Source: Oscillatoriales cyanobacterium | GTDB lineage: Bacteria > Cyanobacteriota > Cyanobacteriia > Cyanobacteriales > Microcoleaceae | Length of the DNA: 64,000 nt | Direction: 5' to 3' | Assembly (NCBI GenBank): GCA_004292955.1 | Contig: RDXX01000039.1 | Coordinates: 62,001 to 126,000, forward strand | Part shown: piece by piece, positions 1 to 64,000 of the stretch | Layout of the letters: each line of letters begins with the position of its first letter | Position numbering within the stretch: the first letter of the stretch is position 1 | Program-made: the position numbers and the translations under genes | The notes under the pieces: generated by a model | Database searches by the model: none | The model's input: the letters and a program-made list of their open reading frames with translations, nothing else | Told to the model about the DNA's origin: nothing

Positions 1-247
1 AGTTGACAGTTGACAGAAGGAAGAAGTAATCAAAGCAGGGGTTTCAGGAATCAAGAAGGTTTTCAGTATAGCAACCGCCACATGGGTGAAGACATAAATA
101 ACTTCATGAATAGAGTCGATTCCCGTTCTGCATCAATGATTTGATTCCCGTTCTGCAACTGTCAACTGTCCACTGCTATATCTTAGCGGTTGCAATCCAA
201 ATGATTTATGGCGATCGAGCATTCAGTCATTTAAAATCTAAAATGGT

Positions 248-958
248 TTAATAGCGGCCGTATCGGGCGATAACTTGACTACCACTATTCTTGTTATTTG
301 TCAACCACGTCCACATCTGATCGCCCACAGAAAAATGCCACCACTCGTTAGGATGTTGCTCAAAACCAGCAGCTATCATCGCATCTTTCAATATTTGCCG
401 GTGCAGGTGGTATTGCTGTTGTTGCGCGTCCTTGCTATTACCAAAATAATCGGGATAAGAACGTTCTGATATTTCATCAATCGGAGAACCCATATCAATT
501 GGTCGATTATGTTCATCGACTAAAGTTACATCTAAAGCTGCACCTGTACTGTGAGGAGGAGGCGTCGCGCGATCGAGGCTCGGCACAGCCCAAAATTGAT
601 ACACGTGTTCTATAATTACTTGGCGTTTGTCTTCGGAAACCGGAAATTCGCAGCCTTGAGCTACGGCAATTTGATTGAAAGTATAATCTACCATAAATTG
701 CTGGACTTCCACGGGTCGATAAGCATCAAATATCAGAATTTTCCAATTTTGATGATTTTGCTGTAGCTGAGTTTGAGCTGCTACTAAACTATCTACAACT
801 CCTTGCCGCAAATAGTAAGGTGAATCTGCTTTGCTGTTGTGATAGGGAGCACCCAACTTTTGATAAGGGTGCGGAATTTCAAAGGCAAAATCTTCTGGTG
901 GAATTGGGACTAAAGGCTCGCCGCATTCGTCAATTTCTATTTGCTGATATGGTTTCAT
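248..958 (-). CDS. D-alanyl-D-alanine dipeptidase (VanX/DdpX-like, peptidase M15D)
   Basis: Full-length ORF; FDAYRPVEVQ, STGAALDVTLVD and EWWHFS motifs typical of M15D dipeptidases. Confidence 0.88.
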   Translation of the reverse strand: MKPYQQIEIDECGEPLVPIPPEDFAFEIPHPYQKLGAPYHNSKADSPYYLRQGVVDSLVAAQTQLQQNHQNWKILIFDAYRPVEVQQFMVDYTFNQIAVAQGCEFPVSEDKRQVIIEHVYQFWAVPSLDRATPPPHSTGAALDVTLVDEHNRPIDMGSPIDEISERSYPDYFGNSKDAQQQQYHLHRQILKDAMIAAGFEQHPNEWWHFSVGDQMWTWLTNNKNSGSQVIARYGRY

Positions 959-982
959 ATCAAGGTTTTACCTACTTAATTA

Positions 983-1336
983 TTACTGGTGAACTACAAT
1001 TGTATCGCGATTCATTTCTATCAATGAATGTTCCTCAAACATTTCAACCAAATGCGGCAAATTATTCACAAATAAGTCTATAAGTTGGTTGTTATTTATG
1101 TTGCCAGTCGTCAATATTAACAGCTTGTAAGGTTGCTGGCTAATCAGAAATGAATCGAGAAAATCTCGATCTTTGGTGATAACAATTCTGCTTTCTTGCA
1201 TTGAAAGCAAGTTAATTTCTGAATCGGGAGTTGCGTTGAGTCGAGGTAAATCCTTAGTATGAATAGTATCGCAACCAGCAGATTGCAAAACGCGTGCCAG
1301 ACGTACTGGTAATTGTGCATCTACCAAAAACTTCAT
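983..1336 (-). CDS. DUF5615-type PIN-like toxin
   Basis: MKFLVDAQLPVRLARVL...TKDRDF pattern; overlaps upstream DUF433 ORF. Confidence 0.82.
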   Translation of the reverse strand: MKFLVDAQLPVRLARVLQSAGCDTIHTKDLPRLNATPDSEINLLSMQESRIVITKDRDFLDSFLISQQPYKLLILTTGNINNNQLIDLFVNNLPHLVEMFEEHSLIEMNRDTIVVHQ

Positions 1337-1572
1337 TACACTAATACTCGATATATGCTTTTCACTTGAGTCAGCCGTGCTGCAAATAGCAAAGCAGCTA
1401 GAATATCTTCATGTTCTAAATCATCATAATCATCTATAATTTCTTTAGCATTCATACCTGAACTAAGTAATTCAAGAATCAACTCTACTGGATATCTGAG
1501 ACCGCGAATACAGGGTTTTCCGTGACAGATATTTGGATCGAGTGTGATGCGTTGCAAAAGTTCGTTGTCCAT
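1336..1572 (-). CDS. DUF433 family antitoxin
   Basis: ITLDPNICHGKPCIRGLRYPVELILELLSSGM motif; coupled to PIN-like toxin. Confidence 0.85.
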   Translation of the reverse strand: MDNELLQRITLDPNICHGKPCIRGLRYPVELILELLSSGMNAKEIIDDYDDLEHEDILAALLFAARLTQVKSIYRVLV

Positions 1573-1700
1573 GTTTTAGGAGCCACTGTTAAATATATTC
1601 TAAGATAAAGATCGTAACTCTAGCTCGGTTTGTAGTAAAGACCTTAGTCCTCAAAAAAATCAGCGGACTAAAGTCCTCACTACAAACATTTAAAAAAATC

Positions 1701-2363
1701 CTAACTTTGGCGGTAAGCAACTACCGCATAAAACGGATCGCCGCCTCCCATCCCCAGCATTTGCATAAAACTCGGCAAGCTAGACTGTTTAGCAATTACT
1801 TCCGGCTTGCTAAATCCGGGTATGTTCGCTCCTTTGACGGAATCAAAGTAACCCTGGACTAATTTTACCCGATCGCCCTCCGAACCTTCCCGCCAAGCCG
1901 CAATTGCTTTCTGATAAAACATCCGGTTGGAAAAACTGATAATTGCGACGCCCCCCGGCTTCAAAATCCGGTGCATCTCGGCAAAAATCGCATCCGGGTT
2001 TTGCAAATACTGCACCGAAACGCAGTTGACAACCGCGTCAAACTCTGAATCGGGCAGTGGCAATTTAGGATTTGCGTTCAAATTCTGCACGAAATAATGA
2101 TTCAGTCGGGGATTTTTTGCCAACTCCTCTTCATTCATGCCGTGTCCTTCGACATGAGCAAATTCCATTTCCTCGGGCAAGTGAGACACCCAACTGCTCA
2201 TCATATCAAAAATCCGAGTATTCGGTTTCAGGCGTTCCCGATACAAGTCGGTTAGTTGCTGAATGAATCCCTCGTCTACGTGCGTCACAAACCGGGGATA
2301 GGAATAAAACAGATTGTCGTCGGTGTCGTCTAACTTGGTGCGCTGATTTCCTTGGAGTGGCAT
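1701..2363 (-). CDS. class I SAM-dependent methyltransferase
   Basis: FDAVVNCVSVQYLQNPDAIFAEMHRILKPGGVAIISFSNRMF. Confidence 0.85.
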   Translation of the reverse strand: MPLQGNQRTKLDDTDDNLFYSYPRFVTHVDEGFIQQLTDLYRERLKPNTRIFDMMSSWVSHLPEEMEFAHVEGHGMNEEELAKNPRLNHYFVQNLNANPKLPLPDSEFDAVVNCVSVQYLQNPDAIFAEMHRILKPGGVAIISFSNRMFYQKAIAAWREGSEGDRVKLVQGYFDSVKGANIPGFSKPEVIAKQSSLPSFMQMLGMGGGDPFYAVVAYRQS

Positions 2364-2483
2364 AACGTGCGATGTGCGATCGTAACTTTACTCTTCTTAT
2401 TTTACTAATAATTAAGAAATGTAAACAGATTCCCCAGGATGGACTTTCCGGGACTCGCCTGATCCAATTTTAAATCATTCTCT

Positions 2484-2804
2484 TCAGAGTTTACTCAGTA
2501 TTTTTATTATGCAAGACTCTGCTTCATTCAGCTTGTCACCACAGATTCCGGCTCGTTTATGCGTTGATTCAGAACTAAGAATAGCTGAATGAGCTGCTTC
2601 AAAATAAGGCATGAGCTGGCTCTTTATAGACGGATCGATCGACTCATTTTTTTTTAAATCATCACACAGGCTAGACACGGCCCATTTGGCATCACTCATC
2701 ATTGTTGTTTCGTAGGCTTCTTGCACCTCGGATTGGGCGTTCTTTAATTGCTGAATGATTTGATCTAATTTTTTTCTTTGCTCTTCGCACATCACATTAA
2801 TCAC
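2484..2804 (-). CDS. hypothetical protein
   Basis: Intact ORF, helical composition; no family recognised. Confidence 0.45.
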   Translation of the reverse strand: MINVMCEEQRKKLDQIIQQLKNAQSEVQEAYETTMMSDAKWAVSSLCDDLKKNESIDPSIKSQLMPYFEAAHSAILSSESTHKRAGICGDKLNEAESCIIKILSKL

Positions 2805-3133
2805 TCCTTGAGAGACTAAATTATATAGGAATAGAACAAATTATTATCGTCGGTATTATTGAACTTGGTGTACTGATTTCCTGGGACTAGAATAAAGTGC
2901 GATCGCAACTTTGAGCTTCCTATTTTAGGAATAATTAAGAAATCCAAACAAGTTTGACGAAAATTTAGCTGTTTTTTGCGATCGAGCGTGGGCGATCGCC
3001 CTCATTATACTGACTTACTTGCTGCCGACTCCATCTCAAATCTCAAATCCGATGACCGAAAATCCGCGATCGCCCCTTGACAGCTCCCAAATAACATCTT
3101 ACACTAATAATACGAACGCTAAGTAATAAGCCG

Positions 3134-3604
3134 ATGGTTACTATATCCACAGTCGATCGCAAATATCTAGCTAGGTGGCACGACGTTCTCGCCCCCTACA
3201 GCCTGGGCTACCGCATCAAACTGCTAGGGCAGCTAGGGACTCGCAGGTTGCAAGAGATACTCGAACCATTTGGGCTGACACCATTTCACTGGTTGGTACT
3301 GTGCTGCTTGTGGCAAGAAGACGGGTTGCCAACTTCCAGTATTGGCGACAAACTGCAACAGGTAGGCGGTACACTCACAGGCGTGCTCGATCGCATGGAA
3401 GAAAGAGGCTTAGTCCGCCGCGAGAGAGACACGCGCGATCGGCGGATTTGGCGAATTTGGCTAACGGATGCAGGCAGGGAACTGCAAGACGTGCTGCCAC
3501 CGCTGGTGGCGGAGATCCGAGAGAAGTCAATGACTGGCATTTCCAAAGCCGATCGAGAACTCTTCTCCCAATTGATCGATCGGGCGATCGTCAATCTTTC
3601 CTAA
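3134..3604 (+). CDS. MarR family transcriptional regulator
   Basis: Winged-helix pattern GGTLTGVLDRMEERGLVRRERDTRDRRIWRIWLTDAGREL. Confidence 0.9.
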   Translation: MVTISTVDRKYLARWHDVLAPYSLGYRIKLLGQLGTRRLQEILEPFGLTPFHWLVLCCLWQEDGLPTSSIGDKLQQVGGTLTGVLDRMEERGLVRRERDTRDRRIWRIWLTDAGRELQDVLPPLVAEIREKSMTGISKADRELFSQLIDRAIVNLS

Positions 3605-3770
3605 ACCGCCAACAAATAGCTCTTTCGACTGAAGCGCAGCAGCATCTACCTCAACTACATTAAAAACAACTCAAAAATACTACGCACTCTTAAAAAAAGC
3701 AGTCTTACTAAATAAAAACTACGTACCCTAACCAAACGACATCTTACTAAAGTATCAGGAGTCAAATACC

Positions 3771-5453
3771 ATGAAAGGCACAAACGAAATCAACCCAGAA
3801 GAATTCAACGGTAACGGCAAAGGCAAAGCAGTAGCCCTCTTAGAAAAGCCGATCGACAACACCATAGCAAAAAGCCTACCAGTAATCCCCGCGCCAGAAA
3901 CAGAAATCAGCGCCCCCGCAGAGCTAAAAACCAGCCCAGAAACAGAAATCCAAGCACCCCTGCCGGCGCCGGAAACGCCGAAGAAAAAAGCCCCGAAAGC
4001 GATAATTTTAGCAGCGCTGGGCATCGGGGCGATCGCAGCAGGCAGCTTTGGCTACAATTATTGGCAATACGCCTCCATCCACCAAGAAACCGAAAACGCC
4101 ACAGTAGCCGGACACATCCACCAAGTCAGCAGCCGCATCAACGGTACAGTCGGCGAAGTCTTAGTAGAAGATAACCAACAAGTAAAACCGGGCCAACTGC
4201 TGATCAAACTCGACCCCCGCGACTACCAAGTTAAACTGCAACAATCCCAAGCAGCCTTAGAAAACGCCCGCCGCCAAGCCGAAGCAGCCCAAGCGAATAT
4301 TTCCCTAGCCTCTCAAACCAGCCAAGGTAAAACAGCCCAAGCCCAAGGAGATATCGGCACCGCCAACGCTGGCATTTCCACCGCCCAAGCAGCAATTAGG
4401 GAAGCCCAACAAGGCGTACCCGCAGCCGAAGCCGCGGTAGCCCAAGCTGAAGCCGGCGTACCCGCAGCGCAAGCCAAAGTCGCCCAAGCTGAAGCCGGAA
4501 TTCCCCAAGCTGAAGCTAAAGTGACGGAAGCCGAAGCCGGAATTGCCGCAGCGCAAGCTCAGTTAGTGCAAGCGCAAGCTAATCTCGTGAAAACGCAAGC
4601 AGATTATAAACGGTACGAAAGTTTGCAGCAAGAAGGTGCGATCGCCGGCCAGCAATTAGACGCAGCGAGAGCCGCCTACGAAGTCGCCCAAGGCCAAACC
4701 ACCGCAGCCCAACAAGGAATTGCCCAAGCTAGAGCCAGGTTAGCCCAAGCCAAGGAAGGCGTAACCGCAGCGATCGCAGCAGTAGCCCAAGCTCAAGAAG
4801 GAGTAAAGCAAGCTGAAGCTCAAGTCGCGCAAGCCAAAGTCGGCATCGCCAGCGCCCAAGCTAAAGTCGCTGTAGCCCAAGAAGGAATCAGCACCGCCGA
4901 AGCCAAACTGGCTGCATCGAAGGGCGGATTGCAACAAGCTCAAGCTACGGGCGAGCAAACTAAGGTCAGTCGATCGCAGTATGATGCTGCTAAGGCTGCG
5001 ATCGCCCAATCGGAAGCTGCGGTTAAAGACGCTCAACTGCAACTTTCCTACACGAATATCACCGCACCCGCCGCCGGACAAATCGGGCGCAAATCCGTTG
5101 AAGTGGGGCAGCGGGTGCAGTCGGGAACTCCGTTAATGGCGATCGTCAGTAACGATTTATGGGTAATTGCTAACTTCAAAGAAACGCAATTAGCAAACAT
5201 GAAACCAGGCCAAAAAGTAGAAATCAAATTAGATGCTTTTGGTAGCCGCAAATTTGAAGGCCGTCTTGATAGTTTCTCCCCTGCTTCTGGCGCTCAATTC
5301 TCCCTATTGCCTCCAGACAATGCAACGGGAAACTTTACCAAAGTAGTGCAGCGGATTCCGGTGAAAGTTGTGTTTGATGCCGACAGTATTAAAGGTTATG
5401 AATCGCGAATTGCACCGGGGATGTCTGCTACTGTAAATGTTGAACTGAAATAA
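3771..5453 (+). CDS. HlyD/EmrA-family membrane fusion (periplasmic adaptor) protein with expanded Ala-rich coiled coil
   Basis: Single TM, biotinyl-lipoyl-like halves (GTVGEVLVEDNQQVKPGQLLIKLDPRDY; APAAGQIGRKSVEVGQRVQSGTPLMAIV), long AQAEAG repeats. Confidence 0.92.
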   Translation: MKGTNEINPEEFNGNGKGKAVALLEKPIDNTIAKSLPVIPAPETEISAPAELKTSPETEIQAPLPAPETPKKKAPKAIILAALGIGAIAAGSFGYNYWQYASIHQETENATVAGHIHQVSSRINGTVGEVLVEDNQQVKPGQLLIKLDPRDYQVKLQQSQAALENARRQAEAAQANISLASQTSQGKTAQAQGDIGTANAGISTAQAAIREAQQGVPAAEAAVAQAEAGVPAAQAKVAQAEAGIPQAEAKVTEAEAGIAAAQAQLVQAQANLVKTQADYKRYESLQQEGAIAGQQLDAARAAYEVAQGQTTAAQQGIAQARARLAQAKEGVTAAIAAVAQAQEGVKQAEAQVAQAKVGIASAQAKVAVAQEGISTAEAKLAASKGGLQQAQATGEQTKVSRSQYDAAKAAIAQSEAAVKDAQLQLSYTNITAPAAGQIGRKSVEVGQRVQSGTPLMAIVSNDLWVIANFKETQLANMKPGQKVEIKLDAFGSRKFEGRLDSFSPASGAQFSLLPPDNATGNFTKVVQRIPVKVVFDADSIKGYESRIAPGMSATVNVELK

Positions 5454-5926
5454 AGTCAGGATTTACGCAGGAAATCATGTAACCTCTGCACTGCCATTCC
5501 CGTCAAGATGAATGTCGAGCCTGGTATAGAAGTCCCTCTCTCCGATTAAAACCTCATAGTTTGTGGGTGTGTATTGCCAGCCAGCGATTGGTGCGATGGC
5601 TTACCAGAAAGAATTGGTTTAAAGCCTCTCTTTTTTAGGGAGAAATTAAAATCAGACGATTCATTACTCCAATCCTCTGACTTCCAGGTAGAGGTCGCTG
5701 TCAACTGTCAACTGTCAACTGTCAACTGAATGAAGCCCCACTTCGCGACGACTCACTTTACCTCATCGTACTGCTACGCAATCAGTAATCAATCGGCTGG
5801 CTACACGCGCTTTTTCAGAAAATGGGAGACGAAGGGCGATCGGGCTTTTGCTATCATGCCTGACTCTCTTGACCTATCGTCAGCAATAACTATGATATAA
5901 TATAGAATACGATCTTTGTAAAAGCC

Positions 5927-6325
5927 ATGTCTCAAGCAACATTAACTGATGTTTCCTTAGATCCAATATTAGAGCGTTTGACGCAACTTGCCAAACTAGA
6001 ACCTGACTGGGATTCTTATGGTGCATTAGCAGTTTCGCCCGTTGCTTTTGTAAAAGCCTGTCAGTTGCTCATTCATGTCAAATACTCTCTTTCGCCTTTA
6101 GTTGGCGAGCGAATTTTACCCTATGATGCAGCACCAATTGCTAATGGTAGCCTACAACTGGAATGGCGGAGTTTACACGGCAATCTAGAAGTGGAGATTA
6201 AACCTGATATGAGTTTCAGCTATCTACTAATTAAGGGAGAGGGAAGCGAGAGAAAATTTGAGGAGAAAAACGAGGTATCATTATCTGAAGTCCTGAATGT
6301 GGTATCTCAGCTATTGATTCCCTAA
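5927..6325 (+). CDS. hypothetical protein
   Basis: Intact ORF; LEPDWDSYGALAVSP motif seen in cyanobacterial small hypotheticals. Confidence 0.6.
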   Translation: MSQATLTDVSLDPILERLTQLAKLEPDWDSYGALAVSPVAFVKACQLLIHVKYSLSPLVGERILPYDAAPIANGSLQLEWRSLHGNLEVEIKPDMSFSYLLIKGEGSERKFEEKNEVSLSEVLNVVSQLLIP

Positions 6326-6339
6326 GTCAGGATGAGATA

Positions 6340-6696
6340 ATGCTAGAAGAAATTGCAGACAATGATATTCTTTATCGTCGGATTCCTAATGTACATATTT
6401 ATGAGAATGGTACTGTAAAATCAGTTGCTTTCCAGGTGAGAGGAAAACCTGATAACAGTATCTCAGTTGAGTTGGCGAGGCTAACAACTCCCCAAGAAGT
6501 TTTAGCTGGTGCGAAAAATCCTGATACTACTAAGGTGGGTGTTTTGGTAGCAGGATATGCTCGTTCTTTAGGTTTCATTATCCAGCATGACCCCTTGCAG
6601 GATAATCCAGCTCATTGTCTTATGGAGGGGGAAAACAATAAAGTCAAGTGTAAACTCTTGGCTGAGGCTACAACTATTTTAACTTTGCCTGAATAA
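6340..6696 (+). CDS. hypothetical protein, likely co-transcribed with upstream ORF
   Basis: Begins 15 bp after upstream stop. Confidence 0.6.
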   Translation: MLEEIADNDILYRRIPNVHIYENGTVKSVAFQVRGKPDNSISVELARLTTPQEVLAGAKNPDTTKVGVLVAGYARSLGFIIQHDPLQDNPAHCLMEGENNKVKCKLLAEATTILTLPE

Positions 6697-6762
6697 AGGC
6701 GATCGGGCTTTTAGACAAGTTGGGAAAGGAGTTTTTAAGACTCTGTTTCCCACTTCTCTTAG

Positions 6763-7206
6763 TTAATAATCTACATCGTAGTTCGTCTTCAAATCAACTT
6801 TATCCCCCCCATACCCATTTGTTGCGCCCACTAAACTAAATGTAAAAGAGCAAACTCCTGACGCAAAGGGAGACTTGTTAGGAAAGTCAATGTAGTTTTG
6901 ACCTGTAGAACCCCTTGAAATATCTCTTGTCCCACTAAGCGGTTTATTATCGCATGTCGTCGCTGTCCATCTAATAGTAGCAGAAGAGCGTTCAGTCATT
7001 AGATTTACATAAAACCCACCTATTCCCCAAGCATCATTTGGTTTGAAATAGGTAGGATAGTCGCAAATTGTTTGATTTACCGAACAGCTCCCAGATTTTT
7101 CAGGCCCAGGCCATCGCTCTCCCGCTCGTGCGATTGAAGCGAAAGAAAAACTCGAGATGAAACCAACAAACAACAAACCCATTTTTAAGCCGTGCATCAG
7201 TTTCAT
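6763..7206 (-). CDS. hypothetical secreted protein
   Basis: N-terminal signal peptide (MKLMHGLKMGLLFVGFISSFSFASIARA). Confidence 0.6.
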   Translation of the reverse strand: MKLMHGLKMGLLFVGFISSFSFASIARAGERWPGPEKSGSCSVNQTICDYPTYFKPNDAWGIGGFYVNLMTERSSATIRWTATTCDNKPLSGTRDISRGSTGQNYIDFPNKSPFASGVCSFTFSLVGATNGYGGDKVDLKTNYDVDY

Positions 7207-7397
7207 TACCTTTTGGTGTCTACTAAGTATAAATTTTTCCCTAGATACTAAAGCTTGTCAAGCCATATAAAGCCATATTTAGTAGGGAATTTCTCTTAAT
7301 ATCTAGGTCAGAAAAAGTCATATTTAGCTGGTCAAGCTTGAAAAAGTCATATACAGTTACGCTATAATCAGGTCAACCCCTTGTATTTGCGTGACTA

Positions 7398-8801
7398 ATG
7401 GACGTTGAAGAAGCATTAAAATTTACAGACCATCTAGCTTTAACTACTACGGGAAAACACTTAGATAGTCTGCAAAAAGCTATACTGCGCGGCGCTTGGG
7501 ACAATCAAAAATATAAAGAAATTGCACAGGAACACCACCGCTCAGAGAAATATGTTAAAGAAGTTGGTTTCAAATTATGGAAACTTCTATCAGTTGCATT
7601 AGGCGAGGAACAAGTATCTAAAGCAAATTTTAGAGCAAAGCTGGAAAATTTACAAGTTTCCAATGTCTCACTCGTCGGGAATGGCTGTATTCATATTCGT
7701 AACATCTCCGCAGATACTTTTTACTCTCCCAAAGTCTCACAACCTGCACCGCAAGACAAGGATAAATTTCATGAAAAAACTAGCAATTCCGAACCTAAAA
7801 TACATTTAGACTTATCCGACGCACCAGAACCCAACCTATTCTATAACCGCACATCCGAACTCTCCACCCTCGAAAACTGGATTTCAAGCCGCACCCGTCT
7901 CGTCACCATCCTCGGCTTATCAGGTATTGGCAAAACCGCGCTGACACTCCAACTAATCCCACAAATTCAACACGAATTCGATCGCATTATTTACCGCAGT
8001 TTCCGCAACTCCCCACCCCTGGCATCACTCCAAACCGACTTAATTCAATTCTGTAGGGGCGGTGCCCCCGTGCCCGCCCCCTCCCCCGAAGAAAGGGCAA
8101 CCACGGGGGGATTGCCCCTACTAGAATATCTGCGATCGCACCGCTGTCTGATCGTACTCGATGATATCCAAACCATCTTCAGCAGCCAACAACTCGCAGG
8201 CCACTACCAACCAGGCTATGAAAATTACGGCACATTCTTCAAACAAATAGCCGAGTCATCCCACAACAGTTGCCTCATCCTCCTGAGTTGGGAAAAACCC
8301 AGAGAAATAGCCGCTTTAGAAGGCGAAAACCGCCCCTGTAAATCGCTGCAACTCAACGGTTTAGGCCCCGAAGCACAAGAAATATTCAGAGAAAAAGGTT
8401 TAGCAGAACCGGAGAAATGGTCAGAACTAATCGACCTTTACCGAGGCAATCCCTTATGGTTAAATATAATTGCCACATTGATTCAAGACTTATTCGGCGG
8501 CAGCGTTTCCGAATTCTTATCCTATGATACCCTATTCTTAGGTGACTTAGAATCACTATTGGAGCAGCAGTGCGATCGGCTAACCGAACCAGAAAAACAA
8601 GTGATATCCTCGTTAGCTAGTGAAGCCGCACCAGTTGAAATATCAAAAATTTCAGCCCATCTCGAATTATCGCCATCAGCATTATTACAAGCTGTGCAAT
8701 CCTTGGGACGGCGTTTATTAATTGAAAAAATTAAACAAGGTCAGAAAACACTTTTCACACTCCAGCCTGTATTGATTGAGTATCTGAAAAACCAGCATTA
8801 A
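7398..8801 (+). CDS. NB-ARC/STAND-type P-loop ATPase with N-terminal vWA-MoxR-associated-type HTH domain
   Basis: Walker A GLSGIGKTALTLQL, Walker B CLIVLDDIQ; N-terminal HTH-like region; no C-terminal WD40/TPR. Confidence 0.82.
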   Translation: MDVEEALKFTDHLALTTTGKHLDSLQKAILRGAWDNQKYKEIAQEHHRSEKYVKEVGFKLWKLLSVALGEEQVSKANFRAKLENLQVSNVSLVGNGCIHIRNISADTFYSPKVSQPAPQDKDKFHEKTSNSEPKIHLDLSDAPEPNLFYNRTSELSTLENWISSRTRLVTILGLSGIGKTALTLQLIPQIQHEFDRIIYRSFRNSPPLASLQTDLIQFCRGGAPVPAPSPEERATTGGLPLLEYLRSHRCLIVLDDIQTIFSSQQLAGHYQPGYENYGTFFKQIAESSHNSCLILLSWEKPREIAALEGENRPCKSLQLNGLGPEAQEIFREKGLAEPEKWSELIDLYRGNPLWLNIIATLIQDLFGGSVSEFLSYDTLFLGDLESLLEQQCDRLTEPEKQVISSLASEAAPVEISKISAHLELSPSALLQAVQSLGRRLLIEKIKQGQKTLFTLQPVLIEYLKNQH

Positions 8802-8820
8802 TAACTGACTGAGTTGGCGA

Positions 8821-9231
8821 TTAACTAAATCTATCAATAAACATATCGGGAGTAATAATTTCTACTGTCCTAAAAGGATTTAATATCAACAAATCCATAT
8901 CCCCCGTAACAATTATATTGGCATTACCACTAACAGCCAACTCTAAAAACTTATTATCTTTTTCATCTCGACACACTACGATTTTTTCGGTAATAGAAAC
9001 TAACTGAGAAGAACTGATAAATTTCAGCAAAAATACCTTTCTGTCCTCTAAAGAAAGATACTTGTTAAACTTTTGACGATTCAGAACTTGCTCTAATTCT
9101 TTTAAAGTCGCTTCAGAATATAAAATTATTCCTTGTTTTTCTGCCAATTCGATCGCCCGAAATGGTACTGAGGTTTTAAAAAGCAAAGCACTGATTAAAA
9201 CATTAGTATCGATCGCAAATCTATTCGTCAT
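8821..9231 (-). CDS. PIN-domain putative toxin (COG1569-type)
   Basis: FAIDTNVLISALLFK...SGNANIIVTGDMDLL. Confidence 0.85.
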   Translation of the reverse strand: MTNRFAIDTNVLISALLFKTSVPFRAIELAEKQGIILYSEATLKELEQVLNRQKFNKYLSLEDRKVFLLKFISSSQLVSITEKIVVCRDEKDNKFLELAVSGNANIIVTGDMDLLILNPFRTVEIITPDMFIDRFS

Positions 9232-9445
9232 TATCGGCTAAAATCTCCTGTAATATTTCTGGTGTCAAGCCGCGCTGTTGTGCTTTATCAGAAATTTCTG
9301 CCATTACCTCTGTTAAAGTTTTGTTGTGTAAATTTTCTCTCAAAAACAATTGAATGATCGAGCTTAACTGTTTCTGAGTCTCAGGAGTAGCCCCTTCAAA
9401 CGCCTTCTTAATATCTTCATCAACTTGAATTGTAATTGTTGTCAT
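9221..9445 (-). CDS. putative antitoxin partner of PIN toxin
   Basis: Small ORF overlapping the PIN toxin start by 11 bp; ITIQVDEDIKKAFEGATPETQKQL. Confidence 0.7.
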   Translation of the reverse strand: MTTITIQVDEDIKKAFEGATPETQKQLSSIIQLFLRENLHNKTLTEVMAEISDKAQQRGLTPEILQEILADNDE

Positions 9446-9762
9446 AACTAAAAAAATAAAAACTTAATAAGAAAACAATTTCTTGCTTAAATTTATTGTA
9501 TCACAGGGTGTGAAGTTCAATTTCTAGGAAGAGCCCATATCCCTCAGCTTGCGCCATGCTATCAGCCAAATCTGCCTCAATGCGCTTACGTGCGATTCAC
9601 GCTCGGGATAGCTTCGCCGATCGCACATCCGAACTCACCAGCCTCAAACTGTACTATACTATAGAGCGTCGCGGTTGCGACCATCGCTCACGAGCATCCC
9701 GATCGCACTCCGATGCAGAGTAAATCTAAAATCTAAAATCGACTAATCTATTACTTACTATA

Positions 9763-10127
9763 GTCAGGAACTCAGGGCTGAAGCCACTGAGCTTGTAAGA
9801 AATTACAAGCTATTCTGACGGGCCTAAGTCTTAACTGACTACGTTATTTGAGTCACGACACCGGGCGAATGCGAAGCTAGTCCCTTGCTCTGTCATCTGC
9901 AATTAAACAGTTTTAAAGTCACTGAAACAGTGTTGCAGGTCTAAAAAGCTCTTATAACCTTGGCGAAGCTAACATTACCCGAAAGGGATTCGGAGACAAC
10001 CATATCTCCACAGAGGGGCAACCATACCCCTCTACCCCGCAAGGGGGATTCAAGGCGATTGAAATCGCCGGGTCGTTTTCCTCTCAGGTCTAAAGACTCG
10101 CTCGTTTCCCACTTACCGAGTGTTTTT
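9763..10127 (+). ncRNA. HEARO/IscB-omegaRNA-like structured RNA, standalone (copy A)
   Basis: Collinear conserved blocks shared with 41839-42278 (GCCACTGAGCTTGTAAG, CTACGTTATTTGAGTCA, TTAAACAGT-TTAAAGTCACT, AAGCTCTTATAAC, GATTCAAGGCGATTGAAATCGCC-GGTCGTTTTCCTCTCAGGTCT, GTTTCCCACTTACC-AGTGTTTTT), ending at ATGA. Confidence 0.75.
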
Positions 10128-10913
10128 ATGAAAATTGCCACCTGGAACGTCAACTCAATTCGCACCCGCCTCGAACACGTTACTAGCTGGTTGCAAACCA
10201 ACCAAATCGACGTTCTCTGCTTGCAAGAAACCAAAGTTACAGACAAAGACTTTCCCCTGCAACCCTTCCTCGACATCGGCTACAACTGCTACATCTCCGG
10301 TCAAAAATCCTACAACGGCGTCGCTATTTTTAGCCGATCGCCCCTGTCACAAGTCAGCGCCGGATTTGCCCCCATTCTCGGCGACGCAACCGTCGGCAGC
10401 TTCGACGAACAAAAGCGCCTCATAGCCGGGGTTATAGACGATATTTGCATCATTTCCGTATACGTTCCCAACGGTTCCGAGGTTGGTTCCGAGAAGTATC
10501 AATACAAACTGCATTGGCTCAAACTGCTGCAAGAATACCTGAAAATAGCACTAGACAAATCGCCCAACCTGTGCATTTGTGGCGACTTCAACATCGTACC
10601 GGACGATCGAGATATATACAATCCCAAAGCTGCTGCAAACTCCGTTGGCCTATCAATACCCGAACGCCAAGCATTAACAGAAATCACCGAATTAGGATTA
10701 AGCGACCCCTTTCGCAAATTCACCTCAGAAGGCGGACATTATAGCTGGTGGGACTATCGCGCCGCCGCATTTCCCCGCAACAACGGCTGGAGAATCGACC
10801 ACCATTATCTCAGCCCTCCCCTCTACGAAAAAGCCAAAAACTGTACAATAGATATTGCTCCCAGAAAATTAGTCAAACCCAGCGACCACACCCCCGTAAT
10901 TGTCGAAATTTGA
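10128..10913 (+). CDS. xth: exodeoxyribonuclease III (xth family)
   Basis: MKIATWNVNSIRTRLEHVTSWLQTNQIDVLCLQETKV...DHTPVIVEI; native start placed at 10128, not the 9960 ORF-track start that reads through the RNA element. Confidence 0.92.
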   Translation: MKIATWNVNSIRTRLEHVTSWLQTNQIDVLCLQETKVTDKDFPLQPFLDIGYNCYISGQKSYNGVAIFSRSPLSQVSAGFAPILGDATVGSFDEQKRLIAGVIDDICIISVYVPNGSEVGSEKYQYKLHWLKLLQEYLKIALDKSPNLCICGDFNIVPDDRDIYNPKAAANSVGLSIPERQALTEITELGLSDPFRKFTSEGGHYSWWDYRAAAFPRNNGWRIDHHYLSPPLYEKAKNCTIDIAPRKLVKPSDHTPVIVEI

Positions 10914-11204
10914 ATTATAAGTTATAAATAAAACTCAGGTCAAAAACCCTGTTTCTAAGCTGTTGTACATTTAAATTATGGGCAAATCATCAATCATAAT
11001 ATTGTGGAATGGGCTTCTAGCCCGTTCCAAATATACCATTTAAATGCGCGACAGCTTATCCTAAATCTTAGGTTTAACAACCAGAGATTTAAGAAACTGG
11101 GTTTCTCAAACCCCTTGCAGAAGATTCCTTCTTCAATCCGTTAAATCCGCTACAAAATCCGTTGCCGAACTTTCTTCTTCCATAACAACCAACCAACAAA
11201 AATC

Positions 11205-12080
11205 ATGTTCTTAGTAACTGGAGCAACAGGCCCACTAGGCCGCCGAATAGTACGAGAAATCAGACAGCAAGACAAACCTGTCCGCGCATTTGTTCGCCTC
11301 GCTTCTCGCTATTCAGAACTAGAAAACCGAGGCGCCGAAATTTTTATCGGCGACTTGAAACAAGACAAAGATATCAAAAAAGCTTGCCAAGGAGTGCAAT
11401 ACATCATCAGCACCCACGGCACCGGCGGCGACGTACAAGCAGTACACTACCGCGCCAACATAGAACTGATCGACTGCGCCAAAGAAGCGGGAGTGCAGCA
11501 CTTTGTCTTTCTTTCGGTACTCGGAGTCGATCGCGGATACGAAGATTCAGCAGTATTCAAAGCCAAGCGAGAAGTCGAAAAATACCTGCAAAACAGCGGA
11601 TTAAATTATACCATTTTGCGGCCAGCCGGTTTTGCTTCCAGCTTGTTACCGCTAGCAGAAAGATTTCGAGAAACCGGACTTTACCTGCTGATTGGCGACG
11701 GCAAAAACCGCACCTCTGTTGTCAGTACCGACGACTTAGCAAAGATTTCCGTAGACTCGCCAACAGTAGAAGGTGCGCGCAACCAAATTTTACCAGTCGG
11801 CGGCCCCGATGTGCTGACCAGAGACGACATTGCCCGCATTTTTGGCCGCTTATTCAAGCGCGAACCGATCGTAATTAACCCGCCAATGGTTGTCTTTGAC
11901 GGATTGCGAAATGCCGTGGGTTTATTGAACCCTCAAGCTCAAAAAGGCTTGGGAACTTTGCGGGTATTGCTGGCTAACGAGTTTTTCTGCACTCCCGAAG
12001 AAGTCCAGCACTTAGAATCTATTTACGGCATGAGAATGGAATCCCTAGAAAGCTTTTTGCGGCGCAATTTGAGCGTTTAA
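11205..12080 (+). CDS. NAD(P)-binding atypical SDR / NmrA-like protein (Ycf39-like)
   Basis: MFLVTGATGPLGRRIVREIRQQDKPVRAFVR. Confidence 0.85.
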   Translation: MFLVTGATGPLGRRIVREIRQQDKPVRAFVRLASRYSELENRGAEIFIGDLKQDKDIKKACQGVQYIISTHGTGGDVQAVHYRANIELIDCAKEAGVQHFVFLSVLGVDRGYEDSAVFKAKREVEKYLQNSGLNYTILRPAGFASSLLPLAERFRETGLYLLIGDGKNRTSVVSTDDLAKISVDSPTVEGARNQILPVGGPDVLTRDDIARIFGRLFKREPIVINPPMVVFDGLRNAVGLLNPQAQKGLGTLRVLLANEFFCTPEEVQHLESIYGMRMESLESFLRRNLSV

Positions 12081-12191
12081 AAAACTCGTTCGCAGTTGCG
12101 CTTATTTCTCGTTACCAGGCAGAGCCTGGTAATGAATATCCAGAGGCTCTGCCTCGAAATTGCTGCGGAATATCCGATTTACTTTAACAAT

Positions 12192-12264
12192 CGGGATGAC
12201 AGGATTTGAACCTGCGACCCCCTCGTCCCGAACGAGGTGCGCTACCAAGCTGCGCTACATCCCG
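12192..12264 (-). tRNA. tRNA-Pro(CGG)
   Basis: Reverse complement CGGGATGTAGCGCAGCTTGGTAGCGCACCTCGTTCGGGACGAGGGGGTCGCAGGTTCAAATCCTGTCATCCCG folds as cloverleaf; anticodon loop TTCGGGA. Confidence 0.93.
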
Positions 12265-12364
12265 AAATTAGTCAATAGATTTTTATGATATCACATTTTT
12301 AAGTCAAAACTTAGCCACCTCCTAGTATAATGTTTTGTAAAACACTACTCAGACGGAGGCAGGC

Positions 12365-13234
12365 GTGACAGTTAAGCCCCAGTGGTTGCGAGTTAAAGCC
12401 CCCCAATGGGAGCGCGTCGGCAACGTCAAAGAAATTTTGCGGGATTTATCCCTGAATACGGTTTGCGAGGAGGCGTCGTGTCCGAACATCGGCGAATGCT
12501 TCAACGCAGGTACTGCTACATTTTTGATTATGGGGCCGGCTTGTACCCGCGCCTGTCCTTACTGCGATATCGATTTTGAGAAAAAGCCCCAAGCTTTAGA
12601 TCCGACGGAACCCCAAAGATTGGCGCAGGCGGTGCAGCGACTCAAACTCAATCACGTTGTGATTACTTCTGTTAACCGCGACGATTTGCCGGATGGGGGC
12701 GCGTCTCAGTTTGTCGAGTGCATTCAAGCTGTACGATCGACAATGCCCGATACAACTATAGAAGTTTTGATTCCCGACTTGTGCGGCAACTGGCAAGCTT
12801 TAGAAATTATTCTCGCAGCCCGGCCCGAGGTACTCAACCACAATACCGAAACCGTAAAGCGACTTTACCGCAAGGTGCGGCCGCAAGGAAAGTACGATCG
12901 CACCCTGGAACTCTTACAGCGCAGCCGCCAACTCGCACCGGGCGTTTATACCAAATCCGGGATTATGGTGGGACTGGGAGAAACAGATGCCGAAATTCGC
13001 GAGGCGATGCAAGACTTGCGGGCTGTTGGCTGCGATATTTTGACCCTGGGACAGTACCTGCAACCTACTCAAAAGCACTTGAATGTAGAAAGCTTTGTGC
13101 CGCCGGAACAGTTTGATGCTTGGAGAGAGTTTGGCGAATCTTTGGGATTCTTGCAAATTGTCGCTTCTCCCTTAACTCGCAGTTCCTATCACGCCGAACA
13201 GGTGAGAGAATTGATGAAACTTTACCCGCGCTAG
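12365..13234 (+). CDS. lipA: lipoyl synthase (GTG start)
   Basis: [12 protein letters not shown] and radical-SAM [10 protein letters not shown] motif. Confidence 0.95.
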
Positions 13235-14389
13235 TAATTTAAGTTTAACTGAACTGGCGCGAGAGAGAATGATTGTCACTCAAACTCGATCGCGTAACAG
13301 CATTGTTAAACAGTTGACAGTTGACAGTTGACAGTTGACAGCGAAGTGATAAGAACGGAGATTTAAACTCCGCTCTTATCACAATCTGCCGACCTGAGTA
13401 AGGGCTTCAAACCCATGCTATTCGGTGACAATTTAACCTAGGGAAGCATTTGCTCCTCAGCAATTATACTTACAGCTTGCTCTAATTTTGGGTGAAAAAC
13501 TGAGATTTAGGCGATCGATATAGCTGCAAGCTTCCCTAACGTCCGGAGTGCCATATCGATCGCCCCTCGCCCCCAAATTGCGAATTTTACACTCCTAAAA
13601 AAACAGTTTTTTCGGTAATCTTACTGATTGACAAATGCAATGCCATTCTTGACTTTTCACCAATAGGTAACGGCGAGGAAAAACCTACGCTTTCTGTGCC
13701 AGCGGGAGTTCAAAAGACCCGGTTTTTGATGCCGATCATATTGGGTGAGGTTAAATGGGAAGCCCCAGCCAACACCAAAAAAGTTATAGATCGATCGCCA
13801 CATCCAACTCCCAACCTACGCCAAATACATCGATTAACCGGGTTTTTTCCTGGAATTCCTGGGTTGAAATGCCGAATTTTTGTCAGGAAACCCGGTTTTT
13901 CCCTTAACTGCCAACTCGATAAGGGAGACTCAAAAAACCATGAATCTCATATGGTGCAAGGGATTAAGCTTCCTGTGAGCTGTGGGGTATTTAATCAAGA
14001 ACCCCGAATTATATAAAGTTTTATTAAAAAAATCCCTATTTTGGCGAAGTGATCGGGAACGAGGTTATTGGTGATGAAGATTAACTTAACTTCTGACCTT
14101 GGTCACTTGTTTATAGCCAGTCTCTATCTATACTAGCTATATAAACAAAGAAGTACAACGCACTTTTCGGGGCTTCAAACTGTTACATCAGAAAGTTCTT
14201 AGCGTTTTCCCGAATCTTGGTAAAACAAGTGGGGCAGCCAAAGCTCGATCTCTCCAACAGCACAAAAGTCAGAAAAGTTAGTAAAGAAACAAACAGCGGT
14301 GATGCTTCGTCTTAACAAAGTGGGCATCATAATTATAAATAACCGCTAAGCGTAGCATCTTTTCACCCGGAGCCATTGAGAAAATCACT

Positions 14390-15658
14390 ATGCCAGCCAC
14401 CTCTTTTTACGCTCAAGCTGAATTCGACGAACAACTGCGAGTCAATCCCTTGCAAGATGTAGATGTGTTGGATGAAGATGCTGAAGAAGCTGGAGACGAA
14501 CCCATCGACCAAGACTCAGCAGAGACTGAAGATGCAGACACAGCATCCAAATTGCAAAAAAACGCTAGCCGCCGCACTACAGATTTAGTGCGCCTGTACT
14601 TACAGGAAATCGGTCGGGTGCGTCTCTTGGGTAGAGACGAAGAAGTCTCCGAAGCTCAAAAAGTTCAGCGCTACATCAAATTGCTGGAATTGCGCAACAC
14701 CGTCGCTTCCCAGGAAGAAGGGCTGATTCAAAGCTTCGTGCATTTAATAGAAGTGCGCGATCGCCTGTCTGCACAATTGGGACACAAACCTTCCCTGGAA
14801 CGCTGGGCATTAACCGCAGGCATCAGTGACGTGCCAGAACTCAAGCGAATTATGGCCGAAGGCAAGCGCCAGTGGGCAGAATTGGCCGAGATGACGGTAG
14901 AGGCGATCGAAAAAATTCAAGCTGAAGGCATCGAAGCTAAAGACCACATGATTAAGGCGAATTTGCGCCTGGTGGTTTCCGTGGCAAAAAAATATCAAAA
15001 TCGCGGTTTAGAATTGCTCGATTTAATACAAGAAGGTACTCTCGGACTGGAACGAGCTGTCGAAAAGTTCGACCCGACACGGGGCTATCGGTTTAGCACA
15101 TACGCCTACTGGTGGATTCGCCAGGGAATCACGCGGGCGATCGCGACTCAAAGCCGCACCATCCGCCTCCCCGTCCACATCACCGAAAAACTTAACAAAA
15201 TCAAGAAAGCCCAGCGCAAAATATCTCAAGAAAAAGGTCGCACAGCTACGATCGAAGATATCGGCGTCGAATTGGACATGACTGCCGCTCAAGTTCGGGA
15301 AGTATTGCTGCGAGTTCCTCGCTCTGTTTCTCTGGAAACTAAAGTGGGCAACGAAAAAGATACAGAGTTGGGCGACTTACTCGAAACCGACAGCATCTCG
15401 CCAGAAGAAATGCTGATGCGAGAAGCTCTGCACCGCGACTTGCAACAATTGTTGGCAGATTTGACTAGCCGCGAACGAGATGTTATTCTGATGCGCTTTG
15501 GTTTGGGCGACGGACACCCCTACTCGTTGGCAGAAATCGGTCGAGCTCTGGACTTGTCCCGCGAGCGAGTCCGCCAAATTGAAGCCAAAGCTTTGCAAAA
15601 ACTCCGCCAACCCAAGCGTCGCAACCGCGTGCGCGACTATCTTGAGTCTCTGACTTAA
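14390..15658 (+). CDS. sigC: group 2 RNA polymerase sigma-70 factor (SigC-like)
   Basis: DLVRLYLQEIGRVRLLGRDEEVSEAQKVQRY, RFSTYAYWWIRQGITRAI; N-terminus MPATSFYA resembles cyanobacterial SigC. Confidence 0.85.
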   Translation: MPATSFYAQAEFDEQLRVNPLQDVDVLDEDAEEAGDEPIDQDSAETEDADTASKLQKNASRRTTDLVRLYLQEIGRVRLLGRDEEVSEAQKVQRYIKLLELRNTVASQEEGLIQSFVHLIEVRDRLSAQLGHKPSLERWALTAGISDVPELKRIMAEGKRQWAELAEMTVEAIEKIQAEGIEAKDHMIKANLRLVVSVAKKYQNRGLELLDLIQEGTLGLERAVEKFDPTRGYRFSTYAYWWIRQGITRAIATQSRTIRLPVHITEKLNKIKKAQRKISQEKGRTATIEDIGVELDMTAAQVREVLLRVPRSVSLETKVGNEKDTELGDLLETDSISPEEMLMREALHRDLQQLLADLTSRERDVILMRFGLGDGHPYSLAEIGRALDLSRERVRQIEAKALQKLRQPKRRNRVRDYLESLT

Positions 15659-15689
15659 ATTAGCTGGTGTGCATTTACTGACAAATAGG

Positions 15690-15726
15690 GTTTAAAGCCT
15701 CGTCCTTCTTATAGGACGGCTTTCAT
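15690..15726 (+). terminator. putative terminator hairpin of sigC-like gene
   Basis: aaagcc-t-cgtcct-tcttat-aggacg-gcttt stem-loop just after the stop. Confidence 0.5.
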
Positions 15727-16108
15727 CATAGGGTATGTATTGTGGATGCGCGAGATCTAAAAATCCGGTCTCAACTCTAGAATCCCAAAACAATCCTATA
15801 GGTTGAGGCATCAACCTATAGGGCTAGGCAATATCAAACAAGCGATGCTTGCTTTGTCTGTTTGAATCCAGAATCCCGATTCCTCAAGGTTCGGGAGTAT
15901 GTCAGTGTATTGGTAATGTCCGTTTCTGGATCTAGGTAGAAGGCAGAAGACAGAAAGCATAAAGCAGAAGAAAAAATTATTACTTCTACACGATTTCTCT
16001 GTCTAATTACTAGAAACACGAATATTGGAGTATATTGGGGTAAGTCAATAGATCGGCTTTGCAACTTGATTTGAAAATCAGAGTTCAACAAACATCTCAG
16101 GTCGAAAG

Positions 16109-17467
16109 ATGCTAAAACCTCAAAAAGGATTTTCCATTGCCACTAAGTCAGTCAAGGCGAAATTGCTTCGTTCTGGTTTTGATATGCAGCCAACTAAGGC
16201 AGCCTATAACGAGATAGTTCATTTCTATTTCCTACTAATTGCCGAAGCTCCTCAAGGCATCCTGACCAAAGAAAATGGAGGCTGGCGTTACTACGAGCTA
16301 CTCACGGCTAATCATCCTTTCGTAAAAGGCTTTCCTTCTGGGATGAAGAGAGCAGCCATCAGGCAAGCAATTGGTGCTTAATAAAAGCTGGAATTCAACC
16401 TATCAAAAATGGTTGAATCGCCCAAAAAGGCTCAAGCACCACAAGCCACCGCTCCATCAAGGAGCGTTTAACTTTAACCCTCAGTACGATGCTGGGATGT
16501 GGAAAGAGGATGATGGTTTTTCTATTGTTCTAAAGATGCTGGTAGGCGATTCATGGAAGTGGATAAAACATCAGTATCAATGCCCTGACGTTCCGACCCA
16601 ATGGGTAAAAGGCTCCCCTAGAGTGCAGGTTCAAAACGGTTCTTTGTGGATAGTTTTTCCACTTGAAAAATACGTTCCTGCTACGGGTGGCATCAAAGGA
16701 ATCATGGCAAAAAGCACGTTTCGGACCTGCGGAATTGACATGGATCTCGACAAGTTCATCGTCATTGCTAGCATCCTAGAAACCAACGACAGAGGCGAAA
16801 CGACTGAAGTCGCTAGACATTTCATTAACCAGTCGCGTCATGTAGCTCGTAGGAAGCGGAATCTAGGAAATATCGCCATCAAAATGGGCAAAACGGGAAT
16901 CATTTCCCGTGGCTTTGCTAAAAAAGCATGGGACTCTTTATCTGCTGTGGAAATTGAATATTGGGCGTTGCTTAATCATGGTATGAAAAAAATAAGTTTA
17001 AAATCCAAAACCTTTGTGGATACTGGTTTCTATGACAGACCTATTTAGCCTTTCAGGCCAATCATTGGCGGGCAAATGTGATTAGCTTTGAGCATCTGGG
17101 AAATTTGCGACCCAAACGCGGGAAATATTCAAGACGCTCAAATCAAAAACGTGCTTACTGGTTGAAAGGCAAAATCTATGAACAAGTCAAACGAATTGCT
17201 TATCAAGATTATGCAATTCTCACAACTCGCGTTAGTCCGATGAATACGAGCCGTCTTACCCCTTGGGGCGAGCCTGTCTGGAGAGGATGCAAATTCCCTT
17301 CAAGCCCGACTGAGTTTGATAGCTATCGACCGGGGGCTGCATTAGTAGCAACTGTGGATGGGTACAAAGCTCATAGTGGTTTAAATGCCGCTCGTAATGT
17401 GGCTCTAAAAGCAATTAAGCGCCATCTTTCAGAGGTGATGCTTCATCAAAAAAGCCTACAGCAGTAA
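16109..17467 (+). pseudogene. degenerate TnpB-like/OrfB family (IS200/IS605-type RNA-guided nuclease relative), at least two frameshifts
   Basis: Three consecutive ORF fragments (16109-16381, 16371-17048, 17078-17467) read as one protein; RuvC-like GIDMDLDKFIVIASI, FEHLGNLRP and SGLNAARN; zinc-finger cysteines and last RuvC Asp absent. Confidence 0.72.
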
Positions 17468-17828
17468 TGCTTGAGGTGTGCAATTAAACTAGAACGGTGT
17501 TTGGCGACTACCACTTTAATTGTACGAGGCTTGGGTAAACTGCCTAAAAATTCCTTTCCACTACGCTCTATTTGGTTGGGCTAGCCCCACAAACTGAAGG
17601 AAGCGACTACGGAGGAGTTGAAAAAGTGAACTATAGGTGGAATGTTGTGATTTATTCCAATTTACTCCAATTATGGGTTACTCTAAGGCTTTATGGTATG
17701 TGTGCCGTCAAAAATTATCAAAAACTAAATTTTTACCCCAAGCTTTTTTCAATAAGCTCGCATATTTGCAAAATATCTCGATCGCTGTGTATGATTGTCA
17801 ATAGGCAGACTTTCTTGAGAGGGTCACT

Positions 17829-18356
17829 ATGGCACTTTACACCGCGTCCTCATTCAAATCCGAACTCAATGACAAAGGCTGGCGGATGACTCCCCAACGG
17901 GAAACCATCTTGCACGTGTTTCAGAACCTCCCCAAAGGCAACCACCTGAGTGCGGAGGATTTGTACACTTTGTTAAAAAATCGTGGCGAAAACATTAGCT
18001 TGTCCACCATTTACCGAACTTTAAAGTTAATGGCAAGGATGAGCTTGCTCCGCGAACTCGAACTAGCTGAAGGTCACAAACACTATGAAATAAACCAGCC
18101 TTACCCGCACCACCACCACCACCTAGTCTGCGTTCAGTGCAACAGAACGATCGAATTTAACAACGATTCGATTTTGAAAATTGGGATGAAACAAGCTGAA
18201 AAGTCTGGGTTGCACCTGCTAGACTGCCAGTTAACGATTCATACGGTGTGCCATGAAGCTTTGCGGATGGGATGGCCGTCTTTGGTTTCCAGCAATTGGT
18301 CTTGTCCGAGGTCGATCGCCCAGAATGGCAACAGTGCCCCTGATGCAATCGAGTGA
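17829..18356 (+). CDS. Fur family transcriptional regulator (PerR/Fur-like)
   Basis: GWRMTPQRETILHVFQ...TIYRTLKLM...HHHHHLVCVQC. Confidence 0.9.
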   Translation: MALYTASSFKSELNDKGWRMTPQRETILHVFQNLPKGNHLSAEDLYTLLKNRGENISLSTIYRTLKLMARMSLLRELELAEGHKHYEINQPYPHHHHHLVCVQCNRTIEFNNDSILKIGMKQAEKSGLHLLDCQLTIHTVCHEALRMGWPSLVSSNWSCPRSIAQNGNSAPDAIE

Positions 18357-18531
18357 GAATACACTATTTTCGCATTTCAAGTACGGCTGGTTAGAATTAT
18401 TAACGAAACTCGGCGCAAGTGTGATTCGCAGTTACGCCGAAACCGGGTTTCTGAAGGAAAATATATCATTTCCAGAATGAGTCGGAAACCAGAAACCCGA
18501 TGGCTTTGACGTAACACCCGCAAGTCCGCTG

Positions 18532-20115
18532 CTAAAAAGTTTGGCTCAACAAATCCTTGCTGCTCACCCCGTAACTGCGCTGAGCTCGATCGAGCGCGTC
18601 TTTCGTCGGAGCATCCAAAACTCCGGTGACGGAACCCGTGTAAAAGCCGAGGCCTTGCAGCCGCGTTTGTAATTGCTGAATGCTCGATCGAGAATTGACA
18701 CTGCTGCTAATCGGCACAGCAGGAACAGCCAACCGCCCAGCTAATCGGTTTTGGATTGCAGCCAAAGTTGTCGGAGTTGCAATACCTGTCGCCGGTGACA
18801 AATTGTGTTCCTGTTGAAACGACAATACCGCCCACTCAGTCTCGGCTCCAAATACTCCATTCACCGGGCCAGGGTTTTTTCCCAGACTTCTGAGCGCAGA
18901 CTGAAGCTGTCGGACACCAGGCCCAGTATCCCCCCGCCGCAAACCCGTTGCGACGGGCTGCTGTGGCTTTGCCGCCTGCCTGTTGCCTTGTCTCAAAGCC
19001 GATCGAGTGCTGCGATCTACTGTGCCAGTCCCGGACAGCCCGCTATCTCTCTGAAATCCGATCAAAGCTTCTTGAGTTGGTCGATCGAACCAACCGTGAA
19101 TCTGGCTCCTGTAATAACCCAATTGTTGCAGCCGCCGCTGCAACAATTCTACTTCTCGACCTGTGTCGCCCAAATCCAGAAAATCTCCAGCATTATTACT
19201 CTGATCGTCATTTTCTCCTGGATATAAAGTAATTTCAGCTTCCCTCATCTGGGCATCTATCGCCTTCAAAGTAGCAGTGTCAGCGCAGCCGTCAGAAACC
19301 AGATTGAAATCTTGCTGAAAACGAGTCACAGCGTAGAGAGTGCGTTCGCGAAACTTGCCGTCAATGCCGCCCTCAAAATAGCCTAAAGCTTTTAACTGCC
19401 GCTGGATCAAGTCTACCGTCGCCCCTCTGTCGCCGAACCGCAGCCCCTTGCAACCGCCATTTTCCGAAATATCAGGAGGAGTAACGGGGGGAGTTGGCCT
19501 GGTGGAAGCAAACAGCAAGGCTAAAGTTTGCCTGTCAGCAACTCCAGTCACCCGCAGTCGATTAATGCGCTGGAAGTATCTCACCGCATTGAGAGTAATT
19601 TCGCGAAAACTCCCTGTGGGATGCGTGTTGAAGTAGCCTAGCTCTTTCAACCTGCGCTGGAGAGTGGTAACATCTGCACCCGAGTCTCCATAACGCAGCT
19701 CGCTATAGCTATAGTTTGTATAAGTTGTTTTAAAAGGTCGATCGTCCTCGTCTAAACTGTTGAGCGCTATCACCGTAGATCGATCGGGCTTACCAGTCAG
19801 CGACAGTTGATAGTCTCGTTGAAAGTTAGTCAGAGCTTGTTTTGTTACCGGGCCGAGCTGACCAGTAGAAGATCTAGGAAAATAGCCAAGATCCCGCAAT
19901 CTGTCTTGAACAGAGCGCAAATTGGGATTTCCTGGATCTATTTGAGCAAAAGCCGAACCGGCTGCGCTCAAAACCGACAGCATCAAAGCCAGAGACAGCA
20001 AACGGACATAAGTCTGAGTCGATAGGTTTTGCCACTTGGGAGGATCAAAAATTTTCAACTCTTGTGCGGGTGCTTCGCAAACAAGAGCAAGTTCGAGGTA
20101 GGCGAGGGATTCCAT
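18532..20115 (-). CDS. multi-repeat peptidoglycan-binding protein (PG_binding_1 repeats)
   Basis: About six repeats of LQxRLxxLGYF...T..AVxxFQ. Confidence 0.88.
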   Translation of the reverse strand: MESLAYLELALVCEAPAQELKIFDPPKWQNLSTQTYVRLLSLALMLSVLSAAGSAFAQIDPGNPNLRSVQDRLRDLGYFPRSSTGQLGPVTKQALTNFQRDYQLSLTGKPDRSTVIALNSLDEDDRPFKTTYTNYSYSELRYGDSGADVTTLQRRLKELGYFNTHPTGSFREITLNAVRYFQRINRLRVTGVADRQTLALLFASTRPTPPVTPPDISENGGCKGLRFGDRGATVDLIQRQLKALGYFEGGIDGKFRERTLYAVTRFQQDFNLVSDGCADTATLKAIDAQMREAEITLYPGENDDQSNNAGDFLDLGDTGREVELLQRRLQQLGYYRSQIHGWFDRPTQEALIGFQRDSGLSGTGTVDRSTRSALRQGNRQAAKPQQPVATGLRRGDTGPGVRQLQSALRSLGKNPGPVNGVFGAETEWAVLSFQQEHNLSPATGIATPTTLAAIQNRLAGRLAVPAVPISSSVNSRSSIQQLQTRLQGLGFYTGSVTGVLDAPTKDALDRAQRSYGVSSKDLLSQTF

Positions 20116-20505
20116 AAATTTTTAGTGTGAAATTGTGGCTGTGATGTACGAGCAAACTCAAGCTGAGCTTTGAGCGGCCCTGGAGCTATCAAGGCTAATG
20201 TTTACCTGTTTGCACGCAGCACCCGTTTCTGAAAAAGAATTTGCCTTCAAAAATAATTACAGGGAACAACCAAGATAGCATCGCTGTTTAGAGAGACGCG
20301 AGTGTCAGGAAAATAGTTTGCAGCCACATCTTAGCCTTGATGAGGGAAAAATGACCAGTTTTTGGGTATTATTGGCTAAAAATTAAAATTTGTATGAGAA
20401 AAAAATATGAGTTGTTGACGATCGATTAAAAAACCCCACCCTTGCTAGTTGCAAACAGGATGGGGATGTTATTCGTTAACTAATCTGTAAAAATCGGACA
20501 TTCAC

Positions 20506-20682
20506 TTAAATTAAGCCGAACCGATCGCAAATCAAAGCAACTCCGGCTGCAAAAACAGTAATTGCTAACGCTACCAGAGGGTTTTGCCCTCTGCTGACTG
20601 CAAAAGAAGTGACCACTCCAGCTCCTAAAGCCGCAGTTACAGCAGCAGTCGCCAAATCTCGATCTGGACGTTTGTCGTACAT
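20506..20682 (-). CDS. small hydrophobic protein, 58 aa (missed by ORF track)
   Basis: Manual translation MYDKRPDRDLATAAVTAALGAGVVTSFAVSRGQNPLVALAITVFAAGVALICDRFGLI*. Confidence 0.6.
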   Translation of the reverse strand: MYDKRPDRDLATAAVTAALGAGVVTSFAVSRGQNPLVALAITVFAAGVALICDRFGLI

Positions 20683-21116
20683 ATTTTTTATGGTTGATAG
20701 CTGTCAAGCTGAAAACTTAGATCTTGTTATCTAAGCTACCATTCTTGCCTCTACTGCGGTGACAAAAGCCTACGATTTGCAACTAAGCTTAAAATTTTGC
20801 TAAGTTTCTTAACATAACTCTCAGTTGACTGTTGACTGTTGACTGTTGACTGTTGACTGTTGAGGGCCACCTCTACCTGGAAGGAAGAGGATTCGAGTAA
20901 TGAATAGTCTGCTTTTAATTTTTGCCGATCGGGCGGGCGGGCTTTAAACCAATTCTTTAGCGTAAATAAATTTAACTTGACTTTTCAAAAAGAATGTGAT
21001 ATGTAGAGTTGGTTTAAGCGGAGATTAACCTTAGACTTATTGCATACGATCTGCGATCGGGCAACCGCAGAGCAACACAGTCCAACGCAGATAATTTGTA
21101 GACACCAGCCTTGGTG

Positions 21117-21593
21117 CTATTCGCCTTCAACTTTTTCAGTATTGCCACCCTTCACCCAACCTTCGCGATTGCCATCCTCAACTCGAATTCGCTGCCACTC
21201 TTTGTCCGGCGAATCTTCCAAAACCACAACTTTTTCCTTATAACCTACACCGCCAATGCGGTTTGAGTCTCGGTTGCCACTATCCCGAAGAATTAAGCCG
21301 ATCGGCTGAGTTACCAGAGCTCGGTAAGCTCCCGGTTCCAGGGGTTTCTCAGACGCAGCATCGCCAGACGCAGCATCGCTAGACGTAGACACTGGGCTGG
21401 CCTTGGCTGTTGACTTCGCCCCAGCACCGGCAATCTGAGCTGCTGTTTTGTCGTTGGGAAAAACAGGTCTGTCGGGCACAGTAGTTAGCTTAGCGGCAAA
21501 GTAAAGTGCAGCCGCCACGCTAGCGCCTGCCATCAGCACGATCGCTAGCAGAAAACCCACTAAAAACTTGAAAACGCTATATATACTGTTCAT
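21117..21593 (-). CDS. SH3-like domain membrane-anchored protein
   Basis: MNSIYSVFKFLVGFLLAIVLMAG; C-terminal SH3b-like VVLEDSPDKEWQRIRVEDGNREGWV; start at 21593 because the upstream extension is only heptamer repeat. Confidence 0.7.
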   Translation of the reverse strand: MNSIYSVFKFLVGFLLAIVLMAGASVAAALYFAAKLTTVPDRPVFPNDKTAAQIAGAGAKSTAKASPVSTSSDAASGDAASEKPLEPGAYRALVTQPIGLILRDSGNRDSNRIGGVGYKEKVVVLEDSPDKEWQRIRVEDGNREGWVKGGNTEKVEGE

Positions 21594-21604
21594 AGGGCGG
21601 AAGA

Positions 21605-21735
21605 GTTGACAGTTGACAGTTGACAGTTGACAGTTGACAGTTGACAGTTGACAGTTGACAGTTGACAGTTGACAGTTGACAGTTGACAGTTGACAGTTGA
21701 CATGCGAAAGAGAAGGGTTGACAGTTGACAGTTGA
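21605..21735. repeat. heptanucleotide tandem array (TTGACAG)n, about 14 units plus short satellite
   Basis: agttgacagttgacag... directly upstream of SH3-like gene start. Confidence 0.95.
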
Positions 21736-21829
21736 CCGAAGGAACAAGGAAGAGCGAATGGGGAAATTTGGGTTCGATGGGATAGACGCTGGGAGGGAAA
21801 TTTCAGATTCGGGCGAAGGCCGAATGCTT

Positions 21830-21948
21830 GGGAGCATCTCAGTTTTACAAGAAGCATTTTTTATTGTAGTGCGAGCGTCCCCGCTCGCGTGCTTATAAAC
21901 CCACGCGAGTTCTCGACAGCACTATAAATGCAAAACTAAGATGCTCCC
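21830..21948. mobile_element. MITE, TIR GGGAGCATCTCAGTTTT, 8-bp TSD GAATGCTT (copy 1)
   Basis: gaatgctt|GGGAGCATCTCAGTTTT...AAAACTAAGATGCTCCC|gaatgctt. Confidence 0.85.
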
Positions 21949-21978
21949 GAATGCTTTCTGCACAATGTTTTCGATCGA

Positions 21979-23487
21979 CTATCCCTGAATCCGGCGGCTC
22001 AAACTGCCGTATCTAGAAGCAAGGCGAGCTTTCCCCGCCGCCGCCCAATCTTGCAAAAATTGGATTTGCTCGCTCGCCGTTCGGGCTAACGGCACCATCT
22101 GACTAGCTGATTCTAAAATATCATCTGTGGTAAAGTCTCGATTTTGGCTAAACCCAATGTGCATTGCTTCAATCAAAGTTTGCTCGATTTCGGCTCCTGA
22201 AAAATCGGGAGTTTCGTAAGCCAAGCGCTCTAAGTCATAATTTTTGATGCTGTGCGATCGCAACCGCAACAAATGTACCTCAAAAATCGCCCGCCGTTCC
22301 TCCTGACTTGGCAAACCTACAAAAAATATTTCGTCAAACCTGCCTTTTCTCAGCATTTCCGGCGGTAAAGACTGGATGTTGTTCGCCGTGGCGACGACAA
22401 ACACCGGTGAAGTTTTTTCGCCCAACCAAGTAATAAAAGTTCCGAACACGCGGCTGGTTGTCCCCGAATCGCCTTTACCATCCAATCCCGAAAAAGCTTT
22501 GTCAATCTCGTCAATCCACAGCACGCAAGGCGCCAAAGCTTCCGCTAGCTGAATCATTTGTCTGGTGCGCGATTCTGATTCCCCGACTAATCCGGCAAAC
22601 AAGCGCCCGACATCCAACCGCAGCAAGGGCAAATGCCAGTGGTGAGCGATCGCCTTTGCAGTTAAGGATTTGCCGGTGCCTTGAATTCCGACTAATAACA
22701 AGCCTCTGGGATGCGGCAAACCGTATTGGCGGGCGCGATCGGAAAAAGCACCACCGCGCCGCAGCAGCCATTCTTTGAGATTGTCCAAACCGCCGATATC
22801 GGAGATGTTTTCGCGGGCTGGGTAAAAATCGAGAATTTGAGTTTGGCGGATGGTTTGGCGTTTTTCTTCTAAAATCAGCTCCGCGTCGTCGGGATGCAGT
22901 TCGCCTCTGGTGGCGATCGCCTTTGCTAAAACTCGGCGGATTCGTTCGATCGACAGACCTTGACAGGAGCGCACCGTTTCGTCCAGCAAACGCCCCTCAA
23001 TCGCTTGTCCGGTAGCCCCTAACAGCCTTTCTACCTCAATTTTGATTTCCGCCGCCGCAGGCAGTGGAAACTCCAAAACTGTGATTACTTCGCTGAGGTC
23101 TTCGGGGATCGAAGTTATCGGAGATACGATGACTATATTTTTGGGTACAGATTTGAGGAGTCTCGCCAAATTTCGCAACTTTCTGGAAATTGAGACATCT
23201 TCTAAAAAGCGCTGAAAGTCTCGCAAAATAAAGATTGCTGGTGCGGATGCCGGCAATTTTTCAAGAAACTCTAAAGCTTGTAGCGGGTTGCGCTTGCCAA
23301 AACCCGCATCGTTGGGATTGCCTTGATAGCCATCTACAAAATCCCAGATGTAGACGGCGCGAGAACCCTGTTTTTTGGCGCATTGGGCGATCGCGACTTC
23401 GACGCGCTCTTCTTCCCGTGTGGGAATGTAGATTAGGGGGTAGCGCGATCGTAGCAGCAGTTCAAACTCGTCGCTAAAAATAGTCAT
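21979..23487 (-). CDS. ycf46: AAA+ ATPase, Ycf46-like
   Basis: N-terminus DEFELLLRSRYPLIYIPTREEERVE; Walker A VGIQGTGKSLTAKAIA; IDEIDKAF. Confidence 0.9.
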   Translation of the reverse strand: MTIFSDEFELLLRSRYPLIYIPTREEERVEVAIAQCAKKQGSRAVYIWDFVDGYQGNPNDAGFGKRNPLQALEFLEKLPASAPAIFILRDFQRFLEDVSISRKLRNLARLLKSVPKNIVIVSPITSIPEDLSEVITVLEFPLPAAAEIKIEVERLLGATGQAIEGRLLDETVRSCQGLSIERIRRVLAKAIATRGELHPDDAELILEEKRQTIRQTQILDFYPARENISDIGGLDNLKEWLLRRGGAFSDRARQYGLPHPRGLLLVGIQGTGKSLTAKAIAHHWHLPLLRLDVGRLFAGLVGESESRTRQMIQLAEALAPCVLWIDEIDKAFSGLDGKGDSGTTSRVFGTFITWLGEKTSPVFVVATANNIQSLPPEMLRKGRFDEIFFVGLPSQEERRAIFEVHLLRLRSHSIKNYDLERLAYETPDFSGAEIEQTLIEAMHIGFSQNRDFTTDDILESASQMVPLARTASEQIQFLQDWAAAGKARLASRYGSLSRRIQG

Positions 23488-23806
23488 TTGTCATTTGTCA
23501 GTTGTCATTTGTCAGTTGTCAGTTGTCAGTTGTCAGTTGGTAGGGGCGGTGGATGGTGCGTGCCCGCCCTCAGCAGTCATTAGTCAGCAGTCATTAGTTA
23601 GCTGGTTTGATTTTTTTTGCCCTGGTTATTGCACAGTTATTCGTTGTTCTCCCAATTCTGAAAAGTATGGCTACATATAGATTGTTGTAGGCGCGATGAT
23701 GATATCTGTAGGCACAAGGCACACGGCATGGAGCCGTATCCGGCGCGGGTAGCTGGGACTTTTAAATTGGTATAAGAATAAGATTGAGGATTGTAGCAAT
23801 AATTTT

Positions 23807-24442
23807 TTAAATTGGTATTAGCAACTGCCAACTGCCAACTGCCAACTGCCAACTGCCAACTGCCAACTGCCAACTGCCAACTGCCAACTGCCAACTGCCA
23901 ACTGCCAACTGCCAACTGCCAGGCAATTGCCGTTTAAGTGCCGCCAGAGACGCCCAGCGACTGTCAGAGACTGTTTCTGAACTTTCTGTCTCTTCTGCAT
24001 CATCTTCATTTAAATCTATTCCCGGACATTCAACATCGCATAGCTGTTTGTGTGGCAGTTCCAAACACATTTGTTGGTAAACCCAATCAGTCGGAGAGAA
24101 AGAGCCTGTGGGAGATAAATTTTCCACCAAATCTTCTAAATCAACTTCAAATTCTCCTGAACTTGCATCAGGATCGCTCACTTTTTCTTCGAGCCAAATT
24201 ATTTCCGATGATTGGATTTTTAAACGGTGATTGTATTGTTTCAAGCATCTGTGACAGCTAAGAGTCACAATTGTTTCAGCTTTCGCCTTCACCTCAAGAA
24301 AATTACCTTTGTGAGTAACTTGCAGCCGCCCCCGCACGGGAGTCAGACTTTCTAAATCGGGGAGAATTTCTTCAAAATCAATGACCTCTTTCCGCTCGGT
24401 TTTTGCGAGTAGGTGAGGGATATAAATTGTCTCCATAATCAT
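23807..24442 (-). CDS. DUF177/YceD family protein with repeat-derived C-terminal tail
   Basis: [14 protein letters not shown]...DLEDLVENL...[14 protein letters not shown] followed by (GSWQLAV)n. Confidence 0.82.
23820..23921. repeat. heptanucleotide tandem array (AACTGCC)n, about 14 units
   Basis: caactgccaactgcc... forming the 3' end of the DUF177 ORF. Confidence 0.95.
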
Positions 24443-24687
24443 CTTTCGCCGTTTTATTATCCTCGTCTCAAGTCACAAGCCAGTCGATTTTAGATTTTAG
24501 ATTTTAGATTTTAGATTTATTTCACAGATGAATCTGGGAGCTTAAACACGATTCTAAAATTTTCGGATATCTACTTTTGGCATCGGGGCTTGTACTTGTT
24601 TTTGGGCGGGTAAAAAGTTAAAAGTCAAAAGGAATAGCTCTTTTTTGGCTTTTTCCTTTTTCCTTTTTTCTTTTTTCCTTGTTACCG

Positions 24688-25173
24688 TCAGCGCAGTCGC
24701 ACTACCAAACGCCGATCGGCATCTTGTCCTTGACTGTAAGTTTCTATATCCTCACATTCGCTCAAAAAACTGTGTACTTGACGGCGTTCTGCCGAAGACA
24801 GCGATTTGAGTTCAACTTCCCCTCCAGTCGATCGCGCTTGATCTGCTGCGTACTCTGCCATCGATCGCAATTCTGCTTGTCGCCGGATGCGATAGCCGTT
24901 CAGTTCGACTGTATAAGCAATGGGTTCATCTGATTCGTGAGCGATGTTCGCAACTGTGTTGCAGAGGTACTGAATCGCATCTAGTACATTACCGTCTGGG
25001 CCGATTAAGATAGCAACTTGTTCGGGTGTCAGATTGCTTTCATCTATTGTCATCCAATAGCAATCATCTTGCTGTTGGCTTACCACTGTTGAGGGAATTG
25101 CGGACAGTTTTAGCAATTCTTCTAACCATTGCTGTCCGCGCTGCATTTCTGATTCTTTCATTTTAACAATCAA
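24688..25173 (-). CDS. Jag/KhpB-like R3H-domain RNA-binding protein
   Basis: [16 protein letters not shown] and R3H-like [14 protein letters not shown]; adjacent to yidC. Confidence 0.88.
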
Positions 25174-26318
25174 GCCTTTTTCTTAGAACGGCCCGGCTCA
25201 AAGGGAAGTGCATCTAATCCCTGTTCTTTTTTTGTTTTCGCTTCTGCTTCGTCCACGATTTTTTGGAGATTTTCGGGCAGCGGTTCTCTAGACAAAATAA
25301 ACGATTGAACTGTTTGGAAGATGTTAGCAATCAGCATATACATCAACACGCCGGCGGGCAGCGGGAAGAACAAAAACATCCCCGAAAATATCACTGGCGT
25401 CAGTTTGTTGACTGTAGCCTGTTGGGGATTGTCGTTTGGCCCTTGTGCTTGTCCCGAAAGAGTTTGGTTGATATACAAACTGATACCGAAGCCGAGGATC
25501 ATCACCAAAATATCCCAGTGGATTGTGCCGTCTGGGTCGATCGCGCCCACGCGGCCTAGAGCTTCGATAAACAGGAATCCTTTGTTGGTAGCCAATCCGG
25601 GGATTGTGCCTTGAACTGTGGCTTCACCGGTCGCTAAAGCCACGATGTTGCCCTGTTCGTCTACCTTGACGAATTCTTCGCCTTTGATGACTTTCCAACT
25701 GGGAACAAAGTCAATTTCGCTCTTATTTTCTGCCGCTAGAGCTTGGAGAGGTTTACCGTCTGGGGTCTTAAATTCAACCTTGGTTGTATCGCCGACTCCG
25801 AGTTTGTCACCTGCTGGAATCACGCCCACAACTGGAGCGTGAAATGTACCCGTCACGTAAATATTTTGTGGTGGCGTAGCAAAGGCTTGCGGTTGAACAG
25901 TTTCGATTTGTTCTTTCGGCAAAACTTGGACGTTGACGCTGTAATTTACGTCAGAAAAAGGCGAACCCCTCAGCGTTGCAAACAGTGCAAACAGCACCGG
26001 CATTTGCAGCACCAACGGGAAGCATCCTGCTAGAGGATTGCCAAATTCTTTGTATACTTTGCTCATTTCCTCCTGCTGTTTGGCAGGATTTTCTTTATAC
26101 AGTTTTTGAATTTGATCTACTCGCTCTTTCATCAACGGCTGCGCTACTTTCATGCGCCGCATATTGCGAAGAGAGCCTGCATTTAGAGGATAGAGAGCAA
26201 AGCGAATCACGAGCGTCAGAGCTACGATCGCTAAACCGTAGCTTGGCACGATCCCGTAGAAAAAATCTAGGATCGGCAGCATTAGGTTGTTGGAGAGAAA
26301 CGAGATACCAAAATCCAT
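25170..26318 (-). CDS. yidC: membrane protein insertase YidC
   Basis: [20 protein letters not shown]...[24 protein letters not shown]; 4-bp overlap with jag-like gene. Confidence 0.93.
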
Positions 26319-26650
26319 TCGCTTTGAGTTAATTTAGGTGCTCTTAGTTTACTGTTGAGAACTATTTTTACCCGCTGAATGCGGGCCGTCTCAACTTTTA
26401 GGCTTTTGTCTCTATCTTAGGACATTGCCTGTCGATCGACCGCCCGCTACCAGATTTTTGTAATGACTAAAGCCAATACTCGCGCTGACTTCACCCAAAA
26501 AACGCACGCAAACGCCCGACAATCGTCATAAATATCCCCAAATTTTAGACTAAGAGTTCAACCTGGCAGATTCATCTGTGGAGTAAATCTCAAATCAAAA
26601 AATGGAAAATCGACAGATTTCGCCTTCAAATCAGGGTAAAAGCCTTTCGG

Positions 26651-27046
26651 TTATTTAGCTTTTGCTGCTGCGTTGGCTTTTTGAGCTGCTGCGGGCAGTT
26701 TTTCGTTAATGTAGTCATAGACTGCTCGAAATTTCGGAATCGATCGCAGTTCCAAGCGGCTGCCATTTTTCATGGTCAGCACCATGTCTCCGTAAGTCCC
26801 GAAACCCCGAGGTACTGTGACAATTTTGACTATATCTGAGTAGATAACGTCGATGCGATCGCCCCCCATCCAACCGCTAGTTACGGACACTCGGCGGTTG
26901 GTGATCCGGTAGCGCAGCCACAGAGCCCGAACAATTGCTCCTACTGCGAGGGGGATTCCCACGACAGTCAGCCCCAGGAGTAAGTTGATAATCAAGTCTC
27001 CCAGCGCGGGGCCGCCTTCATAATATACTTCCTCTCGAATTCCCAT
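26651..27046 (-). CDS. PH-domain (bPH2-like) membrane protein
   Basis: YRITNRRVSVTSGWMGGDRIDVIYSDIVKIVTVPRGFGTYGD. Confidence 0.78.
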   Translation of the reverse strand: MGIREEVYYEGGPALGDLIINLLLGLTVVGIPLAVGAIVRALWLRYRITNRRVSVTSGWMGGDRIDVIYSDIVKIVTVPRGFGTYGDMVLTMKNGSRLELRSIPKFRAVYDYINEKLPAAAQKANAAAKAK

Positions 27047-27422
27047 CTAGTACCTCGGCTTCTACCAACAACTGCTCTAATTCTTGCAGAATTTCTGCAT
27101 AATTGCACTCTTGTGCGATCGGACGCACCACAATTACTAAATCCCATCCGAATTTTAATCGGGGCAATAGCTGTCGCAAAGCGGCGCGAATCTGGCGCTT
27201 GATCCGGTTGCGGACTACAGCGCGCTTGCTGACTTTCAAGCTGATAGAAATGCCTGTGCGACTCGGTTGCAAGGATTTATCGGCTGTGGGTTTGCCAATC
27301 TCGACGCTTTTGGGTTTGCGTAGAGCTCTTAAGCTGAAATGAGCGGAGTTGCGGCGGATTCCCTTGCGGTAAACGGCGCTGAAGTCTTTTCGGTGCTTGA
27401 GTCGGTTTGTCAGGGGCAACAT
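27018..27422 (-). CDS. rnpA: ribonuclease P protein component
   Basis: MLPLTNRLKHRKDFSAVYRKG...KVSKRAVVRNRIKRQIRAALR. Confidence 0.95.
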   Translation of the reverse strand: MLPLTNRLKHRKDFSAVYRKGIRRNSAHFSLRALRKPKSVEIGKPTADKSLQPSRTGISISLKVSKRAVVRNRIKRQIRAALRQLLPRLKFGWDLVIVVRPIAQECNYAEILQELEQLLVEAEVLDGNSRGSIL

Positions 27423-27459
27423 GGTGGCTGCGTGCGATCGGGCTCATTCTTGGGCCGTG

Positions 27460-27597
27460 CTAGACTGCGAGGCGGTGACGACCTTTGCTGCGGCGTGCTT
27501 TGATTACCAATCGACCAGTTGCGGTACGCATTCTGGCGCGAAAACCGGATGTTCTTTTTCTTTTGCGGCTGGTTCCGTGCAGGGTTTGCTGTGTCAT
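27460..27597 (-). CDS. rpmH: 50S ribosomal protein L34 (below ORF-track cutoff)
   Basis: Manual translation [45 protein letters not shown]. Confidence 0.95.
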
Positions 27598-27886
27598 TTC
27601 GATTTCTCCCGTCTTGTTACTTTACTTTTGATTAATATTCACAATCTTCTAGTATACCATAGAGTGGTTTTCTTGGCAATAATATTTTTCCGAGTTGATA
27701 TGTATTGAGAGTTGAGTTAAGTTGCGATCGCAGCCTTGAATGATTGGTCAAGGCTATAATCCCGACTTATTTAAAAAATGTGGTTTATGAACGGCTGACA
27801 TCTCTTGAAAGCATTGCCAAAAGAATTTGATGTTTGAAAAACAATGGGTTAAAATGCCAAATATTATAACCAACCGGAAAAAACAG

Positions 27887-28285
27887 ATGGATGCCACAGT
27901 ATTAAATCCTAATCCGAATCCTAATGAAAAAGTGACTATTGTCCGCACAGAAAGGGGGCTTACGATCGCGGGAACACGCATAACTCTTTATGATGTAATA
28001 GATCATCTCAAAGCCCACTATCCCCCTAAATTCATTCGCGATGTATTTAACCTTACGGATGAGCAGTTGGGCGCTGCCATTTCCTACATTGAGGCGCACC
28101 AGACAGATGTAGAAGCTGAGTATCAAGAAGTTTTGAAATCAGCCGAAGAAACTCGCCAGTATTGGGAAGAACGCAACCGCGAACGCTTTGCTCGCATAGC
28201 TGCAACTCCCCCTCGCTCTGAATATGAAGCTGCGCGAGTCAAACTTCAGCAACGCAAAGTGCAGCGGGAAGCAACAAAGCAATGA
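27887..28285 (+). CDS. DUF433 domain protein (antitoxin-like)
   Basis: GLTIAGTRITLYDVIDHLKAHYPPKFIRDVFNLTDEQ; start taken at MDATVLNPNPNPNE. Confidence 0.8.
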   Translation: MDATVLNPNPNPNEKVTIVRTERGLTIAGTRITLYDVIDHLKAHYPPKFIRDVFNLTDEQLGAAISYIEAHQTDVEAEYQEVLKSAEETRQYWEERNRERFARIAATPPRSEYEAARVKLQQRKVQREATKQ

Positions 28286-28674
28286 TGATTCTGGCTGACT
28301 ACAATTTGAATCGGCAAGCTCTCTTGCTTTCTGGAAGTCTGGTGGCAGGAGGGTGGTTAGATATTGCTCCCATTCGGTTAGTGACATTTCAAGATATTGG
28401 CTTAGCGTCTAATAGCGACGATCGAGTTGTTTGGCGATTGGCTCAATCTAATCAAATGCTTTTATTGACAGCAAACCGTAATGCAAAGGGTGAAGACTCT
28501 CTGGAACAGGTGATGCGCGAAGAAAATGAGCCAACTTCATTTCCCATTATCACGATTGGCGACCCGGATCGCGTTAACGAATATGATTATCGAGAGCGTT
28601 GTGTTGAAAAGCTTGTAGAAATCGCGATCGATATCCAAGACTATATGGGAGCAGGTAGGTTATTTATTCCGTAA
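28282..28674 (+). CDS. PIN-like (DUF5615-type) toxin-like protein
   Basis: MMILADYNLNRQALLL...SNQMLLLTANRNAKGEDSLEQ; 4-bp overlap with DUF433 gene. Confidence 0.72.
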   Translation: MMILADYNLNRQALLLSGSLVAGGWLDIAPIRLVTFQDIGLASNSDDRVVWRLAQSNQMLLLTANRNAKGEDSLEQVMREENEPTSFPIITIGDPDRVNEYDYRERCVEKLVEIAIDIQDYMGAGRLFIP

Positions 28675-28905
28675 ACAGATATATCAATACTTCGGACAGT
28701 TTTTCTATGGCCCAATGACTTATCCTCTATGACTTTGAGCCACTGTGGATAATTAAATCAAAGTCATGTCCACCCCTGACTGTCCGGAGTATTGGTGTAC
28801 CAATCTGTTGTTGAATCGAAGAGTGTCCCTTACCCGAAATATAGCAGATTTCAGGTAAGCGAACTATGTTGATTTAGGCGATCGCAAAAATGCCAGTTTC
28901 CTAAC

Positions 28906-30543
28906 TTAGATATTGCAGCTCATATCGTCAGATAATTGACTGAAACGAGCATTTTCCCGATAGTCTACCGGACAGTCAATCACGCAGGGGACATCTTGAG
29001 CTAGCGCTTCCTTCAGTATAGGAATAAAATCGGTGGCGGATTCCACGCGATAGCCTTTTAAACCCATACTTTCGGCATATTTTACAAAATCGGGATTGCC
29101 AAATTTCACGAAATGTGAATGACCAAAGTGATCTTCCTGCTTCCATTCAATTAACCCGTAGCCGCCGTCATTAAAGATGAGAGTGACAAAATTAGTACCG
29201 ACGCGCAACGCAGTTTCTAACTCTTGAGAGTTCATCATAAAACCGCCGTCGCCGGTGGCTGCTACTACTTTGCGATCGGGATAAACGAGTTTTGCAGCCA
29301 CCGCCCCCGGAATCGCAATCCCCATCGCAGCAAATCCGTTGGATATTAAACAGGTATTCGGGCGATCGCAATGATAGTGCCGCGCGATCCACATTTTGTG
29401 AGCCCCCACATCAGATATGAGAATATCTTCCGGGCCCAGCACTTGCCGCAAATCGTAAATCAGTTTTTGTGGCTTGATCGGGAAACCATCATCCTTAGCA
29501 TATTGTTCGTACCCAGCGCGAATATCTGCCCGCAATTGCTTAGCAAAAGGATCAGTCTTCTCCATGCGATCGGCACGCTGCAAAATTTCATTGAGCGAAT
29601 CCGAAATATCCCCCACAACTTCTACAACAGGAATATAACTGCTATCAACTTCTGCTGGCAGAGCTCCTACGTGAATAATCGGAATTTTGCCGTCAGGATT
29701 CCACTTTTTCGGGGAATATTCAATTAAATCGTAGCCAACAGCAATCACTAAATCCGTTTCTTCAAAAGCACAGCTAATGTAATCCCGTTTTTGCAATCCC
29801 GTCGTCCAAAGTGCCAAAGGATGAGTGTAAGGAATTACGCCTTTGCCCATAAAAGTATTAGCGACGGGAATATTTAATCGAGTCGCAAATTCTGTCAAAG
29901 CATCGCTAGCATTAGCCCGAATCGTGCCATTTCCTACTAAAAGCAAAGGACTTTTCGCCTTGGAAATTGCCACAGCAGCTTTATTCAGACTTTGGTAAGC
30001 ACCAAAAGTTTTTTCGCGGTTATCTTTAGTGAGCGGCTCTCCTTCGACAGGCATTGCTGCGATGTTTTCGGGCAAGTCAATGTGAACTGCTCCCGGTTTT
30101 TCACTCTGAGCTACTTTAAAGGCTTTGCGGACAATTTCTGATGTCGTACTGGGGCGGACAATTTGAGCATTCCACTTAGTAACCGGAGCAAACATAGCCA
30201 CCAAGTCCAAATATTGGTGCGATTCTATGTGCATTCTATCCGTGCCGACTTGTCCGGTAATTGCTACTAGAGGAGCGCCGTCTAAATTCGCATCAGCAAC
30301 GCCTGTAATTAAGTTAGTTGCGCCGGGGCCCAAGGTGGACAAGCAAACGCCTGCTTTGCCGGTAAGGCGGCCGTAAACGTCTGCCATGAAAGCGGCGCCT
30401 TGTTCGTGGCGAGTAGTAATAAATTTAATTGAAGAGTGTCTTAGGGCTTCTAAAACTTCTAAATTTTCTTCTCCGGGAAGTCCGAAGACGTATTCTACGC
30501 CTTCATTTTCTAAACATTTGACCAAGAGTTGAGCTGTGTTCAT
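28906..30543 (-). CDS. ThDP-dependent acetolactate-synthase-like enzyme; candidate 2-oxoglutarate decarboxylase
   Basis: EYVFGLPGEENLEVLEAL, ThDP motif GDGGFMMNSQELETALR; adjacent to SSADH. Confidence 0.85.
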   Translation of the reverse strand: MNTAQLLVKCLENEGVEYVFGLPGEENLEVLEALRHSSIKFITTRHEQGAAFMADVYGRLTGKAGVCLSTLGPGATNLITGVADANLDGAPLVAITGQVGTDRMHIESHQYLDLVAMFAPVTKWNAQIVRPSTTSEIVRKAFKVAQSEKPGAVHIDLPENIAAMPVEGEPLTKDNREKTFGAYQSLNKAAVAISKAKSPLLLVGNGTIRANASDALTEFATRLNIPVANTFMGKGVIPYTHPLALWTTGLQKRDYISCAFEETDLVIAVGYDLIEYSPKKWNPDGKIPIIHVGALPAEVDSSYIPVVEVVGDISDSLNEILQRADRMEKTDPFAKQLRADIRAGYEQYAKDDGFPIKPQKLIYDLRQVLGPEDILISDVGAHKMWIARHYHCDRPNTCLISNGFAAMGIAIPGAVAAKLVYPDRKVVAATGDGGFMMNSQELETALRVGTNFVTLIFNDGGYGLIEWKQEDHFGHSHFVKFGNPDFVKYAESMGLKGYRVESATDFIPILKEALAQDVPCVIDCPVDYRENARFSQLSDDMSCNI

Positions 30544-30751
30544 TTCCGTTTTTTCCTCGGTTACTCAGGATTTGTTGTTCTCAAACAATTTACAAGGTTG
30601 GGATTTATTGTACAACTTTTGAGGCTGACAAAGTTTTTAGCCGCCCTCAGTCAACTTCTTGCAAAAATCTAATGTTGAATTTTTAACCGCAGATCAACGC
30701 GAATTAACGCAGATGGATTGAGGTTTTTGCAAGAAGCCGATCGAGCTTTAC

Positions 30752-32119
30752 TTATTTTACCCACACTGTTTTAATGTTGACAAATTCGTGAATTCCTTGG
30801 ATGCTCAATTCGCGTCCGTAACCGGAGCGTTTGATGCCGCCAAAGGGCAATCTGGGGTCGGATTTTACTAAGCCGTTGATGAATACGGCGCCTGCTTCTA
30901 GTTCGGAAATAAATCGATCGCCTTCTGAGCTTACTGTAGTCCAAGCTGTCGCGGCTAAGCCAAAAGATGTATTGTTGGCTAGTTCGATCGCCTCATCGAT
31001 GTCTGCAACTCGAAATACTAAGGCTACGGGCCCGAAAAATTCTTGTTGGCGCGCCGCAGCATCTAGGGGAATATCTGTCAGAATAGTTGGCAAGTAGAAA
31101 TTGCCGGCATTCTCTGACAAAGCACGACCGCCTGTCAGCAGTTTTGCTCCCGATTTGATGCAGGCTTGCACTTGATTGTCTAATTCTTTGAGGATGGCGG
31201 GAGTAGCTAAAGGGCCGATATCGGTTTCGGGCAACATCGGATCGCCTATTTTTAATTGCTCGAATTTTTCGACAAATCCTTTGATGAATTCGTCGGCGAT
31301 TTCTTCTGCTAAAATAAACCGTTTAGCAGATACGCAAGTTTGGCCACTATTGAGCATTCGGGATGTGACAGCAGTTGATAAAGCGGATGGTAAATCGGCG
31401 CTGGACATTACAATAAATGGGTCACTTCCTCCCAATTCCAGCACTACTTTTTTCAAATTTTTTCCCGCATTTGCTGCTAAACTTTCACCCGCTGGTTCGC
31501 TACCGGTGAGAGTTGCTGCTTTTACGCGATCGTCCGCAATGAGATCGGCTACCTTATCGGCTCCCACTAACAACGTTTGAAAAACGCCTTCGGGAAAGCC
31601 CGCTTCTGTGAAAATTGCCTCTATTTTTAAAGCGCACTGCGGCACGTTGGAAGCGTGTTTGAGCAAGCCCACATTGCCCGCCATCAGCGTCGGCGCCGCA
31701 AACCGAAAAACTTGCCAAAATGGGAAATTCCAGGGCATGACGGCTAAAATAGCGCCCAGTGGTTGGTAGCGGACAAAGCTGCTGCTAGCGTCGGTGGTTG
31801 CGGGTACGTCTGCCATAAATTGAGCGGCATTTTTGGCGTAAAAGCGGCAAACTAAGGCGCATTTTTCTACTTCGCCGATCGCCGATTTAAGCGTTTTGCC
31901 CATTTCCAGCGTCATCATTTCCGCGAAAATTTCGCGATCGCGCTCCAAGATATCGGCAGTTGTCTGCATCCAGATGGCTCGCTGCTCAAACGGCTGGTGG
32001 CGGTACTTGTTAAAAGCTTGCTGTGCTAATGCCAGCTTAGCTTCTATGGCCTCATCTGCGATCGGCTCGAAAGTTTTCAGCGTTTCTCCCGTTGCCGGGT
32101 TGATAGTAGAAATACCCAT
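30752..32119 (-). CDS. NAD(P)-dependent succinate-semialdehyde dehydrogenase
   Basis: VVLELGGSDPFIVMSSADL, NSGQTCVSAKRF. Confidence 0.9.
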   Translation of the reverse strand: MGISTINPATGETLKTFEPIADEAIEAKLALAQQAFNKYRHQPFEQRAIWMQTTADILERDREIFAEMMTLEMGKTLKSAIGEVEKCALVCRFYAKNAAQFMADVPATTDASSSFVRYQPLGAILAVMPWNFPFWQVFRFAAPTLMAGNVGLLKHASNVPQCALKIEAIFTEAGFPEGVFQTLLVGADKVADLIADDRVKAATLTGSEPAGESLAANAGKNLKKVVLELGGSDPFIVMSSADLPSALSTAVTSRMLNSGQTCVSAKRFILAEEIADEFIKGFVEKFEQLKIGDPMLPETDIGPLATPAILKELDNQVQACIKSGAKLLTGGRALSENAGNFYLPTILTDIPLDAAARQQEFFGPVALVFRVADIDEAIELANNTSFGLAATAWTTVSSEGDRFISELEAGAVFINGLVKSDPRLPFGGIKRSGYGRELSIQGIHEFVNIKTVWVK

Positions 32120-32376
32120 TGTTCTATCTCCGTTTCAAAATATACAAAACTCCCTTATAGTTTTGAAGCTAGTTCGGGAGTTGTATTGATGTATTACAAA
32201 ATTTGGATTTACCAGCCATACTTTTAGATATTGCTAATTTGCAAGTGCCGGGATTTGTTTAAATCTCTCTGTTTTTAATTATAGTGCAAAGTATTAATTG
32301 CAAATCTTAAGAAATTTTGTTTTTAAAGTTTATGTTGGCGATCGAAGTGGCAAATGCTTCCCAGGCAGAGCCTCTT

Positions 32377-32500
32377 GGGTGCATCTGGTTTTTGAAGCCT
32401 GAAGAAGCATGACCGCATATAAGTTATTAGTTATCATCTTATGTTGACTACGGTCATGCTTCGCCCCTACGGATATATTTGCCTTGCGCCAGATGCACCC
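32377..32500. mobile_element. MITE-like element, TIR GGGTGCATCTGG, 9-bp TSD GAGCCTCTT (copy 3)
   Basis: gagcctctt|GGGTGCATCTGG...CCAGATGCACCC|gagcctctt; inserted into another dispersed repeat. Confidence 0.82.
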
Positions 32501-32615
32501 GAGCCTCTTAACCCATATTCAGAGGCTCTACCTCGGCTGGGAGAATCGACAATGGAGGCAGAGCCTCCCCATCTCCGTTACCAGGCAGAGCCTGATAACG
32601 AGTAACTACACGCTC

Positions 32616-35027
32616 CTAAACAGACTTTTCCTCGATGTAATTCTGCACGTAAGACTGATAGTAATACCTGCTGCCTTTATCGTTATTGGCCACCATTCCC
32701 AACAGCGGAATCCCCGCCATTTTCAAATCTTCAAAAGCCAACAACAGCGCCTCCCGCTCAGTTTGATGCAGCCCCACCACTAGCATCAATCCGTTAGTAT
32801 GAGCCGCCAACAAATTCGCATCTGCCAAACCCAACAGCGGCGGAGTATCGTAAATAACTAAGTCAAAATGACTTGCCAAAGCTGCCATTAAATGCTGCAT
32901 TTTTCGGGAAGACAGCACCTTTGTGGGATCGGGAGGCACTGGCCCGGATGTTAACACAAATAGGTTTTCATCGCGGGGCGATCGCAAAATCACCTCTTCG
33001 ACATCCACATCCTCGGCAATTACATTGTGCAAGCCTTGCCAATTCGGCAAACCCAGCATTTCGTGCACCTGCGGCCTCCGCAAATCCGCATCCACCAACA
33101 GCACTTGCTGGCCCATTGCCGCCGCCGCCCGTGCCAGATTTACCGCCACCGTTGACTTACCGTCAGCTACTTGACAAGACGTAATTACACAAGATGCGAT
33201 CGGACTATTAACATTTAACAACCGAATATTAGCATTGAGCGATCGAAAAGCCTCTTGAAAAGCATCCGTCGGCACCGGCGAACTTCCCACATCAATCGTA
33301 GTTCCCTCAGCAGGTGGCAGTCTCAAAATTTTATCGCTAGCAGGAATTACCCCCAACAAAGGCAACCGAATCGAATGTTTGACATCCTCAGGAGAATTGA
33401 ACACAGTTTTATTATTAAACCGTTCCGCCAACTGCGCCGCCAGCATCCCAAACAACAAACCAGCCAATCCCCCCAAAGCCAAATTCAAAGGCATAATCGG
33501 AGCAACAGCCATCAACTCGCCATTTTTGTAGCGCGGAATTTCCGGCTTAGCAATAACTTCCCAAGCCACCTCTTTTTTACCCACAGCTTCAAGCTGCAAA
33601 GCTTGCTGTTTTGCCAGCAAACCATTCAGCGTATTGTTAGTCAACTCCGCCTCCCGTTGCAAATCCGAATAGCGCCGAAAAATTACCGGGAATCCTTGAG
33701 AATATTGATTCAACTGCTTAGCAGCCTGTTCCAAAACCTGATTCCGCACGCCCAAAATCTGAATTAAATTAGCAGTACCGATAAACTGTTCGATTAACTT
33801 AATCCGCACCGGATCTTGAAAAGCCAGCACTTGCGAATTCACCTTAGCCAAATCAGTTCCCAGAACCTGTTGGGCTTCTTTCTTCAGCAAAGGAATCAGA
33901 TTTTTGCGCTGTTCTCGCAACAACTGCATTTGCGGAGTTTGGTCTGTATATGTCGCCGAATTAATCGCAATTTGTCCTTCCAATTGCTGCAATTGAGTTA
34001 GCATTCCTTGATAGCGGGGAGCTTGACTCAGCGCCGAAGCCATCAGCGCTTGTTGCTGGTTTAATCCGAGCTGATTTTGCAGGTTAATATAGAGCAATCT
34101 TTGCTGGTTAAGCTGCGTTTGCGCGTCCAATCTTTGCGTTTGAAGTTGGCTGATTTGCTGCGCGAGTTGTTGGGTTTGAATTTGCGGATCAATGAAATTG
34201 TACTGCTGCCGCAACTTTTGAATTTCTGTTTGCAGAGCTTGTTGGCGCTTTTGCTGGTTGGGAATTTTGGATTTCACAAAATCCAAACTCTGGCTAATTT
34301 GAGTTTTGGTATCTTGCACGCTGTAGTTGCGGTAGCCTAGGGCAACTTTTTCCAAAACAAACTGAATTTTTTTCGGATCGAAATCCCGATATCTAACTTC
34401 AATAATCTTGGTATTTTTGAAGCGATTGATTGACAGCCTAGTTCCCTGAGAATATGGCAGATTATCTGCTTTTTCGTTCAAAAGATAGTTGTAATTTATT
34501 TCTGGATACTTCGCTCGCAACTGTTTGATAATTGGCGACATTACTTGCGGGCTTTGCAAAACTTGAATTTGCGATTCGTAGTCAAAACCTGGATTTTCTG
34601 GCGTCGCGGGACTCGCTGGTTGTAGTTTCAGCTCCCCGGAGTAGACTTTTGCTAAAGTGTTTTGCGTAACAGGGGTTTCTACTAATAATTGAAAGCGTCC
34701 TTCATACTCGCTTTTTTGAGTTAGAGTCCAGGCAAAAACTCCGGTTGTCACCGCCGCTGCTACGCCGATAACTAAGAACGAACGACTGCGGCAAACTTCC
34801 CAAAAACTTAACGGTTCTTCTGTATTTTCCCTGCCGAAAAACTGCTCTTCATCATAAAGTACGGAAGATAACTTTTGCTGTCCAAGGATTTTTTTATTGT
34901 GATTAAACAGTGCTATTGAAGATTTTTTACCTGGTTTCATTTGATTGCTACAACTTATTAGTTTAAACGTTTGTAATGCTGGCGCAGTTTCATTAACCCG
35001 GTTTCTGACTAGAGATATCGCTACCAA
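32616..35027 (-). CDS. Wzc-like chain-length determinant / BY-kinase for polysaccharide export
   Basis: CpsD-like QQVLLVDADLRRPQVHEMLGL, VIYDTPPLLGLADA; C-terminal Tyr cluster SRYYYQSYVQNYIEEK. Confidence 0.92.
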   Translation of the reverse strand: MVAISLVRNRVNETAPALQTFKLISCSNQMKPGKKSSIALFNHNKKILGQQKLSSVLYDEEQFFGRENTEEPLSFWEVCRSRSFLVIGVAAAVTTGVFAWTLTQKSEYEGRFQLLVETPVTQNTLAKVYSGELKLQPASPATPENPGFDYESQIQVLQSPQVMSPIIKQLRAKYPEINYNYLLNEKADNLPYSQGTRLSINRFKNTKIIEVRYRDFDPKKIQFVLEKVALGYRNYSVQDTKTQISQSLDFVKSKIPNQQKRQQALQTEIQKLRQQYNFIDPQIQTQQLAQQISQLQTQRLDAQTQLNQQRLLYINLQNQLGLNQQQALMASALSQAPRYQGMLTQLQQLEGQIAINSATYTDQTPQMQLLREQRKNLIPLLKKEAQQVLGTDLAKVNSQVLAFQDPVRIKLIEQFIGTANLIQILGVRNQVLEQAAKQLNQYSQGFPVIFRRYSDLQREAELTNNTLNGLLAKQQALQLEAVGKKEVAWEVIAKPEIPRYKNGELMAVAPIMPLNLALGGLAGLLFGMLAAQLAERFNNKTVFNSPEDVKHSIRLPLLGVIPASDKILRLPPAEGTTIDVGSSPVPTDAFQEAFRSLNANIRLLNVNSPIASCVITSCQVADGKSTVAVNLARAAAAMGQQVLLVDADLRRPQVHEMLGLPNWQGLHNVIAEDVDVEEVILRSPRDENLFVLTSGPVPPDPTKVLSSRKMQHLMAALASHFDLVIYDTPPLLGLADANLLAAHTNGLMLVVGLHQTEREALLLAFEDLKMAGIPLLGMVANNDKGSRYYYQSYVQNYIEEKSV

Positions 35028-35095
35028 CTAATTTTTTTTGTAGAAACCGGGTTGATGAGGTCTTATACCAATTTAATGTGAAGTTGCACATATTC

Positions 35096-35180
35096 CGATC
35101 CCCCTAAATCCCCCTTATTAAGGGGGACTTTGAGAAGAATCTTGTCCCCCCCTTATCAAGGGGGGTTAGGGGGGATCGGA
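35096..35180. repeat. CCCCCTTATTAAGGGGG-type dispersed palindromic element
   Basis: ccgatccccctaaatcccccttattaaggggg...cccccccttatcaaggggggttaggggggatcgg; second copy at 63763. Confidence 0.8.
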
Positions 35181-35229
35181 ATTCTATGCAGCCTCATAAA
35201 AAATTGGTCTTAGGGCTAGTCTATTGAAA

Positions 35230-37035
35230 TCATCGAAAAATATTGAACAACCGGAAAATTCCCAACAGTGGACTGAAAGGAGCGAGAGTGCCACCTACAT
35301 TATCCGAGAACGCAGCGCGACCCGATCGCCTTACCATAATTACATCATTATTTTGCAGTTTGGGATTACTTTCCTCATTGGCGGTTGCAGAAAAATTCAC
35401 CTTAACACTTAGCCGCGAAACAGTGCCGTTAGGATTGAGGCGAATTAAATCCACCGAATCCATTTCTGCCCGCGATTTATTAAAACCTCCCGCTGCTACC
35501 AGCGCTTGATTTAAAGTAGTGTTGGGCTGCAATGCAAAAGACCCCGGTTTGACGATTTCTCCCACCAGACTAACCTTAATCGAATCCGGTGAAAAATTAG
35601 AAGTAGCCACTTGTGCGCCTTCGAGTGCATTGAGATTTTCGGCTTTGGGCACGATTACCGTATCTCCCTGTTGCAGTGTTAAATCTTGGGATACATCTCC
35701 TGCTTCCAAAAGTTGCCACAAATTCACATTAATAATTTGTTCGGTGCCCGCCCGCGTCAGGCGGCGAACTTGTATTTGTCTGATATCAGCTACCGGCGTA
35801 ATGCCGCCCGCCATTTTAATAGCCCTAGTTACAGTTTGCTGCAAAACATTTTCCCCTCCACCGGGAGTTTCCTTAGCAGCAAACAAACCAGAATCTGCAC
35901 CCGATTCATTCTCTTGTAACCTACTTTGAAGCTCTTTTGCCAGAGTATAAGTACCGGGTCGAGTTACTTCGCCCACTACAGCAATATTAATTGGTTGAGT
36001 GCTTTGCCCGGTAATGTTAGCTACTGCTAAAGTCGGTGCTTCTTGGCGGTTGAGGCTAGTTACAGTGGGAATAAATATTGTGTCGCCGTCGCGCAAAGTC
36101 ATATCGGCGCGCAAATCGCCGTTTTGCAATAATTCCCACAAATCCACACTGATAATTTGTTCTGCTGCGTTGCGCTGGGGGCGGCGGATTTTGATTTGCC
36201 GCACGTCTGCTGACTGGGTAATTCCGCCCGCCAGTCGCAGCGCCCGCGATATTGTGGGCATTTGAGTGCCTATTTGCTCTGAGGTGCCTCCAGGGCCTGC
36301 TGCTGAAGATATTGTATAGGCTCCGGGGCGGTTGATTTCGCCTGCGATCGCAATTTGCAAAGGACGCGCAGCCAGCAGTTTCAGCGTAATCCAAGGACGT
36401 TTGAGGTATTTGCCGTATCGTTCCTTGACAGCATTAGAAGCTTGTTGTAAGGTCATTCCAGCCACTGATAGGCTGCCAATTAAGGGCAAACTCAGGGAAC
36501 CGTCAGCCTGTACTTGGTGTTGACCGTTGGGGCCGCTGTATTCTGGGACGTTGAAAATGTCCATTTGAATGCGATCGCCCGCGCCCAAAGTGTAAACTTC
36601 CGATCGTACACTCGAAGGTGCACTGGCTGGAACTGACGGAAATCCCGGCGCTGCCGGTACCGGTACGCGAATCGGAGAACCCGAACCCGAAGCAGGAGGA
36701 GGAGGAAGAGGAGAAAAAGAAGGAAGAGGAGGATAAGAAGGGGAAGGAGGAGGAGAAGGAGGAGAAGGAGGAGGAGGAGGCAAAAACTGGGCCACCGCGG
36801 CAGATGAACCCACAGTCGCCGCCAGCACTGACACAGTTAAACTTTGGAAAATTAAATTTTTGACTGCATTACTTACGCCATAAACCTGTTTGCAGATTGT
36901 GCTGAAAACCTCTCCCTCAGACCCTTTCCTGCAAAGATAAGGGAGAAAATCTCCCCTTTTCCTTTTTGCCAAGACAACCGCAGGGTGAGGTTTTTTCTCA
37001 AGTTGCGCGCCGCGCGAAGAACTGTTCACCACCAT
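35230..37035 (-). CDS. Wza-like polysaccharide export protein (SLBB domains), Pro-rich N-terminus
   Basis: YTLGAGDRIQMDIFNVPEYSGPNGQHQVQADGSLSLPLIGSLSVAG; repeated SLBB; true start uncertain (possibly downstream GTG near VSNAVKNLIFQ). Confidence 0.9.
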   Translation of the reverse strand: MVVNSSSRGAQLEKKPHPAVVLAKRKRGDFLPYLCRKGSEGEVFSTICKQVYGVSNAVKNLIFQSLTVSVLAATVGSSAAVAQFLPPPPPSPPSPPPSPSYPPLPSFSPLPPPPASGSGSPIRVPVPAAPGFPSVPASAPSSVRSEVYTLGAGDRIQMDIFNVPEYSGPNGQHQVQADGSLSLPLIGSLSVAGMTLQQASNAVKERYGKYLKRPWITLKLLAARPLQIAIAGEINRPGAYTISSAAGPGGTSEQIGTQMPTISRALRLAGGITQSADVRQIKIRRPQRNAAEQIISVDLWELLQNGDLRADMTLRDGDTIFIPTVTSLNRQEAPTLAVANITGQSTQPINIAVVGEVTRPGTYTLAKELQSRLQENESGADSGLFAAKETPGGGENVLQQTVTRAIKMAGGITPVADIRQIQVRRLTRAGTEQIINVNLWQLLEAGDVSQDLTLQQGDTVIVPKAENLNALEGAQVATSNFSPDSIKVSLVGEIVKPGSFALQPNTTLNQALVAAGGFNKSRAEMDSVDLIRLNPNGTVSRLSVKVNFSATANEESNPKLQNNDVIMVRRSGRAAFSDNVGGTLAPFSPLLGIFRLFNIFR

Positions 37036-37072
37036 CGCTTTTTGCCCCTATCCTCTTCCTACCCCGCCAACA

Positions 37073-37603
37073 TTAAATGTAACCCAACTGTTCCAACTTG
37101 CTCAGAACTTTTTTGACACTATCTTCCAAACTTTCCTCGTCTGTGCAACAAACAATCTCGGGATTGAGGGGTGCTTCATAAGCATCGTCAATGCCCGTAA
37201 AACCCTTAATCTCTCCTGCTCTGACCTTAGCGTACAGCCCTTTGACATCTCGAACTTCGCACACTTCTAACGGCGCTTTGACATACACCTCAACAAAATT
37301 TGGCTCCATTGCTCTAATTTCGTCGCGAATAGCTCTGTAGGGGCTAATAGCTGCCGTGATTGCCACAACTCCATTGCGGCTGAGTAGGTTTGCGACAAAT
37401 CCAATCCGCCGAATATTAGTATCTCGGTCTTCTTTGCTAAATCCCAAGCCTTTTGACAAGTTGGTGCGAACGACATCTCCATCCAATATTTCAACTTTGC
37501 AGCCTCGGGTCTTCAATTCTGGTTCGAGAGCTTTGCTGATAGTTGTCTTGCCAGAACCGCTGAGTCCGGTAAGCCACAAAATAAAACCTTTTTCCATTTT
37601 CAA
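37073..37603 (-). CDS. cysC: adenylylsulfate (APS) kinase
   Basis: [22 protein letters not shown]...[30 protein letters not shown]. Confidence 0.94.
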
Positions 37604-37854
37604 CCATTAATAAGTAACTGGGAAATTATAGAATGTAAAATTTTCTATATCTATTCTCCCTTTTCTATCTTATCGTGGTTTGCGGTGTCATCTTGATAAG
37701 ATTTGCCTGCGAAAAATGAGGACTCAAAATTTGCGAGTTCTGCGGTCATCTCACCACACAAATGCCCGGCAGTCACATAATTTACGATATATTCTTTGTA
37801 AAGACTTAACAAATTCAATTCAAAGTCGCGATCGATCGCAAACCTCGAAGATCT

Positions 37855-38036
37855 AACAGTATATTTACGGCATTGAACACTTAGAATTATTACAAACATC
37901 GAGCATATATCCGTAGATTAACGGTACTCAACATTTGATATTATCACAAGTGTTTAAAATATATCCGTATATTCACGGCACGAATTGCTGGTAATTATCA
38001 CAAGTGTTTAACATATATCCGTATATTCACGGCACG
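37855..38036. repeat. 54-bp-period degenerate tandem repeat with CCGTatattcACGG dyads
   Basis: ACGG cores at 37867, 37921, 37975, 38029 (exact 54-bp spacing). Confidence 0.8.
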
Positions 38037-38087
38037 GCTCGCCTACATAAGCCTTGAACAATCCCAAATCTCCAATCTCCAATCCTA

Positions 38088-39977
38088 TTGCCTATGTTTC
38101 CCGTCTTAAAAGCAGATGTTTTAGTAGTTGGTGGCGGCACCGGCGGCACTTCAGCAGCAGTCCAAGCAGCCCGCCGAGGTGCCAAAACTATTTTAGTCAG
38201 CGAATTCCCCTGGCTGGGAGGAATGCTGACTTCGGCCGGCGTTTGTGCTCCCGACGGCAACGAATTAGCAGCATTTCAGACTGGTTTGTGGGGCGCGTTT
38301 CTCCGGGAACTCCAGCAGCGACAACCGGGAGGTTTGGATTGGGGCTGGGTCAGTTTTTTTACTTACGATCCCCGCATCGGTGCTGAAATTTTTGCTGATT
38401 GGGTTAAGTCTTTGCCGAACTTGCAGTGGATTTCTGGACAAACAGCTCAAGATGTGATTTTTGAATACAACAGAATTTCTGGGGTGAGATTTGCAGATTT
38501 TACGGTTTCTGCCAAAATCACTTTGGATGCAACGGAATTGGGAGATTTGCTGGCTTTAGCTGATGTTGGACATCGCTGGGGTTGGGAATTTCAAGCTGAG
38601 TGGGGAGAACCTAGCGCGCCGATCGCATCTAACGATCTCACACAAAGGTATTCGGTGCAAGCTCCAACTTGGGTGGCCATCATGCAGGATTTTGGCGAGG
38701 GCGCGGTGGCGCCAGAAATTCCCGCGCCACCTGTTGACAATCCCGATCAATTTTTCGATGCTTGGAAAGATTACACTCCCGAACAATTTCTCAATTACGG
38801 CCGACTTCCTGGGGGATTGTTGATGATTAATTGGCCGATTTGTGGTAATGATTATGGTGAAAAGGTCGATCGACTAATTGAATCCAAAACATCCCGACAA
38901 CAATTTCTCCAAGAAAGTCTCTGGCACAGCCAAAGTTTCGCCCGCTTCATTCAAACCCAACTCGGCCCCCGCTACGGTTTAGCACAAAATATTTTCCCCA
39001 TTTCCAATATCGAAAATCAATCAAATTCTTCCCTACTGTCTTCCTTCGCCTTGCACCCCTACTACCGAGAAAGCCGCCGTTTGCGAGGGATAAGTACAGT
39101 CAAAGAACAAGATATTTTGCCGGTTGTCGGGGGTAGAGTCGCGAAATTGCCGATCGATTCTGAGGGAATTTGCGAGACAATTGCGATCGGCAACTATGCA
39201 AATGACCACCACTACACCAGCGGCGACATTCCCTTGCAGCCCAAATCCATCCGCTGGGGCGGCCGCTGGACTGGCACTCCGTTTACAATTCCCTACAGTG
39301 CGCTAATTCCTGCGAGTACAGATGGATTGCTAGTTTGCGAAAAAAATATTTCCGTGTCTCACATCGCCAACGGTGCAACTCGCTTGCAGCCTTTGGTGAT
39401 GAATATCGGACAGGCGGCGGGGATGGCGGCGGCTTTGTGTGCGGAAGTTGGATGTCAGCCGCGCGATTTGCCTGTCAGAGTTTTGCAGGAAGCTTTGCTG
39501 CAAGATTCCGAGGCGAGGGCGGCAGTTGTTCCTTTATTTAATTTGACACCGGATCGATCGGACTGGCTACATTGGCAGCGCTATTATCTCGATCGACCTC
39601 AAGCATATCCCGCCAGCGGCGAATGTCCTGTGTCAGTCAAAAGCGATCGAGAAACCGGGTTTCTCAACGAAATTTCTGTATTAGAACCCATAACTTTGAA
39701 AGTTGAACCCGGTTTATACGTAAATCCGCGTAGTAAAACAGCAAATACCGAGAGTCAATTTTCGGGCATTTTCCGCCGTCTGGGCGCACAAGACTGGACA
39801 CTGACGCTGACAAGTCCCCCATCCTTAGCCGATCGAACTTGGCAACTCGTGACTTTGGACTGGGAAACCGACAGATTTCTACAGAGTTGCGAAACCGAAA
39901 AGCCTCTGACGGTATGGGGCAGGCTGAATTTTGCTGGTGCTTGGCTCCTAGCGGGTGCAGTAACATCGAAGAGGTGA
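38088..39977 (+). CDS. FAD-dependent oxidoreductase
   Basis: MFPVLKADVLVVGGGTGGTSAAVQAARRGAKTILVSEFPWLGGMLTSAGV. Confidence 0.9.
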   Translation: MPMFPVLKADVLVVGGGTGGTSAAVQAARRGAKTILVSEFPWLGGMLTSAGVCAPDGNELAAFQTGLWGAFLRELQQRQPGGLDWGWVSFFTYDPRIGAEIFADWVKSLPNLQWISGQTAQDVIFEYNRISGVRFADFTVSAKITLDATELGDLLALADVGHRWGWEFQAEWGEPSAPIASNDLTQRYSVQAPTWVAIMQDFGEGAVAPEIPAPPVDNPDQFFDAWKDYTPEQFLNYGRLPGGLLMINWPICGNDYGEKVDRLIESKTSRQQFLQESLWHSQSFARFIQTQLGPRYGLAQNIFPISNIENQSNSSLLSSFALHPYYRESRRLRGISTVKEQDILPVVGGRVAKLPIDSEGICETIAIGNYANDHHYTSGDIPLQPKSIRWGGRWTGTPFTIPYSALIPASTDGLLVCEKNISVSHIANGATRLQPLVMNIGQAAGMAAALCAEVGCQPRDLPVRVLQEALLQDSEARAAVVPLFNLTPDRSDWLHWQRYYLDRPQAYPASGECPVSVKSDRETGFLNEISVLEPITLKVEPGLYVNPRSKTANTESQFSGIFRRLGAQDWTLTLTSPPSLADRTWQLVTLDWETDRFLQSCETEKPLTVWGRLNFAGAWLLAGAVTSKR

Positions 39978-40072
39978 GGTTTTTTGCAAAGTTCCGAAAA
40001 TTGCCAGAAATTTATCCTGATGGATGGGGGGAAGTCTGTATCAGGTTATAGACACTGACACGGAAACTACCC

Positions 40073-40300
40073 ATGCACACCTACACTGCAATTGCTTTAC
40101 TGAGCCTGTTGGGCATTACCTTGAGTGCCAGCGCCGCTCGATATTTTGAACGCCTAGTGGAACTGCTCGTAATTGCCACTGCTGATTATATGTTCTTGGC
40201 GTCCACTCAATCACAAAAAGGCGATCGTTCTCCAGAAAGAGGCAGCGGACGCAGAGAGTTTGCTCAGCACGATCTTTACACACATTACATACTAGCTTAA
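40073..40300 (+). CDS. patX: PatX-like secreted precursor peptide (RGSGR motif)
   Basis: Signal peptide MHTYTAIALLSLLGITLSASAA; C-terminal GDRSPERGSGRREF; paralogue 680 bp downstream; near hetR. Confidence 0.82.
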   Translation: MHTYTAIALLSLLGITLSASAARYFERLVELLVIATADYMFLASTQSQKGDRSPERGSGRREFAQHDLYTHYILA

Positions 40301-40465
40301 TGGCATAGGACGAAAGAAAGTTCTGCAAATGAGTGGGTTTCTGCCGCCCGTGTCGATCTGATTTTCTGGGATTCTAGTTGGTCACGTTCGTTTGGCAACT
40401 GCACTTCTTGTTGACAGTCATTAGGATATTTTTGCGTGTTAAAAATAATAGCAGATCGAGCTGCA

Positions 40466-40513
40466 ACCGCCATCTATTGAGGGATTTACTCTTTCAATAT
40501 TTGGCGGTTTTGT
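40466..40513 (+). terminator. putative terminator of first patX-like unit
   Basis: aaccgcca...tggcggtttt hairpin + T tract; equivalent hairpin after second copy. Confidence 0.65.
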
Positions 40514-40537
40514 ATGTTCCAGGCTGGAGAGACTTTT

Positions 40538-40662
40538 GGGAGCATCTCAATGAATGCAAAAAAGCAATTTCTTTACAGTGCGAGCGTCCCCGCTCGCGAT
40601 TATAGATCGCGAGCGGGGACGCTCGCACTATAAAATCAAAACATCAAAACTGAGATGCTCCC
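40538..40662. mobile_element. MITE, TIR GGGAGCATCTCA, 8-bp TSD AGACTTTT (copy 2), with 24-bp perfect internal hairpin
   Basis: agactttt|GGGAGCATCTCAAT...AAAACTGAGATGCTCCC|agactttt; agtgcgagcgtccccgctcgcgat-tatag-atcgcgagcggggacgctcgcact. Confidence 0.88.
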
Positions 40663-40979
40663 AGACTTTTTACCTGTCAATTCAGGTAACTAAAATTTAT
40701 TTTGGGTGAGACAATTTAAAAAATTGAGGACTTACGTATTAAGACCAAAGAAATCGGTTTTTTTACCTCATCTGTGGAGTACAACGCAAGATTTTCGTAA
40801 AAAACTGCTGGTTAAGCGGAGTCGAAACCCGGTTTCTGCTCGCCCCTGCGTCCAGGACTAAAATCAAATAATTCTCCCATCATGTTTTTTTGGGTAGTCT
40901 GGCAAATTCAAGGAAATCAATCCTGATTAGCAAGGGAAAAGTCCGTATCTGTAACTAGACACTGACACGGATACTACCC

Positions 40980-41198
40980 ATGCACACCTACACTGCAATT
41001 GCTTTACTCAGCCTGTTGGGCCTTAGCTTGAGTGCTACCGCCGCTCTAAGCATAGAATCCCCAGTCCCACAGCTAAAAACTTCTACCGCTCAATATATGT
41101 TATCAGCGCAAACTCAACAAAGAGGAGATCGCGCTCCCCGCAGAGGCACCGGACGGTATGATTTGATGCAGGTCAACACTGACACTCAGGCACTATAA
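40980..41198 (+). CDS. patX: PatX-like secreted precursor peptide (RGTGR motif)
   Basis: MHTYTAIALLSLLGLSLSATAA signal peptide; GDRAPRRGTGRYDL. Confidence 0.85.
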   Translation: MHTYTAIALLSLLGLSLSATAALSIESPVPQLKTSTAQYMLSAQTQQRGDRAPRRGTGRYDLMQVNTDTQAL

Positions 41199-41397
41199 TA
41201 ATTTCGATCGCATTGCCAGAAAGCTAGTTCCGCAACTGACTTGTTTCTGGTTTCGAGGCTGGTTTCGAGGTCGCCCGTGTCGATCGATCGCATTTTCTGG
41301 GATTTATAGTTTGTCAGGTTCGTCAGGCCACTGCACTTTTTATTGATACTCCCTAGAAGATTTTTTTTGTAACAAATGTCACAATATAAACTGGAGC

Positions 41398-41438
41398 TGC
41401 CATCTACGTAGAGATATATTCTCGTAGGTGGCGGTTTT
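41398..41438 (+). terminator. putative terminator of second patX-like unit
   Basis: tgccatctacg...cgtaggtggcggtttt hairpin + T tract. Confidence 0.6.
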
Positions 41439-41838
41439 GTATTGAAAATGCTCTTTCTCTTTTTCCCATTCTCCCCCTCTCTGAGTCGCCTCAAATTCTT
41501 CCGATCGCAATAGTTCTTTACGTTTTCCCCCCACAGGTGGGGTTTAATTTTTAACCGCTGCACTATAATTGACGTGCGATAACTAACTTAATATATAGCT
41601 ACACCCTGAGTGCAGAGGGTGCAGCTCTCGACTTAAATTCGCCAATAAGAACCACTTATTCGGTGTCGATCGCCTTTAAGCTAAGGCCCGAGTGACCTCA
41701 GGAAAATTAACCGGCCTGAATCTTAGGGTAGCTGCCAAGCTTTCCGGCGACTGTCGGCTATGCTTGATTCGGCGGTCTCGCAATATTTCTTTTATGGAGG
41801 ATGAAAAGATGCCTCCAAGTTTTACTATTTCGGAGATT

Positions 41839-43182
<1,344 letters not shown>

Positions 43183-43184
<2 letters not shown>

Positions 43185-43243
43185 TCAGTTGTCAGTTGTC
43201 AGTTGTCAGTTGTCAGTTGTCAGTTGTCAGTTGTCAGTTGTCA
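43183..43243. repeat. heptanucleotide tandem array (AGTTGTC)n
   Basis: tcagttgtcagttgtc... 8 units, overlapping the hetR stop codon. Confidence 0.9.
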
Positions 43244-43390
43244 TTGGTTGATTCCTTGAAACTAATGACTAACGATTAATAACTCATATTTCTGGGCGCA
43301 GAAACCGGGTTTTATACGAAAATATTGCGTTAATGCCTTGAATAATCGTGCAAAACCCGGTTTCTTGGGTGAGATTTCGTGCAAGCTGGA

Positions 43391-44284
43391 CTAGGCTAAA
43401 AAAGTTCTCCAAGCGGAGGCTAGGACGATCGCTGCGATCGCTCCGATGAGTGTATTGAAAAAATTCACTACCTCGTTCGTGAGCCACTCAAACTTTGATT
43501 GCACCGTCGCACCAATCACGCTCTCGATGTTCGTAGCAATAAAAGCTGCAACAACACAAAAGACAATTCCTGTCAAGTCAATTACACCCACAGCCCAACT
43601 CACAAGAGCAATCAGGATCGATCCGACAATACCTGCGATCGTTCCTTCCAAACTTACCGCCCCTTCCGTACCCCTAGGTACAGGCTGCAAGGTAGTAATC
43701 AAAAACGTATGCTTCCCGTAAGCTTTGCCGATTTCGCTAGCGCAGGTATCGGAAAGTTTGGTGCAGAAACTCGCCGCATAGCCCAGCAACAACAAGGAAA
43801 TCACATCTTGTGACACAGGCCAAATAGCATCTTGTGGCACAGGCATCTTGCCTGTGTCTCCTAAAATACCGCCTGTGTCTCCTAAAATACCGCCTGTGTC
43901 TCCTAAACCTGTGTCTCGGAAAATACATAATGCCAAAACTGCCACAGCACAAATAGCAGCGGTTAAAGCCGAACCCCAGACATTTTCCGGGCCTCGGGCG
44001 CCCGATCGCTTTTCGGCAATACCTTCAGCTTCTTTTTGGGCTTTGCCAATGCGGGTAACTCCAGATCCGACCAGAAAGTAGAACATGACCACAGCATAGC
44101 CTTGCCATCCCAAACTGCCCCAGATGATAACACCCAGCAGCCAACCGTGGAGTTGTCCAGCCGGAGTAAGCAATTTTTTGGGAGCAAGGGTGGCGATCGC
44201 GAGTAAAAATGTATTCAGGGCGATCGCCACCAGCCAAGGATTAGACCAAGACAAATAATTAAAAAAGAATTCTGAGTTTTGCAT
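43391..44284 (-). CDS. DUF92 / TIGR00297 family membrane protein with repeat-derived loop
   Basis: Multiple TM; SVSLEGTIAGIVGS, SDTCASEIGKAYGK motifs. Confidence 0.85.
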   Translation of the reverse strand: MQNSEFFFNYLSWSNPWLVAIALNTFLLAIATLAPKKLLTPAGQLHGWLLGVIIWGSLGWQGYAVVMFYFLVGSGVTRIGKAQKEAEGIAEKRSGARGPENVWGSALTAAICAVAVLALCIFRDTGLGDTGGILGDTGGILGDTGKMPVPQDAIWPVSQDVISLLLLGYAASFCTKLSDTCASEIGKAYGKHTFLITTLQPVPRGTEGAVSLEGTIAGIVGSILIALVSWAVGVIDLTGIVFCVVAAFIATNIESVIGATVQSKFEWLTNEVVNFFNTLIGAIAAIVLASAWRTFLA

Positions 44285-44310
44285 AGCCTCTAGTAGCGTC
44301 TCTTATTGTT

Positions 44311-44766
44311 ATGAACAGTCAAGTCTTATTTCATCTTGCCTTCCCCGTAACCGATATCGATCGAACCAAAGCATTCTATGTCAGCGGGCTCGGCTGCGAA
44401 TTGGGTCGGGAGTCACCCAGTTCTCTCATTTTAAATCTCTGCGGCCATCAGATTGTCGCCCACGTCACCCACGAACCTCTAACACCCCAGCGCGGCATCT
44501 ATCCCAGACACTTCGGCTTAGTTTTTACCTCGGAGTCTGACTGGGAAGCGCTGTTAGAAATGGCGCGGCAAAAACAGTTGAATTTTTATCAAGAATCAAG
44601 ACGGCGGTTTCCAGGTTTGCCCACAGAACACCGCACCTTTTTTCTAGAAGATCCGTTTGGAAATTTGTTGGAATTTAAATATTACTGCGATCCAGAAGCA
44701 ATTTTCGGTCGCAGCGAATACGCTCAAGTTGGAGATTATGTACTAGGAATCAGAGATTGTTACTAG
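44311..44766 (+). CDS. VOC/glyoxalase-fold protein
   Basis: FHLAFPVTDIDRTKAFYVSGLGCELGRES...FFLEDPFGNLLEFKYY. Confidence 0.88.
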   Translation: MNSQVLFHLAFPVTDIDRTKAFYVSGLGCELGRESPSSLILNLCGHQIVAHVTHEPLTPQRGIYPRHFGLVFTSESDWEALLEMARQKQLNFYQESRRRFPGLPTEHRTFFLEDPFGNLLEFKYYCDPEAIFGRSEYAQVGDYVLGIRDCY

Positions 44767-45391
44767 AGATTGTTTGGGTAAATTTAGAGGGTACAATAGG
44801 AGCCTCTAGTTCTCGAACTAATGCGTTAATACTTTGAGAATCTGTCACCATTTGGCGGTGCAGCAAAACGTTGAGTTTAACTTCTTTACCTACTGGCATT
44901 TGGGAGCTGTGCGACGGTAAAATCATCACATCAAATGGCGTCCACATTGATGTAAAATTTATGCGTTTGAGCATAGTCGCATCTTGGTTCAAATCGCGCA
45001 ACAAGCCACTATCGGGGCGCATATCCAGGTATCCTGGTAGGCGCAGGGAATAGGCGGTGAGGGTTCCTTTGTGGGGGGAAGATATGGTTATGAAACGCTG
45101 GACTCGGTTAATACCTCCGAGTCGCTGGACGTAGTAGCGACTGACGATGCCTCCCATGCTGTAGCCTACTATGTCGATCGCCTGTTCTGGATCGAACGTC
45201 TCAGAAATGTAGTCTGCCAGTTGCTTGGCTAGGGAGTCGAGGCCGAGGCTGCCGTCGTTGGGGGTGAGGTTGAGGCTGTGGACACACCATCCAAGTTGGG
45301 TGAGGCGGGCGGACATTTTGTCAAAAATAGTCTTTGTGTCCCAGATGCCGTGGATGAGAATGACGGGATTGCGATCGAGCGAACTGTTCAT
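44750..45391 (-). CDS. triacylglycerol lipase-like alpha/beta hydrolase
   Basis: VILIHGIWDTKTIFDKM; nucleophile elbow GYSMGG. Confidence 0.88.
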   Translation of the reverse strand: MNSSLDRNPVILIHGIWDTKTIFDKMSARLTQLGWCVHSLNLTPNDGSLGLDSLAKQLADYISETFDPEQAIDIVGYSMGGIVSRYYVQRLGGINRVQRFITISSPHKGTLTAYSLRLPGYLDMRPDSGLLRDLNQDATMLKRINFTSMWTPFDVMILPSHSSQMPVGKEVKLNVLLHRQMVTDSQSINALVRELEAPIVPSKFTQTISSNNL

Positions 45392-45706
45392 TTGAAAAGA
45401 AAATTGCTTGCCGATTACAGCATAAATTACTCCCCTAGGGAGTTTGACCCCGAGTAGGACAGATGGCGAATCGGCTTGAGGTATCGCTGGCCAATAGCAA
45501 ATCAGTCATAAATTCTGAGATAATCGTAAATAAGTGCAAAGTTAAAACTGGCATTACTGAGTAAAAATTACTAGAAGCTCTGCATTTTTAATCAAAAAAT
45601 GTAAATTTTGATTAAGAAATATAGACAAAGGTTGCCTTAGCTCGTAATCTAACTTTGTTGACAAACTTGTACAAATTTCTCTAAAAAAACAAAAGGAGTA
45701 AGTCTA

Positions 45707-46156
45707 ATGTTTGGTTTTATCAAAAATTTCTTCGGCGGTATTTTCGGCTTTTTTGCTGGACTGTTGGGCTTGAAAAAGTCTGAATATTTCCTAGATTTGG
45801 GCGAATCTTCGGATAAAGAACCTGCGAAGGTTGCACCTGCGAAGGCTGAGCCTGTTGCAGCCGCACCGGCAAAAGTTGAGGCTGTCAAGTCTGAGAAGTC
45901 TGAACCGGCGAATAAAGCTAAGGTAGAGAAAAAGTCTAAGAAAGAAAAAGAACCAGTCGCTAGCGCTGCTGCTAAGACTTCGGAAGTGCCGAAGGTACCT
46001 GCTGCTGCAACTAACGGCAAAGTGTCGAGTCAAGCTGAACCTGTTCTGACTTTTGCTCCTAATAATTTAATGCCGACACCAACTGCAAATCGTCGCACCC
46101 CAGGCCCAAGCATGAATAATTTCCGGGAAATGGCTCGTCAGGTGAAAACCAAGTAG
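45707..46156 (+). CDS. hypothetical protein with low-complexity Lys/Ala/Glu-rich middle
   Basis: MFGFIKNFFGGIFGFFAGLLGLKKSEYFLDL amphipathic N-terminus. Confidence 0.65.
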   Translation: MFGFIKNFFGGIFGFFAGLLGLKKSEYFLDLGESSDKEPAKVAPAKAEPVAAAPAKVEAVKSEKSEPANKAKVEKKSKKEKEPVASAAAKTSEVPKVPAAATNGKVSSQAEPVLTFAPNNLMPTPTANRRTPGPSMNNFREMARQVKTK

Positions 46157-46260
46157 GAAATGGAGAATTCGCAATAGGGAATTGGGGATTGGATAATTCC
46201 AAATGCTGGGGTTGAAAAATTAAAAATGGGATTCCTCATTTTTAATTTTTAACTCTTTTT

Positions 46261-47418
46261 TTATTCCCTATTTCCTGGGTGTCTGAGAAAGGCTAATCCG
46301 CTGTATAGCTGGAACGCCGAGTCCCAAGGAGTTTCGGATTTGCGCTCTACCTCTACATGAGATTCGATTTTGCTTAACATATGCGTGTAATCGAGAACTG
46401 TCTCCGCAAAGGGAGTAAATTCCGACCAAACTGTAACGTCAAGCTGTTGGTCAAATATTTCTAGCAAATGATTCCAGTTAATTCTGGTGGTACTTTGAGG
46501 TATTTGTGGGGATTTTTTGACACTAGATTTTTTGTTTTTTGACTGCGGTGAAGCTACGCTAGTTGCTGAACTTTGAGTGAAGTCAACGCCTTGTTTAAAT
46601 TCGTAACTTTGGTCGCAAATTCGCAGAATGCAGTTGCGGCTGGGAATGTGCAAGTCGCAGATTTGAGCGTAATCTTGGGTGATTTCTTTGTGGCGAAATT
46701 GCTCGTTTCTGCGGTTGGGCGAGTAGTCCATGATTTCCATGAACATTGGTAATAAGCCTTCTACTCTTTGGCTGACTTCTGACCAGTTAAATTCTATAGC
46801 ACCGAGCCGATTTAGGTTATCTTTACAAACAACCGCTGGAGAAGAGAGAGACTGGAAGTGTTGGACTCGGAAAATTTGGATGTTTTTAATGTCGGCTAGG
46901 GTTGCCCAAAATACGGGAATTCCGGCGTTGAGAAGTTCTTGGCCGTAAATTCTGAGTTCGGCAATGGGGCCGGTTTTGTAGAGTCTCCAGCCGCGGCTTT
47001 GAATTTGCATCCGGGTTGTGTACGCGTCGATTTTGAAGATTCTGCTGATATTTTGTACGGCTGCGGGTTTGTCTTCGGGACTCACTGGTTCGAGGATGAG
47101 GAGTCCGGGTTCTAGGCTGCTGGGGTCGTTTTTGGCAGTTTCGATGGCTTGTTGGCGGAGGTTTTGTTGTGCCGTTTCAATGCGTTGAATGCCTTGGCGG
47201 GCCTGGGAAACGATTTTGGGGTTGGTGATGTCGCGGAGTATTTGTTTGTAGGTGGTTTGGGCTTTGTCGGGGTTGTTGGTGAGTTCGTAGTAACGACCGA
47301 TGTAGTATTGTACCCAAGGATTTTCGGGGGATTCTTTTTGCAGTTGTTTGATGAGTTGGGCGGCTTGTTTGTAGTCTTGGCTTTCGAGGGCGGTGGCTAT
47401 TTCGTGGATGTCTGTCAT
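46261..47418 (-). CDS. tetratricopeptide-containing cyanobacterial hypothetical protein
   Basis: N-terminal TPR-like DYKQAAQLIKQLQKESPENPWVQYYIGRYYELTNNPDKA. Confidence 0.75.
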   Translation of the reverse strand: MTDIHEIATALESQDYKQAAQLIKQLQKESPENPWVQYYIGRYYELTNNPDKAQTTYKQILRDITNPKIVSQARQGIQRIETAQQNLRQQAIETAKNDPSSLEPGLLILEPVSPEDKPAAVQNISRIFKIDAYTTRMQIQSRGWRLYKTGPIAELRIYGQELLNAGIPVFWATLADIKNIQIFRVQHFQSLSSPAVVCKDNLNRLGAIEFNWSEVSQRVEGLLPMFMEIMDYSPNRRNEQFRHKEITQDYAQICDLHIPSRNCILRICDQSYEFKQGVDFTQSSATSVASPQSKNKKSSVKKSPQIPQSTTRINWNHLLEIFDQQLDVTVWSEFTPFAETVLDYTHMLSKIESHVEVERKSETPWDSAFQLYSGLAFLRHPGNRE

Positions 47419-47609
47419 GGCGGTTGGGGGAATGGGTGTGTTTCTATCTTGGCTGATGTTTGGTTGGTTTTGCCAGTGATTAACAAGTTTTGCTTTGATG
47501 TTTGTGGGTAATTTTCGGCTGTTTGCAAGGATAAGATTTAGATTTTATAACCGCGGATGAACGCGGATGTGTCCTGAGAAGTGCTATATAATATTTGGGC
47601 TGGTGTTTG

Positions 47610-48383
47610 TTAAAGTTGATTGGAATTAATGCTGAGGGTGTATGAACCTTTGCTGGTGCGATCGAGTCCTTGAACAACTATTTTGTAAGTGCCGTTACTG
47701 GGCAATTTTACGGTTATTTGGGATTCTCTCTTGTTGACGCGAACTGCTTTGATATCTACAATTTTATTGTCACTGGGTGCGATGAGGGTGATGAAGTGCT
47801 CGAAGGATCTGCTTTTGAGGTCGATGGTGATGGATTGATTTGCATTTCCTTGGAAGCTGTGTTCGCGGTAGAAGCTGCCGTTGGGAAGGCTGGGGTCGCC
47901 GTCTTTGAGGGTTCCGCGTTGCTGTAGGAGGGAAAGGGAGGTGAGTTTTGGTCGATCGACATTTTTGAAATCTAGGCCATAATTTGTCATGGGTGTGTCA
48001 AGACCATTTCCTTCTCTGACTGTGACGATAAAGGCAGTTTGGTTTTTGGTATCTCGGACTATTTTATCAATAAAATTGGCTTGTATTTTGGGTTGATTTA
48101 AATGTTTTGGTTGGTCAAAATTGGGTTTTGATATACACAGAACCACGCCTCCATCTTGATAGCGGGCGCTGTAGAACCAATATTTTTGACCGTTAGTTGT
48201 GAATTCGTTTCTGAAGAAGATAGTGTATCTTTCAAGTTGCGGTAGTTGTTGGTTGGGGCGACAATTTTTATCGATGTTGATTTCGGTGGTTGATGGCTGT
48301 CGCTGGGCGAAAACTGCTGGGATGCTGGCGGTGGCTAAGACTGCTGAGATAATGGCGGTGATTGTGGGCGATCGCATTTTCAT
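47610..48383 (-). CDS. secreted hypothetical protein with PPC-like C-terminal domain
   Basis: Signal peptide; VKLPSNGTYKIVVQGLDRTSKGSYTLSI. Confidence 0.65.
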   Translation of the reverse strand: MKMRSPTITAIISAVLATASIPAVFAQRQPSTTEINIDKNCRPNQQLPQLERYTIFFRNEFTTNGQKYWFYSARYQDGGVVLCISKPNFDQPKHLNQPKIQANFIDKIVRDTKNQTAFIVTVREGNGLDTPMTNYGLDFKNVDRPKLTSLSLLQQRGTLKDGDPSLPNGSFYREHSFQGNANQSITIDLKSRSFEHFITLIAPSDNKIVDIKAVRVNKRESQITVKLPSNGTYKIVVQGLDRTSKGSYTLSINSNQL

Positions 48384-48487
48384 GAATTATACTCCCGTTT
48401 TTTGATTTTCTTTGAACCGTAGATGCACGCAAGTTAACGCAGATGTCGGAAAATTAATCTTTGTTACGATCGAGGTTTTGTTGGATT

Positions 48488-48928
48488 CTAAATTTTCTTA
48501 TTTTTCTCGAATAACTTGATACATTCTGTCAGCCTTTGTCTGCCATTTACCTGAGTGTCTGAACCATTGAGTCTCTGAAAACTATTTAAATCTATAGATT
48601 TAATCTGATAAAGTTTATGTCCTGCGGGGCCGTCCGTGAACTCAATCACGGTGGGATGGATCATAGTGTTTTTATTGACATTACCTCGAAAACAGTAACG
48701 ATAACTTGTATTTCTTTGGTAGCCAAATCCTGTGACAGTCTTCTTGGATTTCCTTAAGAATATGTACTCTTTACCGGGCTGATTTGTTTTGCTTGTTTGT
48801 CCGTAAAAGTAGTCGCCATTGGGGATGCTTTGAATGGTCGGTGTGGATTGTGCTAAGATTGGGAGGGAAGCTACACTAAAAATTAGTAAGTTGATTGTGA
48901 AGCTTAAGGGCGATCGCATTTTCATCAT
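48488..48928 (-). CDS. secreted hypothetical protein
   Basis: Signal peptide MMKMRSPLSFTINLLIFSVASLPILAQ. Confidence 0.6.
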   Translation of the reverse strand: MMKMRSPLSFTINLLIFSVASLPILAQSTPTIQSIPNGDYFYGQTSKTNQPGKEYIFLRKSKKTVTGFGYQRNTSYRYCFRGNVNKNTMIHPTVIEFTDGPAGHKLYQIKSIDLNSFQRLNGSDTQVNGRQRLTECIKLFEKNKKI

Positions 48929-48931
48929 TGT

Positions 48932-49345
48932 TTATCTCTGTAAATATTTCTCTAATTCGGCTGTGCGCTGTTTAGTAGCTCGTTCCAAACACTCATTCAG
49001 AAAGCCTTGAAACCCGCTACCACCGCGATTTCTATACACTTCAAATTCGCAGCTATTATCTCGCACTTTGATCCAGCCTAACTGAGCTTCCGCAAGTAGG
49101 GCTTTCTCTTCCTTGCTCAATTTAGCAGCCAGTTGCTTGTAAACCTCGTTCAGGCGTTTATCCGAGGCTTCGTACCTTAACCTAATACAAGATCTGACTT
49201 GTGCATCTCCTTGGGGGCGATCGCAATTAATCTGTTGAGCGATCGCAGAGTGCTCAGATTGTGCGAAAACTGATGTTGTAGCTAACATTGTCAAAAGCGC
49301 GATTGACCAAAAGAGCGATCGGCTTTTCCTTAAATTTCTTTTCAT
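48932..49345 (-). CDS. LprI/DUF1311-family secreted protein
   Basis: CDRPQGDAQVRSCIRLRYEASDKRLNEVYKQLAAKLSKEEKALLAEAQLGWIKVRDNSC. Confidence 0.82.
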   Translation of the reverse strand: MKRNLRKSRSLFWSIALLTMLATTSVFAQSEHSAIAQQINCDRPQGDAQVRSCIRLRYEASDKRLNEVYKQLAAKLSKEEKALLAEAQLGWIKVRDNSCEFEVYRNRGGSGFQGFLNECLERATKQRTAELEKYLQR

Positions 49346-49405
49346 TGCCCTTAAACACCTATTTTACGAATTCTCTTAACACAAGACAGATTTGATATAA
49401 TAAAT

Positions 49406-49792
49406 TTAAAACTTTTTTTTATATTTGGCGGTTCGCCCTGTCGATGGGATTGCCAAAGTATATTTGATAGCTGCATCTACTGCCGGCATATTTGACCAAG
49501 TACCAATTTTGCGATCGATTTCAACTTCTAGAAGCGTCACCAGATTGTCTGTCATGATTACGGAATCAGCTAACAATCGTGTTTGCTGGCCCTCCGGTGT
49601 TGCTAGGGAAACAAAAACCCGGCTTGGGTGTCCTGCGCGGGCTAAATTGCTAGTAATCATCGCTGTAATAGTTTGTCCTAAACCAGTGCCCAGATTGTCC
49701 GCTTGAACTATCAAAACTGGACGGCGTTTCGCAGTCCGCAAATCAGCGTTGGGAAACAAAGCCAGCACTACATCACCTCGCCTATAAAGCAT
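49406..49792 (-). CDS. MazF/PemK-like toxin
   Basis: MLYRRGDVVLALFPNADLRTAKRRPVLIVQAD; start moved to internal Met. Confidence 0.8.
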   Translation of the reverse strand: MLYRRGDVVLALFPNADLRTAKRRPVLIVQADNLGTGLGQTITAMITSNLARAGHPSRVFVSLATPEGQQTRLLADSVIMTDNLVTLLEVEIDRKIGTWSNMPAVDAAIKYTLAIPSTGRTAKYKKKF

Positions 49793-50012
49793 CGTAAGCA
49801 TCCATTTCAGGTCGTTCCCAATCCTCTGCAAACCTGCTCAACCTTACCCGTAAATCTCCTGCTTGTTGCCGATCGATACCGAGAGATTGCAGCTCTACTA
49901 ATCCTGATTCTGCCAGAAAAGTAACGATAACTTTCCCTTCAGTTAAGTCGCCCGGAGTTTCCAATAACACAACTTTGCCGTCTCGATATATACCCTTTAC
50001 TGATTTTAACAT
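49782..50012 (-). CDS. putative antitoxin partner of MazF-like toxin
   Basis: MLKSVKGIYRDGKVVLLETPGDLTEGKVIVTFL; overlaps toxin start. Confidence 0.75.
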   Translation of the reverse strand: MLKSVKGIYRDGKVVLLETPGDLTEGKVIVTFLAESGLVELQSLGIDRQQAGDLRVRLSRFAEDWERPEMDAYDAL

Positions 50013-50071
50013 TTTAGTTTTATGCCTAAGGACTCATTGACATTTTAGCTTCCTTTACCATATCTAGCACT

Positions 50072-50926
50072 TCAGGAAAATATTTTTTGGGATGGGTGCT
50101 TTTCAAAAGCGGCTCCTACCAAGGATAAAGCCACCATTGGTGCTGTTACCGCCCTCAAGATTCTCCTACCCAAAGAAACAGGTTCAAAACCAAACTCGAT
50201 CGCCCTTTCCACTTCTCCATCAGTCCAGCCGCCCTCCGGGCCAACCGCAATCGCGATCGATTCCGGCTCTTCCTCCCCCGTTAAGAAGGGGGGCTGGGGG
50301 GGTTCTAAACCAGCTATTACAGTCGATAATTCATCCGGTTCTTTCTCCCCCCTTAGCAAGGGGATCTGGGGGGATTCTAAACCAGCCAAACAATCCCACA
50401 AATGCCGATTATCCCCGCGAGCAACACAAATATATCGATATTTTTGACAGCAATCTTTGACAGCAAAATCAAAGGGAATAGGCTCTACAACCGTCGGCAC
50501 AATTTGACGTTCCGACTGTTCCGCGGCCTCGGCAGCAATTCTTCTCCAGCGATCGACTTTTTGCGTACTTGGTTTGAGCAAAGTGCGATCGCTCGTCACG
50601 GGTACAATACTTGCCACTCCCAACTCCGCGGCCTGTCGGACAACCTCATCAAAGCCGTTTCCCTTGGGCAAAGCGGCGATCAAAGTTACTGCGACGGGAA
50701 GCTCCCTGTTAACCGCAATCTCCTCTGTTATCGAGGCAAATAACCCGGTTTCCTGCACTTCTAGAATTGCTGACCACCAATGTCCGCAGCCGTCCATTGC
50801 TATAAATCGATCGCCCGCTTGCAACCGCAACACGCGATTTAAATAATGCTGTTGTTCTTTTGTTAAGTCGATTTTGTTAGCACTAATTTGGGCTGCGGTA
50901 ACTGCTAATCTTTGTAATTGAGCCAT
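50072..50926 (-). CDS. rsmE: 16S rRNA (uracil1498-N3)-methyltransferase with 72-bp-period repeat insertion
   Basis: IAVGPEGGWTDGEVERAIEFGFEPVSLGRRILRAVTAPMVALSLV. Confidence 0.9.
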   Translation of the reverse strand: MAQLQRLAVTAAQISANKIDLTKEQQHYLNRVLRLQAGDRFIAMDGCGHWWSAILEVQETGLFASITEEIAVNRELPVAVTLIAALPKGNGFDEVVRQAAELGVASIVPVTSDRTLLKPSTQKVDRWRRIAAEAAEQSERQIVPTVVEPIPFDFAVKDCCQKYRYICVARGDNRHLWDCLAGLESPQIPLLRGEKEPDELSTVIAGLEPPQPPFLTGEEEPESIAIAVGPEGGWTDGEVERAIEFGFEPVSLGRRILRAVTAPMVALSLVGAAFEKHPSQKIFS

Positions 50927-51378
50927 GAGATTTTGGATTGCTCGCTTTGTATTAGATTTTTTTATTTAACCGCAGAGGCCGCAGAGAACACAGAGGAAGA
51001 GAGGAAGAGAAGAGATATAGGACTTCTCAGAAAGATGAGGTATTACTGTAATTGGAGTTTTTGATGCGATCTCGCTTACTATATAATCACCATAAGAGGG
51101 CTGAAGCCCAACAACATACCTCACCTATCTGAGAAGGGCTATAGACTATTTACCCGACTTATTTCTTAGTCGGCGGAGGCCGACATTGTTTGTATAGAAG
51201 CGATTTCAATCGCCGTTTTTATGTAAAAGACCAACCAATTCAGAAACAATAAAGGCAAAGCATTTACAACCGGAATTACTTGACAAATTCAAGGTTTTTT
51301 CTGCAAATGCTCTGCCCTTATGTTACTTTGGTCTGAACTTTATCTGATGCGATCGAAAATTGACAATCGAAAATCGGC

Positions 51379-53370
51379 TTATCCTTCCTCCTTAATCTTC
51401 TTCAAATAAGTGGAAATTGCCTCTGTAGCTAGCTGCGTGATAGGCTTGCCCTGACGGGCTGCTTCTTCCTTGAGCTCGTTGTAGATTTCATCGCGGACGC
51501 TGATGCGACGGCGGACTTTACCACCGCCAGCAGTGGCTGTCTCGTTTTCATCGCCGTTACTAGACGTAACATCTAAATCATTAATCTCAGTTGTCATCGA
51601 GTCAGCAGATTGGTGATTGGTTACAAATTGACGGATAGATTCTAACCCAACGCGATCGCAAAAATCGCCAAAACTCTCGCTTTGTTGCCGTTTTTGCTTG
51701 AAATAAACAAAAATTGGCTCGAAAAAAGCTTCAAAATCATTGACGTGCAGCTTTTCCTCAATGGGTTTTGCCAGCCGGGTTTGTGAGGGAGAACCGCCCA
51801 GCCAAATCTGGTAAGATTCCGGGAAACTCCCAACAAATCCCAATTCTGCCATATAAGGGCGAGCGCATCCATTGGGGCAGCCAGTCATCCGCACTACAAA
51901 ATGCTCGTCTGGTAAGCCAACTTTGGTCAAAATCGCCCGAATCCGCTCTAAAATGCCGGGAATCGCGCGCTCGGACTCGGTAATCGCTAGCCCGCACGTG
52001 GGAAATGCCGGACAAGCCATAGAATAACGTACTAAGGGGTCGATCGCAGTTTCCGCTTGAATGCCGCGGCGATCGAGTATTCCCTGAATTTCTGATTTGA
52101 TATCCGGCGAAATATCGTAAATCGTCACGTTTTGGTGCGGTGTCACCAGCAGAGGCAAATTGTACTTCTGCACGATTTCCCGCAAAGCCGTTTTTAGCTG
52201 AAACGAGCCTTCATCCTTAATCCGGCCGTTTTCTACGGAAATGCCGACAAACAGTTTGCCGTCGCCTTGTTCGTGCCAGCCCAAGAAATCAAAATACTTC
52301 CACTCAGGCAGAGGTTTAAACGCTTCTAGCGGTTTGCCAAAATATTCGGCTACTTTTTCGCTGAACCACTTGACGCCTTTGTCGTTAATCAGGTACTTGA
52401 GTCGGGCGTGTCGTCTGTCTGTGCGATCGCCAAAATCTCTTTGGGTTGCTACAATTGCCTTGACCAAATTGTAAACATCATCCTTGGCAACATAGCAAAT
52501 CTCGTCCGCAACGCGAGCAAAAGTTTCTTCTTTGTTGTGAGTGCGCCCCAAACCGCCGCCGGCAAACACGTCAAAACCTTGCAACTCGCCAGCTTCATTG
52601 GTAATTACCACCAAGCTCAAATCCTGAGAGTACAAGTCTATTGAATTGTCTCCCGGTACAGTAACAGAACACTTGAACTTGCGCGGCATATAATGCTCGC
52701 CGTAAATCGGCTCTTCCTTGTCGTCGCTAAAGATTGTGCCGTTCGCGTTTTGCTGTCTGGCGGCCTTAACTGCGGGGTCTTCCTCAGCGGAAATAGCCTT
52801 TTCGCCATCGAGCCAAATTTCGTAATAAGCACCGGTTTGCGGTGTCAGCAAATCGGCGACATTGTTGGCGTATTGCAAAGCATACTGGTATTCTGGGCGA
52901 TTTTTGTAAGGTGCTGGCGGTGCCATGACGTTGCGGTTCAAGTCGCCGCAAGCTCCCAAGGTTGACCCCATATTTTTAATAATTGAGGAAAACACTGCTT
53001 TAAGATTTTTTTTCAGCACGCCGTGAATTTGGAAACCTTGGCGGGTTGTGACGCGCAGCGTGTGGTTGCCGTATTCTTCTGATAGCTTGTCTAACGCCAA
53101 GAAGAGCTGGGGTGGAACTAACCCGCCGGGATTGCGGGTGCGGAGCATGAACTGATAGTCTTTTTCTTGTCCTTTAACTCGATTGTCGCGGTTGTCTTGC
53201 TGGTACGAGCCGTGAAATTTGAGAATCTGAATCCCGTCTTCGGTGAAGTGGGTTGTTTCTTGTAACAGTTCAGTCGCAACGGGTTCTCGTAAATAGTTGC
53301 TGCGTTCTTTCAAACCTTCTGATTTCGAGGGCTTGCGCGCCGTAGGGGTTGAAGTGGTGGATGTGATCAT
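51379..53370 (-). CDS. sir: sulfite reductase (ferredoxin) with C-terminal RHH-like extension
   Basis: [16 protein letters not shown]...[21 protein letters not shown]. Confidence 0.9.
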
Positions 53371-53658
53371 GGGAATGTATAGTGCCAGTTATAATTAGAT
53401 AAAGGTCGATCGAATATTTCTTGACAATTGGACAGTTGACAAATTTGCACTTGACAAATTTCCTCAGAAATGCTGTGGCGGATCTGTTGACAACCCGGTT
53501 AAGAACTAAGTTAATAACGGTAATCCGGTAGGAATTCTGATGTTGTTCTATTTTAACACGTTCGAGCCCGGGCCCCAAAAATTGTAATTAAGAGTTTATA
53601 CTTTGGCTAGCTTAACTGCTGGAAACTTTAGAAATAATTAACCTCAACCTTTAAAACT

Positions 53659-53907
53659 ATGTCACTGTATGACGAAGACACCTTTGTGGTATTAGAAACA
53701 AACCAGCCGGAGCAGTTTTTGACGGCGGTGGAACTATTAGAAAAGCTGAAAGCGGTCTTATCCCAGGAACACGAAGATTTGCCGGCTGATGTGGTAAAAT
53801 TTCCTTCGGTGGAAGCTCAAGCTAAGTATTTAATTGATACTTATTGTGAATTAGATGTCGGGCCTGGAAAGTTTTTGCAGTGGTATGCAGTGCGTTTAGA
53901 AAAATAA
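53659..53907 (+). CDS. CRR7-like (chlororespiratory reduction 7 family) protein
   Basis: MSLYDEDTFVVLETNQPEQFLTAVELLEKLKAVL...YLIDTYCELDVGPGKFLQWYAVRLEK. Confidence 0.7.
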   Translation: MSLYDEDTFVVLETNQPEQFLTAVELLEKLKAVLSQEHEDLPADVVKFPSVEAQAKYLIDTYCELDVGPGKFLQWYAVRLEK

Positions 53908-53923
53908 TTTTGGGAATCGGGCA

Positions 53924-53960
53924 TTGGGCATTGGGCATTGGGCATTGGGCATTGGGCATC
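53924..53960. repeat. heptanucleotide tandem array (GGGCATT)n
   Basis: gggcattgggcattgggcattgggcattgggcatc. Confidence 0.85.
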
Positions 53961-54090
53961 AAGAATTGGTTATTACAACCAACAAGTAACAAATAACAAA
54001 TAACAAGTAACAAGTAACAACAAACAAAAATAACCAACAACTAACTCATGCCCTATGCCCTATGCTCCATGCCCCATGCCCAATTCCCAA

Positions 54091-54471
54091 TTAATCTTCT
54101 AACTGTTGAACAGATGATACTTCAACGGCGGTAACATCGATCGTACCGGGCGGAGTCAAACGGCTAAAATGACCTTCCTCTATTTTCAAAGGTTCGCCAC
54201 AATTAGCACACTGAAACTGAGTTTGATTTAAAGCTGTGAATTCGTACTGACAAACAGGACACTTGTCTTCAATTAAATTGCGTTTCAGCCACCACTGAAG
54301 CGCGAAAAATCCTACCACAGGTGTCAGCAGCAACAAACCTACTACAATCAAAAATGATTTAACTACCCAACCCAAACCAATTGACACCAACACGCAGGCG
54401 ATGCCCAGCAATATCAGCCAATTGCTAATACGGGGTAGGTTTAAAGAGATTTTGGGGGTGCCTTGGTTCAC
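54091..54471 (-). CDS. membrane protein with C-terminal zinc ribbon (CPVC...CANC)
   Basis: Two TM; CPVCQYEFTALNQTQFQCANCGEPL. Confidence 0.7.
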   Translation of the reverse strand: MNQGTPKISLNLPRISNWLILLGIACVLVSIGLGWVVKSFLIVVGLLLLTPVVGFFALQWWLKRNLIEDKCPVCQYEFTALNQTQFQCANCGEPLKIEEGHFSRLTPPGTIDVTAVEVSSVQQLED

Positions 54472-54639
54472 GGTGGTCTCCTTTGGTGTCTTTTCAGGTA
54501 GGCATAACTCTATCAGTTGACAGTTGACAGTTGACAGTTGACAGTTACTGTACGGGAATCAAATTGTACTAATAAATTTAGATAGTGTTTGAGCTAATTT
54601 TCCTATTATACATTGAGAAACTGCCCTCTACGTCATAAA

Positions 54640-55779
54640 TTAATCTGGGCGATCTATCTGAAAAATCCCAATTAGAGATTGACAAAGGGATTGAAAACTG
54701 AACGCTGCGAGGGTTTGTTCCCTCAACCAAGGCCGATCGCACTTTTTATCTTTTCCTTGAAGCATTTCCACACAAGCAACCGCTACTGCTGCCGGATCTC
54801 GGTGAGGAACTCGCCATCCCAGTTTACCATCTTGCAGCGGATCGGCAGATCCGTCCGCGTCCCCGGCGAGCACTGGTATTCCGCAAGCTAAAGCTTCCAA
54901 ATACACTATACCGAAGCCTTCCTGGGAGGGCATTACATAAGCATCGGCTAACTGATAATGTGCTGCTAAATCTGCTGTCGGTACAAAACCCGCAAATATA
55001 ACTCTTTCGGCAACTCCCAAATCGGTGGCGAGTTTTGCTAATCTAGGGCGATCGTCCCCGCGTCCAATAACCAAGTATTTCACATTGGGAAAACTTTTGG
55101 CAATTTCCGGCAAAGCTTGAATTGTGACATCGACGCCTTTGTAACTATCAGTCGATCGCAATCGGGCTACAGTCATCAATATTTTAGCACCAGTCAGATC
55201 GTACTTTTCTAATAAATGCAGCGGTTTGGGGCCGATAGTAAATATTTTTTCATCTACAGTACAAGGCACTATTTGGAATTTCTCGGGATTTAAGTTGTTG
55301 AGTTCGCAAGTGCGATCGCGCGTGTACCTGCTAATCGTCCAAATGCGATCGGCTTGTCTCATTGCTATTTGATATTTTAGCGGAAGTGTTTCCCAAACTT
55401 CCTTGCCGTAAGTTAAAATCGTGTAGGGAATTCCCAACGGCTGGCATAATGTTTGAATCAGCGGTGCAAGTTTGATGTGACCGCAGAAAACCCGTTGAGG
55501 TCGTTTTTGCACCAAGCAGGTTAGCAATTTGGTGGCAAACTTAAAACGGCCAAGCCAAGCGGGATCAGTTTTTAGGTAAGAGAATTTGAGATTTTTGGAC
55601 TCGAAGGGATTGTGACAATCTGGCCCATCTCGCAACAGCAAAATTTCTGCTTGTGGCGGAAGGTTGTTGGCTGCGGTTAGTGACAAATAAGCTTTCAGGA
55701 TGTCTTGAATGTAGGATTGAATCCCGCCTTCGCTGGAAAATATTTCTAGGAAACAGAATAGGTGATTTGTCGATCGCAT
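54640..55779 (-). CDS. glycosyltransferase family 4 (GT-B)
   Basis: YVMPSQEGFGIVYLEALACGIPVLAGDADGSADPLQDG. Confidence 0.9.
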   Translation of the reverse strand: MRSTNHLFCFLEIFSSEGGIQSYIQDILKAYLSLTAANNLPPQAEILLLRDGPDCHNPFESKNLKFSYLKTDPAWLGRFKFATKLLTCLVQKRPQRVFCGHIKLAPLIQTLCQPLGIPYTILTYGKEVWETLPLKYQIAMRQADRIWTISRYTRDRTCELNNLNPEKFQIVPCTVDEKIFTIGPKPLHLLEKYDLTGAKILMTVARLRSTDSYKGVDVTIQALPEIAKSFPNVKYLVIGRGDDRPRLAKLATDLGVAERVIFAGFVPTADLAAHYQLADAYVMPSQEGFGIVYLEALACGIPVLAGDADGSADPLQDGKLGWRVPHRDPAAVAVACVEMLQGKDKKCDRPWLREQTLAAFSFQSLCQSLIGIFQIDRPD

Positions 55780-55805
55780 TTTTATTTAGATTTGATAGAT
55801 AAGAA

Positions 55806-56010
55806 GACACGGCGGTTGAAACCGCGTCTATACAAGCGAAACCCGCCTCCGCGGGTTGAAGATAAAAGACACGGCGGTTGAAACCGCGCCTATACAAGCG
55901 AAACCCGCCTCCGCGGGTTGAAGATAAAAGACACAGCGATTGAAATTACGTTATTCTCTTTAGTCCGCGGAGGCGGACATCGTTTGTCTAGGCGCGGTTT
56001 CAACCGTACG
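55806..56010. repeat. 62-bp-period array of GGCGGTTGAAACCGC / CCCGCCTCCGCGGGTTGAAG hairpins
   Basis: Unit starts (gacac) at 55806, 55868, 55930; closes with inverted copy gtccgcggaggcggac...ggcgcggtttcaaccg. Confidence 0.88.
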
Positions 56011-56049
56011 TCCTATCTTAACTTTCATCTGGGCCCTAACTTTCATGTC

Positions 56050-56118
56050 GCCCAAAAAACAAAAAGCCCCTAAACATCGCTGGTTAGGGGAGAAAATTAT
56101 CAGGGTGCATCTACTAAT
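56050..56118 (-). ncRNA. candidate small RNA with own promoter and intrinsic terminator
   Basis: Minus strand TGACA-N16-TATACT promoter; no ORF; CCCCTAA-ccagcgatg-TTAGGGG hairpin + TTTTTGTTTTTT. Confidence 0.5.
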
Positions 56119-56386
56119 GTGGTTAGTATAGCATCCTTTTGTGGGGTGTCACCCATCATGGGTGACACCAACGCAGTTTTTTCGATGAGAATAAATTATA
56201 TTTGAGGTGCTAAATGATTGCCAAAGCTTGTATGTCCGATCGCATTGTCGCTGTTAACCTAAGATAGGACTGACGCAAAAATCCTCAGAAAGCCTGTAGA
56301 TTCGTAGATCTATGCTCGCGAAAGCCGATATTTTTCCAGAAATCGGGTTGGCGATCGGCAAGTCCTATATTATTTAAAATAAATCC

Positions 56387-57667
56387 GTGCTAGACCTCAA
56401 ATTAATCCGAGAAAATCCGCAAGCCGTACAAGAGGGCCTCAACACTCGCGGAGGCAATCACGAAATCGAGCCAATTCTGCAACTAGACAAACAGCAGCGG
56501 GAGTTGGAAGGTAAGCGATCGCAACTGCAAGCCCGCAGCAACGAAATAGCCAAACTCATCGGGCAAAAAAGAAAATCGGGTTTACCCCTCGAATCTCCCG
56601 AAATTCAGACTCTGCAAGCCGAAGGTAACGAAGTCGGCACGCAGTCGAACGAATTGCAAGCACAGGAAAAAGACTTAAAAGCTCAAATAGAAGCTCTATT
56701 GTTACCATTGCCGAACTTGCCCGGTAAGTCAACTCCGTTAGGCAAAAATGAAGATGAAAACATCGAAATCCGGCGCTGGGGAGACGAATACATTCCCCAA
56801 AATCCCGAGATTTTGCCCCACTGGGAAATCGGCGAAAAATTAGGAATTATCAACTTTGAACGGGCAGTAAAAATCGCTAGTCCCCGCTTTGTCACGTTAG
56901 TTGGCGCAGGTGCAGCCCTGGAAAGAGCGATTATTCAATTCATGCTCGATCGCCATACCAAAGCTGGTTATATAGAAGTAATTCCCCCACTTTTAGTTAA
57001 TACCGAATCCCTCACTGCTACAGGTCAATTGCCGAAATTTGCTGAAGAAAGTTTTAAGTGCGATCAAGACGATTTATGGTTAATTCCTACTTCTGAAGTT
57101 CCGGTGGTGAATTTGTACCGAGGTGAAATCTTGACAGCAGAACAGTTGCCAGTTTATCACTGTTCTTTCACTCCTTGTTTTCGCCGGGAAGCGGGAAGTT
57201 ACGGCAAAGATACGCGGGGATTGATTCGGTTGCACCAATTTAATAAGGTGGAATTGGTAAAACTGGTGCATCCGAGTACCTCTGAGGCTGAGCACGAAAA
57301 GCTCGTGCAGGATGCTGAGGGTGTTTTGCAGGCGCTGAAATTGCCTTATCGGGCGATCGAGCTTTGTACCGGCGACTTAGGTTTCGCGGCGGCAAAAACC
57401 TACGATTTAGAGGTGTGGCTGCCTTCTGCGGGCAAATACCGCGAGATTTCGAGTTGTTCCAATGTCGCAGATTTTCAGGCGCGGCGGGCAAATATTCGGT
57501 TTAAAGAAGCGGGGAAAAAAGGTACTCAATTCGTGCACGCGCTTAACGGTTCCGGTTTAGCTGTGGGGCGGACAATGGCGGCTATTTTGGAGAATTACCA
57601 GCAGCCGGATGGGACGGTAAAAGTGCCGGAAGTTCTCCAATCTTATCTCGGTCGCGAGGTTTTGTAA
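56387..57667 (+). CDS. serS: seryl-tRNA synthetase (GTG start)
   Basis: [22 protein letters not shown]...[27 protein letters not shown]. Confidence 0.96.
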
Positions 57668-57905
57668 ACTACGAAGACACGGCGGTTGAAACCGCGTCTA
57701 TACAGACAAAACCCGCCTCCGCGGGTTGAAGACAAAGGCGGTTGCGAGGTATTGTAAACTACGAAGACACGGCGGTTGAAACCGCGTCTATACAGACAAA
57801 ACCCGCCTCCGCGGGTTGAAGGCAAAGGCGGTTGAAATTAGGCGATCTTCTTGAGTCCGCGGAGGCGGACATTGTTTGTGTAGGCGCGGTTTCAACCGCC
57901 GACTC
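57650..57905. repeat. 90-bp tandem duplication of serS 3' end plus hairpin repeat array
   Basis: gcgaggttttgtaaactacgaagacacggcgg repeated as gcgaggtattgtaaactacgaagacacggcgg 90 bp later; terminal inverted copy. Confidence 0.88.
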
Positions 57906-57921
57906 AAACGGGGTTTCTGAC

Positions 57922-58938
57922 TTACAAATTTTTTAGTGCTTCCTTGATATCCAGCGCCAAAAATCTATCCAACGCTAAATACATCCAATAAAGAGATAAC
58001 TGAGCATCACTGTTAGTCTTTTGAAACCCCAAAGCATAGGACATTTTTTCATAGCTGGGGTGAATAATTAACGTGTACAAGTCGCAAAGATTGGGAAAAT
58101 CTGTTTGGATTTCTACTAAAATTTTTTGTACATCCTCAATCAAAGTAATTCGGTATTCTTCTAAATATTTCGGATCGATTACCCAACAGCGGACAAACAC
58201 TGACTGGCAATTCCGATCTCCTGGTAGCGCCATCTTGAAAGGATCGATATCAGAAACAGAACTTAAATGCAGGCTTTTGCTGGGAGCACTAAAAAAATTA
58301 ACATCCGATTCGCTAGCGGTGGGATAAAGTAAATAAAATCCGACTGGATTGAGATTGTCACAGCGACGCAAAACTCGCATTCCTTTTGAATATTGAGCAG
58401 CCGAAAGCCGAATAACTTTAGCAATCTTTTGGGGAACTGCGTTGGTGCTGCGGTTCATCCAGTTATAATAGCTTGCTAGTAAATTAGCGACGGGGATGGC
58501 ATCGCATCGAGGGTTAAAATCATCTAATTTGAGTTTGACTGAATTTTCGGGCTTCGGCGGATCTAAAATTTCTGGGATGGGTTGAATTTTAATTGCTGTA
58601 GCGTTTCCGTCAAAGTGTTTTTCGATCAATCCGAGTGCTTCTAGTTTATCTAACATCATGCCGGCGGCGCGATCGCTCCCGCGATCGGAATCCGAGTAAA
58701 ATAGTTCTGCTGCTTCCCGGTGAGTGCACTGCACTTCTGTGGCTGGTAATTCCAGTTTAGTCAGCGGCGGTTTGACGCGGGGCTGGCTTTCCTGAAGCTG
58801 TTTCACTGATAAGTAAATCCAAAGCCTGACAAAGCATTCAGCCCTAGTGCGAGTGACGCCTACTCGTTTCATCAACAGGGAAACAGCGGCGCGGCGCTGA
58901 GATTGAGAATACCAACTATCTAGTTTTGCAATATCCAT
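57922..58938 (-). CDS. hypothetical protein
   Basis: Intact 338-aa ORF; VGVTRTRAECFVRLWIYLSVKQ N-terminus; no family recognised. Confidence 0.65.
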   Translation of the reverse strand: MDIAKLDSWYSQSQRRAAVSLLMKRVGVTRTRAECFVRLWIYLSVKQLQESQPRVKPPLTKLELPATEVQCTHREAAELFYSDSDRGSDRAAGMMLDKLEALGLIEKHFDGNATAIKIQPIPEILDPPKPENSVKLKLDDFNPRCDAIPVANLLASYYNWMNRSTNAVPQKIAKVIRLSAAQYSKGMRVLRRCDNLNPVGFYLLYPTASESDVNFFSAPSKSLHLSSVSDIDPFKMALPGDRNCQSVFVRCWVIDPKYLEEYRITLIEDVQKILVEIQTDFPNLCDLYTLIIHPSYEKMSYALGFQKTNSDAQLSLYWMYLALDRFLALDIKEALKNL

Positions 58939-59369
58939 TTCAGTCGGGAAGCAGGGAAGGAACTCTAGTTATATTTTGGCTTAATTTTACAAAAAACTTC
59001 ACCCCGCTTCATGTTACTTGTTGCCGCTGTTGCTGAACTTGTCTGATTTCCCCTGACTCTACAATACAACTGGTTGCTCCTTGCAGGTTCAGTGCTTCAC
59101 AAAGCACAATCAATTTTAGATATTTTCAGGCTTGATTTAAGTATGTCGTTGAACAGTTGACAGTTGACAGTTGACAGTTGACAGTTTGAGAGCGGCCTCT
59201 ACCCTTAAGTCCGAGGATTGGAGTAATGAATAGTCTGATTTTAATTTCTCCCGATCGGGCGGGCTTTCAACCAATTCTTTCTGGTTAAATTGATTTACAC
59301 TCACTTACTTACTTACTTACTTAACAAACAACGAACTCGACTAAATTAGTATTTTGAGAGGTTTAGGGT

Positions 59370-61238
59370 ATGCACAGCGCTTATATCAATCGGATTGGGA
59401 AATTTTTGCCGGGAGAAGCGATTAATAATGATGAGATGGAGGAGTATCTAGGCAAAATTGCCGATCGCCCTTCGAGAGTCAGACAGCGCATTCTCAACAG
59501 TAACGGGATTAAACAGCGTTATTATGCGATCGACAAACAGCAGCAAACACTCTATTCTAACAGCCAAATGGCAGCGTTTGCTGTCCGGGATGCGATCGCC
59601 CAGGCAAATTTGGAACCAGGGGCGATCGACTTACTCGCCTGCGCTACCACTTTACCAGACTTATTAGTACCAGGATTTGCCAGCACAGTACACGGGGAAC
59701 TTTCCGAATTATCTCCCCTAGAAATAGTTTCAACTCAAGGAGTTTGCTGTGCGGGAGTTACCGCCTTAAATTACGCCACATCTCAACTCGAACTCGGCAA
59801 AAAACAAACAGCAATCGCCGTAGCCTCGGAATTTCCCTCGCGCCTGTTCAAAAACAGCAAATTTGAAGTAGAAACATCAGTCCAAGCCGGAAAACCCCTA
59901 CCTTTCGATACAGAATTTCTGCGTTGGATGCTATCCGACGGCGCCGGAGCATTTTTGCTCCAAAACCATCCGAATGCCTCAGGAATTAGCTTAAAAATAG
60001 AATGGATTGAATTGATTTCTCACGCCAACGCTTATCCAGTTTGTATGTATTCAGGATTAGCAAACGAAACATCAACCAAAAGCTGGTTAGATTATTCATC
60101 CTACCTCGATGCAGCCACAGCCGGAGCCTTTGACTTGCGGCAAAATATTCGCTTGCTAGACAATGTAATGAAATTAGGCGTTGAAGGTTGGCTGGGCTTG
60201 ATTAAATCAGGGAGAGTTTGTCCGCAGGAAATTGACTGGCTGCTGTGCCACTATTCCTCTCACTTTTTCCGGGGACAAATTGTCGAACTTTTGGAACAAG
60301 CAGGCTGCATGATTCCCGAAGAAAAATGGTTTACTAACTTGTACTCGCGGGGAAATACAGGCTGTGCAGCGATTTATTTAATGTTAGAGGAATTGTTCAA
60401 CTCTGGCAAGTTGCAGTCTGGACAAAAAATCTTTTGTTTTGTTCCGGAAAGCGGTCGCTTTACAACGGCATACATGATGTTAACTGTTGTGGAAAACACT
60501 AATAAATCTATGACTTCTCAAAGTTTTCAATCCCTTGATGTTCCCGAAGCTTCGCCTCTCGAAAGTGTTAAACCGGAAATGTTTTACTCTCCGCAAGCTT
60601 ATTTGTTGCGGGAGTTAGCCTGGATTTGGCTGAGATTCGATCGCGAAATTCGTTCCGTTCCCATTGTCCGCAAATTGTACCGGGGAGAGTTTACAATAGA
60701 AGACTATCAAGCTTTGCTGTGCAATCTCCGCCCGCAAGTTGTCGAGGGAGCGCGCTGGATTGCTCGGGCTGCTTCTAACATGACTGACTTTCGTTTGCGA
60801 TCGACTTTTATAGGACACGCCCAAGACGAACACCGCGACTATCAAATGCTCGAACGGAATTATGTTTCTGTCGGAGGCGAGTTGTCAAAAATTGTGGAAT
60901 ATGATAAGAATATTGGCAGCGAAGCACTGTCAGCTTTTATCTTCCACCAAGCATCGCGGGAAAATCCGGTTGATTTAATTGGCAGTATGTTTATCATCGA
61001 AGGATTGGGAAATCGGTTGGCGGGAAAGTGGGCAAAAGAAATCAAAGAAACTCTCGGTTTGCAAGACGAACAAGTATCATTTTTAGCTTATCACGGAGCT
61101 AATGACGAGTCGCATCTAGCGAAATTAGAAAATTTGATTAATGCCGAATGGATGACGGATGATATCGCCCGCCGCATTGTCAAAACCGCCCGCGTTACTG
61201 CTCGTTTATATTTGCTGCAATTGGAGGAAATCCGCTAA
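59370..61238 (+). CDS. fusion: KAS III-like thiolase-fold enzyme + heme-oxygenase-like (HDO/TenA-like) domain
   Basis: KAS III-like TQGVCCAGVTALNYA, LLCHYSSHF, SRGNTGCAAIYL; C-terminal GHAQDEHRDYQ, FIIEGLG, YHGANDESHLAKLE. Confidence 0.85.
   Translation: MHSAYINRIGKFLPGEAINNDEMEEYLGKIADRPSRVRQRILNSNGIKQRYYAIDKQQQTLYSNSQMAAFAVRDAIAQANLEPGAIDLLACATTLPDLLVPGFASTVHGELSELSPLEIVSTQGVCCAGVTALNYATSQLELGKKQTAIAVASEFPSRLFKNSKFEVETSVQAGKPLPFDTEFLRWMLSDGAGAFLLQNHPNASGISLKIEWIELISHANAYPVCMYSGLANETSTKSWLDYSSYLDAATAGAFDLRQNIRLLDNVMKLGVEGWLGLIKSGRVCPQEIDWLLCHYSSHFFRGQIVELLEQAGCMIPEEKWFTNLYSRGNTGCAAIYLMLEELFNSGKLQSGQKIFCFVPESGRFTTAYMMLTVVENTNKSMTSQSFQSLDVPEASPLESVKPEMFYSPQAYLLRELAWIWLRFDREIRSVPIVRKLYRGEFTIEDYQALLCNLRPQVVEGARWIARAASNMTDFRLRSTFIGHAQDEHRDYQMLERNYVSVGGELSKIVEYDKNIGSEALSAFIFHQASRENPVDLIGSMFIIEGLGNRLAGKWAKEIKETLGLQDEQVSFLAYHGANDESHLAKLENLINAEWMTDDIARRIVKTARVTARLYLLQLEEIR

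Positions 61239-64000: not shown

Follow-up and report, generated by a model that had tools for sequence, protein, structure and literature searches.

What lies directly upstream of an xth-like exonuclease III gene, and how it came to abut the start codon, is the question raised by this locus, since a similar leader also precedes the unrelated gene hetR in the same 64,000-nucleotide stretch of DNA (hereafter the window). The leader of xth is a discrete 365-bp element spanning positions 9763-10127, the last base of which abuts ATGAAAATTGCC at 10128. A first-pass annotation had drawn exactly these coordinates and had claimed homology to the hetR leader, and the two leaders indeed align at both ends. 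It had also described an independent structured RNA; the first 216 nt of the element are instead a full-length HEARO RNA, an IscB omega-RNA (Rfam RF02033; score 140.3 bits, gathering cut-off 83, model positions 1-211 of 211, E 4e-29). HEARO RNAs are now understood to be omega-RNAs of IscB nucleases (PMC9755519). The features of the two loci, all on the + strand, are as follows.

9747-9762, +, predicted guide, taken from the native xth leader (16 nt), TCTATTACTTACTATA; the identical 16 nt followed by ATGA stand at the empty sites of two relatives (G004 and G010)
9763-9978, +, HEARO RNA, the IscB omega-RNA scaffold and left end of the element (RF02033, 140.3 bits)
9771-9791, +, left-end hairpin CTCAGGGCTGAAGCCACTGAG, first stem of the omega-RNA (DNA folds)
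9979-10046, +, linker in place of the IscB gene, absent from the hetR copy (gap between BLAST matches)
10047-10127, +, right end of the element (identity to IscB-bearing elements L252, L243 and L248; 98% to the hetR copy over 45 nt)
10110-10122, +, terminal hairpin CACTTACCGAGTG and T-run within the right end
10128-10131, +, ATGA, predicted target-adjacent motif (TAM) and xth start codon (in all 57 family members ATGA or GTGA comes next)
10128-10913, +, xth-like exonuclease III gene, 261 aa, true start MKIATWNV (PF03372, E 4e-35)
41823-41838, +, predicted guide of the hetR copy, TACTATTTCGGAGATT (empty sites match at 16 of 16 bases in L291 and 15 of 16 in L152)
41839-42065, +, HEARO omega-RNA of the hetR copy (RF02033, 100.2 bits, E 2e-19)
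42198-42278, +, right end of the hetR copy (88% identity to 10047-10127)
42279-43184, +, hetR, with ATGA at the element border (PF03574 and PF18460)

Make-up and relatives of the element

Over its last 81 nt the xth element shares 86-90% identity with the right ends of three complete IscB elements from sister genomes (L252, L243 and L248), which match its left end as well. BLAST matches to these autonomous elements end at about nt 226 and restart at nt 285, and no IscB ORF was found within 9763-10127 or on either side of it; the locus was therefore filed as an ORF-less HEARO/IscB derivative. Since both of its ends match IscB elements, it corresponds to an IscB element minus the coding middle. 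The omega-RNA has kept the whole model length, with a score comparable to those of IscB-bearing copies. The xth element is a non-autonomous member of the IscB family that has retained the omega-RNA gene and lost the IscB gene.

Y1 transposases recognise similar hairpins near both ends of IS200/IS605 elements, and DNA folds gave clear, if imperfect, end hairpins for L252 and L248. In the xth copy the left hairpin is intact and the right one altered: CTCAGGGCTGAAGCCACTGAG recurs nearly unchanged in the right end of the autonomous L252 (a 24-nt match between left and right ends, 96%), and this clean, left-end-like hairpin has been lost from the xth right end, so that the copy may be immobile.

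The hetR copy spans 41839-42278 (440 bp, as against 365 bp at xth) and is followed by ATGAAAAATG at 42279. The two copies share 76% identity over the omega-RNA (nt 1-218) and 88% over the right end (nt 285-365), and their middles differ in both sequence and length. Rfam E values and BLAST matches exclude a chance likeness. The host genome (7.29 Mb in 163 contigs) contains 31 HEARO matches and 41 BLAST matches to the element; the description of the xth leader as a second copy thus holds for the window, which has two, but it is one of about 31 in the genome.

Ten RRXRR/IscB hits were found in the same genome, intact IscB genes among them. One of these, on C68, encodes 423 aa from an MSN start, with RRXRR and HNH domains, is catalytically intact in appearance and has clear relatives among the solved structures in the PDB, OgeuIscB and others. 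This protein shares 83% identity with the IscB of L252, the element whose right end is that of the window element; its own omega-RNA is only 72% identical to that of xth, and no IscB gene with exactly the xth-type right end was found in this genome. Intact IscB genes such as that on C68 could serve ORF-less copies in trans. The genome also encodes HNH-lacking, IsrB-like proteins of 344 and 351 aa, and it gave 13 hits to Y1 transposases, none of them next to any omega-RNA copy examined. Two elements with IsrB-like proteins of this kind (L111 and L112; G000:C112 and C116) end at TTTTTCTG directly before ATGA, at gene starts.

Several other features of the window were recorded in passing. At 16371-17467 (+), two adjacent ORFs resemble the halves of a frameshifted TnpB-type gene, an impression gained from the translations only. 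Arrays of a seven-base repeat (GTTGACA and variants) occur at 13305, 20809, 21597, 23479, 23822, 43180, 54508 and 59148; short tandem repeats of this kind are typical of filamentous cyanobacteria. At 55779-57901, GCGGTTGAAACCGC and CGCCTCCGCGG form the basis of diverged repeats, both direct and inverted, which possibly belong to another small palindromic element family. About 13 kb from hetR, at 56059-56116 (-), lies an Rfam match to NsiR1 (RF02399, 49.7 bits), a HetR-dependent small RNA.

Empty sites, predicted guide and target motif

In the same-genus relatives G010 and G004, the empty xth site reads TCTATTACTTACTATA followed immediately by ATGAAAATCGCC, so that the window flanks are joined exactly; relative to these sites the insertion is precise, with no base duplicated or lost. 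In two further relatives, G017 and G001, the xth ATG is preceded by one or three additional bases. Every other genus member for which sequence upstream of xth was seen lacks the insertion. These empty sites, together with the unlike neighbour genes, bear out the earlier proposal of a mobile module unrelated to the gene downstream. A leader or riboswitch specific to xth or hetR was rejected, since the neighbours are unrelated and no other genus member in which the upstream region was seen has the element.

Since the RNA is an IscB omega-RNA, the most fitting reading takes ATGA for the TAM and the upstream 16 nt for a guide. Known IscB enzymes have their guide, about 16-17 nt long, at the omega-RNA 5′ end and use a TAM located 3′ of the target; for OgeuIscB the TAM is NNRR (PMC9640706), a motif that both ATGA and GTGA satisfy. 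Once the xth flanks are rejoined, the 16 nt and ATGA form a perfect target (16 of 16). The guide occurs once in its own genome. There the element comes next, presenting GTCAG and no TAM, which would leave the filled site safe from cutting; no unoccupied target exists in that genome, and elsewhere the guide was found only at xth, in four relatives. Because the element sits at the start of xth, its RNA would carry the address of that gene.

An ORF beginning at a TTG (9960-10913) runs through the element into xth. Relatives without the element have the conserved MKIATWNV start directly after unrelated leader DNA, and the N-terminal extension is thus an artefact of the insertion; the first-pass annotation had already called it an artefact. 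A conserved small protein within the element was rejected as well, since the in-frame TTG ORF arises from the insertion.

The hetR junction is less tidy. At the empty sites of its relatives (L291 and L152) the guide is followed by TTGATGA or GTGATGA, and the hetR copy is without the three bases (GTG or TTG) that these have ahead of ATGA; it is therefore no simple precise insertion. From the sequences compared, either this copy used GTGA and lost three bases, or it would have had a different history.

We consider it likely that the xth element is, as a whole, a non-autonomous IscB/HEARO transposon that is moved and homes in trans. What is observed is an intact omega-RNA left end with an IscB right end, placed precisely between the xth leader and ATGA; we infer guide expression, cleavage and a mobilising transposase.

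Borders of related elements

Right ends were located by a 12-nt core, blind to the bases that follow, and insertions shared by descent were merged. Among the 57 de-duplicated elements with an xth-type right end in the genus, ATGA or GTGA came next in every case, as the first-pass annotation had expected of further copies. In-sense start codons stand at 38 of these borders (36 by the ORF criterion, plus fusA and hetR), and about a third of the copies are not at genes. The suggestion of site-specific insertion at start codons was partly borne out: insertion is precise before ATGA or GTGA, which are often start codons, but start codons account for only 38 of 57 borders and the hetR junction is not simple. 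The observed share of 67% compares with about 9-15% expected. With the 64-kb window as background and the same ORF criterion, 57 of 641 ATGA/GTGA sites are starts (8.9%; binomial p ∼5e-24); with start-like and intergenic sites alone the background rises to 15% (p ∼9e-19). The genes at the borders, recognised by their N-termini, presumably include argG, fusA, hetR, xth, mnmA, hoxH, glmM, lysS, gatB, rplR, ndhF, tig and grpE.

When the flanks of 16 own-genome copies were joined and searched for in the genus, uninterrupted sites were found in relatives for nearly all. Seven further sites were read (argG, fusA, L067, L070, L005, L080 and L089), and at each the best relative has 15-16 of the 16 guide bases, then ATGA. 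A second right-end family (GGACGGGGTTTC...TTTTTCTG) has start codons at 18 of 22 borders. The start of grpE carries the first right-end family in one genome (L223 in G007) and the second in another (L259 in G011), so that this start codon seems to have been hit on two occasions; another gene is likewise occupied by both families in different genomes (L265 and L197), and the two cases suggest repeated hits on the same sites. An IscB element upstream of gyrA (L114) was rejected as a start-codon insertion and left out of the count, because it belongs to another family, whose apparent terminus, TCTAG, lies some 20 nt upstream.

Of the 45 borders detected in other genera of the order, a few of which are probably false, 24 coincide with start codons, and some right ends there place a perfect Shine-Dalgarno sequence ahead of the ATG (AAGGAGGAAGAAAG directly followed by ATGA). 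Strong Shine-Dalgarno sequences terminate the right ends of L353, L354, L352 and L357 (G050) and of L377 (G019), directly before the host start codon. From their sequence, it is as if such elements substituted for the displaced ribosome-binding site. The xth family has a hairpin and T-run in that position and no Shine-Dalgarno sequence.

The start-codon bias may reflect selection alone. The best of the alternatives is that the element is an inert, MITE-like remnant, idle since a single move by a Y1 transposase, with ATGA serving only as transposase target and the bias arising from the loss of harmful insertions. The degraded right-end hairpin, an assembly without a cognate IscB bearing the xth-type right end and the several ATGA sites away from genes are all compatible with such a remnant. 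However, its omega-RNA is of full model length and scores like those of IscB-bearing copies, the empty site agrees exactly with guide and TAM, and purging of coding sites alone would leave about 15% at start codons; simple loss of intragenic insertions thus falls short of the observed fraction. We regard an idle remnant as rather unlikely, although it fares better than a domesticated cis-regulatory leader, in which the RNA would control translation of xth, hetR and other genes, either in the manner of a riboswitch or as the target of an IscB regulator. In-sense placement directly at the start codons of many core genes and the Shine-Dalgarno-like sequences in some right ends would suit a leader of this kind, but the genes downstream have no functional relation to one another, roughly a third of the copies lie away from genes, and the xth insertion is missing from other genus members with the upstream region seen, the other insertions also being patchy among relatives; a regulatory role of this sort seems improbable.

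Proposed working and known systems

If the element is, as we favour, a transposon moved and homing in trans, a Y1 (HUH) transposase supplied from elsewhere would mobilise it through the imperfect end hairpins, its target being ATGA, or TCAT on the opposite strand. With the guide outside the element, transcription of it has to begin in host DNA; the in-sense start-codon position would provide the promoter, and a transcript from the host gene would read the upstream 16 nt into the omega-RNA, giving a guide to the element's own insertion site. IscB made elsewhere, for example from the intact C68 gene, would bind this RNA and cut chromosome copies or sister genomes with the empty site (guide plus ATGA), and repair from the filled copy would bring the element back. 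Sense placement at core-gene start codons would secure a promoter for the guide and spare the protein, and deletions running from the element into a core gene would be costly, which would account for the start-codon bias. It is very improbable that omega-RNA and IscB act rather as a repressor, binding the start of xth on incoming DNA or on further copies of the chromosome and silencing it, like TldR proteins (which derive from TnpB): the guide does address the xth leader and start codon and IsrB-like proteins lacking HNH are encoded, but the C68 IscB looks catalytically intact and its genome has no unoccupied target.

Filamentous cyanobacteria are generally polyploid, and if the present cells are too, the retention and homing expected of the trans-acting transposon would be relevant. 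Retention and homing are established for TnpB of the IS200/IS605 elements (the peel, paste and copy mode), with a plasmid gene drive as precedent (PMC11870625). The xth element shares with these the lack of target duplication and the short fixed target motif, and its predicted guide would likewise derive from the flank; of the subterminal hairpins typical of these elements it has the left one intact and the right one altered. The TnpB guide, however, is at the 3′ end, whereas the guide here lies 5′ of the element and would be transcribed from host DNA. IscB is the ancestor of Cas9. Compared with other HEARO/IscB (OMEGA) systems, the full model match, the predicted guide 5′ of the scaffold, the target motif at the far side and IscB relatives in the genome are the same; the IscB gene is absent here, and the RNA alone forms the leader of a housekeeping gene. 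Altae-Tran in 2021 reportedly described standalone omega-RNA loci in Ktedonobacter racemifer, thought to act in trans; omega-RNA apart from iscB and supposed trans action are common to both, whereas here empty sites prove precise insertion and there is a bias to core-gene start codons. HEARO elements were reportedly recognised by Weinberg in 2009 as mobile and located before ATGA or GTGA, so that insertion there is already known; less expected are the start-codon bias and, in some related families, the Shine-Dalgarno right ends. A search of one literature collection for IscB together with start codon returned no report.

What appeared to be an unknown leader RNA can now be read as a guide RNA with a recorded target and a natural empty-site control, and genes beside such elements receive false N-terminal extensions in annotation. 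The systematic placement on core-gene start codons deserves follow-up. More tentatively, and with rather less than even confidence, the IscB-family elements here might be viewed as start-codon parasites, in which the TAM would be the start codon, the guide the host leader, the promoter the host's and the right end a surrogate ribosome-binding leader, with core genes as safe, self-addressed homes for drive into empty chromosome copies of a polyploid cell. If this strategy is real, IscB elements, whose guide lies outside the element, would thereby obtain a promoter, and their harmless residence on essential genes would be accounted for.
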